A stretch of 51,466 nt of DNA from NCBI GenBank assembly GCA_016788905.1, contig JAEURZ010000016.1, forward strand, positions 1-51,466, written 5' to 3'. The notes under the pieces were generated by a model. The model was not told the DNA's origin. It searched no databases and was given only the letters and a program-made list of their open reading frames with translations. Shown one piece after another: positions 1 through 51,466 of this stretch. Both the position numbers and the translations under genes were made by a program. Each line of letters begins with the position of its first letter. Positions within the stretch are counted from its first letter, which is position 1. This stretch comes from Elusimicrobiota bacterium. Lineage in GTDB: Bacteria; Elusimicrobiota; Elusimicrobia; FEN-1173.

Positions 1-668
1 GAGACCGGGGCTTCCAGGAGCGACCCCACCTTTTCCTCACACCCGCTCAACGCCCCCAATGACACATCCACACCGAAGAGGTCACGTAAAATCTCTTGTG
101 CCCCACGTTTGCTCAGATGATACGCCCCAGTCAAAAGACCCGACGTCGCCAGAAGCCGGGGACCAAACTGGCCCACTGGAACGCCTTCCGGCAAGGCGGC
201 TCGCGTTTGATGCCCGCATTTCCCGCAGACCAGAGTGTGCTGCCGGTATTCCGTGATGTGCGGGACCACCGGAGGTAATTCCGTCACCTGATGCCGGTCT
301 GGCGAAGGATCGCTTCCCCCCAAGGTCAGGTCGCAATGCCCGCACCGATCGGGTTTGAGTTCCACGACCTCATCCACTGTCGCCGCCAACGCCCGCGACG
401 CTCCCGGATGGCCCGGCTGTCCCCCAGGACGCCGTCCGCTGGTCTCCTTCTCCGGGCGCTCCGTCCCCGGAGGATCCGTCGATGGCGGTTTTGACGAATT
501 CCGAGAGTTCTGTCCCAACCGCGCTTTCAGCTCCGCCACTTCCCGCTCAAGAGCGTCCACACGTTCAATCAAGGGGGCCAGAGCCAAAACCAAATTGATC
601 AGTTCATCCTTGCTGCGAAGCTCTAACGTTTCCCGTGTGAGCCGTGCAATTGTCTTCGGCAGTGCCAT
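1..668 (-). CDS. tnpC: IS66-family transposase (TnpC), N-terminal part, cut by window edge
   Basis: Reading the minus strand from the ATG at 668 gives an open frame that runs off the left edge after about 222 codons. It has the usual IS66 TnpC order: a leucine-zipper-like helix, the signature QNSRNSSKPPSTD, a basic proline-rich linker, a zinc-finger of the IS66 type with CGHC and CGKC pairs, then the start of the transposase core. TnpC is the DDE transposase that mobilises the element. TnpA and TnpB would normally lie upstream; nothing like them is seen between 669 and 1006, so this may be a TnpC-only element or a remnant. The DDE residues lie outside the window, so activity cannot be judged. 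A weak promoter (GTACAA at 699-704 and ACTGTA at 676-681, read as complement) would start transcription at or next to the ATG. Confidence 0.9.
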   Translation of the reverse strand, partial: MALPKTIARLTRETLELRSKDELINLVLALAPLIERVDALEREVAELKARLGQNSRNSSKPPSTDPPGTERPEKETSGRRPGGQPGHPGASRALAATVDEVVELKPDRCGHCDLTLGGSDPSPDRHQVTELPPVVPHITEYRQHTLVCGKCGHQTRAALPEGVPVGQFGPRLLATSGLLTGAYHLSKRGAQEILRDLFGVDVSLGALSGCEEKVGSLLEAPV

Positions 669-1006
669 GTCGAGAACTGTAGAATATATTTACCAAAAGT
701 ACAACCCCTCAATGCTTTTCGTTGTCGACGGTAAATGCGCAATATTTTATTTCAAAAGGGCTTGTCCCCCTGAACGGTTACGATCGGTCTTATTCTACAT
801 CGGGAATTCTATTTTCGCATCCCTTATTTTCCCAACAAAAGCCGGTCAAATTCCCCCCTTTCCCTACGCGATTTTTTCGGTTGGATCCCTCACCGCGGTA
901 TGGTATTGTCAAAATGGGGAGCAACACGAATTAAGCCTTGCGAGAAAGTCAAACGGGGGATACCCTCCAGAAGGTGCTTTATGTCTATTTAATTTGTGGA
1001 GGCAGG
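669..1006. other. Intergenic region, probable edge of the IS66 element
   Basis: No convincing gene is visible in these 338 bases. The region is more AT-rich than its neighbours and separates the outward-facing IS66 gene from the first secreted protein. A candidate plus-strand promoter is TTGGAT near 881 and TATTGT at 904-909 with 17 bases between. The segment 905-932 resembles a segment upstream of the FG-GAP protein gene at 21043-21072. I could not identify the terminal inverted repeat of the insertion element. Confidence 0.5.
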
Positions 1007-3259
1007 ATGAGACCAAGTAATTTGTCCATTAAAATAGGCACTGTTATTTTTCTCCTCTGGACAACGTGCGGGGTCCAGGGAGCGCCGACATGGGTGTCAT
1101 CAAACGTCCCTTCCTCAGGAAATCATCTCCACCCTTTAGGTGTTGACACGGACAACGAGGGGGAACTCTTGACCACATTCTATAGTTTTCAACTGCCTAG
1201 CCTACATATCGTATTTTCAGCCTCCACAAAAAATGGGGAATGGGAAGCAGGAGAACGCTCTCTTCAAAGGACCAGTTACGAAAACTATTCCCCAGACCGA
1301 CTTGCCTGCTTTGATCATCAAGGGACCCCTCACGTTGTTCTGGTCCATACCTCAGAAATCGAATACGCAACAAAGAGTGGCGGAGCTTGGACCCGGGAAC
1401 ACGCCGCGACGTCAGTATTCTCCGCAGGAATTGCCATCGCCTTAGATGGTCTCGACAATCCCCACATTGCTTATGTTGAAGCATTAGGCGGGGTGGATTC
1501 CCTTTACCACGGCGTTCGTCAATCAGGAGTGTGGACTTTTGAAGTTGTAGCCGTAAATCCGCACGCCCCTTTGTTTCAACAGAATAAGGTGACGATGGAT
1601 GTGGATTCTTCTGGTTCCCCCATCATCGCCGCTTTTTCCAACCCTGTTCGCGTTTTCTCCCGAACCAATAACACTTGGGGAGAAATAAAATCATTCCCCT
1701 CACCCTGGGGCCAACCGACACTGCGGGTCGATCAAATGGGGAGAACCCACCATATCCTTTCTTCTACCGCGACCGCGCACGCCCGCTATCTTCGTTGGGA
1801 TAGCGGAGGGAACGTGGAATGGGACCAAACGATGGAGATGACCGGAATGATTTCCCTTGGAGAAAAAACAGATATGGTTATTGACAACGCGAACCAAGCC
1901 CATTCGCTCGTTGGCAAAATTTCGATCGATCCCTCCGGCTCATTCACTCCACTCCCCAACCCCGTCTCAATTAATGCATTAAAACTTGCCCTGGTGAAAA
2001 ACCAGTTTCCGTTCTATGTGGTGGCTACTGGTCAAGCAAGTCCTCTCGTTGTCCTTTCCACATGCATAGGCGGCCCCCCCAGCCAGGCGCAAGTGGTGGC
2101 CCGGTCAACCAACAGCCTGACCTGGTCCTTTTCTCCTTCCACGGGAGCGGTGTTGGGGCACCGCCTTGTCAGGACATCGGATGGGGGAGACATTTCTGGC
2201 CTCCTGAACCCCGGCATATCTATTTTCACAGAAACAGGAATGGCTCCCAACCAATCCAGCCAGATCATTGTCCAGGCGGTCTTTCCCGGAATGATCCAAG
2301 AATCCGCCTCTGGGTCCACAGGATATTCCCTGACTGTTTCACCTCAGAACTTTCAACTGACTCGCTTGTCGGGAAATAGCCTCTCCGCCCATTGGGAGTC
2401 TGGAGGTAATATTTCCGGTACCGTCTACCGACTGAGACTAACACCTCCCCAGGGGGATGGCGTCACTTCTGAGACGACCTTGCAGTCTGCGCAACAAATC
2501 GTGGACCCTGCGATTCCTTACGCCGTGACCCTGGCCGCGATGAACGGGAATGGTTTTGAAACTTTTCTCTCCACCTTGTCTCGCGCCGCTCAAGACAGCG
2601 CGGGGCCATCCTTCTCTTTCGAAATACCTGGAGGGATTGGGGTGGACATCTCACTCGTGGGACCAGGTTCGGGTCCCCAATTGGCGCTCGCGGTCATTTC
2701 AGCTGATGAATTGCCCACGGCTCCTTCAAGTTTTGGTGATTACACACCCACCGGCGTTGGATTTAATATTCCCACGAACCAGGCCGTTCCTCTTGGACAA
2801 ACAGTGAACCTGACTTTACGATACCCCGAAAATACCATCAGACCTTCGGACACAGTGATCCTCGCCCGATACGATTCCGATCGGCATCAATGGGTCCCCC
2901 TCTCCACCCAATGGGATACGACGGCACGAACGATGACCGCCCCCACCCGGGCCTTGGGTCTTTTTCAAGTGATGCTTCAAGGGGCACCCCCTGCCGATGT
3001 GAAAGGGACCAGGGTATACCCCAATCCCTTCCGCCCCACACTTCATGGGGCGATGGCGATTCAAGAGGTCCCCGCCGGAACCCGCGTTCAAATTTGGAGC
3101 GACGGGGGGCGATTGGTGCGGGAATTTGTGACCCAGGGAGGAAACGCCACTTGGGACGGCCGAGACGCCGATGGTGTTTTAGCTCACAGTGGTGTTTACC
3201 TTCTGCGCCTCGAACGAAACGGTGAAACGAAACGGGTTCGGTTCATTTTGGAACGATGA
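1007..3259 (+). CDS. Secreted beta-propeller-like protein with FN3-like and FlgD-Ig-like C-terminal domain
   Basis: This 750-residue protein begins with a signal peptide (about residues 1-26, cleavage near VQG-AP). The ATG at 1007 is preferred because GGAGG lies six bases upstream; longer in-frame starts lack this. Residues about 30-400 contain repeated short motifs of the type GTPHVVLV, DNPHIAYV and GSPIIAAF, as in BNR/sialidase-like propellers. A fibronectin-III-like segment (about 470-560) and a beta domain (about 565-665) follow. The last 85 residues form a FlgD-Ig-like domain starting at VYPNPFRP and ending SGVYLLRLE, the same layout as C-terminal sorting domains of secreted proteins. 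It overlaps the next gene by four bases (ATGA), so the two are probably co-translated. Substrate and role are unknown; it is likely a surface or secreted protein. Confidence 0.75.
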   Translation: MRPSNLSIKIGTVIFLLWTTCGVQGAPTWVSSNVPSSGNHLHPLGVDTDNEGELLTTFYSFQLPSLHIVFSASTKNGEWEAGERSLQRTSYENYSPDRLACFDHQGTPHVVLVHTSEIEYATKSGGAWTREHAATSVFSAGIAIALDGLDNPHIAYVEALGGVDSLYHGVRQSGVWTFEVVAVNPHAPLFQQNKVTMDVDSSGSPIIAAFSNPVRVFSRTNNTWGEIKSFPSPWGQPTLRVDQMGRTHHILSSTATAHARYLRWDSGGNVEWDQTMEMTGMISLGEKTDMVIDNANQAHSLVGKISIDPSGSFTPLPNPVSINALKLALVKNQFPFYVVATGQASPLVVLSTCIGGPPSQAQVVARSTNSLTWSFSPSTGAVLGHRLVRTSDGGDISGLLNPGISIFTETGMAPNQSSQIIVQAVFPGMIQESASGSTGYSLTVSPQNFQLTRLSGNSLSAHWESGGNISGTVYRLRLTPPQGDGVTSETTLQSAQQIVDPAIPYAVTLAAMNGNGFETFLSTLSRAAQDSAGPSFSFEIPGGIGVDISLVGPGSGPQLALAVISADELPTAPSSFGDYTPTGVGFNIPTNQAVPLGQTVNLTLRYPENTIRPSDTVILARYDSDRHQWVPLSTQWDTTARTMTAPTRALGLFQVMLQGAPPADVKGTRVYPNPFRPTLHGAMAIQEVPAGTRVQIWSDGGRLVREFVTQGGNATWDGRDADGVLAHSGVYLLRLERNGETKRVRFILER

Positions 3260-4353
3260 AACCCCTGAACCTTTTCATGTTGCTTTGTGTTTTTGCTGTT
3301 GCATCTCTTCACGCCAAAGGACGGGCCTCGGTGGTTGGTGAATTTCTGACAATTCCCTTCGGCGAACGGGCTGTTGGAATGGGAGAAACGGGAGCGGCCC
3401 TCCCAGAAGACGCCTCAGGTCTTTTTTGGAACCCCGCCACGTTGGTGAGGGCTCCCCGAACTTCGTTAGTCATTGGCCGGGTTCCCTACGCGGAGGGGGC
3501 CGCCCAGAACCACTTTCTGGTTTCCCGGGCGGTGGGCGCAGGAGTGTTTGGGGCAGGGTACGGTTCGTTCAGCCACGGAACGATCGAAGGCTCAGACTTG
3601 GATGGATTTCCTACCAACACACTAAAACCATTGGACTCCCAAATAGCCCTGGGATACGCCCGCTATTTCCCCGCTGTCCCCTTTCTGGCCGGACACATCT
3701 GGGGCGTGTCAGGAAAATATATTTATTCCCGTTTGGAGAACACCGCAAAAACCTACACCTGGGACGTAGGAATCCTTTCCCCTGCCTATTGGAAAAACCG
3801 CCTGCGATGGGGCGCCTCTTCCGTGAACAACGGGGGGGCGCTTCAATACAACGACGACCGGGAGGCCCTTCCCCGAACAACCCGTGTGGGAGCTGTTTGG
3901 ACTCCGCTGAACCGTTGGGTCGCCGCGACCGATTTGGTCAAAGGGACCGATGAACCTCTTGCGGTCTCGGCCGGGGTGGAATACGGGGCGCCGCTCACGT
4001 CTTCCCTCACGTTCTTCACACGCGCCGGATACACAACAACCCACGAATCCCTGGATGGCCTGCGATTGGGGTTTGGCCTGGGAATGAAAAACCTGCGTGT
4101 GGACTATTCCTTCCGCTTCAACGAAAACGAGACGGCGACCCATGGGTTGGGGCTGACACTGGAATGGGATGAGCGGAAAAAAGGGCTTCCCCCTGCGCTT
4201 CAAGCCAAAATTGACCGGGGAAATAAACTCGTCGAAACGGGCCAGTACCCCGAGGCCGTTTTAACATTTCACGACGCCATTAAAACCGATTCCCGTTGCC
4301 AAGAAGCGCGGGACGGTTTGGAGCGAGCCTACCGGCTCATGCAAGGGCGATGA
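3256..4353 (+). CDS. PorV/PorQ-like outer membrane beta-barrel with C-terminal TPR-like tail
   Basis: The protein has 365 residues. After a signal peptide (about 1-20) comes the typical start of the PorV/PorQ family: a short FLTIPFGERAVGMGET stretch, then SGLFWNPATL. The rest of the first 300 residues consists of alternating strands expected of a small barrel related to FadL. Residues about 315-365 look like a single TPR-type helix pair (QYPEAVLTFHDAIK). In type IX secretion PorV escorts cargo with C-terminal domains at the outer membrane, and here the gene directly follows such a cargo-like gene with a 4-base overlap. Similarity to the second PorV-like protein at 8304-9251 is visible, for example ILSPAYW versus VLSPGYW. 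The escort role is an inference. Confidence 0.78.
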   Translation: MKPLNLFMLLCVFAVASLHAKGRASVVGEFLTIPFGERAVGMGETGAALPEDASGLFWNPATLVRAPRTSLVIGRVPYAEGAAQNHFLVSRAVGAGVFGAGYGSFSHGTIEGSDLDGFPTNTLKPLDSQIALGYARYFPAVPFLAGHIWGVSGKYIYSRLENTAKTYTWDVGILSPAYWKNRLRWGASSVNNGGALQYNDDREALPRTTRVGAVWTPLNRWVAATDLVKGTDEPLAVSAGVEYGAPLTSSLTFFTRAGYTTTHESLDGLRLGFGLGMKNLRVDYSFRFNENETATHGLGLTLEWDERKKGLPPALQAKIDRGNKLVETGQYPEAVLTFHDAIKTDSRCQEARDGLERAYRLMQGR

Positions 4354-5747
4354 GACACGCTAAAATCATACTGGGGTTCGTGTTCATCACCCCATTCCTC
4401 TGTGGCGCTACAGCTCCAGTGGCCAAGGAGTATCGCGAAGCGGTTATGCTCTATCGCAAAGGAGAGTTTGTTCAAGCGCAGAAAAAGTTTAACGCCATTA
4501 AAACGGACCACCCCAACTATCGCAAAACCACCGCCTATTTGGTTCGATGCCGTGAACGCATTGATCGAGATGGCCCCACCGTCGCTTATTACGAGCGCGC
4601 CGCCAGTGAAGCCCGGGACATCCTCAACCAGCGACAAACAATCCTCACTCTTGTGAAAAGTCGGTATTCCGCGGTAACCATTCAAGAAAAGGATGGGGCC
4701 ATCGCTTTTTCGCTCCCCCCGGAATACATGTTCCCTGGTATCGGCAACGATTTCTCCGCTTCAGGGACAGCGTTCCTTGGATTGGTCAAGGATCTGGCCC
4801 TCACGTATCGAAGCCTTTATATGGTGATATTTTCTGAACAGCCGGACACCGCACAAAAAGACGCTAAGCGGCGCGGGGAACGGCGGGCGGTCGCGTTGGG
4901 GTCCTTCTTTTTTCGGCAGGGAGGGGTCCCTCCCCAAAACATAAAAATCCGGTCCAGGCCCGGAAAAAATGCTTCTATTCGACTCGAACTCCACACCAGC
5001 GCCCCAAACCCGTCGGATAAAGAAATCGCCATTCGTGGTGCCATGGCCGAAGTCGCCGATCCCGTCATCGACCCAGAAAAGGATTGGCCTTTGAGCATCG
5101 ATCTTTCCCTTTTGGATCCTGCGCGGGTAAAATCCTGGTCCCTTAAAATCATAGAATCCGAGCGCGGCGCATTGGTCCGGGAGTTCAAAGGAACATCGGA
5201 TGTTTGGGTGTCCCTCCAATGGGATGGGATGGACGAACGTGGCCGAAGGGCTCTCCCCGGTGAATACCAGGCCTTCTTGAGCGCCACGACATTGAACAGA
5301 GAACGCCTGGAAGACAGCACCGCCTTCATGATCCGTTCTCCCAAGACAAAGTATACCCGGTCGAGAACACCACAGGCGCCTGTCATTGAACCACCCCCGC
5401 CCCCCCTTCCCCCGCAAACACGGAAGTGGTCCCATTTGATCCGATTTTCTTTTAACCAGGCCGATTTGGCCGGAACCGGGGGTCTCGAGGTCAAACAACT
5501 GGCCCAAAGCGTTAGAGCGTTCCCGGACGAGGGCGTGGTGATTGAAGGATTTGCCGACCTCAAGGAAGAAAACACGGACACTCTGGCCCGCCGTCGGGCC
5601 GAAAAAATCCGTTCCCTTCTCATCGAAAAACACGGTATCCCAGCCCATCGGCTCACCGTTCGCGCAAAAGAACCACGCCATGCCCTGGAAGGAGAATCCC
5701 TCCACAAATGCGTGGTGTTCTTTGTGGAAACGGAGAAGGCGCCATGA
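4350..5747 (+). CDS. OmpA-domain protein with TPR-like N-terminus and FlgD-like middle domain
   Basis: The start at 4350 overlaps the preceding stop (ATGA) and begins a signal peptide (RHAKIILGFVFITPFLCG). The 465-residue product has a TPR-like helical segment (about 25-90), a long central part, a FlgD-Ig-like beta unit around 245-330 (WDGMDERGRRALPGEY), a proline-rich hinge (PPPPPLPPQ), and a C-terminal OmpA-like domain (about 365-460) with the motif LARRRAEKIRSLLIEKHGI. OmpA domains bind peptidoglycan, so the protein probably anchors an envelope complex. In type IX systems PorE combines TPR and OmpA parts, a comparable but not identical design. It sits between the PorV-like gene and the kinase gene with overlaps on both sides. 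Confidence 0.75.
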   Translation: MRHAKIILGFVFITPFLCGATAPVAKEYREAVMLYRKGEFVQAQKKFNAIKTDHPNYRKTTAYLVRCRERIDRDGPTVAYYERAASEARDILNQRQTILTLVKSRYSAVTIQEKDGAIAFSLPPEYMFPGIGNDFSASGTAFLGLVKDLALTYRSLYMVIFSEQPDTAQKDAKRRGERRAVALGSFFFRQGGVPPQNIKIRSRPGKNASIRLELHTSAPNPSDKEIAIRGAMAEVADPVIDPEKDWPLSIDLSLLDPARVKSWSLKIIESERGALVREFKGTSDVWVSLQWDGMDERGRRALPGEYQAFLSATTLNRERLEDSTAFMIRSPKTKYTRSRTPQAPVIEPPPPPLPPQTRKWSHLIRFSFNQADLAGTGGLEVKQLAQSVRAFPDEGVVIEGFADLKEENTDTLARRRAEKIRSLLIEKHGIPAHRLTVRAKEPRHALEGESLHKCVVFFVETEKAP

Positions 5748-7417
5748 AACTGACGGTTAAATTTATTGGGGTGACCCTGGTGGCCTCCCTGGTCCCGCTG
5801 ACATGGGTGGGAATCCGGGTCGTACGCGAAACAGAATCCTCTCTCCGGGCCAGTACCGAACGACTTCAACGGGGTCTGGCCGAACGGACCGCGGAAGCCG
5901 CGAAAACCCAGATGGATGGTGCGGTGAACCTGCTTACCCTCGCCGCTCGAAACATCGATGGAAATCGGCCAGGGACGGCCGCCCTCGAGCCCCTCCTCAA
6001 CAACTACCCCATCCTCATGGATCTCTGGGTTTACGACGCCAAGGGTCAGCCGCGGGCCAATCTGCATCGGTTGGGCCCCGCCCCGGGAATTCCACCGAAG
6101 ATGTGGGGCGCCGTGCGGAAAGAAATTCAAGAACGCGGTTATTTTTCGGGCCCCTGGGAAACTCCCAAAGGAACCGCCCCGCGTCGGCTTATTGCCGTGC
6201 CCCGCGTGGATTCGTCCCTCCGCACGGTGGGCTACGTGGTCGCTCGCATCAACCTTTACGTGCTCAGCGAATCCTTGCAAGGCCTTGACCTGGGGACGGA
6301 AGGACAGGCCTACTTGATCACGAAAAAAGGCGATTTGTTGGCCCATTCCCTTTCGGAAAACATTTTCAGATCAGGGTTTACCCCTCCGCCCGATTGGATT
6401 TCAACCGATTGGATCGATGGAGAACACAGGGACCCTGAGGGACAGCAGATTCTCGTGGCCCGTGCCCCCTTAGCAGAACAAGACGCCTGGGCCTTTTATC
6501 TCCAACCCATCGAAACCGCCTTGGCAACGGTAACGGCGCTCAAAAAAAGGATCCAGAGGTCCTTGCTCCTGGCCGCGGGATTCGCCGCGCTCTTGGCCTT
6601 GGGCCTGAGCGGGTTTATCACCCGCCCCCTGCGAAAATTTCTCTCCGCCGTTCGCGGAATGCAGGAAGGTCACTTTGACAGCCTGGTGGACGTTCGTTCA
6701 TCCGACGAATTGGGAGAGATCGCCCAGGCCATCCGGGACGCCCAGCCGGTTTTGGAAAAAAAAGTTCGAGATTCGGTCCTCGGGAAAATGTCTCGGCTTC
6801 TCAGCCACGACATGCGCCAACCCATCCAAGCGCTCCGGAACTCCCTGGACACCATCGTTCAACACGTGACCGGAGCTGACGACACCGCCCGACGTCATTT
6901 AACACTCAGCGGAGAAGCGCTGGATTGGATGGACGATTTTATTGAGGACATCTTAACAGTGGGACGGGAACGGCCCCTCGTTCCACGGCGCATGGATCTA
7001 GGACAAGTGGCACAAAACGTTTTGGCAAAATTGAAAATTCCGGACGGCATTGTCGTCACGAAACTTTTCGCCGCGAACTCTCCCCCGTGCTCCGTAGACG
7101 AAAAAGAAGTGCGGAAGGCTGTTGCCAACCTGATTAAGAATGCTTTCGAAGTGTTGGGGAACGCGGGACGTATTGAATTGACCACTCGGCCGGCCGAGGG
7201 AGGCGTTTCATTAACGATCAGCGATAACGGGCCGGGCATCCCGGAAGAGAAGAAGGCGAAACTTTTCGAAGAATTCACGACAAAAAGTTCGGGAACGGGA
7301 TTGGGGTTATTGGTGGTGAAACGTGTCATGGAACGGCACAACGGGAAAATCGAAATTGCCAGCGGGCCCCAGGGAACCCACGTCACGCTCTGGTTCCCTC
7401 TCTCTATTTCGGGTTGA
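5744..7417 (+). CDS. Membrane sensor histidine kinase (extracytoplasmic sensor, HAMP, HATPase)
   Basis: The ATG at 5744 overlaps the previous stop and has GGAGAAGG just upstream. The 557-residue protein has an N-terminal membrane helix (about 6-28), an extracytoplasmic dCACHE-like sensor (about 30-265), a second helix (about 270-292), a HAMP linker starting at ITRPLRKF, a phosphoacceptor helix with LSHDMRQP (histidine 355), and an ATPase domain with the N box NLIKNAFE, DNGPGIPEE and GTGLGLLVV. All catalytic motifs are intact. It is the last gene of the four-gene plus-strand run and converges, with a 14-base tail overlap, on a NarL-type regulator that is its likely partner. The signal is unknown; its position suggests it monitors the envelope or the secretion locus around it. 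Confidence 0.9.
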   Translation: MKLTVKFIGVTLVASLVPLTWVGIRVVRETESSLRASTERLQRGLAERTAEAAKTQMDGAVNLLTLAARNIDGNRPGTAALEPLLNNYPILMDLWVYDAKGQPRANLHRLGPAPGIPPKMWGAVRKEIQERGYFSGPWETPKGTAPRRLIAVPRVDSSLRTVGYVVARINLYVLSESLQGLDLGTEGQAYLITKKGDLLAHSLSENIFRSGFTPPPDWISTDWIDGEHRDPEGQQILVARAPLAEQDAWAFYLQPIETALATVTALKKRIQRSLLLAAGFAALLALGLSGFITRPLRKFLSAVRGMQEGHFDSLVDVRSSDELGEIAQAIRDAQPVLEKKVRDSVLGKMSRLLSHDMRQPIQALRNSLDTIVQHVTGADDTARRHLTLSGEALDWMDDFIEDILTVGRERPLVPRRMDLGQVAQNVLAKLKIPDGIVVTKLFAANSPPCSVDEKEVRKAVANLIKNAFEVLGNAGRIELTTRPAEGGVSLTISDNGPGIPEEKKAKLFEEFTTKSSGTGLGLLVVKRVMERHNGKIEIASGPQGTHVTLWFPLSISG

Positions 7418-8117
7418 GATCGGGCTCCGCGTCGTCGGCCGAAATCAAACCGTATTTCACCGCCAAACACACCGCGTGGCTTTGATTCTTGGCCCCGAGT
7501 TTCTCATAAATGTGTTCCAAATGTTTTCGGACCGTGCTTTCGGTCGGTCCGCCCCCTTTTTCTCCTAAATGGGTCGCAATTTCTTTCATCGTTAATCCCG
7601 AATGGGCCGCTAACTTCAGGACCTCCAGTTCCGCTCCGGTCAGTTTGGTAAACCCCGTATCCACTTCATCGTCATCGGCCCCCCGCACCGCTTGAAAAAG
7701 ACGACGACGGAGAGTGTCTTGCGGGGGCAACGAACCACCCAAAATCCGAAGCAAGTGCCCCACGACCGCAGCCGCGGTGGCGTCTTTCTTAAATAGATAA
7801 TCGTCGGCCCCCGCCCGAATCGCTTCCACCACATGGGACTGATCCTCATACATTGAGAAAACCACGACTTGGATCCCCGGGTTCGTGGCTTTAATTTTCC
7901 GCACCGTACTGACCCCATCCAACCGAGGCATCCCCAAATCCACCAGCGCGATATCGGGTTTATGCCGTTCCACCGCTTCAATGGCGGCCACGCCATCCCC
8001 CGCCTGGGCCACCACTTTCAGTTGGTCCGAACAATGGTCGTCGATAAAAGTCGCAATGGATTCCCGCATCAGGGGATGGTCATCCGCCAAAACAATTCGA
8101 TATGTTTTCTTATCCAT
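7404..8117 (-). CDS. NarL/LuxR-type response regulator
   Basis: The 237-residue product has a REC domain (about 5-125) with acidic pocket DD at 12-13 and phosphoacceptor aspartate 60, then a LuxR-type helix-turn-helix at about 165-235 (LTGAELEVLKL, STVRKHLEHIYEKLGA). A small insertion, GEKGGGP, lies in the loop of the helix-turn-helix. I chose the ATG at 8117 because the REC fold begins immediately; a GTG at 8150 would add 11 residues. A good -10 box (ATTGTA at 8174-8179, complement TACAAT) lies upstream, with a weak -35. The 3' end overlaps the sensor kinase gene by 14 bases tail to tail, so the pair is genetically linked without being an operon. Confidence 0.9.
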   Translation of the reverse strand: MDKKTYRIVLADDHPLMRESIATFIDDHCSDQLKVVAQAGDGVAAIEAVERHKPDIALVDLGMPRLDGVSTVRKIKATNPGIQVVVFSMYEDQSHVVEAIRAGADDYLFKKDATAAAVVGHLLRILGGSLPPQDTLRRRLFQAVRGADDDEVDTGFTKLTGAELEVLKLAAHSGLTMKEIATHLGEKGGGPTESTVRKHLEHIYEKLGAKNQSHAVCLAVKYGLISADDAEPDLNPK

Positions 8118-8247
8118 GGTCACCCCAAAAGTTCGAAACAGATCGTCCACCGGTCCCTCAATAGGACCAACTCATTGTATATTCCATTCGAAATAAATTC
8201 CATGTTATTTTATTTTCAAGTCGATAAAATTCGTGAAGGGGTATCGA

Positions 8248-8304
8248 GCGGTTTGCCCCGGGACCAGGCTGGGAGGAATCCTGGCCCCGGGAGAAGTCAA
8301 CCGC
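8248..8304 (-). terminator. Long hairpin behind the second PorV-like gene
   Basis: An outer stem GCGGTT (8248-8253) with AACCGC (8299-8304) encloses an inner stem CCCGGG-A-CCAGG (from 8257) with CCTGG-C-CCCGGG (8280-8291). It begins at the stop codon of the minus-strand PorV-like gene. No run of U follows on the minus strand, so it is either a weak intrinsic terminator or an mRNA-stabilising hairpin separating this gene from the regulator gene. Confidence 0.55.
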
Positions 8305-9251
8305 TAAAAGGAATAGCTGAGGGAGACCCGGTGGGCGTTCCCTAAATCGTCCACAGGGGAAAAGGCGTAATCAACGGTGAGGTGAGAATACTGTGCCCCA
8401 AACCCTACCGTGGTTCCCGCAAGAACGCCGAGGTCTTGACCCGTGGTCCCCGACCAACCGGCACGACCGATCAGGAGCCAGCCTGTCGTGGGAACCCAAT
8501 GTCCTTCGTTCCCAAGGGACAGCGTGGGAGAATCGTCCCGGGGAAACTTAAGGTCACAGGTCACGAGCCAAGGAAGAAGAGGGCGAAACGCCACACCCCC
8601 GCTTAGCTCTACCGGCAACGGATGGGACGCGTCAGCCAGTTTCAGTTTTCCCCCCAAATTGCGCGCCGCGACACCCCAATGGAACCGATCCGACCAATAC
8701 CCCGGGGAGAGGACACCCAAATCCACCGCGAACGTCGTGTCTGAGTGAACCACACGTGAAGTCACCATTTTTCCCGCCCCACCAAACGACCACTCTCGGA
8801 ATTCCCTTCCGTAACCCAGGCTGACCGCCCAATCGATAGGGTGAAAATTTCCGATCGGGGTACCATCGTAACTGTCCGTTTGGGTCAGGGTCCCCCCATC
8901 GAAGTACCGGAGCCCCACCCCGATCCCTCCCCCAAGAAAAGGTTGGGCGTAGATCCCATTGGAATAGGCGGTTTCATCCAGATAGGCGGAATGGCCCAAA
9001 GTGGCCTGACGTCCGGTGAGGGAAGCAAGCCCCGCGGGATTCCACGCAAGGGACGCGGCTTCCCCTTCCAAGGCTGTGACCGCTCCCCCCAACCCCGCGG
9101 CCCGAGCATTGACCGGAAGTTTCAGAAAGGGCGCCGCCGAAGTGCCCCGCGCCTCACGCGAGAAGGCCCCCCCGAAAGCGACTCCCCCGCAAAGAGTGAG
9201 GACGACCACCAGGATTGTCTCCTTCCCGTGCTTCAAAATAACCCCCATCAT
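8304..9251 (-). CDS. PorV/PorQ-like outer membrane beta-barrel protein (second copy)
   Basis: The 315-residue protein starts at 9251, where ATG overlaps the stop of the upstream gene (ATGA). A signal peptide (about 1-27, ending FGGAFS) is followed by the family start FLKLPVNARAAGLGGA and SLAWNPAGL, then alternating strands to a C-terminal aromatic residue (SLSYSF), as is common for barrels inserted by the BAM machinery. It lacks the TPR-like tail of the copy at 3256-4353. Its coupling to a large cargo-like protein (9248-11989) repeats the arrangement on the opposite strand. A role as a surface anchor or escort of that protein is inferred from PorV in type IX secretion; no other type IX components are seen in the window. 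Confidence 0.78.
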   Translation of the reverse strand: MMGVILKHGKETILVVVLTLCGGVAFGGAFSREARGTSAAPFLKLPVNARAAGLGGAVTALEGEAASLAWNPAGLASLTGRQATLGHSAYLDETAYSNGIYAQPFLGGGIGVGLRYFDGGTLTQTDSYDGTPIGNFHPIDWAVSLGYGREFREWSFGGAGKMVTSRVVHSDTTFAVDLGVLSPGYWSDRFHWGVAARNLGGKLKLADASHPLPVELSGGVAFRPLLPWLVTCDLKFPRDDSPTLSLGNEGHWVPTTGWLLIGRAGWSGTTGQDLGVLAGTTVGFGAQYSHLTVDYAFSPVDDLGNAHRVSLSYSF

Positions 9252-11989
9252 TCGACGCCCACTCGAATGTTCTTTTTCTGCCCATCTTTTTCGATGACGC
9301 CCAGATACACCCCGGGGGCAACCGCGCTCCCATGGGCGTTTCGCCCATCCCAACGGGTGACCCCTGCACTATCCGCTGGAGGGAGCTCACGAACCTGTTC
9401 ACCCGCCACGGTAAACAGTTTGACGTTTGATCCCACGGGGACATCGGTCATGTAAAACAAGGGGTCTCTCCCTGGGCGAAAAGGATTCGGAAAGGCCCTC
9501 ACGTCCGCCATTGAGTTTCCAGGAATGGACAACACCCCCGTGGCTCCATCAACAGGACTGGACTCCCCAGCGGGGCCAACGGCAATCAATCGACGGTAAT
9601 ATTGACCCCTTGGGCGGAGCCCCGTTTCCACGTAAGTCTCCGTATTGGCCGGAAGCTCGGCCAACAACGTGTAGGGCCCCAGGGCGGACTCCGCGCGATA
9701 AAACCGGTACCCCGTTTCATCATCAGCATTGTCGGTCCAGGTCCAACGCACGGTCTGGCGATCGAGAATCTCCGCTTTCAGATCACTGGGCCCCCAATCG
9801 CCGACCTTCATCGAATAGAGGGAAAAACCCCAAACGGTTCCAGACACTCCGCCCCGTTGATCTCCGTACATCCGGATCATCCGAGCTGTGGTGCGCGGGA
9901 ACCAAACCACATCGTCCCCACCATCCCCATTCGTCACGGTGGCGACCGTCGTCCAGACCACATTGTCGTCCGAGGTTTGGATCCGATAATCCTTTCCGTG
10001 CGCCGTTTCCCATTTCAAGCGAACATAGCTCAGGGGTGTGGGTTTTCCGAAATCCACCGCGAGCCATTGATCGTCAGACCAAACAGACTCCCAACGGGTG
10101 GCGGGATCATCGTCGAACGCGTTGACAGCCGGGTTGCCATTTTTTACGGAATAGGAAAAATATCGGGGACGTTCCCCTGTGGATACAAATCCGGCCCGAG
10201 CCAGAGCCGTTGCCACGATCGGATTTCGCGTGAACGATTCGCGAATAAGATTGGATCGATAATTTTCTATCGCCAGGATAATGGGACCGTTATCCAAACC
10301 CAGGGCATAGTCCGCCCGTTCGTTCGCGGACGTGCTGAACGAATCCGTAAACCCATGGCGCCCCCAGATGGCGTGTTTATACTGGAAAAACATCTTTCGG
10401 GCCGAAGCGATGGATTCCGTTGGCGTCATGGGGATCGACGCCAGCGGTCCCGTGGGGGCCGCCGTTCCGTCCCGGGTTCCGTCCGGGACACTCCCATACA
10501 CCTGGTAACCGTTGTTCTTTGTGTCACAAGCGGTCAATCCCCAAATATCGGGTTCATACCGGGAATCCGACGCGCACAAGGCGCGATCCCGCTGTGTGGC
10601 TTGTACCGCCGCGTCCCAATAGTCAGACACCCCGTCATTTTTGTTGCGGAAGTCATAATAAAGGTTGTGATACTGGTGGACAAACAAGGGGGGCAAGTGC
10701 ATAAACTCGTAGATCCCCCCTCCCGTGGCATTGGATCCGTGACGACGCATTTCCACCCAAGCCCGGGCTTCAATGGGATGAGTGGGGGACGCCAAGGCCA
10801 GAAGGTTTACGAAAACCGATTCCGCATACATATTCCACCAGGCCGGAATAAATGAACCTCGGTCCGGAGCCATTATTCCACCCGCCTCCGGGTTCCACCC
10901 CATTGAGATAAAGGGATTGTTTACCCCCCCCCGCTGAGTAAACCAATCCCATTCCATCGCCCGGTAGAGGGCATCCGCTTTTTGAGCAATCGTGGGGTCG
11001 GTGGTTCGAAAATATTCACCCGCTTGAAGTGCGCCCAAAATGAAGAGCGCGGAATCCACCGTGGAGACCTCCGAAGTATAATTCCGTTGACCACTGGTCC
11101 AGTCCACAAAGTGATACCACATGCCGTGGTAACTTCGTGCGGGGTCCAGCTGCATTTGCCGGAAAAAATCAAGCGTCCCCTGAACCCGCTGGCGAGCGGC
11201 TTCAGGAGAAATCCATCCTCGCTCTGCCGCGACGGTCAAAACACTTAGCCCAAATCCCGTGGTCGCAACGCTGGCGGTGGTAAAAGGCTGTTCCATCCAA
11301 TTTTTCGATTTATCACTGATCAACCCCGTTCCGGGCCCCGCCTCGTTCCAAAAGTACCAAAACATCTTCTTTTGAAGAAACCCCAATACGTCGTCATCCG
11401 AAACCGATTGAACTTTGATTTCAATACCCGATATAAAGGCACTGTCCGCCAAAACCTGAGGAAAGGTTAACTGGATACGCTCATTTGAAACACGGACTAA
11501 AAAGGTTTGGGCCCAAGGGATGGCTTGCCCCCCCGCCTGGGCAAAAACATCCAAATCCTCCAAAACCACTTGACCTTGCAGCGCCACATCAAAAACCCGG
11601 GCTCCGACACTGGTCCAGCGGGTCTCGGCGAAATGAAGGGTCACGCGGTAATCCCCATTGGGCAAATCCACTCGATAGCTCATTGAGGAATTCCCCCACC
11701 GGTGAGTGCGGTAGACTTCTGGGATGTCGGTCAAGGTGGGGGAGATGACCACCCCAGACCCCTCCGCGTCGAATGCGGTTCCCCCCGAAAAACCCCAGCG
11801 GTTGAGAGCGGAAAAATCTTCATCTTGAACCCAAAAATCGCCCCGCGGGTCGGTTAGGTCCCAACCTTCCGCCCCACAGTTGAGGCGAAAGACCTCTTCC
11901 CCGCTGGCCGACGATTTGGGCATGGCCCCATGGGACAAGCTCAACCCGAAAAAGAAGGAAACAACGAAACCCACGTGTTTTTTAATCAA
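9248..11989 (-). CDS. Secreted multidomain glycoside hydrolase: malectin, glycoamylase-like, F5/8-type C, FN3, FlgD-Ig-like
   Basis: The 913-residue protein has a signal peptide (about 1-21), a malectin-like domain (about 33-195), a catalytic domain of the glycoamylase-like family (about 205-620; hallmark pieces SVATTGFGLSVL, STVDSALFILGAL, WNMYAESVFVNLLAL, DYALGLDNGPIILAIENY), a discoidin/F5-8C domain (about 635-755, NAFDDDPATRWES), a fibronectin-III domain (about 765-850) and a FlgD-Ig-like C-terminus beginning AFPNPFRPG. The glycoamylase-like family (PF10091) includes GH144 beta-1,2-glucanases, so a glucan is a plausible but unproven substrate. Translation starts at a TTG at 11989 behind a G-rich ribosome site. 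A clear promoter lies at 12080-12109. It is coupled to the PorV-like gene and probably secreted. Confidence 0.82.
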   Translation of the reverse strand: MIKKHVGFVVSFFFGLSLSHGAMPKSSASGEEVFRLNCGAEGWDLTDPRGDFWVQDEDFSALNRWGFSGGTAFDAEGSGVVISPTLTDIPEVYRTHRWGNSSMSYRVDLPNGDYRVTLHFAETRWTSVGARVFDVALQGQVVLEDLDVFAQAGGQAIPWAQTFLVRVSNERIQLTFPQVLADSAFISGIEIKVQSVSDDDVLGFLQKKMFWYFWNEAGPGTGLISDKSKNWMEQPFTTASVATTGFGLSVLTVAAERGWISPEAARQRVQGTLDFFRQMQLDPARSYHGMWYHFVDWTSGQRNYTSEVSTVDSALFILGALQAGEYFRTTDPTIAQKADALYRAMEWDWFTQRGGVNNPFISMGWNPEAGGIMAPDRGSFIPAWWNMYAESVFVNLLALASPTHPIEARAWVEMRRHGSNATGGGIYEFMHLPPLFVHQYHNLYYDFRNKNDGVSDYWDAAVQATQRDRALCASDSRYEPDIWGLTACDTKNNGYQVYGSVPDGTRDGTAAPTGPLASIPMTPTESIASARKMFFQYKHAIWGRHGFTDSFSTSANERADYALGLDNGPIILAIENYRSNLIRESFTRNPIVATALARAGFVSTGERPRYFSYSVKNGNPAVNAFDDDPATRWESVWSDDQWLAVDFGKPTPLSYVRLKWETAHGKDYRIQTSDDNVVWTTVATVTNGDGGDDVVWFPRTTARMIRMYGDQRGGVSGTVWGFSLYSMKVGDWGPSDLKAEILDRQTVRWTWTDNADDETGYRFYRAESALGPYTLLAELPANTETYVETGLRPRGQYYRRLIAVGPAGESSPVDGATGVLSIPGNSMADVRAFPNPFRPGRDPLFYMTDVPVGSNVKLFTVAGEQVRELPPADSAGVTRWDGRNAHGSAVAPGVYLGVIEKDGQKKNIRVGVE

Positions 11990-12079
11990 GCCCCCCCCTT
12001 TTCACGAAAACAAATCCCAAAATAGACCCAAGAGGATTCGCCACGCAACGACATGCCCACGAGGGCATCAACATGCAAA

Positions 12080-12109
12080 ACTATACTCTTAATCCCAACA
12101 TTTTGTCAA
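12080..12109 (-). promoter_or_regulatory. Sigma-70-like promoter of the malectin/glycoamylase gene
   Basis: Read on the minus strand: -35 TTGACA at 12109-12104, spacer 18, -10 TATAGT at 12085-12080. The predicted start is near 12073, giving a leader of about 84 bases that contains a small hairpin (ATGCCC / GGGCAT). Confidence 0.65.
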
Positions 12110-12125
12110 TGATTTCACCCCCGGA

Positions 12126-12166
12126 TAAAAACAAAAGGGCCCGGCTTATTTAGGCCAGGCCCTTTT
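12126..12166 (-). terminator. Intrinsic terminator of tmRNA
   Basis: The minus strand reads AAAAGGGCC-T-GGC, loop CTAAATAA, GCC-G-GGCCCTTTT, followed by GTTTTTAT. A strong GC stem and U-rich tail lie about 22 bases beyond the mature 3' end of tmRNA. Confidence 0.85.
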
Positions 12167-12188
12167 GAGGGCAATGAACCCCACCAAA

Positions 12189-12536
12189 TGGTGGAGGTGG
12201 CGGGAATTGAACCCGCGTCCGGGAGTGCGTTGACTCGGTCACTACAGGTTTAGCCTAGGCTTTGGTCTCGCACCCTAGTTGTCCCTAGACAGAACCGCTG
12301 GGGTGCCAGCTCCGTTGTGTCTCACCGGTCCCGACGAAACGCGCGGGATGCGGCCAGCCGGCTAATGGCGCTCGTTCCCTGTAGCCGGCGTTCAGGGACA
12401 AGCGTCACGGCGTATTAGGCCGCGAGAGCCAACTCAGTGTTGGCGTTTAACGGTTTGCCCGTTTTTTAACGAAGCGCGGACGACTTCGACCTGCGACCAG
12501 AATCTCAGACACCCTCGTCGAACCCTGTTCACCCCC
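12189..12536 (-). ncRNA. ssrA: tmRNA (transfer-messenger RNA), 348 nt
   Basis: The mature ends pair as expected: 5' GGGGGTG with 3' CACCTCC, followed by A-CCA encoded in the DNA. The T arm (GCGGG-TTCAATT-CCCGC) lies at the 3' end and the conserved 5' tRNA-like part reads AACAGGGTTCGACGAGGG. The internal frame starts at a resume codon GCC (12444) and runs nine codons to TAA (12417-12415), giving the tag ANTELALAA, whose C-terminal LAA is the usual protease signal. tmRNA rescues stalled ribosomes with SmpB. A leader with three hairpins precedes the mature 5' end. A possible -10 box (TAAAAT on the minus strand near 12635) suggests a 5' extension of about 90 bases that must be trimmed, normally by RNase P. 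Confidence 0.97.
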
Positions 12537-12708
12537 GTGTAGGAATTGGGGCTTTTCGCCCCGCACACACACGCACGAGGAACATCCCTCGTCCAAACAA
12601 AACCAGCCCTGCACATCGGGCTGCTGACCGCTATTTTATCATTTATCGACGAAAAAGAAGGAAAAAAGAGGGAAACAGACCGAGGAACGTAAAAAAATCG
12701 ACTTCACA

Positions 12709-13044
12709 TCAATTCGAACATTCAATCGTGTAAGTGAGCGCATGACGAACCCGCCGACGGTCTTCCCCTTGGCGGAAATTGAGCCCCGTCACGTAGGACC
12801 CAAGGTTCCCATCACTGCGAGCCACCACCACAGGCACGCGACGAAACTCAAAACGTCCTGCAATGGCGAAATCGAGAAAGACCGTGTCACCGGGTTCCCA
12901 GGGTTCCAGGGTTTCGATGCGAATCCCCGAAAAACTGATGTCCCGAATAATGACCCGGCCCACCTTCTCACCATCGGCATCCCGATAAATGTCCCCGCCA
13001 AAGAAAAAACTAACCCTGTTGTGGGCTCGTTGATCGGATATCAT
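12709..13044 (-). CDS. PilZ-domain protein
   Basis: The 111-residue product is essentially one PilZ domain, which binds cyclic di-GMP. Both binding motifs are present: RAHNR near the N-terminus (RxxxR type) and DISFSG (DxSxxG). I chose the ATG at 13044, which has a purine-rich AAGGCGGAAG just upstream; a TTG at 13086 would add 14 residues. There is no partner domain, so it probably acts as a small adaptor that couples cyclic di-GMP to motility, secretion or polysaccharide export. It sits alone between tmRNA and the PAP2 genes. No diguanylate cyclase or phosphodiesterase is visible in the window. Confidence 0.85.
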   Translation of the reverse strand: MISDQRAHNRVSFFFGGDIYRDADGEKVGRVIIRDISFSGIRIETLEPWEPGDTVFLDFAIAGRFEFRRVPVVVARSDGNLGSYVTGLNFRQGEDRRRVRHALTYTIECSN

Positions 13045-13276
13045 GTCTTCCGCCTTTTCGCTCGAAATAAATCTTGGGACAGGCAACGAACGTCAATCCC
13101 AAAACTTCCTCCCACTACTTCCGCGCGGTGTTCGACCCAGGAAACTCAACTTTTGTAAACCACTACCCCAGCTCCCGGGAAACAACTACAATGCCATCCT
13201 ACTATATAGGGGTGTGGCAATCAATGATTTGGAAGACAACTGTTTTGTATAAAATCTGTTCGATCGAGACTTTCTT

Positions 13277-14287
13277 TTGATTTCATTTGTACGCCTGGCG
13301 CTCCCCACCATCCTCCTCTTTTCAAGCTATCCCCTTTCCGCCGAAACCCCGAGCGAAGTGCCGTCTTTGGATCTTCCGGTTCACGTTCGACGGGGTTATG
13401 GATACACCCGCCCCCACCCGCTCGCGTTCATCACCCACCAGCCGTCCGACATGAAAATGGCCTGGCAAAGAACCTTTAAAAAAGAGAACATTCTCCCCCT
13501 CAGTCTCTTGGCCGCTGGGACAGGGGTCTTGATTGTCCTGGACCAATACCTTTTTGAGCGCACGTATAAGGCCGGAGACACACTGAACATCACCCACGAA
13601 AGCGAACAAAATACCCTAGCGGATATAACGCTTCCAGGTTCTTACAAAGTTCGACTGAATGGCCCCAACAACATCGGCACCGGGCTCTATTTCTTAGGGG
13701 ACGGGATCACCCACGCGGCGATTGCGGGAAGTTTTCTTACGGTCGGGTTGATGGCTTCGGACAATCGAGCCCTGCAGACCGCAAGTCAACTGGTCGAAGG
13801 CATCCTCGCCAACGGCATCGTGGTTCAACTCCTCAAACACACCACCGGCCGGGAAAACCCGAACACCGCCACCCAAACGGGAGGGAAATGGCAGTTTTTC
13901 CCCAACCAGAAGGATTACGCGAAACACGTAAATAAATATGACGCTTTTCCTTCTGGGCATCTCTCCACCGCAATGGTCACGGTGACGGTGATCTCCTCCA
14001 ACTACCCCGAATACAAATTCGTGCGCCCTCTGGGCTACACGTTGATGGGTGCTCTCTCTTTTCAAATGGTGAACAACGGGGTTCATTGGTACAGCGACTA
14101 CCCCTTGGCCATTGCCATGGGATGGATGTTCGGAAAAATCGCCGTGGACCGGGGACGATCAAAAACGGACGACTCGGCCTCACTCCCCTTCTTTATTGGA
14201 CCCACGACCATCGCGGGAAAACCCGGGTTGGCCCTCACATTTCCTTTTGGCGGACCTCCGTCAAAGAAGGCGCGGAGTCCCTTATGA
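13277..14287 (+). CDS. PAP2-family membrane phosphatase, motif-divergent
   Basis: This 336-residue protein has a signal peptide (about 1-23) from a TTG start at 13277, an extra N-terminal segment and a PAP2 core with several membrane helices. PAP2 enzymes dephosphorylate lipids such as undecaprenyl diphosphate or phosphatidic acid. Motif 2 (FPSGHLSTA) and the HxxxD of motif 3 (VHWYSD) are intact. In motif 1 the usual arginine-proline end is changed to asparagine-proline (KHTTGRENP), and the serine-arginine pair opening motif 3 appears to be replaced (QMVNNGVH). Activity may therefore be altered. It is coupled by a 4-base overlap to a second PAP2 gene whose motifs are canonical. No strong ribosome site is seen before the TTG, so the exact start is uncertain. 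Confidence 0.8.
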   Translation: MISFVRLALPTILLFSSYPLSAETPSEVPSLDLPVHVRRGYGYTRPHPLAFITHQPSDMKMAWQRTFKKENILPLSLLAAGTGVLIVLDQYLFERTYKAGDTLNITHESEQNTLADITLPGSYKVRLNGPNNIGTGLYFLGDGITHAAIAGSFLTVGLMASDNRALQTASQLVEGILANGIVVQLLKHTTGRENPNTATQTGGKWQFFPNQKDYAKHVNKYDAFPSGHLSTAMVTVTVISSNYPEYKFVRPLGYTLMGALSFQMVNNGVHWYSDYPLAIAMGWMFGKIAVDRGRSKTDDSASLPFFIGPTTIAGKPGLALTFPFGGPPSKKARSPL

Positions 14288-15054
14288 AGAAACGCTTACT
14301 TGGACGATACTTCCTCACGGGAATCCTCCCCGGTCTCATCACGGGACCTCTTTTCGCCATGGAAAACACCCCACCTTCTCCTCGGCCTTCCTGGATGATC
14401 CCCGCCGCCATCACGGGAGGCCTTTTAGCGGTGGCCTTTTCTCTCGACTCTGAGATTCATCATCGAATGATGAAATCTTCGAAAGGAGAACTGGGCAATT
14501 TTTTGGATGGACCTGAATTCGGACAACCCAACGGGCGGTTGGACTTCCTGGGTCGACCGGAATTCGTGGTGGTGTCATCGGGACTTTTATATGGCGGAGG
14601 AACTTGGGCCGGGTCCGATCGGACAAAACGATTCGCCGTAACACTAACTAAAGCAACGTTGGTTAGCGGGGTCGCTGTTCTCGGGGTCAAATTCATTGCG
14701 GGCCGGGAACGCCCCACACCTGAGAACGACCCCGACACGTTCCATTTCTTCCAGGGGTCATCCAAAGAAAACGTATCCTTTCCGTCAGGACACACGGCCA
14801 CCGCTTTTTCTTGGGCGGCTGCAACAACGGAAGAATATCCTTCCCTTTGGGTGGCCGCCATGGCTTACGGGACCGCGGGGCTCGTGGGGTTCAGCCGATC
14901 CTACCAACACCGACATTGGACCAGCGATGTGGTGGCCGGGGCGGCGCTGGGTTATTTCACGGGGAAAGCCGTGGCCCGGTCGGAGAAAAAGAAAGGGTTA
15001 TTGAAGGGTCTCTATTCCGACGGTCGGGGACTTTACTGGCGGCGAGAATTTTAA
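14284..15054 (+). CDS. PAP2-family phosphatase, canonical motifs
   Basis: The 256-residue protein starts at the ATG that overlaps the stop of the previous gene. It has an N-terminal hydrophobic segment (signal anchor or signal peptide) and a PAP2 domain with all three motifs: KFIAGRERP, FPSGHTATA and SRSYQHRHWTSD. It should be a membrane-bound lipid phosphatase with its active site facing the periplasm; likely substrates are undecaprenyl diphosphate, lipid A or phosphatidyl-glycerol phosphate, which sequence alone cannot resolve. The gene is translationally coupled to its divergent paralogue upstream. Its 3' end overlaps the minus-strand M48 peptidase gene by 57 bases, tail to tail. Confidence 0.88.
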   Translation: MKKRLLGRYFLTGILPGLITGPLFAMENTPPSPRPSWMIPAAITGGLLAVAFSLDSEIHHRMMKSSKGELGNFLDGPEFGQPNGRLDFLGRPEFVVVSSGLLYGGGTWAGSDRTKRFAVTLTKATLVSGVAVLGVKFIAGRERPTPENDPDTFHFFQGSSKENVSFPSGHTATAFSWAAATTEEYPSLWVAAMAYGTAGLVGFSRSYQHRHWTSDVVAGAALGYFTGKAVARSEKKKGLLKGLYSDGRGLYWRREF

Positions 15055-16284
15055 AAGGGCCGCCACCCGGTCCACCACCGGCGGGTGGGAAGCGTGAAGC
15101 CAAACGTAGAAGGGATGAGGGGTTAGGTTTGACAGGCCTGCGGCGGAGAGTCCTTTTAGACCTGAGGCTAAGTCTTTCCCTGTGCCAAGCGTTTCTTGAG
15201 CGTACCGGTCCGCCTCATATTCGTTGCGACGGGAGAAGGCGTGAAGGGGGAGGCTGATGAAGAACGATACCGGTGAAAACAGAATGCCGAAGAGAACGAG
15301 CCCCGCCGGAACACTGATTTGCTCCAATCCAAACGCGTTGAACAGTTCGGAACGTCCCAACGTGAGAGACAAAAGATAGAAAAGCACGCCCGTCTGAACA
15401 ACACGTAAAGCAAACCCTTTCCAGATGTGCCCCTTCTTGTAATGACCGATCTCATGGGCCAGCACGGCCGTGAGTTCCGTTACTGTATGCTTTTCAATCA
15501 ACGTGTCAAAAAGAGCAATACGCTTGTTTTTCCCAAAACCTGTAAAAAAAGCGTTCCCCTTGGCGGACCGCTTGGATCCGTCCATCACAAAAACATTGGT
15601 GAGCGGGAATTCCACCCGCCGCGCTAAATCGAAAATGGCCTGACGAAGTGGTCCCTCTTCCAAAGGTGTGAATTTGTTAAAGAGGGGCAGGATCCAGGTG
15701 GGTGCAATAAATTGAAAGAGGAGACTGATCCCCGCGACCGCCATCCACCCCCAAACCCAGGCGCCCCCGCCCCATCGAATGAACAACCACAAGACTAAAG
15801 CCAACACCGGCCCGCCAATCAAAACGGTGAGACCGTACCCTTTAAGTCGGTCTCCGATAAATGTTCGGGCCGTGGTGCGATTGAACCCATAACGCTCCTC
15901 AATCACAAAGGTTCCGTAAAGGCTAAACGGAAGAGAAAGGAATTCCTTTCCCATGGCAAGAATGCCAATGTAGGCCAAGCCGCGAAATATTTCCGGTAAG
16001 GCCCAGGATCGTGTCCAGGAATCCAAAACATGAAACCCACCCATAAACCAAAAAAGGAAAAGCGTCACCAGGGACACACTCGAAACCACGAAACCGAACC
16101 GAGTTCGTTCCCGGGTGTAGGTCTGACTTTTCGCGTAACGATCCCCGTCATAGACACGCTCAAACCCGGCGGGCGGTGTGGGGACCAAAGCGCGGAGATT
16201 TAACACATCCCCTATCCACTCAACAATCTGCACTGCCAAAAGGGATACCGCGATAATCCACGACAAAAGAGTAAAGGTCATCAC
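14998..16284 (-). CDS. M48-family (Ste24/CAAX protease-like) membrane zinc peptidase
   Basis: The 428-residue protein has several membrane helices, the zinc motif HEIGH in the context AVLAHEIGHYKKGH and the third-ligand glutamate in RNEYEADRYA. Length and topology match the Ste24-like branch of M48 rather than HtpX. In bacteria these enzymes cleave membrane or envelope proteins, often under stress. The ATG at 16284 overlaps the stop of the RND pump gene (ATGA), so it is the third cistron of the tolC-RND run. The 3' end overlaps the PAP2 gene on the other strand by 57 bases. Direct involvement in the pump is not known; shared expression is the only link. Confidence 0.9.
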   Translation of the reverse strand: MMTFTLLSWIIAVSLLAVQIVEWIGDVLNLRALVPTPPAGFERVYDGDRYAKSQTYTRERTRFGFVVSSVSLVTLFLFWFMGGFHVLDSWTRSWALPEIFRGLAYIGILAMGKEFLSLPFSLYGTFVIEERYGFNRTTARTFIGDRLKGYGLTVLIGGPVLALVLWLFIRWGGGAWVWGWMAVAGISLLFQFIAPTWILPLFNKFTPLEEGPLRQAIFDLARRVEFPLTNVFVMDGSKRSAKGNAFFTGFGKNKRIALFDTLIEKHTVTELTAVLAHEIGHYKKGHIWKGFALRVVQTGVLFYLLSLTLGRSELFNAFGLEQISVPAGLVLFGILFSPVSFFISLPLHAFSRRNEYEADRYAQETLGTGKDLASGLKGLSAAGLSNLTPHPFYVWLHASHPPVVDRVAALLKFSPPVKSPTVGIETLQ

Positions 16285-19200
16285 AGTGGCCCACCCTCTC
16301 CCACCTCTCTCCCGCCTGGCGGGAGAGGGAACTCCCTTGAAAAAGCAACGGCTTTTTCTTGAAGAGATGAGATCTCGCCCAATTCACGGAGGGCTTCCTG
16401 CAGATCTTTGTCGTGGCGGTGGCTTTCGAGGTTGGACAAAAGACTGTACACCGCGGGGACCACAAACAAGGTGAGAAGCGTGGAGAGGACCATCCCGCCG
16501 ATCACGACCACCGCCATGGGACGGATCGATTCGGCCCCCGCGCCCACGGAGACCGCGGCGGGGATGGCGCCCGCGATGGTCGACACCGACGTCATGAGGA
16601 TCGGACGAAGTCGAGTGGGGCAGGCCTCCAAGAGAGATTGGCGGACGTTGAACCCTTTTTTTCGTCGTTCATTGGTAAAGTCCACCAGAAGAATCGAGTT
16701 CTTCTTTACAATTCCCATAAGAAGGAGCAGCCCGATCATGCTGTAAATATTAAGCGAAATCCCTGTGAGGCGAAGGGCAATAAAAGCCCCCGTGATACTG
16801 AAGGGTAAGGCCATCAGAACGGTCCAGGGATGAACAAAACTATTGAACTGGGCTCCCAGGACCATGTAGGCCACAAAGATTCCTAGCACCAGGGCAAACA
16901 AAAGACTTTGGAAAGAATCCTTAAAAGTTTCCGCACTCCCCGACAACACCACCCGATACCCCTCTGGGGTGGCCTCACGGGCGGCGGTTTCAAGAAAAGC
17001 CAGCGCTTCGCCCTGGGATTTGCCCGGAGCGATGTTGGCGAACACCCCCACCGCTCGTTCACGGTTCCGTCGGGTGATCGTCAGGAGAGAAGGCTTTTCT
17101 TTTAATCCCACCACGTCCGAAAGCCGTACCGTTTCCCCCCGATTGTTGCGAACAAAAATCCTCTCGATATCGTTGGTTTGTCGACGGTCTTTAGTGGCCA
17201 GGCGAAGCCGAATATCGTAACGTTTCCCCCCCTGGGTGTATTTCCCCGCCCGAACCCCGCCAATCATGGCGTTGATCGTGGTTCCGATAGAGGTCACGGT
17301 CACCCCCCGCGCGGAAGCCTTTTCCCGATCTGGCGCCACCCGCACTTCGGGCATACCCAACTGGTAATCCGTATCGATATCCACCATGAGCCCAGAGTCC
17401 GTCATTTTGGCCATCAGGGTGTGGGCCACTTCCGCCAATTTTTCCCAATTCGGTCCCCGAACGGTAAATTCCACGGGATATCCCCGCTGGGAAGAAAATC
17501 CCGAAAGGGAGAGGTCCTGCACCCCAGCCCGTTCGATGCCGGGGACTTTATTCAACTCTTTGCGAATATGGGCAATAAATTCCTGTTGGCTGGGGGGACG
17601 GACAAACGGATCAGCCACCGGACGGTCTCCGGGATCCTTCATGGAAATAAACATGATGGCGGAATTGACTTCCCCACCGCCAAACCCACCCACCGCCGCG
17701 TACACCCGATTGACCTCCGGTCGAGCGGACATAAAAGCCTCACATTTCTTGACCGCCGCATCGGTGAACTCAATGGAAGACCCCAGCTCCGTCTTAAGGC
17801 GAACGAGAAAAACACTCTGGTCCTGGGCGGGCACGAACTCTTTTTTGACACCCTTTAACAACCCAAACCCTCCCACAAAAATAGCCAACGCGATCCCCAC
17901 CACCGTCCAACGCCAGCTTAAACATTTTTCTAAAGAACGTCGGTACCCCCGGGCCAACACCGCCATCAGCCGATCCACCAGGCGACCCATGGCTGTGGTG
18001 TGTCCCACACGCAAGAATTGGGAACACCGCATGGGGGCTAAGGTCAAGGCTTCCAGCAAAGACAGGGAGACCGCCACCGACAGGGTGACACCGAACTGAA
18101 AGAAAAACTTTCCAATGATGCCCTTCATAAACACCACAGGCAGGAAGATGGCCAAGATCGCCAGGGCCGAAGCCATGGCGGCAAAGGTGATCTCACGGGC
18201 CCCCACGATCGCCGCCTTCACGCGAGAAAGCCCTTCTTCCCGATGGCGCACGATGTTTTCGAGGACCATGATGGCGTCGTCCACCACAATCCCGATGCAG
18301 AGCGAAAGCCCCAGTAACGTGAACGTGTTGAGGGTAAACCCACAAAAATACAGGATCAGAAAGGCCCCAATTATCGACGTGGGAATAGCCAGAACCACAT
18401 TGAGCGCCGAACTGAAAGAGCCTAAAAATACCCAACAAACCAAGGAGGTGAACAGGGCCGCCAGGACGAGAGTTTGAGCCATTTCATGAATGGAATCGGA
18501 AACAAAACGGGTTTTGTCGAAATTAACCACCAGTCGAAGCCCATCGGGAAGGTCCTTTTGAATCTCTTCCATGCGGGCTCGGACCGCCCGGGAAACCGCC
18601 ACCGCGTTCGCGCCCCTCTGTTTGCGAATTCCCAAACCCACGGCGGGTTGGCCGTTCGATCGGGAAATACGCCGAATATCCGCTAACCCGTCGTCCACCG
18701 TGGCCACGTCCGAAATCCGAAGTGTCCGATAAATGGGGGCACCGCTTCGGGTGGGGATGATCAAACGACCAAACTCCTTAACAGTGGTGGCCTCGCCCAT
18801 CACCCGCACGTTCAACTCCTGGGACCCCGTCTCAATCCGCCCAGCGGGGACTTCGGCGTGTTGGGCCTCGATCGCGGCGGCCACATCTTGAACCGTCACT
18901 TCGTATTGGGCCATTTTTTCCGCATCGAGCCACACCCGCAGGTTGGGCTCCACATAGCCCCCGAGGAACACCTCCCCCACGCCCGACACCGTGGTAAAAC
19001 GGTCTTTCAAAAAGTCTCGGGTGTATTGCATGATAAAACGCATATCCCGGTCCCCCGAAAACGCGAGCCACATGATGGGCTGGTCTTCGGGGTTGGATTT
19101 GCTGATGACCGGGGGATCGATTTCCTTTGGCAAGGTGCGCTGCGCCTGGGCGATCTTGCTTTGGACTTCCTGGAGCGCCACATCAATGTCTTTGTTTAAA

Positions 19201-19487
19201 TCAAATTCAATCGTAACCACGGCGCTCCCTTGACGGGAGACCGAGGACACCTCCTTAATCCCTTGGACGCTCATCACCGCGTCTTCCAGGGCGTCGGTGA
19301 CCTCCGTTTCCACCACCTCGGGGGCGGCGCCTTCCCAAGTGACATTCACCGTGAGAACAGGGAAATCCACGTCCGGGAGTTGGCTGACCCCCATGCGGTT
19401 GAACCCAATCAGGCCAAACACGATCAACCCGATCATGATCATCCAGGCAAAAACGGGATTTTTAATGGAAAGGTCAGAGAGTGTCAT
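16281..19487 (-). CDS. RND-family efflux pump inner-membrane permease (HAE1-like)
   Basis: The 1068-residue product has the size and plan of the AcrB/HAE1 group: membrane helix 1 after MTLSDLSIKNPVFAW, two large periplasmic loops, and two sets of helices. The proton-relay aspartate pair is present in helix 4 (GIVVDDAIMVLENI). It is coupled to the TolC gene upstream (ATGA overlap at 19484-19487) and to the M48 gene downstream. No membrane-fusion (adaptor) gene accompanies it, which is unusual for this family. The last 20 residues (about REFPLPPGGREVGEGG) are encoded by a GC-rich palindrome (16307-16327) that looks like a short repeat captured by the reading frame. Substrates are unknown; drugs, detergents or lipids are possible. 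Confidence 0.92.
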   Translation of the reverse strand: MTLSDLSIKNPVFAWMIMIGLIVFGLIGFNRMGVSQLPDVDFPVLTVNVTWEGAAPEVVETEVTDALEDAVMSVQGIKEVSSVSRQGSAVVTIEFDLNKDIDVALQEVQSKIAQAQRTLPKEIDPPVISKSNPEDQPIMWLAFSGDRDMRFIMQYTRDFLKDRFTTVSGVGEVFLGGYVEPNLRVWLDAEKMAQYEVTVQDVAAAIEAQHAEVPAGRIETGSQELNVRVMGEATTVKEFGRLIIPTRSGAPIYRTLRISDVATVDDGLADIRRISRSNGQPAVGLGIRKQRGANAVAVSRAVRARMEEIQKDLPDGLRLVVNFDKTRFVSDSIHEMAQTLVLAALFTSLVCWVFLGSFSSALNVVLAIPTSIIGAFLILYFCGFTLNTFTLLGLSLCIGIVVDDAIMVLENIVRHREEGLSRVKAAIVGAREITFAAMASALAILAIFLPVVFMKGIIGKFFFQFGVTLSVAVSLSLLEALTLAPMRCSQFLRVGHTTAMGRLVDRLMAVLARGYRRSLEKCLSWRWTVVGIALAIFVGGFGLLKGVKKEFVPAQDQSVFLVRLKTELGSSIEFTDAAVKKCEAFMSARPEVNRVYAAVGGFGGGEVNSAIMFISMKDPGDRPVADPFVRPPSQQEFIAHIRKELNKVPGIERAGVQDLSLSGFSSQRGYPVEFTVRGPNWEKLAEVAHTLMAKMTDSGLMVDIDTDYQLGMPEVRVAPDREKASARGVTVTSIGTTINAMIGGVRAGKYTQGGKRYDIRLRLATKDRRQTNDIERIFVRNNRGETVRLSDVVGLKEKPSLLTITRRNRERAVGVFANIAPGKSQGEALAFLETAAREATPEGYRVVLSGSAETFKDSFQSLLFALVLGIFVAYMVLGAQFNSFVHPWTVLMALPFSITGAFIALRLTGISLNIYSMIGLLLLMGIVKKNSILLVDFTNERRKKGFNVRQSLLEACPTRLRPILMTSVSTIAGAIPAAVSVGAGAESIRPMAVVVIGGMVLSTLLTLFVVPAVYSLLSNLESHRHDKDLQEALRELGEISSLQEKAVAFSREFPLPPGGREVGEGGPL
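16307..16327. repeat. Short palindromic repeat inside the 3' end of the RND gene
   Basis: CTCTCCCGCC and GGCGGGAGAG form a 10-base inverted repeat around a single T. It lies 26 bases inside the stop codon of the RND gene and encodes its low-complexity C-terminal tail. A shorter related sequence occurs at the 3' end of the dCMP deaminase gene (about 39355-39385). Confidence 0.55.
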
Positions 19488-20764
19488 GGGTGAACCTCGG
19501 GAAGTCGACCGACAGCCAGATCCAAGCGAAGCGCGACATTTTTTGCCGCCACACGGGCCGTGTCTAAGGCCAACTGGGTTTCCTGCCAGGTATTTAAAGC
19601 GGTCAACACATCCAAATTGTTCACGAGACCAAGACGGTATTCGTTTTGCTGGACGGTGTAATTACGTTCCGCCAATTCCGCAGATCGTTGGAGTTTCGTG
19701 ACCTGGGCGAGGAGGCTTAACAGGTTTTGATACCGTTCGCGCACCTCGCCTTCCGCTGCACGGAAAGTTTGAGACACCCGAAGCCCCGCGGCCCGTTCGT
19801 CCGCTTGGGCTTGTTCCACCCCACTGCGAGTTTTTCCCCCGGTGTAAAAAGGGGCATCGAATGTGAAGAGGACATCCCAGTCCACGGGTTTATTGGACCC
19901 CACCCGTTTGAGGTAATAGTTGCCAGCCACATCCAGCGTGGGCGAATAGCCCCGTCGCGCGGCCACGGTGAAATGACCGAAAGCCCGTTGCCGTTCTTCC
20001 GCCGCCCGAACATCAGGCCGTTGACCCAAACGGTGAAGGTAGTTTTCTAAGGGCGCCGGGAGGACCGCTTCCGGGTGATCGTCCACGATCCCCGACGCGT
20101 CAACCCCCAAAAAGGTATTGAGCACAGCCAGGGAAGCTCTTCGAAACCCCTGGGCCACTTCCAAACGGGATTCCAGGTTGGCGTTTTGGGATTGGGTGGA
20201 AAGGATTTCGCTTTCCCGAGAACGCCCGATGGCCACCCGTTTTTTAAGTTCCTGGATACGATCCTGGGAATAACGGATGAGTTTTTGAAGGCTTTCCATT
20301 TCCCGATCGCGATCGGCCACCATGTAGAAGAGTCCCGCGACGTCTTCATAGAGAAGTATTTTGGCCCGATGGACCGTTTCCTGCCGCGCCTGAATTTCTG
20401 CCTTTTGCCCTTTCAGGGCGGAAAATTCCCGGAACCCCGCAAAAAGGGGTTGCCGAACGTAAAGCGCGGCCTCAGGCCGAAACGGATGGGAAACCGTGTC
20501 GTTGGCTCCGGACGGAACTCCCGAAACATCTTGAATTTTTTCCGTCGCCCGAAAACCAATCGCCGGAAGGATTCCCGACCGCAATTGCAGGTATTGGGCC
20601 TCTCCCCGACGGATGTCCTCCTCGGACAGCCCCACAGATTCGCTCTGAGCCAGCGCCAAACGGTAGCAGGCCTCCAACGTGAACGGCCCCGTAGACACAA
20701 GATGTCCTTCAGCCAAAACCCCTGAAGCGATAAGGAGGACAATGAATGTCATGTATTTTCGCAT
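19484..20764 (-). CDS. TolC-family outer membrane efflux protein
   Basis: The 426-residue protein has a signal peptide (RKYMTFIVLLIASGVLAEG) and two copies of the outer-membrane-efflux repeat, with the long amphipathic coiled-coil helices expected of the periplasmic tunnel. TolC proteins form the trimeric exit duct for RND pumps. I chose the ATG at 20764 because it puts the signal peptide at the N-terminus; an in-frame ATG at 20752 and several longer starts exist, and no strong ribosome site decides. The gene overlaps the RND gene by four bases. A perfect 11-base inverted repeat 74-97 bases upstream is a likely repressor site. Confidence 0.9.
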   Translation of the reverse strand: MRKYMTFIVLLIASGVLAEGHLVSTGPFTLEACYRLALAQSESVGLSEEDIRRGEAQYLQLRSGILPAIGFRATEKIQDVSGVPSGANDTVSHPFRPEAALYVRQPLFAGFREFSALKGQKAEIQARQETVHRAKILLYEDVAGLFYMVADRDREMESLQKLIRYSQDRIQELKKRVAIGRSRESEILSTQSQNANLESRLEVAQGFRRASLAVLNTFLGVDASGIVDDHPEAVLPAPLENYLHRLGQRPDVRAAEERQRAFGHFTVAARRGYSPTLDVAGNYYLKRVGSNKPVDWDVLFTFDAPFYTGGKTRSGVEQAQADERAAGLRVSQTFRAAEGEVRERYQNLLSLLAQVTKLQRSAELAERNYTVQQNEYRLGLVNNLDVLTALNTWQETQLALDTARVAAKNVALRLDLAVGRLPEVHP

Positions 20765-20837
20765 GGGCAAATAGTCGATCCCTCTTTGTGATGATTTCAC
20801 CGGATGATTATCCCAAATTTGATCCATGAGGAGGGGT

Positions 20838-20861
20838 TTTCTATCCACACGTGGATAGAAA
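20838..20861. promoter_or_regulatory. Perfect 11-base inverted repeat, likely operator of the tolC-RND operon
   Basis: TTTCTATCCAC and GTGGATAGAAA are exact reverse complements separated by AC. A two-base spacer is too short for an RNA hairpin loop, so a dimeric DNA-binding protein such as a TetR- or MarR-type repressor is the natural reader. No such regulator gene is present in the window. Confidence 0.6.
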
Positions 20862-21006
20862 GAAATTAAGAGGCCAATGAAAACCAACGAATACCCTATT
20901 TTCACCAAATACTTGCCTGGGAAAAATGCTTGGAGAACATGCGAAATCTTCGTCCATTAATGGTCAAATTGTCGCATGAGACCAGGGAGGGGTGGGGGAG
21001 GGTTTC

Positions 21007-21035
21007 TTGACATGAAGAAATCGCCTTTTTATTCG
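21007..21035 (+). promoter_or_regulatory. Candidate promoter of the FG-GAP/pseudopilin operon
   Basis: TTGACA at 21007-21012 matches the -35 consensus exactly; TATTCG at 21030-21035 is a poor -10 at 17-base spacing. The palindrome ATTGTG-T-CACAAT lies just downstream. Confidence 0.35.
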
Positions 21036-21115
21036 GTCCGGGATTGTGTCACAATGGGGAGAAACACTGAATTTTTGGATCTCGTTCAGAATGGAGCATA
21101 CGTTTGGAGGTTACA

Positions 21116-22972
21116 ATGAAAAAAACAACTTTACGGGGACTGGTGACAGGAGCCCTTTTAATGGGCCTTCGATTTCCGGCTCTTGGGGCCGATGGACCGG
21201 ACTCCTTATTCATTCCAAGAACACTCACCGGGGTCGGGGGGTCCCATAAATTCACTTCAGCAAACTTTTCTTATTTCTCTAACATTATGAGGATTGCGGC
21301 CCAAGATATGGACGGAGACGGGGACCAAGATATTGTTCTCCTTTCCGGAAGGCGTTACCCCTATACATACGCCAGTGGGCCCTCAACGGACATGGTCTAT
21401 ACCTACACAACCACTCCCCAGCCGGATCGCGACTTAGGGAGGCTCGCAACCGGCGACTATTTGTTTGGTTTTGATGGATTGACAGCAACACCCTATCGGT
21501 CACCCAACAGAGTGGCGGGGGCGATAGGCGATCCCAGCGGCCGCACCTACGCGGGGACGAACTTGGCCTGGTTGGAAAATGACGGGTTTGGGCATTTTGC
21601 CCTCCATCTCATTCCTTCAAATTTCGAAATGGGGACCGACGTTAAAGTAGGAAAATTAAACAACGATGACCGCTTCGACATCGCCGTCTGGGCCGGTCCG
21701 GAAACGAAATTGCTTTGGTATCAAAATACGTTGGTAGGTGGAGTTGTCACGTTCCTGGAACACACCGTTGTTAACGGGAATTATTGGGGAGGAGGGCTTA
21801 ACGGGGGCAACGGGAATTTGATTTCAGGGGATATTGGAGATATCGATGGTGATGGCCATAACGATTTGATAACGGGAGTTATACGAACAGGTTCGGGTTG
21901 TGGAGACGCGAACTGCTTCGACCATTCTTCCCTCCATTACCATCGGGGAGGAGTCGACGGCCCAGAGCCCGCTAACGGTTACTTCAATACAACAGTGGGG
22001 GCAGGTGGAGATGAGCCTCAAGCGGAAAACACATCCAACACCAGGGGTGTTTGGGTGGGAGACTTCCTACGTGTGGGCCCCGTGGAACCCAACCAAATCA
22101 TTGCTGTTGATTTTGATAATGATGACACACTGGATATCGTCTCCCCACTCAACGAACACGATTACTTAGAAAATCGGGGAGCCATAACGGGAGGCCCTAA
22201 TGCAGGATATCTCCGCTTCAGAAAAAAACACATTGGAAGCACCACCTCTACTTTTTGGCGCCGCTTAGCCGTGGGTGATTTAAACAACGACACGAGGCTT
22301 GATGTGGTGGCGGCAAACCAGAATCTCGATGATGGCACGAACCGAATTCGAGCTTTTATTACCACCAATAATAATCGAACCAATTTCGACGAATTCGTTT
22401 TCCCCAGCGGGGAAACAATCCTAGGAGCAAGGAATCCGGCGGTGGGGACCGATCCCGCGTATTTGGATTATTTGGACAAGTTCCCAGCGGATGTGGCTCT
22501 TGGCGATTTAAATAATGATGGTTTTTTGGACGTCGTTATCGGGAGCCGGTCCAATAAGTTCAGTGCTCCCCTTGAAGCCCGGGGAATGGATTCGATGGTA
22601 ATGGTTTACGTGGCCCGCCATGTGGACAGGAACAGCGATGGAAGAATCTCAGCCAGTGAAATGGCTTGGGATGAAGTGCCTTTGGTGGAACCCTTTGTAA
22701 CAGAAAATAGGGAGTGCGCCACCAACATGTCCTTGGCGATTGCGGATTTTGATGGGGACGGGGATTTGGATATTGTACGGTCCAGCCGAGTGGCTCCCCT
22801 GATCTTCTTTGAAAATGTTTGGAACACACAACGCCGCGTGCGTGTCGAAACAGAGGTTCGAACACGATCCTTCAATAAAAAAAGCACCGACTATTTAATC
22901 GTCGACCCCCCGTCCGCAGGAAATCCAACCCCGATTGGAAGATCCTCTGGAAAAGCGGAGGGATCTCCGTGA
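21116..22972 (+). CDS. Secreted FG-GAP/VCBS repeat protein
   Basis: The 618-residue protein has a signal peptide (about 1-24) and at least six FG-GAP/VCBS-type repeats, each with a calcium-binding loop of the DxDxDG kind: DMDGDGDQDIV, DIDGDGHNDLI, DFDNDDTLDIV, DLNNDTRLDVV, DLNNDGFLDVV and DFDGDGDLDIV. These repeats build a seven-bladed propeller as in integrin alpha chains. The ATG at 21116 follows GGAGG at ideal distance. A C-terminal tail is rich in serine and proline. It is the first gene of a run with three pseudopilin-like genes (overlap GTGA with the next), so it may be displayed by, or exported with, a type IV pilus or type II-like apparatus. The ligand is unknown. Confidence 0.85.
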   Translation: MKKTTLRGLVTGALLMGLRFPALGADGPDSLFIPRTLTGVGGSHKFTSANFSYFSNIMRIAAQDMDGDGDQDIVLLSGRRYPYTYASGPSTDMVYTYTTTPQPDRDLGRLATGDYLFGFDGLTATPYRSPNRVAGAIGDPSGRTYAGTNLAWLENDGFGHFALHLIPSNFEMGTDVKVGKLNNDDRFDIAVWAGPETKLLWYQNTLVGGVVTFLEHTVVNGNYWGGGLNGGNGNLISGDIGDIDGDGHNDLITGVIRTGSGCGDANCFDHSSLHYHRGGVDGPEPANGYFNTTVGAGGDEPQAENTSNTRGVWVGDFLRVGPVEPNQIIAVDFDNDDTLDIVSPLNEHDYLENRGAITGGPNAGYLRFRKKHIGSTTSTFWRRLAVGDLNNDTRLDVVAANQNLDDGTNRIRAFITTNNNRTNFDEFVFPSGETILGARNPAVGTDPAYLDYLDKFPADVALGDLNNDGFLDVVIGSRSNKFSAPLEARGMDSMVMVYVARHVDRNSDGRISASEMAWDEVPLVEPFVTENRECATNMSLAIADFDGDGDLDIVRSSRVAPLIFFENVWNTQRRVRVETEVRTRSFNKKSTDYLIVDPPSAGNPTPIGRSSGKAEGSP

Positions 22973-24045
22973 GGGCCCCCCGCTCCAAAAAAAGTGGGGT
23001 GACCCTTGTTGAAATGATGGTGGTCGGTAGCATCCTTATGGTCGTTGTGGTGGGGTTGTCCCTCCTCATAAAACAGTCCGCTCAAGGTTTGTCGTCAACC
23101 GACAAAATGATGGGAATTCAGCGTGACCTGCTGCGAGCGCAAGATCGTGTGTTAAGAGATTTTAACTCCAGCGGGCGGGGCTCGTTCATGAACCTTCTAC
23201 CGAACGCGGGATTTGAAACCTTTGTCTTTGTTCCCCCCACCCAACTCCCTTCGCCCGCACCCTCGCGATGGATCGCTCCCCTCGATGTCATTGATCCCTT
23301 GGCGTCACAAAATACCGTCAGTTCCCGAATCATCGCCAACCGTGCGCGGTCCGGGTCCGGGGCGTTGCTGATCACCTCCTTCGGAGCGGAACACCACGTG
23401 GACAGCCCGGTCTTCACGGGACTTGAGGAGGGGCAAGTTTATTTAGTCAGTGGGTGGGTTTATAAAGTTCAGGCGGTCGGGGGATTTGAGCGGGAGGGAG
23501 GAATCCAAGTTTTGGGGGACGCCGTTTCCATGCCCAGCACGATACGGGTGTCGAGCCGAACGGCCAGCAGAACCTGGGCCCAACTTTCATCAACCTTTAC
23601 CGCCGTGGCCGGCAGAAATTATGTTATTCGGTTGGGAGTCGACACGGTTGGTTTCGGATCGCCACCCGTGTTAGCGTCATTCTTGTTTGATGACCTAACG
23701 CTGACGCCCTTGGGGGTTGACCTAACCCCAGGGAACCCCGCTGTTCTCGAGTTTGAACGCCGGGACGCGACGAACGGGAACCGCTGGCGGCTTCGTTATT
23801 TTTTAACGGTCAACCGGGGATCCGGAACGCTGGTTCGCCAACGATTGGATCCGGATGGCGTCTGGCGTACCTTGGAACCGAATCTTCCCAACATTCGGCG
23901 TTTATCCGTTTCCTGGCAAAACGGCGAAGCCGATACGATCCTGGGGACTCAGAGGCCTCTCCTTGTTCAGCTGGAGGCAGGACCCTCTGATGGAAATGAA
24001 AAATTCATCGCCACCTCTTTCTTAACGTCCTTGGGGGCCCCATGA
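22969..24045 (+). CDS. Prepilin-like protein (GspJ/PilW type) with inserted carbohydrate-binding-like domain
   Basis: A GTG start at 22969 overlaps the preceding stop and has GCGGAGGG upstream. The N-terminus is a class III prepilin signal: basic leader, glycine 10, then VTLVE with glutamate at mature position 5 and a hydrophobic helix. At 358 residues it is much longer than usual. Residues about 65-250 look like a CBM4/9-type jelly roll: NAGFE at the start, ARSGSGALLIT, VYLVSGWVYK, TWAQLSSTFTA and FLFDDLTLTP at the end. The C-terminal part resembles the usual minor-pilin beta region. It probably sits at the tip of a pilus or pseudopilus. The domain call comes from motif order by eye, so it needs a profile search. 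Confidence 0.75.
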   Translation: MRAPRSKKSGVTLVEMMVVGSILMVVVVGLSLLIKQSAQGLSSTDKMMGIQRDLLRAQDRVLRDFNSSGRGSFMNLLPNAGFETFVFVPPTQLPSPAPSRWIAPLDVIDPLASQNTVSSRIIANRARSGSGALLITSFGAEHHVDSPVFTGLEEGQVYLVSGWVYKVQAVGGFEREGGIQVLGDAVSMPSTIRVSSRTASRTWAQLSSTFTAVAGRNYVIRLGVDTVGFGSPPVLASFLFDDLTLTPLGVDLTPGNPAVLEFERRDATNGNRWRLRYFLTVNRGSGTLVRQRLDPDGVWRTLEPNLPNIRRLSVSWQNGEADTILGTQRPLLVQLEAGPSDGNEKFIATSFLTSLGAP

Positions 24046-24539
24046 TGCCCCCCCCCCATCGTCACACACGTTCGGGATTGACCTTGGTTGAGGCCCTTAT
24101 TGCATTGGTCGTGATTTCCATAGTTTTTCTGGGCGTTATGAAAATGTTCCAAACCGTGGTGACGTCCCCCCATGAAGTTTACAATCGGACATTGCTGTCG
24201 GTCCATGCCCAAAACCTGCTAACGACCATCCGGTTGGCGCGCTGGGACGAGCAAGGGCCAGCGGGGACCGTTGCGCTCTCTTCTGATTTAGGACCAGACG
24301 CTTTGGAAACTGGCCCCGCGGATTTCGATGACATTGATGATTGGAACGGATACAGCGACTCGGTGGGCCTCTACACCCGCAACGTTTCCGTAATCTTCGT
24401 GAATCCACAAGAGGTTGCGGGGGTTATTAAACTCGTTCCCGCAGTGGCAGGATTAAAAACCGACCACAAACAGGTGCGGGTTACAGTCACCCGCGGGGAA
24501 ACAACGAAAACCTTGAGCTCTCTTTTCTCCAATGGATAG
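24042..24539 (+). CDS. Minor prepilin-like protein (GspI/PilV type)
   Basis: The 165-residue protein starts with ATGATG overlapping the previous stop. It has a short basic leader, glycine 12 and LTLVE with glutamate at mature position 5, followed by a hydrophobic helix (ALIALVVISIVFLGV). After it comes a small beta-rich domain without cysteine pairs that I can recognise. Size and position after a GspJ/PilW-like gene suit GspI or PilV, components of the pilus or pseudopilus tip complex. The prepilin peptidase that would process it is not in the window. It overlaps the next gene by eight bases. Confidence 0.82.
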   Translation: MMPPPHRHTRSGLTLVEALIALVVISIVFLGVMKMFQTVVTSPHEVYNRTLLSVHAQNLLTTIRLARWDEQGPAGTVALSSDLGPDALETGPADFDDIDDWNGYSDSVGLYTRNVSVIFVNPQEVAGVIKLVPAVAGLKTDHKQVRVTVTRGETTKTLSSLFSNG

Positions 24540-24885
24540 ACAACGATTCCCTCCGTCTCCCAGAAACTCCAACGAACAAGGGAGTTTTCTTGTTTATGTG
24601 AGTTTCCTCCTTCTCATCCTTTTGCCCATTCTGATGATGTTCACGTCTTGGTTGAAAAGGACCCGGGACCACAACCTCCTGACTCAGGTCCATATCGGGT
24701 CGGTGAGCGCCTCCGAATCGGCCCAAGATCTGACACAGTTTCTCTCTGTTACGGCCGATTCGGCCCTTCGACCAAGTTCCGGGATTCGAAGGAACTGGAT
24801 CCCAGGGACAACGGGAACTTTCGACATTGAAATAGACCCATCAACAACGGTTCGGGTCACTCTTACCCACGAAGGATACCCCTAA
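24532..24885 (+). CDS. Small pseudopilin-like protein (GspK/PilX-like N-terminus)
   Basis: This 117-residue protein has a 17-residue leader ending in glycine (NSNEQG), then SFLVYVSFLLLILLP, a hydrophobic helix of the prepilin kind. The glutamate normally found at mature position 5 is replaced by tyrosine. It is too short to be a full GspK; a single helix plus a short beta segment remain. Position as the last gene of the FG-GAP/pilin run supports a role in the same structure. A simple membrane-anchored protein is the alternative. Confidence 0.6.
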   Translation: MDRQRFPPSPRNSNEQGSFLVYVSFLLLILLPILMMFTSWLKRTRDHNLLTQVHIGSVSASESAQDLTQFLSVTADSALRPSSGIRRNWIPGTTGTFDIEIDPSTTVRVTLTHEGYP

Positions 24886-25050
24886 GTTGACCGCGAGGAC
24901 CGGCCAAGCGCAGAGAGCCTCTGGCACCTGAGACGGCAGAGCCGCTGGTGCGAGACGAAAAAAGCGGGCTTTTTTACGAACAAAAAAGCGCAGGTCGTGG
25001 CGGGGACTACGGACAAACTTTTTTTTGAAGGAAAAAGGCCTGATTTTTTT

Positions 25051-25089
25051 GTCGAATCCCGCGATCCAACTGAAAATTTCAGGCTAGCC
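25051..25089 (-). repeat. Dispersed repeat, copy 1
   Basis: Read on the minus strand, this 39-base block aligns with 51426-51464 on the plus strand at 35 of 40 columns, including the shared TTTTCAGTTGG and GGGATTCGAC. Both copies are non-coding, and each contains a CTGAA/TTCAG inverted repeat. Confidence 0.6.
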
Positions 25090-25108
25090 CTCTGATGTCT
25101 CATCCAGA

Positions 25109-25128
25109 GGCGGGATGTCGCCCTTTTT
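25109..25128 (+). terminator. Intrinsic terminator of the FG-GAP/pseudopilin operon
   Basis: GGCG (25109-25112), loop GGATGT, CGCC (25119-25122), then CTTTTT. The stem is only four pairs and overlaps a second hairpin CCTCTG/CAGAGG just before it. It is far (about 225 bases) from the last stop codon, so the assignment is tentative. Confidence 0.45.
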
Positions 25129-25169
25129 ATAACGGAAAGACGGGGAGCATCGGGTAAATCAAGAAGGTT

Positions 25170-25982
25170 TTATTTGTTTCCTGTGGAAAGGTTCGTGAGG
25201 GATTTTTCCCAGAGAAGAGATCCGGTTTTTTCTTCCACGCGAACAGTGTGGAGGAGGGCCCCAGTGGGGTCGTATTTTTTCGCGGTGGCAAGGGTCACTT
25301 CCGCCACCACCGATTCAAGGATTTCGCTGGTCATGTCGGTCAAGGGTTCCGTTTCGGCCCGTTCCAATTGGAGGACCAGGACACCGCCTTCCACTCGTCC
25401 GCGGACACGGGAAATCCGAAGAAAGACGCTCACCAACGGGTTCCCCGTCAACTGGCGATGGAGGCGTGAGGAAATGAGCCTCGCCATAAATTCGGGCATC
25501 GTGATGTCGTGCCACAACGCGTCGGCGGTCTCGGGATCTTCTTCCCCGTCGGTCTCGATCACCAACCGATCCTCAAAATCAGCCCGGGAGTATCGCATAT
25601 AGATCAAACCCTTGATATCGGGAATATATCGCAGGAGGGTGATGCTCGAGCCCAGGCGAGAATCCCGGACCCGCATAAAAAGAAAATCAACCGTCGCGTC
25701 CGTGGACAGGGAAGCGCGCGTGCCGGAAAGCATGACGCCTTCCAGGGTTTCCAGCGCCTCTTTTTTAAAATCCAAATCCAATCCGATCAACCCCTCCAAG
25801 TCACAGGAGAGAGCGAGGGTTTTCCCCACCAAACGGGCTTCCACCTCAACCTTTTGCTCTTTGAGGCACAGCGCACGGACGGCCTCGGGCAGACGGTCGG
25901 CCGGAAAGGTGACCGGACCGCAGGCGCTAAGCGCTGGGAGAGTTAGAAGGAGGAGGCGGAGAGTCCGCCATGACCGTTTCAA
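25170..25982 (-). CDS. Lipoprotein of unknown function
   Basis: The protein carries a clear lipoprotein signal: [20 protein letters not shown], a lipobox with cysteine at about residue 21. With the TTG at 25982 it has 270 residues; an in-frame ATG at 26036 would add 18 residues before the signal and extend the overlap with the FtsH-like gene from 56 to 110 bases, which seems less likely. The mature part is mixed alpha/beta with no motif I recognise and is rich in acidic residues. It is the last gene of a run with a response regulator and an FtsH-like protease, so a function in envelope protein quality control is possible but unproven. Confidence 0.7.
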   Translation of the reverse strand: MKRSWRTLRLLLLTLPALSACGPVTFPADRLPEAVRALCLKEQKVEVEARLVGKTLALSCDLEGLIGLDLDFKKEALETLEGVMLSGTRASLSTDATVDFLFMRVRDSRLGSSITLLRYIPDIKGLIYMRYSRADFEDRLVIETDGEEDPETADALWHDITMPEFMARLISSRLHRQLTGNPLVSVFLRISRVRGRVEGGVLVLQLERAETEPLTDMTSEILESVVAEVTLATAKKYDPTGALLHTVRVEEKTGSLLWEKSLTNLSTGNK

Positions 25983-27600
25983 TGGGAACCTGGTCGCGCG
26001 CTTTTCCAAATTCGGCAAAAATGGCATGAATGTCATCGAACTCCAACTCGTTTCGTTTGAGCAGTTCTTGGGCGAAACGATCCACCACCGCCCATTCCGC
26101 CCGTAAAAATTCTTCCACTTCCTTCGCGCAACCGTTCAATATTTCGTAGGTTTCCGTGTTCAGCTTCTCTTTAAACGATTCCGAAAGTTGGGATTCCGGA
26201 ATCCGGGTGTAATCCCCCACGAAACCGTTTCGCCCCATCCCCAGCCGCCACACCATGTTGTGAGCGAGGCTCATGGCGTGGGCGAAATCAGAAGAAACCC
26301 CATTCGAGGTCACGCCATACTTAATTTTTTCCCCCATGTAGCCCCCCAAAGAGACCTTGATGTCCGCCAGCATCCGATCCCGGTTCGCGGTGTGTTGTTC
26401 CTCCCGAGGGCTATGATAGACAACCCCCAAAGCCCCTCCGCGGTGAATGATGGACGCCTTAAACACATCGTCCGTGGGGTGAAGGGTGTAGAGGGCCAGG
26501 AGATGGCCGGATTCGTGATAGGCGGTCATTTCCCGCTCTTTAGCCGACATGGAGAGGGGATGGGCAATCCCCAGGTCGATCCGTTCAAGAGCTTCGGTAA
26601 TGTCTTTGTACTCGACTTTTGTCCTTTTATTTCGGGTCGCGATCAGGCCCGCTTCTTTGGTGATGTTCATGATATCGGCGGGAGATTTCCCCACGCACCG
26701 GCGGCCGAGCCGACCGATGTCCATAAAGGCGTCGTGTTGAATTTTCTTGAGGTAGTAACGGAACAGGTCGACCCGTTCATTGAGGTTGGGCAGGTCAATA
26801 TAAATTTTGCGATCAAACCGTCCCGGACGCAGGAGCGCCTTGTCCAACACCCCTTCCTCCGCGTTTGTGGCGCCGATCACCACCACGTTTTGAGCCTTTT
26901 CGCCTAACCCATCCATTTCCACCAACAGTTGGTTTTGGGTACTGTTGGTCTCTTCCCCGCCCCCGAAAGAATTAAAGTGACGGCCGCGGCCAATCACGTC
27001 CAACTCGTCAATAAAAATGATGCACGCCCCATGGGCGTAGGCCAACTGACGGGCCTGTTTAAAAAGTTGTCGAACGCGGCTGGCGCCTACCCCCACAAAG
27101 ACTTCAACAAATTCAGAACCCGAAATCGAAAGAAAAGGAACACCGGACTCGGTCGCAATGGCCTTGGCCAAAAGGGTTTTTCCTGTTCCAGGCGGGCCCA
27201 CCATCAACAACCCCTTGATGATGTTCCCCCCAATCGCCTTCAGCTTCGCCCGATCTTTCAGAAGTTGCACGACTTCCATCGCTTCTTTTTTTGAGTTCTC
27301 CAGCCCAATGACGTCTTTGAAATTGATTTTCACATCTTCCAGACGGATTCGATTTTTTTTGCCCAGTTTCCCCATCCGGCCCATAAGAACAGTCGAATAA
27401 AGGAAAACGAAAATCAGGGCGCTCACGCAAGCAAACATGAGCTGGAGGGGGATGTTGGCTAAAGTCATCGTCCGATAAAAACTTTCCAATTTGGAAAGAC
27501 CGTAAATGGTGGCAATGATGAGAACCACAATGGAGGCAATGATGACGATCCACAGCCAATTGTTCATCCAAAAGATTTTCCAACGTCGATAGAGTCCCAT
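25927..27600 (-). CDS. Divergent FtsH-like membrane AAA+ zinc metalloprotease
   Basis: The 557-residue protein has two membrane helices (about 14-35 and 50-72) separated by a very short loop of about 15 residues, where true FtsH has a periplasmic domain of roughly 70. The AAA module is complete: Walker A GPPGTGKT (135-142), pore segment [11 protein letters not shown], Walker B CIIFIDEL and arginine finger RPGRFDR. The M41 zinc site is HESGH (362-366; normally HEAGH) with the third ligand aspartate 438 in GVSSDFAHA. It should degrade membrane or cytosolic proteins as a hexamer. It lies between a response regulator and a lipoprotein gene. A standard FtsH is probably encoded elsewhere; this looks like a specialised paralogue. 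Confidence 0.9.
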
Positions 27601-27623
27601 AATTCCCCTCGGGAAGTGCCGCC

Positions 27624-28007
27624 CTACTTGGCGGGCGCTTCACCCAATAGTTCACTGACCCGCGCGGCCACGTCTTCCAAGTTGAACGGTTTCGGAATAT
27701 AGACATCCGCCCCAACGGAAAGACCCCGCTGGACATTTTCCTTATCCGCCAGGGACGTCAGCATGATCACCTTGGGCATCGGAATGTCGTGGCGGTCCAT
27801 GGCCAAGGTGTTGACCAACTTAAACCCGTTCATCCGGGGCATCATCACATCCACAATGACCAAATCCGGCTTAATTTGGACCACCATATCCAGGGCTTCC
27901 TGCCCGTCCCGCGCCAGAGAAACCTCATAGCCCAGCCCACTTAAAAACACCGACAACAAACCTAAAATATTGGCGTCATCTTCTGCAATCAAGATTTTGG
28001 AAGCCAT
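27624..28007 (-). CDS. Single-domain response regulator
   Basis: A stand-alone REC domain of 127 residues: acidic pair 10-11, phosphoacceptor aspartate 53 in IVDVMMPRMNG, and the conserved lysine in KPFNLED. There is no output domain, so it must act by protein contact, as CheY or Spo0F do. The ATG at 28007 follows AAGGGGAA. A good promoter lies at 28075-28103. It is the first gene of a run with the FtsH-like protease (gap 23 bases) and the lipoprotein, and it faces away from a REC-kinase protein whose gene starts 170 bases off, a natural phosphate donor. Confidence 0.9.
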   Translation of the reverse strand: MASKILIAEDDANILGLLSVFLSGLGYEVSLARDGQEALDMVVQIKPDLVIVDVMMPRMNGFKLVNTLAMDRHDIPMPKVIMLTSLADKENVQRGLSVGADVYIPKPFNLEDVAARVSELLGEAPAK

Positions 28008-28074
28008 GCGTTCCCCTTGCGCGGGTCAACCGCGACGAATGATTTTCATTTCCGACGAAAAAAGTAATAAGAGA

Positions 28075-28103
28075 ATTATAAACCCCAATCCCCCCCCCGT
28101 CAA
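28075..28103 (-). promoter_or_regulatory. Strong sigma-70-like promoter of the REC/FtsH/lipoprotein operon
   Basis: On the minus strand: -35 TTGACG (28103-28098), spacer 17, -10 TATAAT (28080-28075), an exact -10 consensus. The leader is about 60 bases. The spacer contains a run of eight G. Confidence 0.75.
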
Positions 28104-28176
28104 GGGGCCGGAGGTGTCCCCGATAAAATTTCCCTTGATCTTTGGCTTACTTCCCATTACTCTATGGAGAGCCCCT

Positions 28177-29310
28177 ATGAAAGACACCAAAGACTTTGGA
28201 AAGATCCTGGTCGTGGACGATGAGCCCCACCTCCTGGACCTCATTGTGGATGTCTTGGCCGACGACGGCTACCGGGTGGACGGCGTTGCCACCGGGACCG
28301 CCGCCATCCACGCGGCGCGAGAAACCGCCTATCACGTGGCTCTCCTCGACTATGAATTGGGGGACATGACAGGCCTGGCCCTCGCCAAAGAGCTCAGGCG
28401 AATCAACGAAGACATCAACGTCATCCTCATGACAGCCCACGCCAGCTTAGATATGGCGGTGAAAGCGATTCAGGCGGACGTTTACGATTACCTCATTAAA
28501 CCCATCGATTCGAATCAGCTGAAGCGATCCTTGGATAACGCCTTGGATAAGAACCGCCTCACACTGGAAAACAAAGCCCTGCTGGAAACACTGCAAAACA
28601 CCAACAAAGAACTTGTGCGGCTCAGCGAACTAAAGACCCGCTTTCTTTCCATCGTCTCTCACGACCTTCGATCGCCGTTAACGTCCATTCGTGGCTACGC
28701 CCAGCTCTTGCTTCTTAAAGAGGGACTGACCCCGGAACAAGTGACCAAGTTTTTGACCATCATTATTTCGCAATCGGATCATTTGTCGGGATTAATCAGC
28801 GACCTCATGGATCTCGTCAGCATCCAAGCCGGAAAACTGCGGGTGGAAAAATCACCGACCGACCTCGCCCAAATGATCTCGGACGTGGACACCCGCATGA
28901 TTCCCATTGCGAAATCAAAAAACATCCGTTTTGAAACCAAGATAGTGGGAGACCTTCTCCCCCCCATCCCCTTGGACGGGAAGAGGATTGACCAGGCGCT
29001 CACGAACCTCATAGGCAACGCCTTCAAACACACGCCCCCCCATGGAGCCGTCACGGTAACAGCGGAACGGAAAAAATCCCACTTTCATGTTTCAGTGAAA
29101 GACACCGGAGAAGGGGTCCCCCCGGACGCGCTTCCCCATCTGTTCGAGGAATTTTTTCAAGCGGAATCCCACGCTTCGAAAAAAGATGGTCTTGGCCTGG
29201 GTCTCACCATCGCTCGAGAAATTATTCACACCCACGGGGGAGAAATTGGCGCCACATCCGATGGCCCTGGCCAGGGCGCTGAGTTTTGGTTCACCCTCCC
29301 GACCCCGTGA
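28177..29310 (+). CDS. REC-histidine kinase hybrid (cytoplasmic)
   Basis: The 377-residue protein has an N-terminal REC domain (about 8-125; aspartate 58, lysine 108), a short coiled-coil linker, a HisKA helix with histidine 162 (SIVSHDLRSPL) and a HATPase domain with NLIGNAFKHTPPHG, DTGEGVPPD and GLGLGLTIA. There are no membrane helices. The ATG at 28177 follows GGAGAG; a promoter-like TTGATC-17-TACTCT (28135-28163) is close to it and would leave only a very short leader. REC-first kinases usually receive phosphate or are modulated by an upstream kinase. Divergent from the single-domain regulator gene, which it may phosphorylate. Confidence 0.88.
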   Translation: MKDTKDFGKILVVDDEPHLLDLIVDVLADDGYRVDGVATGTAAIHAARETAYHVALLDYELGDMTGLALAKELRRINEDINVILMTAHASLDMAVKAIQADVYDYLIKPIDSNQLKRSLDNALDKNRLTLENKALLETLQNTNKELVRLSELKTRFLSIVSHDLRSPLTSIRGYAQLLLLKEGLTPEQVTKFLTIIISQSDHLSGLISDLMDLVSIQAGKLRVEKSPTDLAQMISDVDTRMIPIAKSKNIRFETKIVGDLLPPIPLDGKRIDQALTNLIGNAFKHTPPHGAVTVTAERKKSHFHVSVKDTGEGVPPDALPHLFEEFFQAESHASKKDGLGLGLTIAREIIHTHGGEIGATSDGPGQGAEFWFTLPTP

Positions 29311-29331
29311 GAGCGGGAGGATGGGATCTCT

Positions 29332-30198
29332 TTATTTTAATCGGCGGAGACGCGTGCGGGCTTGGCGGTTGTTCGGGTCAAAGGTGAGGACTTTTTTCCA
29401 GCGTTCGATGGCTTGATCTTTCTGCCCAAGTTTTTCGGCAACGGAAGCCATGAGAGCGGCCAGGTCCGCGCTCTCACCAGAAATCACCCGTTCTTTTTCG
29501 TAGGCGTTCCAGGCCCGCTGCGTTTCGCCCGCCCCCAGATAGAGGTCGCCCAAAAGCCGTTGGGCACCGGTGGGAAGGGGAGAACCCAATTCGAGAAAGG
29601 GTTTTAAAACGTCCAACCCTTCCCCCCATTTCTTTTTTTCTCGATAGGCCATGGCCAGATTGAACGACACCAGGGGATCGTTCGGCGTGTGGACCAAGAC
29701 CACCCGATAGCCTTCAATGCTCTTATCGTAATCTTCCAACCGATAAAACAAGTTGGCCAACCGGAGGCGGGTTTCAAGATCTTCAGGGTGGCGTCTCAAA
29801 TATTTTTCGTATTCAGGGACCGCGTATTCGGGAAGCCCCTGGGCTTCATACATGACTCCGGCGTAATAGAACAACCGCTCGTCCAACACCCCCAGATCCC
29901 GCGCCCGTTCCAAATAGTCCAAACCTTTCACATAGTGGTCCCCTCCCCCCTCAAAAGAAACCATCGCCAGCTCCACGTGAGCGGCCATATCTTCCGGATT
30001 CGTTTCAATCGCGGCCAAAGCGGTGGACTTCGCCTTTTGGAGCTCCGTTGGGGATCTAAAATCCGTGAGATTTTTAGGAAATCGGGTCGGGGGAAGCGGT
30101 GGGGGATACAGGGGTAAAGTGAAAAAGATCGCCCCTCCGCCCACCACCAGGAAGAGAAGCCAAGCGGGATCAAGAAACCAAGGGGATCGGGTTTTCAT
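29332..30198 (-). CDS. Membrane-anchored TPR protein
   Basis: The 288-residue protein has one N-terminal membrane helix (about 12-32, LLFLVVGGGAIFF) and then about six TPR repeats (typical pieces LFYYAGVMYEAQGLPEYAVPEYEKYL and AIERWKKVLTFDPNN, each helix pair 34 residues long). TPR arrays bind partner proteins; the domain should lie in the periplasm or cytoplasm next to the membrane. It follows the ribosomal protein S1 gene on the minus strand with a 32-base gap and is probably co-transcribed. No catalytic motif is seen, and the partner is unknown. Confidence 0.8.
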   Translation of the reverse strand: MKTRSPWFLDPAWLLFLVVGGGAIFFTLPLYPPPLPPTRFPKNLTDFRSPTELQKAKSTALAAIETNPEDMAAHVELAMVSFEGGGDHYVKGLDYLERARDLGVLDERLFYYAGVMYEAQGLPEYAVPEYEKYLRRHPEDLETRLRLANLFYRLEDYDKSIEGYRVVLVHTPNDPLVSFNLAMAYREKKKWGEGLDVLKPFLELGSPLPTGAQRLLGDLYLGAGETQRAWNAYEKERVISGESADLAALMASVAEKLGQKDQAIERWKKVLTFDPNNRQARTRLRRLK

Positions 30199-30230
30199 TT
30201 CAGGCCCAAAGGAACCCGTTCTGAATCAAA

Positions 30231-31985
30231 TTAACTGGGGGTGTCCTTTGAAGGGGGAGACTCTTCCCCCTCGTCTTTTCCCCAACCCATGACGTCCCCT
30301 AAAGAAACCCCATCTTGGGTTGCTTTGTACTGTTTGAGCAGGCGTTTTTCCTCTTTCCATTCGTGCTTTCGGATGGAGAGGTCAATCCGACGTTTTTTTC
30401 GGTCATTTTTAACCACCTGAGCCGTCACCGAATCGCCCACCGTGAGAACCTGGGAAGGGTGATCCAAGCGCGTTTCAGAACCGATTTCACTAATATGGAC
30501 ATACCCTTCAATGTCGGGCGCCAATTGAAGAAATGCCCCGGTGTCCGTCAACCGAGCGACTTTCGCTTCCACCGTCGCCCCAGACGAAAAGGCCGCGTAG
30601 GGATCTTCCGAAAGCTGCTTGATGCCAAGGGACATTTTTTCCGCGGTGGGGTTCACCTCTAAAACAACCGCTTCCACTTCCTGCCCGCTGGTCAACACTT
30701 CTTTGGGGTGGGCGTGTGTCTTCGTCCACGACAGATCCTGCACCCGGATCAGCCCTTCAATTCCGGAAGAAAGACGTAAAAAAGCGCCCACCGGCAACAG
30801 CGTGGTCACAACCCCAGTCACCCGCGTCCCAGGACGAAACTGGCGCGCGGCTTCCACCCAAGGGTTTTCCCCGGCCCGTTTAAGACTCAAGGCCATCTTT
30901 TCATCCGCCTGGCTAAACGAGAGGATGTACACAAAGACTTCTTCCCCCAATTTCACTCGCTCCTTGGGTTTGACATTCCGCTCTTTCCAAGAAAATTCGG
31001 ACTGATGGATCAAGCCTTCAATCCCAGGGGCGACCTCAACAAAAGCACCAAAATCCGTCAAGCTGGTGACCTTCCCCTTCTGAATAGAACCCACAGGACA
31101 TTTTTCAGCAACGGAATCCCAGGGTCTTGGCATCAGCTGTTTTCGCCCCAAACCGATTTTCCCCGTGGCGGGATCAAACTTCAAAACCGTGACGTCGATG
31201 ACATCCCCTGGCTTAAGAACATCCGACAGTTTGCCAACCCAACCCCACGACACATCCGTGATGCGCAAAAGTCCTTCCACGCCGCCAATGTCAACAAAGG
31301 CCCCGAAAGCGGTAAGACTGGTAACTGTGCCTTTCAAAACTTTTCCAACTTCAACGGTTTTCAAGGTGGCCGTGCGCTTTTCAGCCGCCTCTCGTTCCAA
31401 TAGTTTCCGTCGCGAGACAACCACATTTCCTTTGTGCGTGTCCATTTCGATAATTCCCACGGATATTTTCTTTCCCAACCAAGACGACAAGTCTTTCACC
31501 GGGCGTCGGTCCACTTGCGAGGCGGGGAGGAACGCTTCCATCCCCACATCAACGATAAGCCCACCTTTCACGGAACGCAAAACAGTGCCTTCCAAAGAAA
31601 CCCCCGCTTCACGGGCCTGAATTAATTGGGTCCAATTAGAACGTTCACGCGCCTCTTTAAAAGAAACAACCGGGCCGCCCGGTCCAGACGCCCGCTTCAC
31701 TAAAACAGGAAACGTATCTCCCAGGACAGGAGGCTTCGGTAACGAACGGAACTCGGCCAAGGGAATCAAAGCTTCAACCTTGAGACCCACGTCGACCAAA
31801 ACCCCAGCATCGCTCACCTCGACCACATAGGCGGTCACCATACCCCCACTCCGAATTTGGGGTGCGGATTCTTTTAACAATTCCTCCATGGTCATCTCTT
31901 CCACTGCGGGGGCATCGCTCGTCACGGGAGCTCTCCTTGGGGAAACCGGTGGGTTTTCTTGATCCGGATTCAAATGGTCTGTCAT
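30231..31985 (-). CDS. rpsA: 30S ribosomal protein S1 (six S1 domains)
   Basis: The 584-residue product contains six tandem S1/OB-fold domains of about 70-75 residues, beginning near residues 46, 130, 212, 297, 384 and 470, with typical pieces such as VTSLTDFGAFVEVAPGIEGLIHQSE. S1 helps the 30S subunit capture mRNA. An acidic tail follows. Interestingly the start at 31985 lacks a Shine-Dalgarno site, as is known for rpsA of other bacteria, where S1 controls its own translation. Possible promoter elements (TTTACG-17-TAATCT on the minus strand) end only nine bases from the ATG. It is the first gene of a two-gene run with the TPR gene. Confidence 0.93.
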   Translation of the reverse strand: MTDHLNPDQENPPVSPRRAPVTSDAPAVEEMTMEELLKESAPQIRSGGMVTAYVVEVSDAGVLVDVGLKVEALIPLAEFRSLPKPPVLGDTFPVLVKRASGPGGPVVSFKEARERSNWTQLIQAREAGVSLEGTVLRSVKGGLIVDVGMEAFLPASQVDRRPVKDLSSWLGKKISVGIIEMDTHKGNVVVSRRKLLEREAAEKRTATLKTVEVGKVLKGTVTSLTAFGAFVDIGGVEGLLRITDVSWGWVGKLSDVLKPGDVIDVTVLKFDPATGKIGLGRKQLMPRPWDSVAEKCPVGSIQKGKVTSLTDFGAFVEVAPGIEGLIHQSEFSWKERNVKPKERVKLGEEVFVYILSFSQADEKMALSLKRAGENPWVEAARQFRPGTRVTGVVTTLLPVGAFLRLSSGIEGLIRVQDLSWTKTHAHPKEVLTSGQEVEAVVLEVNPTAEKMSLGIKQLSEDPYAAFSSGATVEAKVARLTDTGAFLQLAPDIEGYVHISEIGSETRLDHPSQVLTVGDSVTAQVVKNDRKKRRIDLSIRKHEWKEEKRLLKQYKATQDGVSLGDVMGWGKDEGEESPPSKDTPS

Positions 31986-32042
31986 AAGACGTTAAGATTA
32001 CCACATTCCGTCGAGACCGTAAAGGCGGAGAAAGTCAAATCC

Positions 32043-32071
32043 TTGACAACAAACTTAAATCACTGTAGAAA
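32043..32071 (+). promoter_or_regulatory. Promoter of the HAMP gene, predicted leaderless
   Basis: TTGACA (32043-32048), spacer 17, TAGAAA (32066-32071), then six bases to the ATG at 32078. Transcription would start on the A of the start codon. No ribosome site is present. Confidence 0.7.
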
Positions 32072-32077
32072 TGTTTC

Positions 32078-32638
32078 ATGGACCAACAAAGACACGCGGC
32101 TCGACGCCAAACCGTTATTCCGGGTTCCTTCCAAACGAGGTATGTTGTCTTGATCGTCGCTTTTTTCGGATCGCTGGCCCTTTTGATTTTTTTGGATTTC
32201 AAATGGTTTATGCAAGATTCGGTTCTCGTTAATCCCACGCGCCCGGACCTGGCGAAAGTTTTCGAAAACGCCACATGGACATTCTTTCTGCGATTCGCCC
32301 TTTACCTCCTATCCCTGGTTTTCTTTCTTTACGTCCTTTTTAACCGATTGGCGGGACCGGTGTTCCGATTTTCACGGCTGGCGAAAAGCGTCACAGAGGG
32401 GGATCTCACCCAACGGGTTTCCCTGCGGAACGACGATGGACTGAAAAACCTGCAAGACGATCTGAATCAGATGACGGGATCCTTAGCGGAGTCGATCAAA
32501 GCGGACCGGGCTCTTCTGGGGAACGCCCTTACCGAACTGGCTGAACTGCAAAAACAAAACATTTCCCCCGAAATTCGCTCTCGGCTGGAAGCGATCCAAC
32601 TTTCCCTGGCCAACGTGCGAACCCGTTTCAAACTGTAA
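32078..32638 (+). CDS. Two-helix membrane protein with HAMP domain, no output domain
   Basis: The 186-residue protein has two membrane helices (about 23-45 and 68-90) flanking a short extracytoplasmic loop, then a HAMP domain (GPVFRFSRLAKSVTEGDLTQRV) and a helical, coiled-coil-like tail. HAMP domains relay signals across the membrane in kinases and chemoreceptors, but no kinase, cyclase or receptor output follows. It may act by interaction with another protein, or regulate a partner through its coiled coil. It converges on the oxidoreductase operon and is predicted to be translated from a leaderless mRNA. Confidence 0.8.
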   Translation: MDQQRHAARRQTVIPGSFQTRYVVLIVAFFGSLALLIFLDFKWFMQDSVLVNPTRPDLAKVFENATWTFFLRFALYLLSLVFFLYVLFNRLAGPVFRFSRLAKSVTEGDLTQRVSLRNDDGLKNLQDDLNQMTGSLAESIKADRALLGNALTELAELQKQNISPEIRSRLEAIQLSLANVRTRFKL

Positions 32639-32651
32639 CGTCCCCCCTCTC

Positions 32652-32695
32652 AAAAAACGACGGCCGCGGCGGGAAGATTCCCCACACCGCGGCCG
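32652..32695 (-). terminator. Intrinsic terminator of the oxidoreductase operon
   Basis: A nine-pair perfect stem CGGCCGCGG (32661-32669) / CCGCGGCCG (32687-32695) is followed on the minus strand by CGTTTTTTG. A run of A on the other side means it could work weakly in the plus direction too. Confidence 0.88.
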
Positions 32696-32721
32696 CGTTA
32701 AAAAAAATACTTAACTTAGGG

Positions 32722-33606
32722 TTACATAAACTCCTGAACGACGGCTTTCCAATCGTCGTCAGACAGACCGAGTTTATGCTTCACCAAAGGACCGAACTCG
32801 GACATGGCGGGATCCTGCTCTTCGTAAGTGGGACGTTCCACTTGATAGAGAACCCCCGTGGCAATTTTCTGGTCCCAATCCAAACTGGCTTTGAGCGCCG
32901 CTTCCATGTTGGTCACGTCATGACCTTTTTCCTGCAACTTGTAGACCCGTTCACGAAACCAGGCATACGTGTTCATCTTGTTGTAGGTCACGCAGGGGCT
33001 CAAAACATCAATGAGTGAGAAACCTTTGTGAGCGATCGCTTGGGTCATGATTTCGGCCAAACCGGAAGAGTCACCGGAAAACCCCCGCGCCACGAAAGAC
33101 GCACCCGCCATGAGCGCGATGCCCAGGGGATTGAGAGCGTTCTCCAGGTTTCCCGCGGGAGTGGATTTCGTTTTGTGGGCCTTGCTGGTCGTCGGCGACG
33201 CTTGGCCGGTGGTGAGCCCGTAGATTTGATTGTTCATCACCACATAGGTCATGTTGATGTTCCGCCGAACCGCGTGGACAAAATGGCCCACGCCGATACC
33301 GTAACCGTCACCATCGCCCCCTGTCGCCACAACGGTCAAGTCGGTGTTGCCGAGCTTGACCCCCTGGGCCACGGCCACGCCACGCCCGTGAAGGGTGTGC
33401 ATGCCGTAGGAATGAATAAAACCAGGCAGGTTGGAAGAACAACCGATGCCGCTCACGACCACCAAATCCTTAGGATTGATCTTGAGCGTGGCGCAGGCGG
33501 TTTGAAGGGAGTTGAGAACACCGAAATCCCCACAACCGGGACACCAGGTGGGTTTGATTTCAGAACGAAATTTCGAAGCGTCTTGAGGGGTTGCAAGTTC
33601 GATCAT
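32722..33606 (-). CDS. 2-oxoacid:ferredoxin oxidoreductase, beta subunit
   Basis: The 294-residue protein is the thiamine-diphosphate-binding subunit. It has the iron-sulfur cysteines CPGC (22-25) near the N-terminus, the TPP motif GGDGDGYGIG...NN, and the QASPTT loop typical of the KorB/OorB group. It oxidatively decarboxylates a 2-oxoacid, most likely 2-oxoglutarate or pyruvate, with coenzyme A and reduces ferredoxin; the sequence favours 2-oxoglutarate but does not prove it. It forms a two-gene operon with the alpha subunit (25-base gap). It has its own ribosome site and a strong terminator behind it. A separate ferredoxin-like delta subunit is absent. Confidence 0.9.
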   Translation of the reverse strand: MIELATPQDASKFRSEIKPTWCPGCGDFGVLNSLQTACATLKINPKDLVVVSGIGCSSNLPGFIHSYGMHTLHGRGVAVAQGVKLGNTDLTVVATGGDGDGYGIGVGHFVHAVRRNINMTYVVMNNQIYGLTTGQASPTTSKAHKTKSTPAGNLENALNPLGIALMAGASFVARGFSGDSSGLAEIMTQAIAHKGFSLIDVLSPCVTYNKMNTYAWFRERVYKLQEKGHDVTNMEAALKASLDWDQKIATGVLYQVERPTYEEQDPAMSEFGPLVKHKLGLSDDDWKAVVQEFM

Positions 33607-33631
33607 AAATATCTCCTGTCGTGAATTCGGT

Positions 33632-35461
33632 TTACGCGGTGACCGCGACGCGCTTAATGGGAATATCCAGTTCGTCCGTGACCAAATACTGGACTTCGGG
33701 GCCGCCGGGTTTTAACAATCCTTTCACTTTCTCAAGGAGCGGGGCGAAGTAGAATGGTTCGCCGTCAAACTTGCGAATGTGATGAGGGATGGCGATGCCG
33801 GTTTCCTGCCGGAGCAATTTGGCGAAGAGGCCGGAATAGTTGTTTTCAACGAGAACGACGTTCTTGGCCGCTTTCAGTTCTTTCAGCGCCATTTCACTGG
33901 GGAAAGGCCACACAATACGGAACTGGAGGTGGTTCACTTTAACCCCTTCTTTTTCCAGGGCCAAGCGAATGTTTTTCAACGTCTTGTACGTGGATCCCCA
34001 CCCGACCAGAGTGAGATCCGCCTGGGCCGGCCCTTCTTTCACGATGGATTGGCTCGCCACTTCCTTCGCAAGTCCGTCCATTTTTCGGAACCGTTTTTTG
34101 ACCATCTTCACTCGGGTGGAGGGATTCGTGAAAATATCCGAAACCAAGCAACCGTCCTCATCGTGTTCATCGGAAGCGGCCACGTGCTGCCCCCCTTCCA
34201 CGCCGGGATAAACCCGAGGGGAAATTCCTGAAGGCGTGTCCGCGTAGCGCTTGTACTCCGCGCCCAACGGCCCCGCTTGAACTTCCCCACGGTCAATGGA
34301 CACTTTGTTGGTAAGGGAGGAGGTTTCCAGGGTTTCCAAATGTTCCGAGAGAAGCAAGTCGGAGAGAAGCATCACGGGCATCTGATATTTTTCAGCAATA
34401 TTGAGCGATTGAACCGTGGAGTGAAAGGCATCTTCGACGCTGATGGGCGTCAAAATAGCCTTCGGGTATTCCCCTTGGCCCGCGCCCAACGCCTGAAAGA
34501 GGTCACCCTGTTCCGTTTTGGTTGGAAGGCCCGTGGAAGGCCCTCCCCGCTGAACCAGGACGGCGACAACGGGAATTTCGGTAATCCCCGAAAGACCCAT
34601 GGCTTCCGTCATGAGGGCGAACCCTCCCCCAGAGGTCCCTGTCATAGCGCGGGTTCCTGAAAAACCAGCCCCAATGGCCATGTTGATGGACGCAATTTCA
34701 TCTTCGCACTGTTTCATCACAACGCCATATTTAGCCGAGCGTGGAGCCAACCAATGCATGATGGCCGATGCCGGCGTCATGGGATAGGCGGAATAGAACG
34801 TACAGCCCCCAGCCACCGCGCCTAGGGCAATAGCCTGGTTCGCGCCCATGAGCATGCGCGCCTGGCCATCACCTTTCAAGACGATATCTTTGATGGGCTG
34901 GAACTTGGATTCGGCGTATTCAAACCCTTTACGTGCGACCTTGACGTTCAAATCAGCAATTTCAGCCTTTTTCTTCCCGAACTGGTCACGCACCGCTTTT
35001 TCAAAAACGTCCCAGGGCAACTGGAGAAGGAAAACAGAGGCGCCGGAAGCGAGGGTGTTTTGCATGACGGGATTGCGCCCAAACTCTGCCGTAAGGTCGC
35101 CGACAGGCAAACCGTAAGCCAGAGTCCCCGCTGGAAGAACCGCGGGGTCTACCTTGACCTTGTCAGAATTGAAGATAAAACCGCGACCTGCGGCCTTTTG
35201 AACTGACTTTACATGATAGTCAACGGATTCTTGGTTCAAGGCAATCATCAGGTCAAAATTGTCGCCGTGGGTATAAACGGGCTCAGAACTGGTTTGAAAT
35301 TGATACACCACGTGCCCACCGCGAATAACCGACTGGTAGGAGCTTTGGGCAAAGTAGTGGAGGCCGCTCCGGCTACAGGTTTTAGCCAAGATGTCCCCAG
35401 TGGACGCCACGCCGTCGCCAGCCGCGCCCCCGATCCAGACTGTTGCTGATTTAATTTGCAT
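33632..35461 (-). CDS. 2-oxoacid:ferredoxin oxidoreductase, fused gamma-alpha subunit
   Basis: The 609-residue protein joins two subunits that are separate in many organisms. Residues about 1-190 are the gamma domain (GGAAGDGVASTGDIL), residues about 200-609 the alpha, pyrimidine-binding part (GANQAIALGAVAGG, YPMTPAS, GTSGGGFALMTEA). The start at 35461 is set by AGGAGG just upstream; longer frames to 35893 would run across the promoter. With the beta subunit it makes the oxidoreductase that feeds low-potential electrons to ferredoxin, an enzyme of anaerobic and reductive-TCA metabolism. This fused form occurs in 2-oxoglutarate-type enzymes. Confidence 0.92.
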   Translation of the reverse strand: MQIKSATVWIGGAAGDGVASTGDILAKTCSRSGLHYFAQSSYQSVIRGGHVVYQFQTSSEPVYTHGDNFDLMIALNQESVDYHVKSVQKAAGRGFIFNSDKVKVDPAVLPAGTLAYGLPVGDLTAEFGRNPVMQNTLASGASVFLLQLPWDVFEKAVRDQFGKKKAEIADLNVKVARKGFEYAESKFQPIKDIVLKGDGQARMLMGANQAIALGAVAGGCTFYSAYPMTPASAIMHWLAPRSAKYGVVMKQCEDEIASINMAIGAGFSGTRAMTGTSGGGFALMTEAMGLSGITEIPVVAVLVQRGGPSTGLPTKTEQGDLFQALGAGQGEYPKAILTPISVEDAFHSTVQSLNIAEKYQMPVMLLSDLLLSEHLETLETSSLTNKVSIDRGEVQAGPLGAEYKRYADTPSGISPRVYPGVEGGQHVAASDEHDEDGCLVSDIFTNPSTRVKMVKKRFRKMDGLAKEVASQSIVKEGPAQADLTLVGWGSTYKTLKNIRLALEKEGVKVNHLQFRIVWPFPSEMALKELKAAKNVVLVENNYSGLFAKLLRQETGIAIPHHIRKFDGEPFYFAPLLEKVKGLLKPGGPEVQYLVTDELDIPIKRVAVTA

Positions 35462-35615
35462 AGTGATCTCGTCCTCCTGAAATAATTCCGTCCGTCGGCA
35501 AATGGAAAAAAAAGATTCGCCTAAGCGGGGTGACCGGCACGAACCGACACCGATCCTTTGAATTCGCTTTGACCTTCGTCTGAAGATCGAATAACGGAGG
35601 GATTGAAACATGCCT

Positions 35616-35644
35616 ATTTTAATAAGATATCCACCCGTTGTCAA
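35616..35644 (-). promoter_or_regulatory. Strong promoter of the oxidoreductase operon
   Basis: On the minus strand: TTGACA (35644-35639), spacer 17, TAAAAT (35621-35616). The predicted start is near 35609. Confidence 0.75.
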
Positions 35645-35664
35645 ATTCCGGATGAATTTTGGAT

Positions 35665-35693
35665 TTGACGGCGTCCCCGGGGTTACATAGAAT
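35665..35693 (+). promoter_or_regulatory. Strong promoter of the TIGR03546 operon, predicted leaderless
   Basis: TTGACG (35665-35670), spacer 17, TAGAAT (35688-35693), then six bases to the ATG at 35700. Transcription is predicted to begin at the start codon itself. Confidence 0.72.
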
Positions 35694-35699
35694 GATCCC

Positions 35700-36209
35700 A
35701 TGCTCATAGCCAAAATTCTTTTTTCCTTTATTAGGGCGTTGAATGAAAAGGCCTCCCCCCACGCTTTGGCGGGCGGGTTTGCCCTGGGGGCCATCATCGG
35801 GCTTACCCCCAAGGGAAGTTTGCACAATGTTCTTGTTCTTTTTCTCATCTTCCTCTTGCCGGTGAACAAGAGCGCGTCGTTGGTCTCGGCCATTTTGTTC
35901 GCCTTATTTTCCTACCTGTTTGATCCTTTTTTCAACCGGGTAGGAGAACTCTTGCTCACTCGCCCGGCCTTGGAAGGTCTTTGGACCACTCTGTATAACC
36001 TCCCCATTTTACCGTGGACACGTTTCAACAACACCTTAGTCCTTGGAAGCCTTATGGTGTCTCTGATCCTGTTCATCCCCCTTTTCAAGGGGGCCGTTTG
36101 GGGGGTGACCCGCTACCGGGAAAAGGTAATGGCGATGGCATCCAAATGGAAACTCGTTCAAATCGTAAAGGTTTCAAAGATTTACCTGTTGTATGAGAGG
36201 TTTTCATGA
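35700..36209 (+). CDS. TIGR03546-family membrane protein
   Basis: The 169-residue protein has about four hydrophobic segments and the family-typical start with a DUF2062-like stretch (GGFALGAIIGLTPKGSLHN). TIGR03546 is uncharacterised, found in a small share of bacteria that have outer membranes and usually paired with TIGR03545, as here (4-base overlap). An envelope role is therefore likely but its nature is unknown. No ribosome site precedes the ATG; the promoter places the transcript start on the start codon. It opens a run of five plus-strand genes. Confidence 0.82.
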   Translation: MLIAKILFSFIRALNEKASPHALAGGFALGAIIGLTPKGSLHNVLVLFLIFLLPVNKSASLVSAILFALFSYLFDPFFNRVGELLLTRPALEGLWTTLYNLPILPWTRFNNTLVLGSLMVSLILFIPLFKGAVWGVTRYREKVMAMASKWKLVQIVKVSKIYLLYERFS

Positions 36210-38005
36210 TCCGTTGGGGTCGCTTATCGATGATTATTGCCCCGCTTTTCCTTATATGGGCGGGAACCCACTACTTTTTGGACCGGGGGATGAAGAGCGC
36301 GATTCAAATCGCTGGGACAGCGGCCGTTGGCGCTCGGGTGGATGTGGCCGAGGTCAGCACCAGTTTTTGGCGCCTGACCGCACAGATCGAAGGATTGGCC
36401 GTGACAGACCCCGACGCCCCCATGACCAACGCTGTTGAAATTAAAACGTTGCTCCTCCACCTTCAACCGAAACCCCTTCTCTGGAAAAAGATTATTGTGG
36501 AACGGGCCGAGATTTTAGGAATTCGCACCGGCACCCCGCGAAAGACATCCGGGGCACTACCAAAAAAAGAGAAAGCCCCCGCTTCCGCGGTTGAAAAAAT
36601 GGCTCGGGAAGCGGCGGAGACCGCCGCGGGAAATATGAAAGAGGCCTACGATCCCAAAAAACTGATCGCGCCGGAAAATCTCGCCTCCTACCGTAAAGCC
36701 ATTGAAGAGAGAGACCGCCTGACCGCCCTCGCGGACCAATGGAAGAACCGAACCCAAAATCTTGACCCGAAAGGTTTATCCCAACGGACCCAGGACTTTG
36801 GGGAGAAAGTGAAATCAGAAAAAATTTCGGGCTTGGAAGGTCTTGCTAAAGTTCAGGAATTGATCGCGGAGGGCCAAACCCTCAAGAAAGAACTCGCTTC
36901 GGCTCAGAATGAAATAAAAGCAATAGGGTCAGATCTCAAACGGGAAGTCACCGAAGCCAAGGGAACGCTTAAAGAAATTGACCGGCTTCGACGCCAGGAC
37001 ATTGACGCGGCGATAGCCCGGGTGAAAGAGAGCCTTTCCCCAGAAGGGCTTACCAAGGGGCTCTTGGGCCCTGCCGGGTTCGCTAAACTTGAAAAATTTC
37101 TGGGTTGGATCGAGAGAGCTCGGAATTTGAGCGGCAATAAAAAGGGAAAAGAGGCCCCCCCCTCTCCCGTGCGTTTGGGCCGCGACGTTCCGTTCGCTTT
37201 CCATTACCGGTGGCCCACGTTCCACCTGATGCGGGCGGCCTTGAGCGGTGAGACACCGGGAGCGTTGGCTTACCAAGGATCCCTTACGGATGTTGCTTCG
37301 GACCCAAAGCTTCTGGGCAAACCCGCCGTTATGGAAGTGGCGGGAAAATCAAAAGAACGGGCGTTAAACCTCTACGCCTCGTTGGACTTAACCACCGATA
37401 CCCCCATGGAAACGCTGAACGTCAGTTACACGGGGCTCCCGTTAAAAAACTTACGGTTGGGTTCTCTGAAAGGGGCCCCTGTCTCCGTCGAGACTGGTCG
37501 CGCGGAAATTAAAACAAAGTTAAAAGCCCGCGGACCCGATTTAGAGGGAACCATTCACCTGGACGCGACCGCTCTTCAAATTGGTCGTCTTGCCAGCGAC
37601 AAAAACGATCGCATCACCACCGCCGTGGATCAAGTATTAAGGAGCGTTACCGAAACCCAGGTGGGGGTAGACGTATCGGGCACGATCAAGAAACCAAGGT
37701 TCTCCCTCAATTCAACGCTCGACAACCAATTGCGCGCGGCCGTCAAAGCGGCCCTCGACCAAGAAGTGGCCAAACTTCGGGCTGATCTTGAAAAAGAAGT
37801 CACCCGTCTGGTGGAAAAAGAAACGGAAAAGCTTTCGCAGCTCATCGACAAAAACGCCGGGTCCGCTCTCGAAAAACTGGATTTGGGTGACCAAAAGATG
37901 GCTGGAGTTCAAGACCTGCTTAAGAAAACCCTGGACGATTTGGTCGGCAGCGGAACGAAATCACTGAAAGTCCCGGAACTGAAGGGCCTCTTCAAGAAAA
38001 AATAG
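36206..38005 (+). CDS. TIGR03545-family protein
   Basis: The 599-residue protein has an N-terminal membrane anchor (about 8-26), an AsmA-like beta segment (about 35-110), a long charged alpha-helical section (about 110-310) that should form a coiled coil, another beta segment (about 325-500) and a final amphipathic helical part (KAALDQEVAKLRADLEKEV). The order matches TIGR03545, the unknown partner of TIGR03546. The AsmA-like look suggests lipid handling or bridging between membranes, but that is inference. It overlaps the upstream gene by four bases and is followed after nine bases by ppnP. Confidence 0.82.
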   Translation: MIRWGRLSMIIAPLFLIWAGTHYFLDRGMKSAIQIAGTAAVGARVDVAEVSTSFWRLTAQIEGLAVTDPDAPMTNAVEIKTLLLHLQPKPLLWKKIIVERAEILGIRTGTPRKTSGALPKKEKAPASAVEKMAREAAETAAGNMKEAYDPKKLIAPENLASYRKAIEERDRLTALADQWKNRTQNLDPKGLSQRTQDFGEKVKSEKISGLEGLAKVQELIAEGQTLKKELASAQNEIKAIGSDLKREVTEAKGTLKEIDRLRRQDIDAAIARVKESLSPEGLTKGLLGPAGFAKLEKFLGWIERARNLSGNKKGKEAPPSPVRLGRDVPFAFHYRWPTFHLMRAALSGETPGALAYQGSLTDVASDPKLLGKPAVMEVAGKSKERALNLYASLDLTTDTPMETLNVSYTGLPLKNLRLGSLKGAPVSVETGRAEIKTKLKARGPDLEGTIHLDATALQIGRLASDKNDRITTAVDQVLRSVTETQVGVDVSGTIKKPRFSLNSTLDNQLRAAVKAALDQEVAKLRADLEKEVTRLVEKETEKLSQLIDKNAGSALEKLDLGDQKMAGVQDLLKKTLDDLVGSGTKSLKVPELKGLFKKK

Positions 38006-38014
38006 GAGTTTTGT

Positions 38015-38335
38015 ATGCCTTCACCCGAACAATTGTACCCCGTGACCCTTCAGTTAAAGGCCAACGTCTATTTTGAGGGGAAGGTGGTCAGCCACTCGTT
38101 GACGATGGATGGCAAGAAAAAAACCGTGGGAGTGATCTATCCGGGCTCCTTTCACTTCAAGACAGAGGCACCGGAACGCATGGATATTGTGGCGGGGAAC
38201 TGCCGTGTAAAAACCGGCGGCGAACCCGATTGGAAAACCTTCACGGCCGGGGACCACTTTGTCGTGGCGGGAAAGTCTTCCTTTGATATCGTCGTGGAGG
38301 CGGGTCTCACGGAATACCTGTGCAGTTTCGAATAG
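38015..38335 (+). CDS. ppnP: Pyrimidine/purine nucleoside phosphorylase (PpnP, DUF1255 cupin)
   Basis: The 106-residue protein is a single cupin of the DUF1255 family. Landmarks are [11 protein letters not shown] near the N-terminus, [37 protein letters not shown] and the terminal YLCSF. The E. coli member PpnP phosphorolyses several purine and pyrimidine nucleosides. AGGAG lies about nine bases before the ATG. The 3' end overlaps the msrB gene by 16 bases. It may salvage nucleosides in concert with the dCMP deaminase two genes on. Confidence 0.9.
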
Positions 38336-38805
38336 TCGTTCTGGGATTGTTGGCCCCCGCCTTTCTATGGGCGGCGGAACCAACCCAACCCCAGCCCCAG
38401 GGAGAAAACAAAGTGGAAAAATCCGAACAAGAATGGGAAAAAGTTCTTACGCCCAGCCAATTCAATGTTTTGCGCCAAAAAGGGACGGAGCCGCCCTTTA
38501 AGAACGCCTATTGGGACAATCATGAAAAAGGCACCTACCAATGCGCGGCATGCGCTGAAGAACTGTTTCGATCCGAAGAGAAATTCGAATCAGGGACCGG
38601 CTGGCCAAGTTTTTGGAAACCCATGAAAACCGATGGGGTGGCCGAAAAATCCGACAAGGATTTTGGCATGACGCGGACCGAAGCCCTGTGTCGGCGGTGC
38701 GGGTCTCACCTGGGCCATATTTTTCCCGATGGGCCCGAACCCACCGGGCTTCGCTATTGCATCAATTCCACCTCTCTGAAATTCGTCAAAGAAGAGGGGA
38801 AATAA
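38320..38805 (+). CDS. msrB: Exported methionine sulfoxide reductase B
   Basis: The 161-residue protein begins with GTG at 38320 inside the end of ppnP; this start is favoured since it yields a signal peptide ([19 protein letters not shown]). The MsrB domain has GTGWPSFW, two zinc-binding CxxC pairs (CAAC and CRRC) and the catalytic cysteine in RYCINSTSL. It reduces methionine-R-sulfoxide in proteins and, with a signal peptide, probably acts in the periplasm. The resolving cysteine and electron donor are not obvious. Overlap with the next gene is one base (TAATG). Confidence 0.92.
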
Positions 38806-39398
38806 TGGAGCGCCCAAACCCCGACAACTACTTCATGGGAATCGCCCTGGCCGTCCGCCGCCGGGCCAATTGCCGCGGAAGCCGGGTGGGCGCGATCGTG
38901 GTGGTGGATAAACGGATCGTCTCAACGGGCTACAACGGAACCCCGGAAGGAATGACCAATTGCTTGGATGGCGGGTGCGACCGCTGCGCCAATCGAACCT
39001 CCTACCCTTCGGGGACAGGGTACGATCTTTGTATTTGCGTGCACGCGGAGCAAAACTCTATTTTAGCCGCGGCCCGGTTTGGCATTTCCGTATCGGACGG
39101 AACCGTGTACACCACCACCCAACCCTGTTTTGGGTGTGTGAAAGAAATGCTTCAAGCCAAGATAAAGAAAGTTTTCTATCTTCACCCATGGATTCATCCA
39201 GACCCGGCCGTGGCCAACGAATACCGAAAAATCGTGGCCCGAATTCCGGAAGGGCTGGAACACCTTGACGTTCCCGACCCCGATACGGACTGGGCTCGCA
39301 ACAAGAGTTCCTCGTTCATGCCGATAGAAAATCAAAGCCAACGGACCAAATCTTCCCTTGCGGGAAGAGAGAAGTGGGTACGTCCACCGCGGCCTTAA
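38805..39398 (+). CDS. Deoxycytidylate (dCMP) deaminase
   Basis: The 197-residue protein has the zinc deaminase motifs HAEQN and PCFGC, and an additional cysteine-rich segment (CLDGGCDRC...CICVHAE) as in ComEB-type dCMP deaminases. It converts dCMP to dUMP, the precursor for dTMP. The ATG at 38805 shares its A with the preceding stop. The last 15 residues (KSSLAGREKWVRPPRP) are encoded by a GC-rich partial palindrome and look like an added tail from a short repeat, similar to the tail of the RND pump. It ends the five-gene run from 35700. Confidence 0.92.
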   Translation: MERPNPDNYFMGIALAVRRRANCRGSRVGAIVVVDKRIVSTGYNGTPEGMTNCLDGGCDRCANRTSYPSGTGYDLCICVHAEQNSILAAARFGISVSDGTVYTTTQPCFGCVKEMLQAKIKKVFYLHPWIHPDPAVANEYRKIVARIPEGLEHLDVPDPDTDWARNKSSSFMPIENQSQRTKSSLAGREKWVRPPRP

Positions 39399-39568
39399 TC
39401 ACCACCGTTTTTTATGTGTTCCGGTTCCATTTTTTTGACTTACGATCCCCATAAGGTGTTTCCAGCACGCTTTTTCGACGTTAGCGGGGCCGGACAGGCC
39501 CACGACTTTGATTTCATCAAGTTTTAAATTCATTCGCACCGTTTTTAATTCGAAAGGAGTTTTTCCCC

Positions 39569-40642
39569 ATGGACATTGGTATTGTTGGACTTCCCAACGT
39601 TGGAAAATCAACGCTCTTTAACGCCTTAACTGGGGCGGCGGCTGCCGCCAGTAATTTCCCCTTTACGACCATCGACCCCAACGTGGGGATTGTGCCTCTC
39701 CCCGATGAGCGGTTAACCTTCTTAGGAAACAAGTTCGCCAGTGAGAAGGTCACACCCGGGGGGATTAAATTTGTGGACATTGCGGGATTGGTGAAAGGGG
39801 CCAGTCAAGGAGAAGGACTGGGCAACAAATTCCTGTCCCATATTCGTGCCGTGGACGCCATTGCCCATGTGGTCCGTTGTTTTAAAGATCCTGACGTGGT
39901 GAACGTATTGGGATCCATCAATCCGGACGAAGCGGCGGACATTATTGAAACAGAACTCCTCCTTTCGGATCTCCAGCAGGCGGAAAAAGCTTTGGAGAAA
40001 CTCCAGGGGCCCGTACGGTCTGGCGACAAATTGGCTCGGGAAAAAATGGAGCAGATCGAATCCCTGGCGAAAGGGTTTCGGGAAGGACGGTCGGCCCGGT
40101 CCCAAAACGTCCCCGTTGACCTCCAAACAGAAATCGGTTTTTTGACTGGGAAACCTGTTCTGTATGTGGCCAACACCGATGAGGAAGGCCCTGACCCTCA
40201 ACTGATGGCCGCCTTGGAAACACGGGCCAAATCCGAAAAGGCCCGCGTGGTGACCTTGTGTGCCAAAATGGAAGCTGAAATCGTTCAACTTCCGGAAGAA
40301 GAAAGGATCTCATTTTACGAATCCGCCGGGATCAAAACACCTGGGTTGGGTCGCCTGGCGAACGCGGGGAAAGATCTTTTGGATCTCATTTCCTTCTTTA
40401 CCGCCGGCCCCCAGGAAACCCGGGCGTGGGTTATCCCCCGAGGAACACGGGCGGTCAAAGCGGCAGGAAAAATTCACTCGGACATTGAGCGGGGGTTTAT
40501 TCGGGCCGAACTTTATAAATACGACGACCTGGTGCGGCTGGGGAACTACAAAGCCATCCAAGAGAAAGGACTCGTTTCCGTTGAGGGTAAAGAGTACGAA
40601 ATGAAAGACGGGGACGTGGTGTATTTTCGTTTTAACGTGTAA
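39569..40642 (+). CDS. ychF: Redox-regulated ATPase YchF
   Basis: The 357-residue protein matches YchF/OLA1 over its full length. It has the P-loop GLPNVGKSTLFNALTG, the NxxE-type specificity loop (VANTDEEG in this protein, corresponding to the NKxD region that makes the family prefer ATP) and the C-terminal TGS-like domain ending VVYFRFNV. It is a ribosome-associated ATPase of stress response and translation control. AAAGGAG lies about 12 bases upstream of the ATG. The 170-base gap to the dCMP deaminase gene holds no gene that I can support. Confidence 0.95.
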   Translation: MDIGIVGLPNVGKSTLFNALTGAAAAASNFPFTTIDPNVGIVPLPDERLTFLGNKFASEKVTPGGIKFVDIAGLVKGASQGEGLGNKFLSHIRAVDAIAHVVRCFKDPDVVNVLGSINPDEAADIIETELLLSDLQQAEKALEKLQGPVRSGDKLAREKMEQIESLAKGFREGRSARSQNVPVDLQTEIGFLTGKPVLYVANTDEEGPDPQLMAALETRAKSEKARVVTLCAKMEAEIVQLPEEERISFYESAGIKTPGLGRLANAGKDLLDLISFFTAGPQETRAWVIPRGTRAVKAAGKIHSDIERGFIRAELYKYDDLVRLGNYKAIQEKGLVSVEGKEYEMKDGDVVYFRFNV

Positions 40643-40653
40643 GAGGAGATTCC

Positions 40654-40920
40654 ATGGACGAAGCGCAAGAAAAAAGAGAACGACACATCACCCAAATCCT
40701 CAAAATCACGGCCTATGCCGGATGGGCCCTGGCCCTCGTATCCATTTTTCTTGGGTCTTACTTACTGAACAGATACCATCTGGAAATCATCGCCATGCAA
40801 CAGGAAAATAAAGAACTTAAAATAAGTTTGGAAAGAGCCCGCGTCAACCTAAGAAATCACCAAGCGCCCCCCAACGCGAAACTTAAGCGAGAACCAGCGG
40901 GGAATCAAATCCGGAAGTAA
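40654..40920 (+). CDS. Small single-helix membrane protein of unknown function
   Basis: The 88-residue protein has a charged N-terminus, one membrane helix (about 19-42) and a charged coiled-coil-like tail (MQQENKELKISLERARVNL). AGAGGAG precedes its ATG at a good distance, and it follows ychF after 11 bases. Such a layout resembles small septum or scaffold proteins (FtsB/FtsL type) but I see no family match. Its end overlaps the convergent epimerase gene by 16 bases. Confidence 0.65.
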   Translation: MDEAQEKRERHITQILKITAYAGWALALVSIFLGSYLLNRYHLEIIAMQQENKELKISLERARVNLRNHQAPPNAKLKREPAGNQIRK

Positions 40921-41855
40921 GTCCGGTACCAATCCACAAAGTGGTTCACACCCGTTTGAATGTCGGTGGTTGGCCGGAACCCCAAGAGACGCGTGGATCT
41001 TTTTATGTCCGCCCAGGTGGCAGGGACGTCGCCGGGTTGAAGTGGGAGAAGTCGCCTCTTGGCCTTTTTCCCTAAAGCCGATTCAATCGCCGAAATGAAG
41101 CGGGTCAAAGACACTGGGTGACAGTTTCCTAAATTAAATATTTCGTAGGAATGATTTTTATCCAGAGCCGCCAACACACCGGAAACAATGTCTGAAATGT
41201 AAGTAAAATCCCGCCTCATTCGCCCGTGATTGAAAACATCGATCGTTCGCCCTTCGACAATGGCTTTGGTAAACGAGAAATAAGCCATATCCGGACGGCC
41301 CCAAGGGCCGTACACCGTAAAAAAACGCAACCCCGTGCAACGGATTCCATACAGATGGTGGTAGGCATGGGCCGTCAACTCATTGGACCGTTTGGTGGCG
41401 GCGTAGAGGGAGACCGGCCTGTTCACCGGATCGTCAACCGAAAAAGGGATTTTTTTGTTGGCCCCGTAAACCGAGGACGACGACGCGTAGATGATCGATC
41501 GGATGTTCCGTTCCCGCGCCAATTCCAATAAATTTAACGTTCCCAAATTGTTGGCGTTTTCATAGGCAAAGGGGTTCGTGAGTGAATAACGAACCCCGGC
41601 TTGGGCCGCCAGATGGCAAATCTGATCAATTTTCTCCCGCTTTAATGCTTTCCCAAGAGCTTTCCGGTCCGCGATATCCACTTCATGAATGGGAATGTCT
41701 GGGACAAGGGATTTTACGCGGTTTCTTTTTAAACGAACATCGTAGTAGGGGTTGAAATTGTCCACCCCCACCACACGGTCGCCCCGGTCCCGCAGGGCCT
41801 GAGCCGTCCACGCGCCGATGAAACCCGCCGCGCCGGTCAGTAAAATCGTCTTCAT
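40905..41855 (-). CDS. NAD-dependent sugar epimerase, UDP-glucuronate 4-epimerase-like
   Basis: The 316-residue protein is an extended short-chain dehydrogenase: nucleotide motif GAAGFIGA, VDNFNPYYD, catalytic SSSSVYG and YAATK, and the FFTVYGPWGRPDMA stretch that marks UDP-glucuronate 4-epimerases and related enzymes. It would supply UDP-galacturonate for capsule or lipopolysaccharide. The ATG overlaps the stop of rdgB (ATGA). No glycosyltransferase gene is adjacent, so the specific glycan cannot be named. Confidence 0.85.
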   Translation of the reverse strand: MKTILLTGAAGFIGAWTAQALRDRGDRVVGVDNFNPYYDVRLKRNRVKSLVPDIPIHEVDIADRKALGKALKREKIDQICHLAAQAGVRYSLTNPFAYENANNLGTLNLLELARERNIRSIIYASSSSVYGANKKIPFSVDDPVNRPVSLYAATKRSNELTAHAYHHLYGIRCTGLRFFTVYGPWGRPDMAYFSFTKAIVEGRTIDVFNHGRMRRDFTYISDIVSGVLAALDKNHSYEIFNLGNCHPVSLTRFISAIESALGKKAKRRLLPLQPGDVPATWADIKRSTRLLGFRPTTDIQTGVNHFVDWYRTYFRI

Positions 41856-42478
41856 CGTACAGTTCTTTTGGGGGATTGACGAAAGGAACTCTTGAGATAC
41901 GCGGCCGCCCGCTGAAACGCCAAGGCCCGATGACTGATCTCATTTTTGCGTGCCAAAGACAATTCCGCGAAAGTACACCCTTCCCCTTTCGGTTCAAAGA
42001 TCGGATCGTAACCAAACCCTTCTTGGCCATGAACCTCTTCCACGATCCACCCCGGGCATCGCCCTTGAAACAAACGTTCCTTTCCCTCCGGGGTCACCAA
42101 CGCCACCACACACCGAAACAGGGCACGTCGTTGGGACCTTTTCTTTCCCTTTAAGAGCCTCAAAATTTTTCGGTTGTTGTCCGCGTAAGAACAACCCGAC
42201 CCGGCAAACCGAGCGGAATAGACTCCCGGACGGCCACCCAACGCCGCGACCTCCAGACCCGAATCATCAGAAAGAGCCATTTGCCCCGTCCGTTGAACGG
42301 CTTTACGGGCTTTTAAAAGCGCGTTGTCCTCTAATGTTTTCCCGGTTTCGCGAACCGTGTAAGGAGGAGGAAAATCATCCAGTCCGCGAACAGTCAAAAA
42401 ACCTTGGTTCAAAATCCGACGAATTTCCCGCAACTTATCTCGGTTATGAGTGGCAATAACGATCAGGGGTTTTTTCAT
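41852..42478 (-). CDS. rdgB: RdgB/HAM1-family non-canonical purine NTP pyrophosphatase
   Basis: The 208-residue protein has the family markers THNRDKLREI, TLEDNALLKARKA, SDDSGLEVAALGGRPGVYSARFAG and EGFGYDPIF. It hydrolyses dITP, XTP and related nucleotides to the monophosphate, keeping them out of DNA. It lies 23 bases behind the MBL-fold gene and overlaps the epimerase gene by four bases, so the three minus-strand genes probably form an operon. No ribosome site is obvious at the ATG. Confidence 0.93.
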   Translation of the reverse strand: MKKPLIVIATHNRDKLREIRRILNQGFLTVRGLDDFPPPYTVRETGKTLEDNALLKARKAVQRTGQMALSDDSGLEVAALGGRPGVYSARFAGSGCSYADNNRKILRLLKGKKRSQRRALFRCVVALVTPEGKERLFQGRCPGWIVEEVHGQEGFGYDPIFEPKGEGCTFAELSLARKNEISHRALAFQRAAAYLKSSFRQSPKRTVR

Positions 42479-42501
42479 AGAGGGAAGTGGAGGTCGACGA
42501 G

Positions 42502-43407
42502 TTACGGAAGCGGAATCTCAAGCCCTTCGGCCGCGGCACACACTTCTAAAGAAGGTTCGCGGGTTTTCGCGTAGGCTTGTACCTTTTCTAAAATCTGGTC
42601 CAGCGCGGCATCGGTTCGGTCCGGATCGTGATGAAAATACACGAGCTTTTTGACCTTTCCCTGCAATGCCATTTCTAGGGCAAACTCGTAAAAACTATGG
42701 CCCCACCCAAGGCGGGAAGGATACTCTTCTTGTGTGTATTGGCCATCATGGATTAAGACATCGGCGCCCTCAATAAAATCCGCCAACAAAAGATCTTCCC
42801 GTTCCAGTTCCACTTGTCCGCGTTTCAAGTCATCAAAAACTTCCTGCTTTTTCGCCTGTTGACGCAACAGATAACGAAACGGTTCATTATCCGTCATGTA
42901 GACGATCTTGCTTTTCCCGTTCTCGATCTTATACCCCAACGCCAGCCCGGGATGATTGATGTAGGCGGGGGTGATGGTCCAACCGTTCAGTTCCATGGGG
43001 CGTGTGGTGAGCTGGACAAAACGAAGTTCCGCGGGCATTTCCGATAGGGTGACCGGGAAATACTCAGGGCTCATTTGACCCACGAAAATATTTTCCAACT
43101 TGCGGCCGGTGCCCTCGCACCCGTAAACCGTAAACTTATTTTCTTTTTTGTAGAGGGGCCGAAAAAAAGGAAATCCCACAATGTGATCGAAATGGAAATG
43201 ACTGATGAAGAGGTGGCCTTCCACAGGACCCGTGCCTCGGCGTAAAAGGTCCTCACCCAACATTCGGATCCCGGTCCCCGCGTCAAAGATAGCGAGTGTT
43301 TTATCGTTAGAGACTTCCACACAGGCCGTGTTGCCACCGTATTTCGTGGTCTCCGGACCGGGGGAGGAAATGGACCCTCGCGTTCCCCAAAACTTAATTT
43401 TCATCAT
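42502..43407 (-). CDS. MBL-fold metallo-hydrolase
   Basis: The 301-residue protein starts KIKFWGTRGS and has the metallo-beta-lactamase motif HFHFDH, an upstream GGNTACVEV and later histidine/aspartate ligands (VLIHDGQY). This branch covers cyclic-phosphodiesterase-like and PhnP-like enzymes, but the substrate is not evident. Two ATG codons (43407 and 43404) follow GGGGGAAG; I took the first. A consensus-like promoter lies at 43475-43503. It leads an operon with rdgB and the epimerase gene. Confidence 0.85.
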   Translation of the reverse strand: MMKIKFWGTRGSISSPGPETTKYGGNTACVEVSNDKTLAIFDAGTGIRMLGEDLLRRGTGPVEGHLFISHFHFDHIVGFPFFRPLYKKENKFTVYGCEGTGRKLENIFVGQMSPEYFPVTLSEMPAELRFVQLTTRPMELNGWTITPAYINHPGLALGYKIENGKSKIVYMTDNEPFRYLLRQQAKKQEVFDDLKRGQVELEREDLLLADFIEGADVLIHDGQYTQEEYPSRLGWGHSFYEFALEMALQGKVKKLVYFHHDPDRTDAALDQILEKVQAYAKTREPSLEVCAAAEGLEIPLP

Positions 43408-43474
43408 CGTGGTGTTGGCTTCCCCCAAAAAACAGCCGTAAATATCAAGGCAAAACGCTCAGGGCCTGTGGCTA

Positions 43475-43503
43475 ATTATTGTTCATGACTGGCGTTTCGT
43501 CAA
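43475..43503 (-). promoter_or_regulatory. Promoter of the MBL/rdgB/epimerase operon
   Basis: On the minus strand: TTGACG (43503-43498), spacer 17, AATAAT (43480-43475). The leader would be about 60 bases. Confidence 0.7.
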
Positions 43504-43510
43504 GGCTAAA

Positions 43511-43553
43511 GAAGAACGGGCCCCTTCCCCGTTGACCCGAGGAAGGGGCCCGT
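43511..43553 (-). terminator. Intrinsic terminator of the GAPDH gene
   Basis: A perfect 13-pair stem, ACGGGCCCCTTCC (43516-43528) with GGAAGGGGCCCGT (43541-43553), is followed on the minus strand by TCTTCTTT. It lies 28 bases behind the stop codon and just upstream of the next promoter. Confidence 0.9.
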
Positions 43554-43580
43554 CAGAAAACACAACCCGTGAAGGTGAAG

Positions 43581-44666
<1,086 letters not shown>

Positions 44667-44728
44667 TCAAGGATACGTTGGTCCCGCAGTAGGGGCCCGC
44701 CACGCGCCACTGTTTTACGGATGAAGGG

Positions 44729-44758
44729 ATATTAGGAAAACCGCGCGTGGGTCGTCAA
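44729..44758 (-). promoter_or_regulatory. Promoter of the GAPDH gene
   Basis: On the minus strand: TTGACG (44758-44753), spacer 18, TAATAT (44734-44729). Its -35 box overlaps the last four bases of the regulator gene upstream. The leader is about 90 bases. Confidence 0.72.
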
Positions 44759-45147
44759 GGCTTTGGCGGTTCTGACCTTGGAGGAGGGGACAGAAGCGCC
44801 ATCACACGTTCCAACAACACGCTGGGGTCAACAGGCTTTGAAAGAAAATCATCGGCGCCGACATTCATCGCTTGGAGTCGGTCCGCGTTAAACGTTTTGG
44901 CGGAAAGAATTAATATTTTTAATCCTGCTGTTTTGGGATCGCGTTTCAGTCGATTGCAAACCTCATAACCGTGCACTTCCGGGAGCATCACATCAAGGAT
45001 CATCAGGTCCGGCAGTTCGGCGGCCACGGCATCGAGGGCGGCCTGGCCATCCCCCACAACCCGAACGCGGTGGCCGGCGTTCTCAAAAACGAAACGCAAA
45101 AACTCGCGGTTGGCATCATCGTCTTCGACCACCAGTATTTTAGCCAT
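44755..45147 (-). CDS. Single-domain response regulator
   Basis: A 130-residue REC domain: acidic residues 9-11, phosphoacceptor aspartate 52 (LDVMLPEVHG), the signalling threonine/serine position in ILSAKTFNAD and the conserved lysine in SKPVDP. It has a short proline-rich tail and no output domain. It probably works by protein contact or within a phosphorelay. The longer reading frame to 45477 crosses a promoter and the valS start, so I took the ATG at 45147, which lies ten bases after a -10 box. Confidence 0.88.
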   Translation of the reverse strand: MAKILVVEDDDANREFLRFVFENAGHRVRVVGDGQAALDAVAAELPDLMILDVMLPEVHGYEVCNRLKRDPKTAGLKILILSAKTFNADRLQAMNVGADDFLSKPVDPSVLLERVMALLSPPPRSEPPKP

Positions 45148-45157
45148 ATCTATAGAT

Positions 45158-45186
45158 ATTGTAGTTGATGGAAGGAATCCCGTCAA
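45158..45186 (-). promoter_or_regulatory. Promoter of the REC gene, very short leader
   Basis: On the minus strand: TTGACG (45186-45181), spacer 17, TACAAT (45163-45158), ten bases from the ATG at 45147. The leader would be about three or four bases. Confidence 0.65.
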
Positions 45187-45187
45187 T

Positions 45188-45217
45188 TTGAAAAAGGACC
45201 TGGAAATGTGGTAGGGT
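45188..45217 (+). promoter_or_regulatory. Candidate promoter of valS, very short leader
   Basis: TTGAAA (45188-45193), spacer 18, TAGGGT (45212-45217). The -35 box is back to back with the divergent -35 box at 45181-45186. The ATG at 45229 is 11 bases beyond the -10 box. Confidence 0.45.
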
Positions 45218-45228
45218 GGTGGCCCCGT

Positions 45229-47988
45229 ATGGAACTTCCATCCGTCTACAGCCCGGAAGAGACCGAGGCCAAGTGGTACCCCCTGTGGGAGGAGCGTGGC
45301 CTTTTTGGGTCGCGCCCAGCCTCCGATCGTCCCCCGTTTACCGTAGTGATCCCCCCCCCCAACGTCACCGGATCCCTGCATATGGGCCACGCGTTGAACA
45401 ACACCCTTCAAGACGTGTTGGTGCGCTGGCGGCGGATGAAAGGCGACAACGCGTTGTGGATCCCCGGCACTGACCACGGCGGAATTGCCACCCAGAACGT
45501 GGTGGAAAAGATTTTAAAAAAAGAAGGAAAAAACCGGCACGCGTTAGGCCGGGAAGCGTTTTTGGAGCGGATGTGGGCCTGGCGAAAAGAATCCGGCGAT
45601 ACCATTCTCCACCAACTGCGAAAACTGGGCTGTTCCCTGGACTGGAGTCGGACGCGCTTCACCATGGACGAAGCCAGTTCCCGGGCGGTGGCCGCCGCCT
45701 TTGTTGAATTTTTCAGCCGAAAACTTATTTACCAGGGCGTTCGACTGGTCAATTGGTGCCCACGATGCTGTACCGCCCTTTCCGACATTGAAGTGGAACA
45801 CGAAGACCGGACCGGGTCCCTCTGGCACATTCGCTATCCCTTTCTGAACGACAGGACCGGTGGCGTGGTCGTGGCCACCACACGGCCCGAAACCATGCTG
45901 GGAGACACCGGGGTTGCTGTTAACCCAGAGGACGAGCGCTACCAAGGACTGGCGGGCAAAAAGCTGCAGCTTCCGCTGATGGATCGGGAGATCCCCCTGG
46001 TGGCGGATGCGGCGGTGGACTCCACTTTTGGAACGGGTGCCGTGAAAGTGACCCCTTCCCACGACGCCACCGATTTCGAGATCGGGGAACGTCACAACCT
46101 GCCCCACGAAATGGTGATCGGTTTCGATGGAAAAATGACCGCCCGGGCGGGGCGCTTTGCGGGCCTCTCCGTTAAAGAGTGCCGTGAAAAGGTTGTGGCC
46201 GAACTGGAAGAGAAAAATCTTCTCGTTAAAGTGGAATCTCATCGGCACGCGGTGTCCACCTGCTACCGATGCAACACGACGATTGAACCCCTGGAATCCA
46301 GCCAATGGTTTTTAAAGACCTCCGCCATGGCCGAGGCCGCCGCCCAAGCAACAGAAGACGGCCGCGTAAAAATCCACCCTGAATCTTGGACGAAACCCTA
46401 TTTGGCGTGGCTTCACAACAACCGCGACTGGTGCATTTCCCGTCAGATCTGGTGGGGCCATCAGATCCCGGTTTGGTATTGCCTGAGCTGCGGTGATTAT
46501 TCAGACGAAAAAGTCCGCCGAATTCGAGAAGATCCCACTTTCAAAAATGAAAGCGCAAAATCTCTTCTGCGCGAATCGGCCAAACGGCCCATCGTTCAAG
46601 CGGAACCGCCCGTCGCCTGTCCCGAATGCGGGTCGAAGGATTTGGTGCGGGATCCCGATGTCCTGGACACGTGGTTTTCGTCCGGACTGTGGCCCTTGAC
46701 CACCTTGGGTTGGCCGGAGGAGACCCCGGCGCTTAAGGTTCACTACCCCACCTCCGTGCTTGCGACGGGCCACGAGATTCTCTATTTGTGGGTGGCCCGC
46801 ATGGTCATGATGGGGCTCGCTCTTCGAAATGAGGTCCCCTATCGCGACGTGTTTATCCATGGAATAGTTAGGGACAAGCAGGGGCGAAAAATGTCCAAGT
46901 CTCTTAACAACGTCATCGACCCCTTGGACATCATGAAAAAATACGGCACGGACGCCTTGCGGTATGCCCTGGTGGCCCAGGCTTCCCCCGGCCGAGACAT
47001 GCAGATGGCGGACGACACCTTTATTGGGGCGCGGAACTTTTCCAATAAACTTTGGAACGCCTGTCGGTTCGTCCTCATGAACCTCAAGGATTACAAACCG
47101 TCGGACATCCCCCTGGCCCAGAGGACCCCGGCCGACCGCTGGATGGCCCATCGGTTTACCGACACCATGACCCGGGTCGACGGACATTTGCAGGCCCTCG
47201 ATCCCTCCCAAGCCGCCCGAGCCCTTTACGATTTTTTCTGGGGTGATTTTTGCGATTGGTACATCGAGTTGGCGAAACCCCGACTGCAACCGGGAGTGGA
47301 GGAATCCTCCGCTCGCGCCGCCCAACAGACATTGACGGAAATTTTGGATGGGGTCTTACGGGCCCTGCACCCGGTGATGCCGTTTATCACCGAAGAACTG
47401 TGGCAGGCCCTTTGGACCAATTTAGGCGCGAAACCGACCGGCAGTTTGATGGAAGGCCCCTATGAATGCTTGTGGGAGGGCCCCATTGCTTCACCCGAAG
47501 ATTTGCGGGGACTCGCCTTGGTCCAGGAAACGGTGACAGCCATCCGAACCATTCGATCCGAAATGAACGTCCCTCCGGGGAAAGGCATTACGGTCATCGT
47601 CAACCTGACGGGTGCCTCCGCAGAGACCAAAGGACACCTCAACCAGTTGGTCTCCCACATCACCCACCTGGCAAAAGTCGCGGAATGGCGGGTGGTGGAA
47701 ACAGGTGAATGCCCGCCGCCGGCCCAAGCCGCATCGGCCGTGGCCGCCGATTTCGGGATGTTTATCCCTCTCGAAGGGTTGATTGATTTTGCAAAGGAAC
47801 GACAACGATTGGAGAAAGGAAAAGCGGATTGTGAAGGTGGCATTCAACGGGACGAGGAACGGTTGAACAATCCCGATTTTCGCTCCCGCGCCCCCGCGGA
47901 CAAAGTGGCCGAGGTGGAAACCCGCTTGGTGGAGAGCAAAACCCAGCTCGCCCGGATCGAGGCGTTCCTGCGCACCCTGGGGGGATAG
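45229..47988 (+). CDS. valS: Valyl-tRNA synthetase
   Basis: The 919-residue protein has class I signatures HMGH (51-54) and KMSKS (554-558), the large editing domain between them (TTRPETMLGDTGVAV), the tRNA-binding helical domain and the C-terminal coiled coil (ERQRLEKGKADCEGG) typical of ValRS. It charges tRNA-Val with valine and edits threonine. An in-frame GTG at 45208 has AAGGA upstream and would add seven residues, but it would lie upstream of the predicted transcript start; I therefore favour 45229, without certainty. Nothing is odd in the catalytic core. Confidence 0.96.
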   Translation: MELPSVYSPEETEAKWYPLWEERGLFGSRPASDRPPFTVVIPPPNVTGSLHMGHALNNTLQDVLVRWRRMKGDNALWIPGTDHGGIATQNVVEKILKKEGKNRHALGREAFLERMWAWRKESGDTILHQLRKLGCSLDWSRTRFTMDEASSRAVAAAFVEFFSRKLIYQGVRLVNWCPRCCTALSDIEVEHEDRTGSLWHIRYPFLNDRTGGVVVATTRPETMLGDTGVAVNPEDERYQGLAGKKLQLPLMDREIPLVADAAVDSTFGTGAVKVTPSHDATDFEIGERHNLPHEMVIGFDGKMTARAGRFAGLSVKECREKVVAELEEKNLLVKVESHRHAVSTCYRCNTTIEPLESSQWFLKTSAMAEAAAQATEDGRVKIHPESWTKPYLAWLHNNRDWCISRQIWWGHQIPVWYCLSCGDYSDEKVRRIREDPTFKNESAKSLLRESAKRPIVQAEPPVACPECGSKDLVRDPDVLDTWFSSGLWPLTTLGWPEETPALKVHYPTSVLATGHEILYLWVARMVMMGLALRNEVPYRDVFIHGIVRDKQGRKMSKSLNNVIDPLDIMKKYGTDALRYALVAQASPGRDMQMADDTFIGARNFSNKLWNACRFVLMNLKDYKPSDIPLAQRTPADRWMAHRFTDTMTRVDGHLQALDPSQAARALYDFFWGDFCDWYIELAKPRLQPGVEESSARAAQQTLTEILDGVLRALHPVMPFITEELWQALWTNLGAKPTGSLMEGPYECLWEGPIASPEDLRGLALVQETVTAIRTIRSEMNVPPGKGITVIVNLTGASAETKGHLNQLVSHITHLAKVAEWRVVETGECPPPAQAASAVAADFGMFIPLEGLIDFAKERQRLEKGKADCEGGIQRDEERLNNPDFRSRAPADKVAEVETRLVESKTQLARIEAFLRTLGG

Positions 47989-48009
47989 ATCGCCGCACTA
48001 AGGATGTCC

Positions 48010-48039
48010 TCGACAAATGTGTCACATGTGACATAAACT
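48010..48039 (+). promoter_or_regulatory. Autoregulated, leaderless promoter of the toxin-antitoxin pair
   Basis: TCGACA (48010-48015), spacer 18, TAAACT (48034-48039), six bases from the ATG at 48046. The 14-base palindrome 48020-48033 fills the spacer, where a bound antitoxin would block RNA polymerase. Confidence 0.65.
48020..48033. promoter_or_regulatory. Perfect 14-base palindrome, likely antitoxin operator
   Basis: TGTCACATGTGACA is its own reverse complement. It lies between the -35 and -10 boxes of the toxin-antitoxin promoter, as expected for Phd/YefM-type autoregulation. Confidence 0.75.
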
Positions 48040-48045
48040 ATCCCC

Positions 48046-48279
48046 ATGAGAACAATGTCGATTCGCCAATTGCACGCCAGAACCGGAAAAATTGTGCGCG
48101 CCGCCCAAAAAGATCCTGTTTTTGTAACGGACCACGGGACCGTCATCGCTGTTCTCCGCGCCGTCAATCCCACCGACATGGCCGGCCGCCCTTTTTTGAA
48201 AGGACATTGGGCCCGGCTCCCGCCTGTAAAATCTCGGGGTGATTCGACCCAATGGATCACTGAAGATCGAAATCATTGA
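48046..48279 (+). CDS. Phd/YefM-like antitoxin
   Basis: The 77-residue protein begins with the fold of prevent-host-death antitoxins: SIRQLHARTGKIVRAAQKDPVFVTDHGTVIAVL, that is a small dimerising DNA-binding domain. The C-terminal half, rich in charged and aromatic residues, should wrap the toxin. The start codon has no ribosome site and is predicted to be the first base of the mRNA. It overlaps the toxin gene by four bases (TTGA), giving tight coupling of antitoxin before toxin. The palindrome upstream is its likely target. Confidence 0.85.
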   Translation: MRTMSIRQLHARTGKIVRAAQKDPVFVTDHGTVIAVLRAVNPTDMAGRPFLKGHWARLPPVKSRGDSTQWITEDRNH

Positions 48280-48713
48280 TTTACTTTGATAGCGCCTACA
48301 TCGTTAAATGCTACCTCCAAGAAACAGGATCAAAGGAGGTTCGAGACTTGGCCGAAGCGGGGGAAGCGGTGGCCTCCTGTGAGTTGGCCCGGGTCGAATT
48401 CTCCGCGGCCGTCCACCGGCACACAAGGGAAAAGGACATCACGGATAAACAGGCGGGCGTCATCTTCCAACGCTTCCGCCGTGACATTCGCGAAGGATAC
48501 TGGACCTTCTATCCTTTGACGTCGCAGTTGTTGGAGGAGTGCGGCAAGGCCTTCGAAAATTTACCTCGACATCTTTTTCTACGAACCGCGGACGCCTTGC
48601 ACATCCTCTGCGCGTTAAACCAAGGGTTCAAGGTTCTTTACACCGACGACGCACACCTGCGCGCGGCGGCTCCCTCTTTTGGTCTAAAAGCCATCAATGT
48701 TATTCGCAATTAA
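48276..48713 (+). CDS. PIN-domain toxin (VapC-like ribonuclease)
   Basis: The 145-residue protein has the four acidic residues of the PIN nuclease site: aspartate in YFDSAYIVK, glutamate in LARVEFSAAV, aspartate in RTADALHIL and aspartate in YTDDAHL. PIN toxins of toxin-antitoxin pairs cut tRNA or rRNA. The start is a TTG overlapping the antitoxin stop. It converges on hpnD, leaving 11 bases between the genes. It is complete and looks functional. Its pairing with a Phd-like rather than a VapB-like antitoxin is a mixed combination that is known but less common. Confidence 0.88.
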   Translation: MIYFDSAYIVKCYLQETGSKEVRDLAEAGEAVASCELARVEFSAAVHRHTREKDITDKQAGVIFQRFRRDIREGYWTFYPLTSQLLEECGKAFENLPRHLFLRTADALHILCALNQGFKVLYTDDAHLRAAAPSFGLKAINVIRN

Positions 48714-48724
48714 TAAGAGTAAAC

Positions 48725-49540
48725 CTACCACAAACAGGCGACTTTTTCGAAAAGGGTGAGTCGGGGCCGAGTGGTATAAATTTCGAAGTTTCGTTGTTCG
48801 ATCTTACCGAGAAGGCGCTGATACAGACGGCCCATGATCAAGGCCGGGCGGGCGGCGCTGATTTGATCCGCCGGGAGGGCCGCCTGAGCGGCGGAAAAAA
48901 GTTTACGGGCGCGGTCCGCTTCAAACTTCATGAGTTCCTTGAAATCGTCGTTGTAAACAAATCCCAAAATTTCCTCATTTCCCAAATGAAACCGACGAAA
49001 GTCTTCCTGCGGAATATAAATCCGGTCCCTCACGGCATCGGCTTTCACATCTCTTAAAATATTGACCAACTGAACCGCCTCCCCGAGCGAAACAGCAAAT
49101 TCCCGATGGCGAACCGGGTCGAGGCCAAAGAGGGGCAAGCAGGCCAATCCCACCGTGCCAGCGACCCCATAACAATATTCTTTCAAGTCATCCCACGTTT
49201 CGTATCGCGTCTGGGTGAGATCCCGTTCGACACCGTTGACCAGATCGATCAGGTTCTTCCGATCAATGGAAAATTGGACCAACGCCCGTTCTAAAACACG
49301 CCACAGATCCGTGGGAATCTCGGGAGAAAGGGGCCCACCCGCCAACGCTTGGCGCCAGGCATCCAAAATACGCCGTGCGCGGATAGGGTCTCCCCCAGCC
49401 ACCCCGATCTCATCGACGGCATCATCCACCAACCGGGCAAAGGCATAAACCGCTCCCAACGCCAACCGTTGTTGCCGCCCCAAACACCAGAACGCCGGAG
49501 CGAAACTGCTGGCTTTAAAACTGGTCATGCTGAAATTCAT
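48725..49540 (-). CDS. hpnD: Presqualene diphosphate synthase HpnD
   Basis: The 271-residue protein is a trans-isoprenyl diphosphate synthase-like enzyme. It has the first aspartate motif (DDAVDE), LAFARLVDD-like context (AVYAFARLVDDAVDE), LVNILRDVKAD as the second, and RIYIPQED. HpnD condenses two farnesyl diphosphates to presqualene diphosphate. The ATG at 49540 overlaps the hpnC stop and follows a GGGGGAGGGG ribosome site. HpnE, the next enzyme of this route to squalene, is not in the window. Squalene would serve hopanoid or carotenoid-like lipid synthesis. Confidence 0.85.
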   Translation of the reverse strand: MNFSMTSFKASSFAPAFWCLGRQQRLALGAVYAFARLVDDAVDEIGVAGGDPIRARRILDAWRQALAGGPLSPEIPTDLWRVLERALVQFSIDRKNLIDLVNGVERDLTQTRYETWDDLKEYCYGVAGTVGLACLPLFGLDPVRHREFAVSLGEAVQLVNILRDVKADAVRDRIYIPQEDFRRFHLGNEEILGFVYNDDFKELMKFEADRARKLFSAAQAALPADQISAARPALIMGRLYQRLLGKIEQRNFEIYTTRPRLTLFEKVACLW

Positions 49541-50442
49541 CCCCTCCCCCCAACGGGCCCCGGGACACCCAAACACATTTTCCCGAAAAGCCGCAGCCAA
49601 TCCATTTTACTCACCACAGGCCGCCTGGACCAGACATCATATCCCTGGGCTTCGATTTTCCGAAGAATTTCGGTTCCCCCCAGCCAAACCAACCGAAGCT
49701 CCTTCTTTAGCCCCACAGGGGCGTCGGACAGGAGGGAACGCCCTTCTTCAAAAAGGTTCCACGTTCGGTTTATCTGAAAAACCATCAGCTTTTTCAAAGG
49801 GTCCGAGACAGGGCCCTGGAACACCTTCTCTTCGGACACACCAAAACGGGCAAGATCTTCCTGGGGAATGTATAGACGATTTTTCTTTGTGTCCACCGTA
49901 ACGTCTTGCCAGAAGTTGGCCAACTGGAGGGCCGTGCAAATCGCGTCGGATCCATGCCCTCGAATTTCTGTCCAGCCACCAAAAAGTCGAAGAAGGATCT
50001 CTCCCACGGGATTGGCGGAATGACGACAATAGAAGATCAAATCGTTGAAAGTCCCGTGCCGATTCTTTTTTACATCCATTTCAAATGCCGTAATGAGTTT
50101 TTCAAAGGGTTCAGGGGATAAGGGATGTTGACGAAACACGTCGGCCAACGCCCAGAAGACCGGATGGTGTTCGTGTCCCGTGGCCCCCGAACCCAACCGG
50201 GTTCGCCAATCGGCCAAACGGGCGAGGCGGGCCGGCTCCTCTAGCCCCGGTTCATCAGCGAAATCATCGGCACAGCGGGCGAACGCATACACCACAGCCA
50301 CCGCACGCCGAAGGTGCCCCGGCAACCACCAAGATGCCACTGGAAAATTTTCATAGTGAGAACGAGCCAACCGGGCGCACGCGGCATAGGCGTCTTCAAG
50401 GGTAGCCACTTGGAGGGGAAGGGAATCGGAAGAAAAAGACAT
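49537..50442 (-). CDS. hpnC: Hydroxysqualene synthase HpnC
   Basis: The 301-residue protein is homologous to HpnD and has the same fold: AVVYAFARCADDFADE as the first aspartate motif, LANFWQDVTVD as the second, and RLYIPQEDLARFG. HpnC converts presqualene diphosphate to hydroxysqualene. It precedes hpnD with a 4-base overlap, the common order in hopanoid-producing bacteria. The ATG at 50442 has no clear ribosome site. A promoter (50500-50528) and a leader hairpin (50465-50488) are seen upstream. A squalene synthase acting alone is the alternative reading. Confidence 0.85.
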   Translation of the reverse strand: MSFSSDSLPLQVATLEDAYAACARLARSHYENFPVASWWLPGHLRRAVAVVYAFARCADDFADEPGLEEPARLARLADWRTRLGSGATGHEHHPVFWALADVFRQHPLSPEPFEKLITAFEMDVKKNRHGTFNDLIFYCRHSANPVGEILLRLFGGWTEIRGHGSDAICTALQLANFWQDVTVDTKKNRLYIPQEDLARFGVSEEKVFQGPVSDPLKKLMVFQINRTWNLFEEGRSLLSDAPVGLKKELRLVWLGGTEILRKIEAQGYDVWSRRPVVSKMDWLRLFGKMCLGVPGPVGGRG

Positions 50443-50464
50443 GAGAAAGGACTTACGTGTGCGT

Positions 50465-50488
50465 TTTCCCTTCTAAAAAAAAGGGAAA
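50465..50488 (-). other. Hairpin in the hpnC leader
   Basis: TTTCCCTT (50465-50472) and AAGGGAAA (50481-50488) form an eight-pair stem with a loop of mostly U on the minus strand. It lies about 23 bases before the hpnC ATG, just inside the predicted transcript. Confidence 0.5.
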
Positions 50489-50499
50489 TTCAGGTTAGA

Positions 50500-50528
50500 T
50501 TTATTCAGGATCTTTTCCATAGGATCAA
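50500..50528 (-). promoter_or_regulatory. Candidate promoter of the hpnC-hpnD operon
   Basis: On the minus strand: TTGATC (50528-50523), spacer 17, AATAAA (50505-50500). The predicted start is near 50493. Confidence 0.5.
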
Positions 50529-50626
50529 CCAGCGGAATTTCCCGGAAGAATCAATGCTGTGGACATCAAAATTCGGAAAAGAGTCCCCCGGGGTTCGGTG
50601 AAAAGGGGGCAACGGATTGGCTGGGG

Positions 50627-51049
50627 TCAATCCCAAATCGGAGCGTGCCAGAGCGTCTCCATTAACCAGCGTATTTCAGAGTCACAGTAGGTCATCTCGG
50701 AATACTGGGATTTCCCACGCTCATCCGGATAGGTCATGGCAATGGTAATGTCCCGATGACGCTCCGCGTGGGTGTTGCGGGACCAGGCCGCGGAAACACA
50801 AAGAATGCCCCCCGGGATATCCAAATGACCACGCCATTCCGCCTTTGCGCAGGGGCCTTGGCACGCTAACCCACGGTTTCGTGGTTGTGGCATTTTTTCT
50901 TCACCCGGACGCTTAAAAAGTTTTCCGGTCATACCACCCGCCTCACAAATGGAGGCCAGAAAATTTTCGAGTTTGCGCTTGGTTAGTTTGGGGAGGTGCT
51001 TGGCAGGGCGCTGCGGGTCCTTGTTTTCATCTGGGTTGTGTTTTGTCAT
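50627..51049 (-). CDS. Unknown protein with a CxxxC pair
   Basis: The 140-residue protein starts at the ATG that overlaps the stop of the upstream gene (ATGA). I recognise no family. The first half is basic and helical (KLTKRKLENFLASICEAGG), the second half has a cysteine pair (CQGPC), a beta-rich stretch with several tryptophans, and ends in HAPIWD. There is no signal peptide or membrane helix. Coupling to the tandem-repeat gene upstream suggests the two function together. The longer in-frame extension to 51229 merely shadows the neighbour. Confidence 0.55.
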   Translation of the reverse strand: MTKHNPDENKDPQRPAKHLPKLTKRKLENFLASICEAGGMTGKLFKRPGEEKMPQPRNRGLACQGPCAKAEWRGHLDIPGGILCVSAAWSRNTHAERHRDITIAMTYPDERGKSQYSEMTYCDSEIRWLMETLWHAPIWD

Positions 51050-51357
51050 GGTATTGGCCTCCCGACCTCTTCCTGCAAATTGAACCAGGCCACATCCTGG
51101 CGGCCATGGGGATGCCCCTCCGCCGCATAGACAGCCCCCGCGCGAATTTCGTACCAAGGGGTCGTTAAGGCCGCCCGTTGGGGGTGATGCTCGGTCGGAT
51201 AGAGCCGGTTGTCGCGAACCACATACCACGCGCGAGGATCTTCCCCGTCCGAATGATGCGGAGTGGTATACACCCAGCCCTCGCGTAAGACAAAAGTCGG
51301 CAGACGCTGAGCGCCCTTCGGGTGGTGCGCGGTATTGTAAAGATATTGATCTGTCAT
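51046..51357 (-). CDS. Small tandem-repeat protein (four Y..T..HHP units), unknown function
   Basis: The 103-residue protein is almost entirely made of four imperfect repeats of about 23 residues. Each has an aromatic residue, a threonine or alanine, a HH or GH followed by proline (once serine), then a stretch ending in W or F plus Y/F, valine/isoleucine and arginine: starts are YNTAHHP, YTTPHHS, YPTEHHP and YAAEGHP. Such beta-rich repeats could form a small solenoid or propeller fragment. There is no signal peptide. Start at 51357 was chosen since the repeats begin right after it. Downstream it overlaps an unknown gene. Confidence 0.6.
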   Translation of the reverse strand: MTDQYLYNTAHHPKGAQRLPTFVLREGWVYTTPHHSDGEDPRAWYVVRDNRLYPTEHHPQRAALTTPWYEIRAGAVYAAEGHPHGRQDVAWFNLQEEVGRPIP

Positions 51358-51425
51358 AGTGTCATAGAGATTTGAACAGGGGCATTCTACCATAAATCAA
51401 TTCGGCGGGATCGGATCGCGGTTAA

Positions 51426-51464
51426 GGCTAGACCTGAATTTTTCAGTTGGGCCCGGGATTCGAC
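51426..51464 (+). repeat. Dispersed repeat, copy 2 (at window edge)
   Basis: This non-coding block aligns with 25051-25089 (opposite strand) at 35 of 40 columns. It lies upstream of the tandem-repeat gene and may continue beyond the window. Confidence 0.6.
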
Positions 51465-51466
51465 GA

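Follow-up and report, generated by a model that had tools for sequence, protein, structure and literature searches.

The region 1007-11989 of the window (the whole stretch of 51,466 nucleotides analysed here, contig C16 of a 2.5-Mb Elusimicrobiota genome in 78 contigs, 99.85% complete) probably encodes two modules, each made of a cargo and its shuttle, that belong to a divergent type IX secretion system in which each cargo has a dedicated shuttle that probably also serves as its anchor. Recent reviews and surveys describe the type IX system as exclusive to Bacteroidota (PMC12618676, PMC4793230), and our literature search found no description of such a system in Elusimicrobiota.

Seven genes, all of them confirmed, are arranged in two convergent operons, P1-P2-P3-P4 on the plus strand and P7-P6-P5 on the minus strand (Table 1). 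ATGA start/stop overlaps join P1 to P2 (3256-3259), P2 to P3 (4350-4353), P3 to P4 (5744-5747) and, on the minus strand, P7 to P6 (9251-9248). P6 and P5 are separated by a gap of about 150 bases or more, P5 having an alternative ATG start at 8117, and the 3' ends of P4 and P5 overlap by 14 bases. The layout described in the earlier note, with two pairs of PorV-like genes and genes carrying a C-terminal sorting domain (CTD), four-base overlaps, a kinase and a NarL-type regulator, is borne out by the gene coordinates and by these four joints. The recurrence of this gene order in related genomes, which the same note had proposed to check, was not observed: the mirrored layout is not conserved and no orthologue of P3 was found in five other genomes of the same order, some of them incomplete. 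We therefore rejected the mirror as a conserved unit, and the head-on placing of the pairs is best explained as a chance feature of this locus. A scan of viral contigs with the regulator as query gave no match. Just outside the locus, at 13277-15054 of the window, a PAP2-superfamily phosphatase gene is overlapped by a second, similar-looking frame (14086-15054).

Table 1. Genes and C-terminal sorting domains of the locus (window coordinates).
Feature	Coordinates	Strand	Evidence
P1, secreted cargo: signal peptide, fn3, C-terminal sorting domain	1007..3259	+	fn3 30.8 bits, FlgD_ig 16.7
CTD of P1, putative sorting/anchor signal	3014..3256	+	genome-wide CTD profile A1 79 bits; P1 in training set
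P2, PorV/PorQ-family barrel, weak C-terminal TPR-like tail	3256..4353	+	NF033709 116 bits (cut-off 90)
P3, periplasmic OmpA protein, FlgD_ig-like domain (weak match)	4350..5747	+	OmpA 42.9 bits, E 6e-11
P4, dCache-HAMP-HisKA-HATPase sensor kinase	5744..7417	+	domain scan; ATGA overlap with P3
P5, NarL/LuxR-type response regulator	7404..8150	-	Response_reg + GerE; NarL 119.9 bits
P6, PorV/PorQ-family barrel, nearest PorQ model	8304..9251	-	NF033709 148 bits (cut-off 90), PorQ 104.6, PorV 56.6
P7, secreted cargo: malectin, PF10091 glycoamylase, F5/8 type C, fn3, C-terminal sorting domain	9248..11989	-	domain scan (Glycoamylase E 8e-44, Malectin E 1e-24, F5_F8_type_C E 1e-18)
CTD of P7	9251..9493	-	profile A1 86 bits; P7 in training set

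Both barrels exceed the cut-off of the family model NF033709, on which we predict P2 and P6 to be PorV-family shuttles, the PorV and PorQ equivalog cut-offs being missed by both. P2 scored 63 bits with the PorQ model and 51 with the PorV model, and its C-terminal tail matched TPR_2 at E 0.03; P6 matched the PorV structure 6h3i_F at E 3e-4. Neither protein matched PF11751 (PorP/SprF) in the Pfam scan. The preference for PorQ is shared by most barrels, 10 of the 12 scanned scoring PorQ over PorV and the remaining ones favouring PorV2 or matching the family model only. One further PorV-family gene (L038, G000:C3:41360-42181) contains a single in-frame TGA, which may reflect a defective gene copy or an error in sequencing.

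Signal peptides are present on P1 and P7. The comparison of both tails with the Por_Secre_tail and FlgD_ig models, suggested in the earlier note, gave a split result: the P1 tail passed the TIGR04183 cut-off (24.1 against 23 bits), as did several other tails, and also matched FlgD_ig, whereas the P7 tail did not reach the TIGR04183 cut-off and matched FlgD_ig only weakly. With the PorZ-tail model the two scored 50 and 36 bits, respectively, and the PorZ CTD is the best fit for these tails and many others, with the equivalog cut-offs of barrels and tails not reached. The P7 tail is predicted to belong to the CTD family of the genome, as judged from profile A1, which was trained with P7 included. 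This CTD profile matches the solved CTDs of PorZ (5m11), PorU (6za2), RgpB and an SprA-bound cargo (8glj), and also FlgD. Both tails are thus candidate sorting domains of type A or B.

The earlier note described the locus as lacking Sov. This is true of the neighbourhood only, because a SprA homologue is encoded on contig C13 of the same genome and in most of the phylum. The Sov/SprA model search of the genome returned five weak collinear pieces in one frame of 1,818 codons, and the whole protein matched TIGR04189 with 140.5 bits (E 3.7e-41), under the equivalog cut-off of 200. A phmmer search of the PDB with the single SprA-like protein gave no match, whereas a profile built from 20 homologues of the phylum matched the Flavobacterium johnsoniae SprA structure (6h3i) in collinear segments at E 1.1e-32. 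The nearest of the SprA relatives identified by name, almost all from Elusimicrobia, comes from a fen isolate (PMLF01000076, 44% identity). An AF2 model of the fen-isolate homologue (1,180 residues, pLDDT 72) had four SprA structures as its best Foldseek matches, at E 2e-33 to 4e-49, the next match being at 1e-4. SprA homologues were found in 131 of 150 Elusimicrobiota genomes, and in 116 of the 124 of good quality. Profile and structural comparisons together point to a Sov/SprA-type translocon in this genome. Genes for a CTD-bearing M6 protease and for a further PorV-family protein are found near the C13 gene. An Elusimicrobiota-type SprA also occurs in a record named Clostridia bacterium (L148, WJOT01000031.1), probably as a binning error.

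These results bear on a quite different explanation, in which the barrels would be nutrient-uptake transporters of the FadL/UPF0164 type and the tails plain FlgD-like Ig folds, the two being neighbours through polysaccharide use. Weak UPF0164 and FadL/TodX matches and the match of the CTD profile to FlgD agree with it. However, the PorV/PorQ subfamily cut-off is exceeded, the cargoes differ widely in chemistry (proteases, propellers, glycosidases) and a SprA translocon is present in the genome, and we regard this explanation as highly improbable.

The cargo-shuttle reading is supported by the genome-wide pairing of CTD and barrel genes. The genome contains 24 PorV-family matches, corresponding to about 20 genes, and 27 CTD matches. 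Almost all barrel genes adjoin a CTD gene, which in most cases lies immediately upstream and overlaps the barrel gene by a few bases; barrel-first order occurs at four further loci (on C4, C15 and C13, and one on C3). With a strict definition of a pair (barrel at most 800 bases downstream of the CTD, on the same strand), 15 of 24 CTDs of this genome are followed by a barrel, against 0.09 expected by chance. Six relatives belonging to other families hold at least 9 (G123), 6 (G028), 10 (G037), 16 (G078), 14 (G012) and 12 (G104) strict pairs, with fewer than 0.5 expected in each; two relatives with small genomes had too few listed matches for pairing to be judged. The CTD profile was trained on CTDs of this genome, which inflates its own scores and leaves the counts of the relatives unaffected. 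Gene models placed a CTD gene next to 16 of the 19 barrel genes examined in this genome and to 22 of 27 in the relatives, the latter fraction being biased, since most of those regions were picked for holding pairs. CTD-PorV pairing is thus a rule of the phylum and not a local oddity. The dedicated barrel-cargo pairs proposed in the earlier note are supported well beyond one locus, and the contrary outcome that it had considered, that relatives never place PorV-like genes next to CTD genes, is contradicted by these six genomes. Two CTD-PorV-OmpA modules, L048 on C36 and L049 on C26, are near-duplicates whose barrels hardly differ; in one of them the cargo gene has shrunk to a short frame that fuses the head of the cargo to its tail.

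Barrels and CTDs also diverge together. Over 34 pairs, barrel distances correlated with CTD distances (Mantel r 0.63), a value never reached when partners were shuffled within genomes (p 0.0002); for this genome alone r was 0.41 (p 0.0016). This co-divergence fits co-evolving partners, although operon duplication alone, without any binding specificity, would give the same result. Pairing is not universal: unpaired CTDs exist, on C22 in this genome and in large numbers in some relatives, as in G012, where they number at least 50 among the 64 CTDs listed, so that some cargoes lack an adjacent shuttle. Such orphans would be expected if the barrels were type IX shuttles lacking specificity, any barrel carrying any CTD and the gene neighbourhood merely setting dosage, and in F. 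johnsoniae a single orphan SprF-like shuttle does serve three orphan cargoes (PMC12618676). We nevertheless consider shared carriers unlikely, because a genome would have no need of some twenty barrels, each diverging along with its CTD, if a single carrier sufficed.

For dedicated shuttles, the closest precedent is SprB-SprF of Flavobacterium. In F. johnsoniae, five operons combine a type B cargo with its SprF barrel and a homologue of PorE (PMC12618676), and P1-P2-P3 follow the same layout, but P3 is not a PorE according to the model. The PorE model NF052230 gave 14.6 bits against a cut-off of 600 and covered the OmpA part only, and a TPR scan of the N-terminus of P3 detected none. From the OmpA/TPR protein and PorE-like linker of the earlier note, the OmpA domain is thus retained, whereas the TPR part and the assignment to PorE are not. 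More generally, the modules resemble the pairs of type B adhesins and PorP/SprF barrels (SprB-SprF and Fjoh_3952-Fjoh_3951, with PorE in Flavobacterium and Porphyromonas) in having the cargo upstream of its own barrel, some OmpA-type anchors and SprA. They differ from them in that the barrels belong to the PorV/PorQ family, the tails are mostly of type A or PorZ-like, and pairing is general in the genome instead of being confined to a few cargoes. The PorZ-PorQ attachment complex offers another comparison, as PorQ is the type IX equivalog that the barrels fit best and the PorZ CTD matches many of the tails; in contrast to that complex, the cut-offs are not reached, PorZ's own domains are absent, no PorU was detected, and many cargoes stand in the place of PorZ.

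The PorZ CTD is kept uncleaved and bound to PorQ, and cognate PorV-like barrels have been proposed to protect CTDs from cleavage (PMC10202324). No catalytic region of the sortase PorU was detected in this genome: the PorU model NF033707 matched CTDs only, through its own CTD part (residues 983-1094), and a search with C25 (PF01364) gave no match, its positive controls also being blank. Given the lack of a detectable PorU sortase, the CTD probably remains attached to the protein and, by analogy, probably anchors each cargo to its own barrel. P1 and P7 would be taken into the periplasm by Sec and passed through the outer membrane by the SprA homologue encoded elsewhere. From gene adjacency and co-divergence, we infer that the barrel encoded right behind each cargo would then take the CTD from the translocon, P2 for P1 and P6 for P7. 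The uncleaved CTD would probably keep the cargo on its barrel at the cell surface, like PorZ on PorQ or SprB on SprF, and P3 probably fastens this complex, in the case of P1-P2, to peptidoglycan by means of its OmpA domain, a role like that of PorE towards PorP.

A Sov/SprA homologue, PorV-family barrels and Ig-like CTDs are shared with the canonical system of Bacteroidota. Unlike that system, in which one PorV serves all type A cargoes, this genome of the phylum Elusimicrobiota has about 20 barrels and no detected GldM or PorU. The search for GldM (TIGR03517 profile) gave no match in the genome at E <= 1, and was without an informative positive control. The reduced export or surface-attachment system suggested in the earlier note therefore holds in part, as neither GldM nor a PorU catalytic region was found in searches that lacked good positive controls, whereas Sov/SprA is present. 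Candidate energisers do exist. In L037:3513-15038 (G000:C10), genes for a CTD protein (1977 aa), a PorV-family barrel, a 1001 aa TPR protein, ExbB and ExbD all lie on the minus strand, and this ExbB-ExbD pair is a possible energiser. In L170:8656-17758 (G104:C40), and in similar arrangements in L171, L172, L173, L174 and L186, a protein of 490-650 aa with a FliG-like domain (FliG_M, FliG_C and TPR in L170) is encoded after a PorV-family gene. In three genomes the FliG-like protein is followed by a protein of 1,600-1,850 aa, and several other FliG_C matches in relatives lie a few kb from PorV or CTD matches. The FliG-like proteins next to PorV-family genes are possible rotor or motor parts. More tentatively, and with less confidence than we place in the two modules themselves, Elusimicrobiota may have a phylum-wide variant of the type IX system with neither sortase nor GldLM motor, in which one PorQ-like barrel per cargo would act as shuttle and permanent anchor, some modules would have their own kinase, and the system would be driven by a different energiser, either ExbBD or the FliG-like proteins.

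The occurrence of a SprA homologue in most Elusimicrobiota, alongside numerous pairs of barrel and cargo and with neither a sortase nor GldM detected, makes the phylum a natural comparison for how CTD matches shuttle, and bears likewise on the minimal machine for moving cargo through SprA. The type IX reading could be tested in cultured Elusimicrobiota from the gut.

The earlier note had placed the system under the control of an embedded sensor. Linkage to a histidine kinase (HK) does recur: CTD-PorV-TPR-HK-response regulator (RR) operons are found on C5 and C14, CTD-PorV(TPR)-HK-RR and HK-RR-PorV-CTD both occur on C3, and CTD-PorV(TPR)-HK-hybrid HK is found in two distant relatives, G037 and G104 (L188, L189). 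The link is recurrent and not general, most pairs having no kinase. The signal sensed by P4 is probably the module's state or substrate. P4 is a HisKA-type kinase and P5 a NarL-type regulator, and the regulators at two other HK-linked loci of the genome are of the OmpR type. P4 may be the cognate kinase of P5, but the HisKA and NarL classes usually have other partners and the two genes are convergent on opposite strands. Could the module be chiefly sensory, with P1 as a surface sensor signalling through P2 and P3 to P4, and export serving only to place the sensor outside? The recurrent kinase operons speak for such a role, but most pairs lack a kinase, HK-linked barrels and CTDs do not form significant sequence clusters (p 0.15 and 0.14, respectively), and here the kinase and regulator belong to separate operons, so that we give a sensory module little credence relative to two cargo-shuttle modules. 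At the end of one CTD-PorV-TPR-HK operon, a single frame combines a receiver and a methyltransferase domain (L039:3959-5353).
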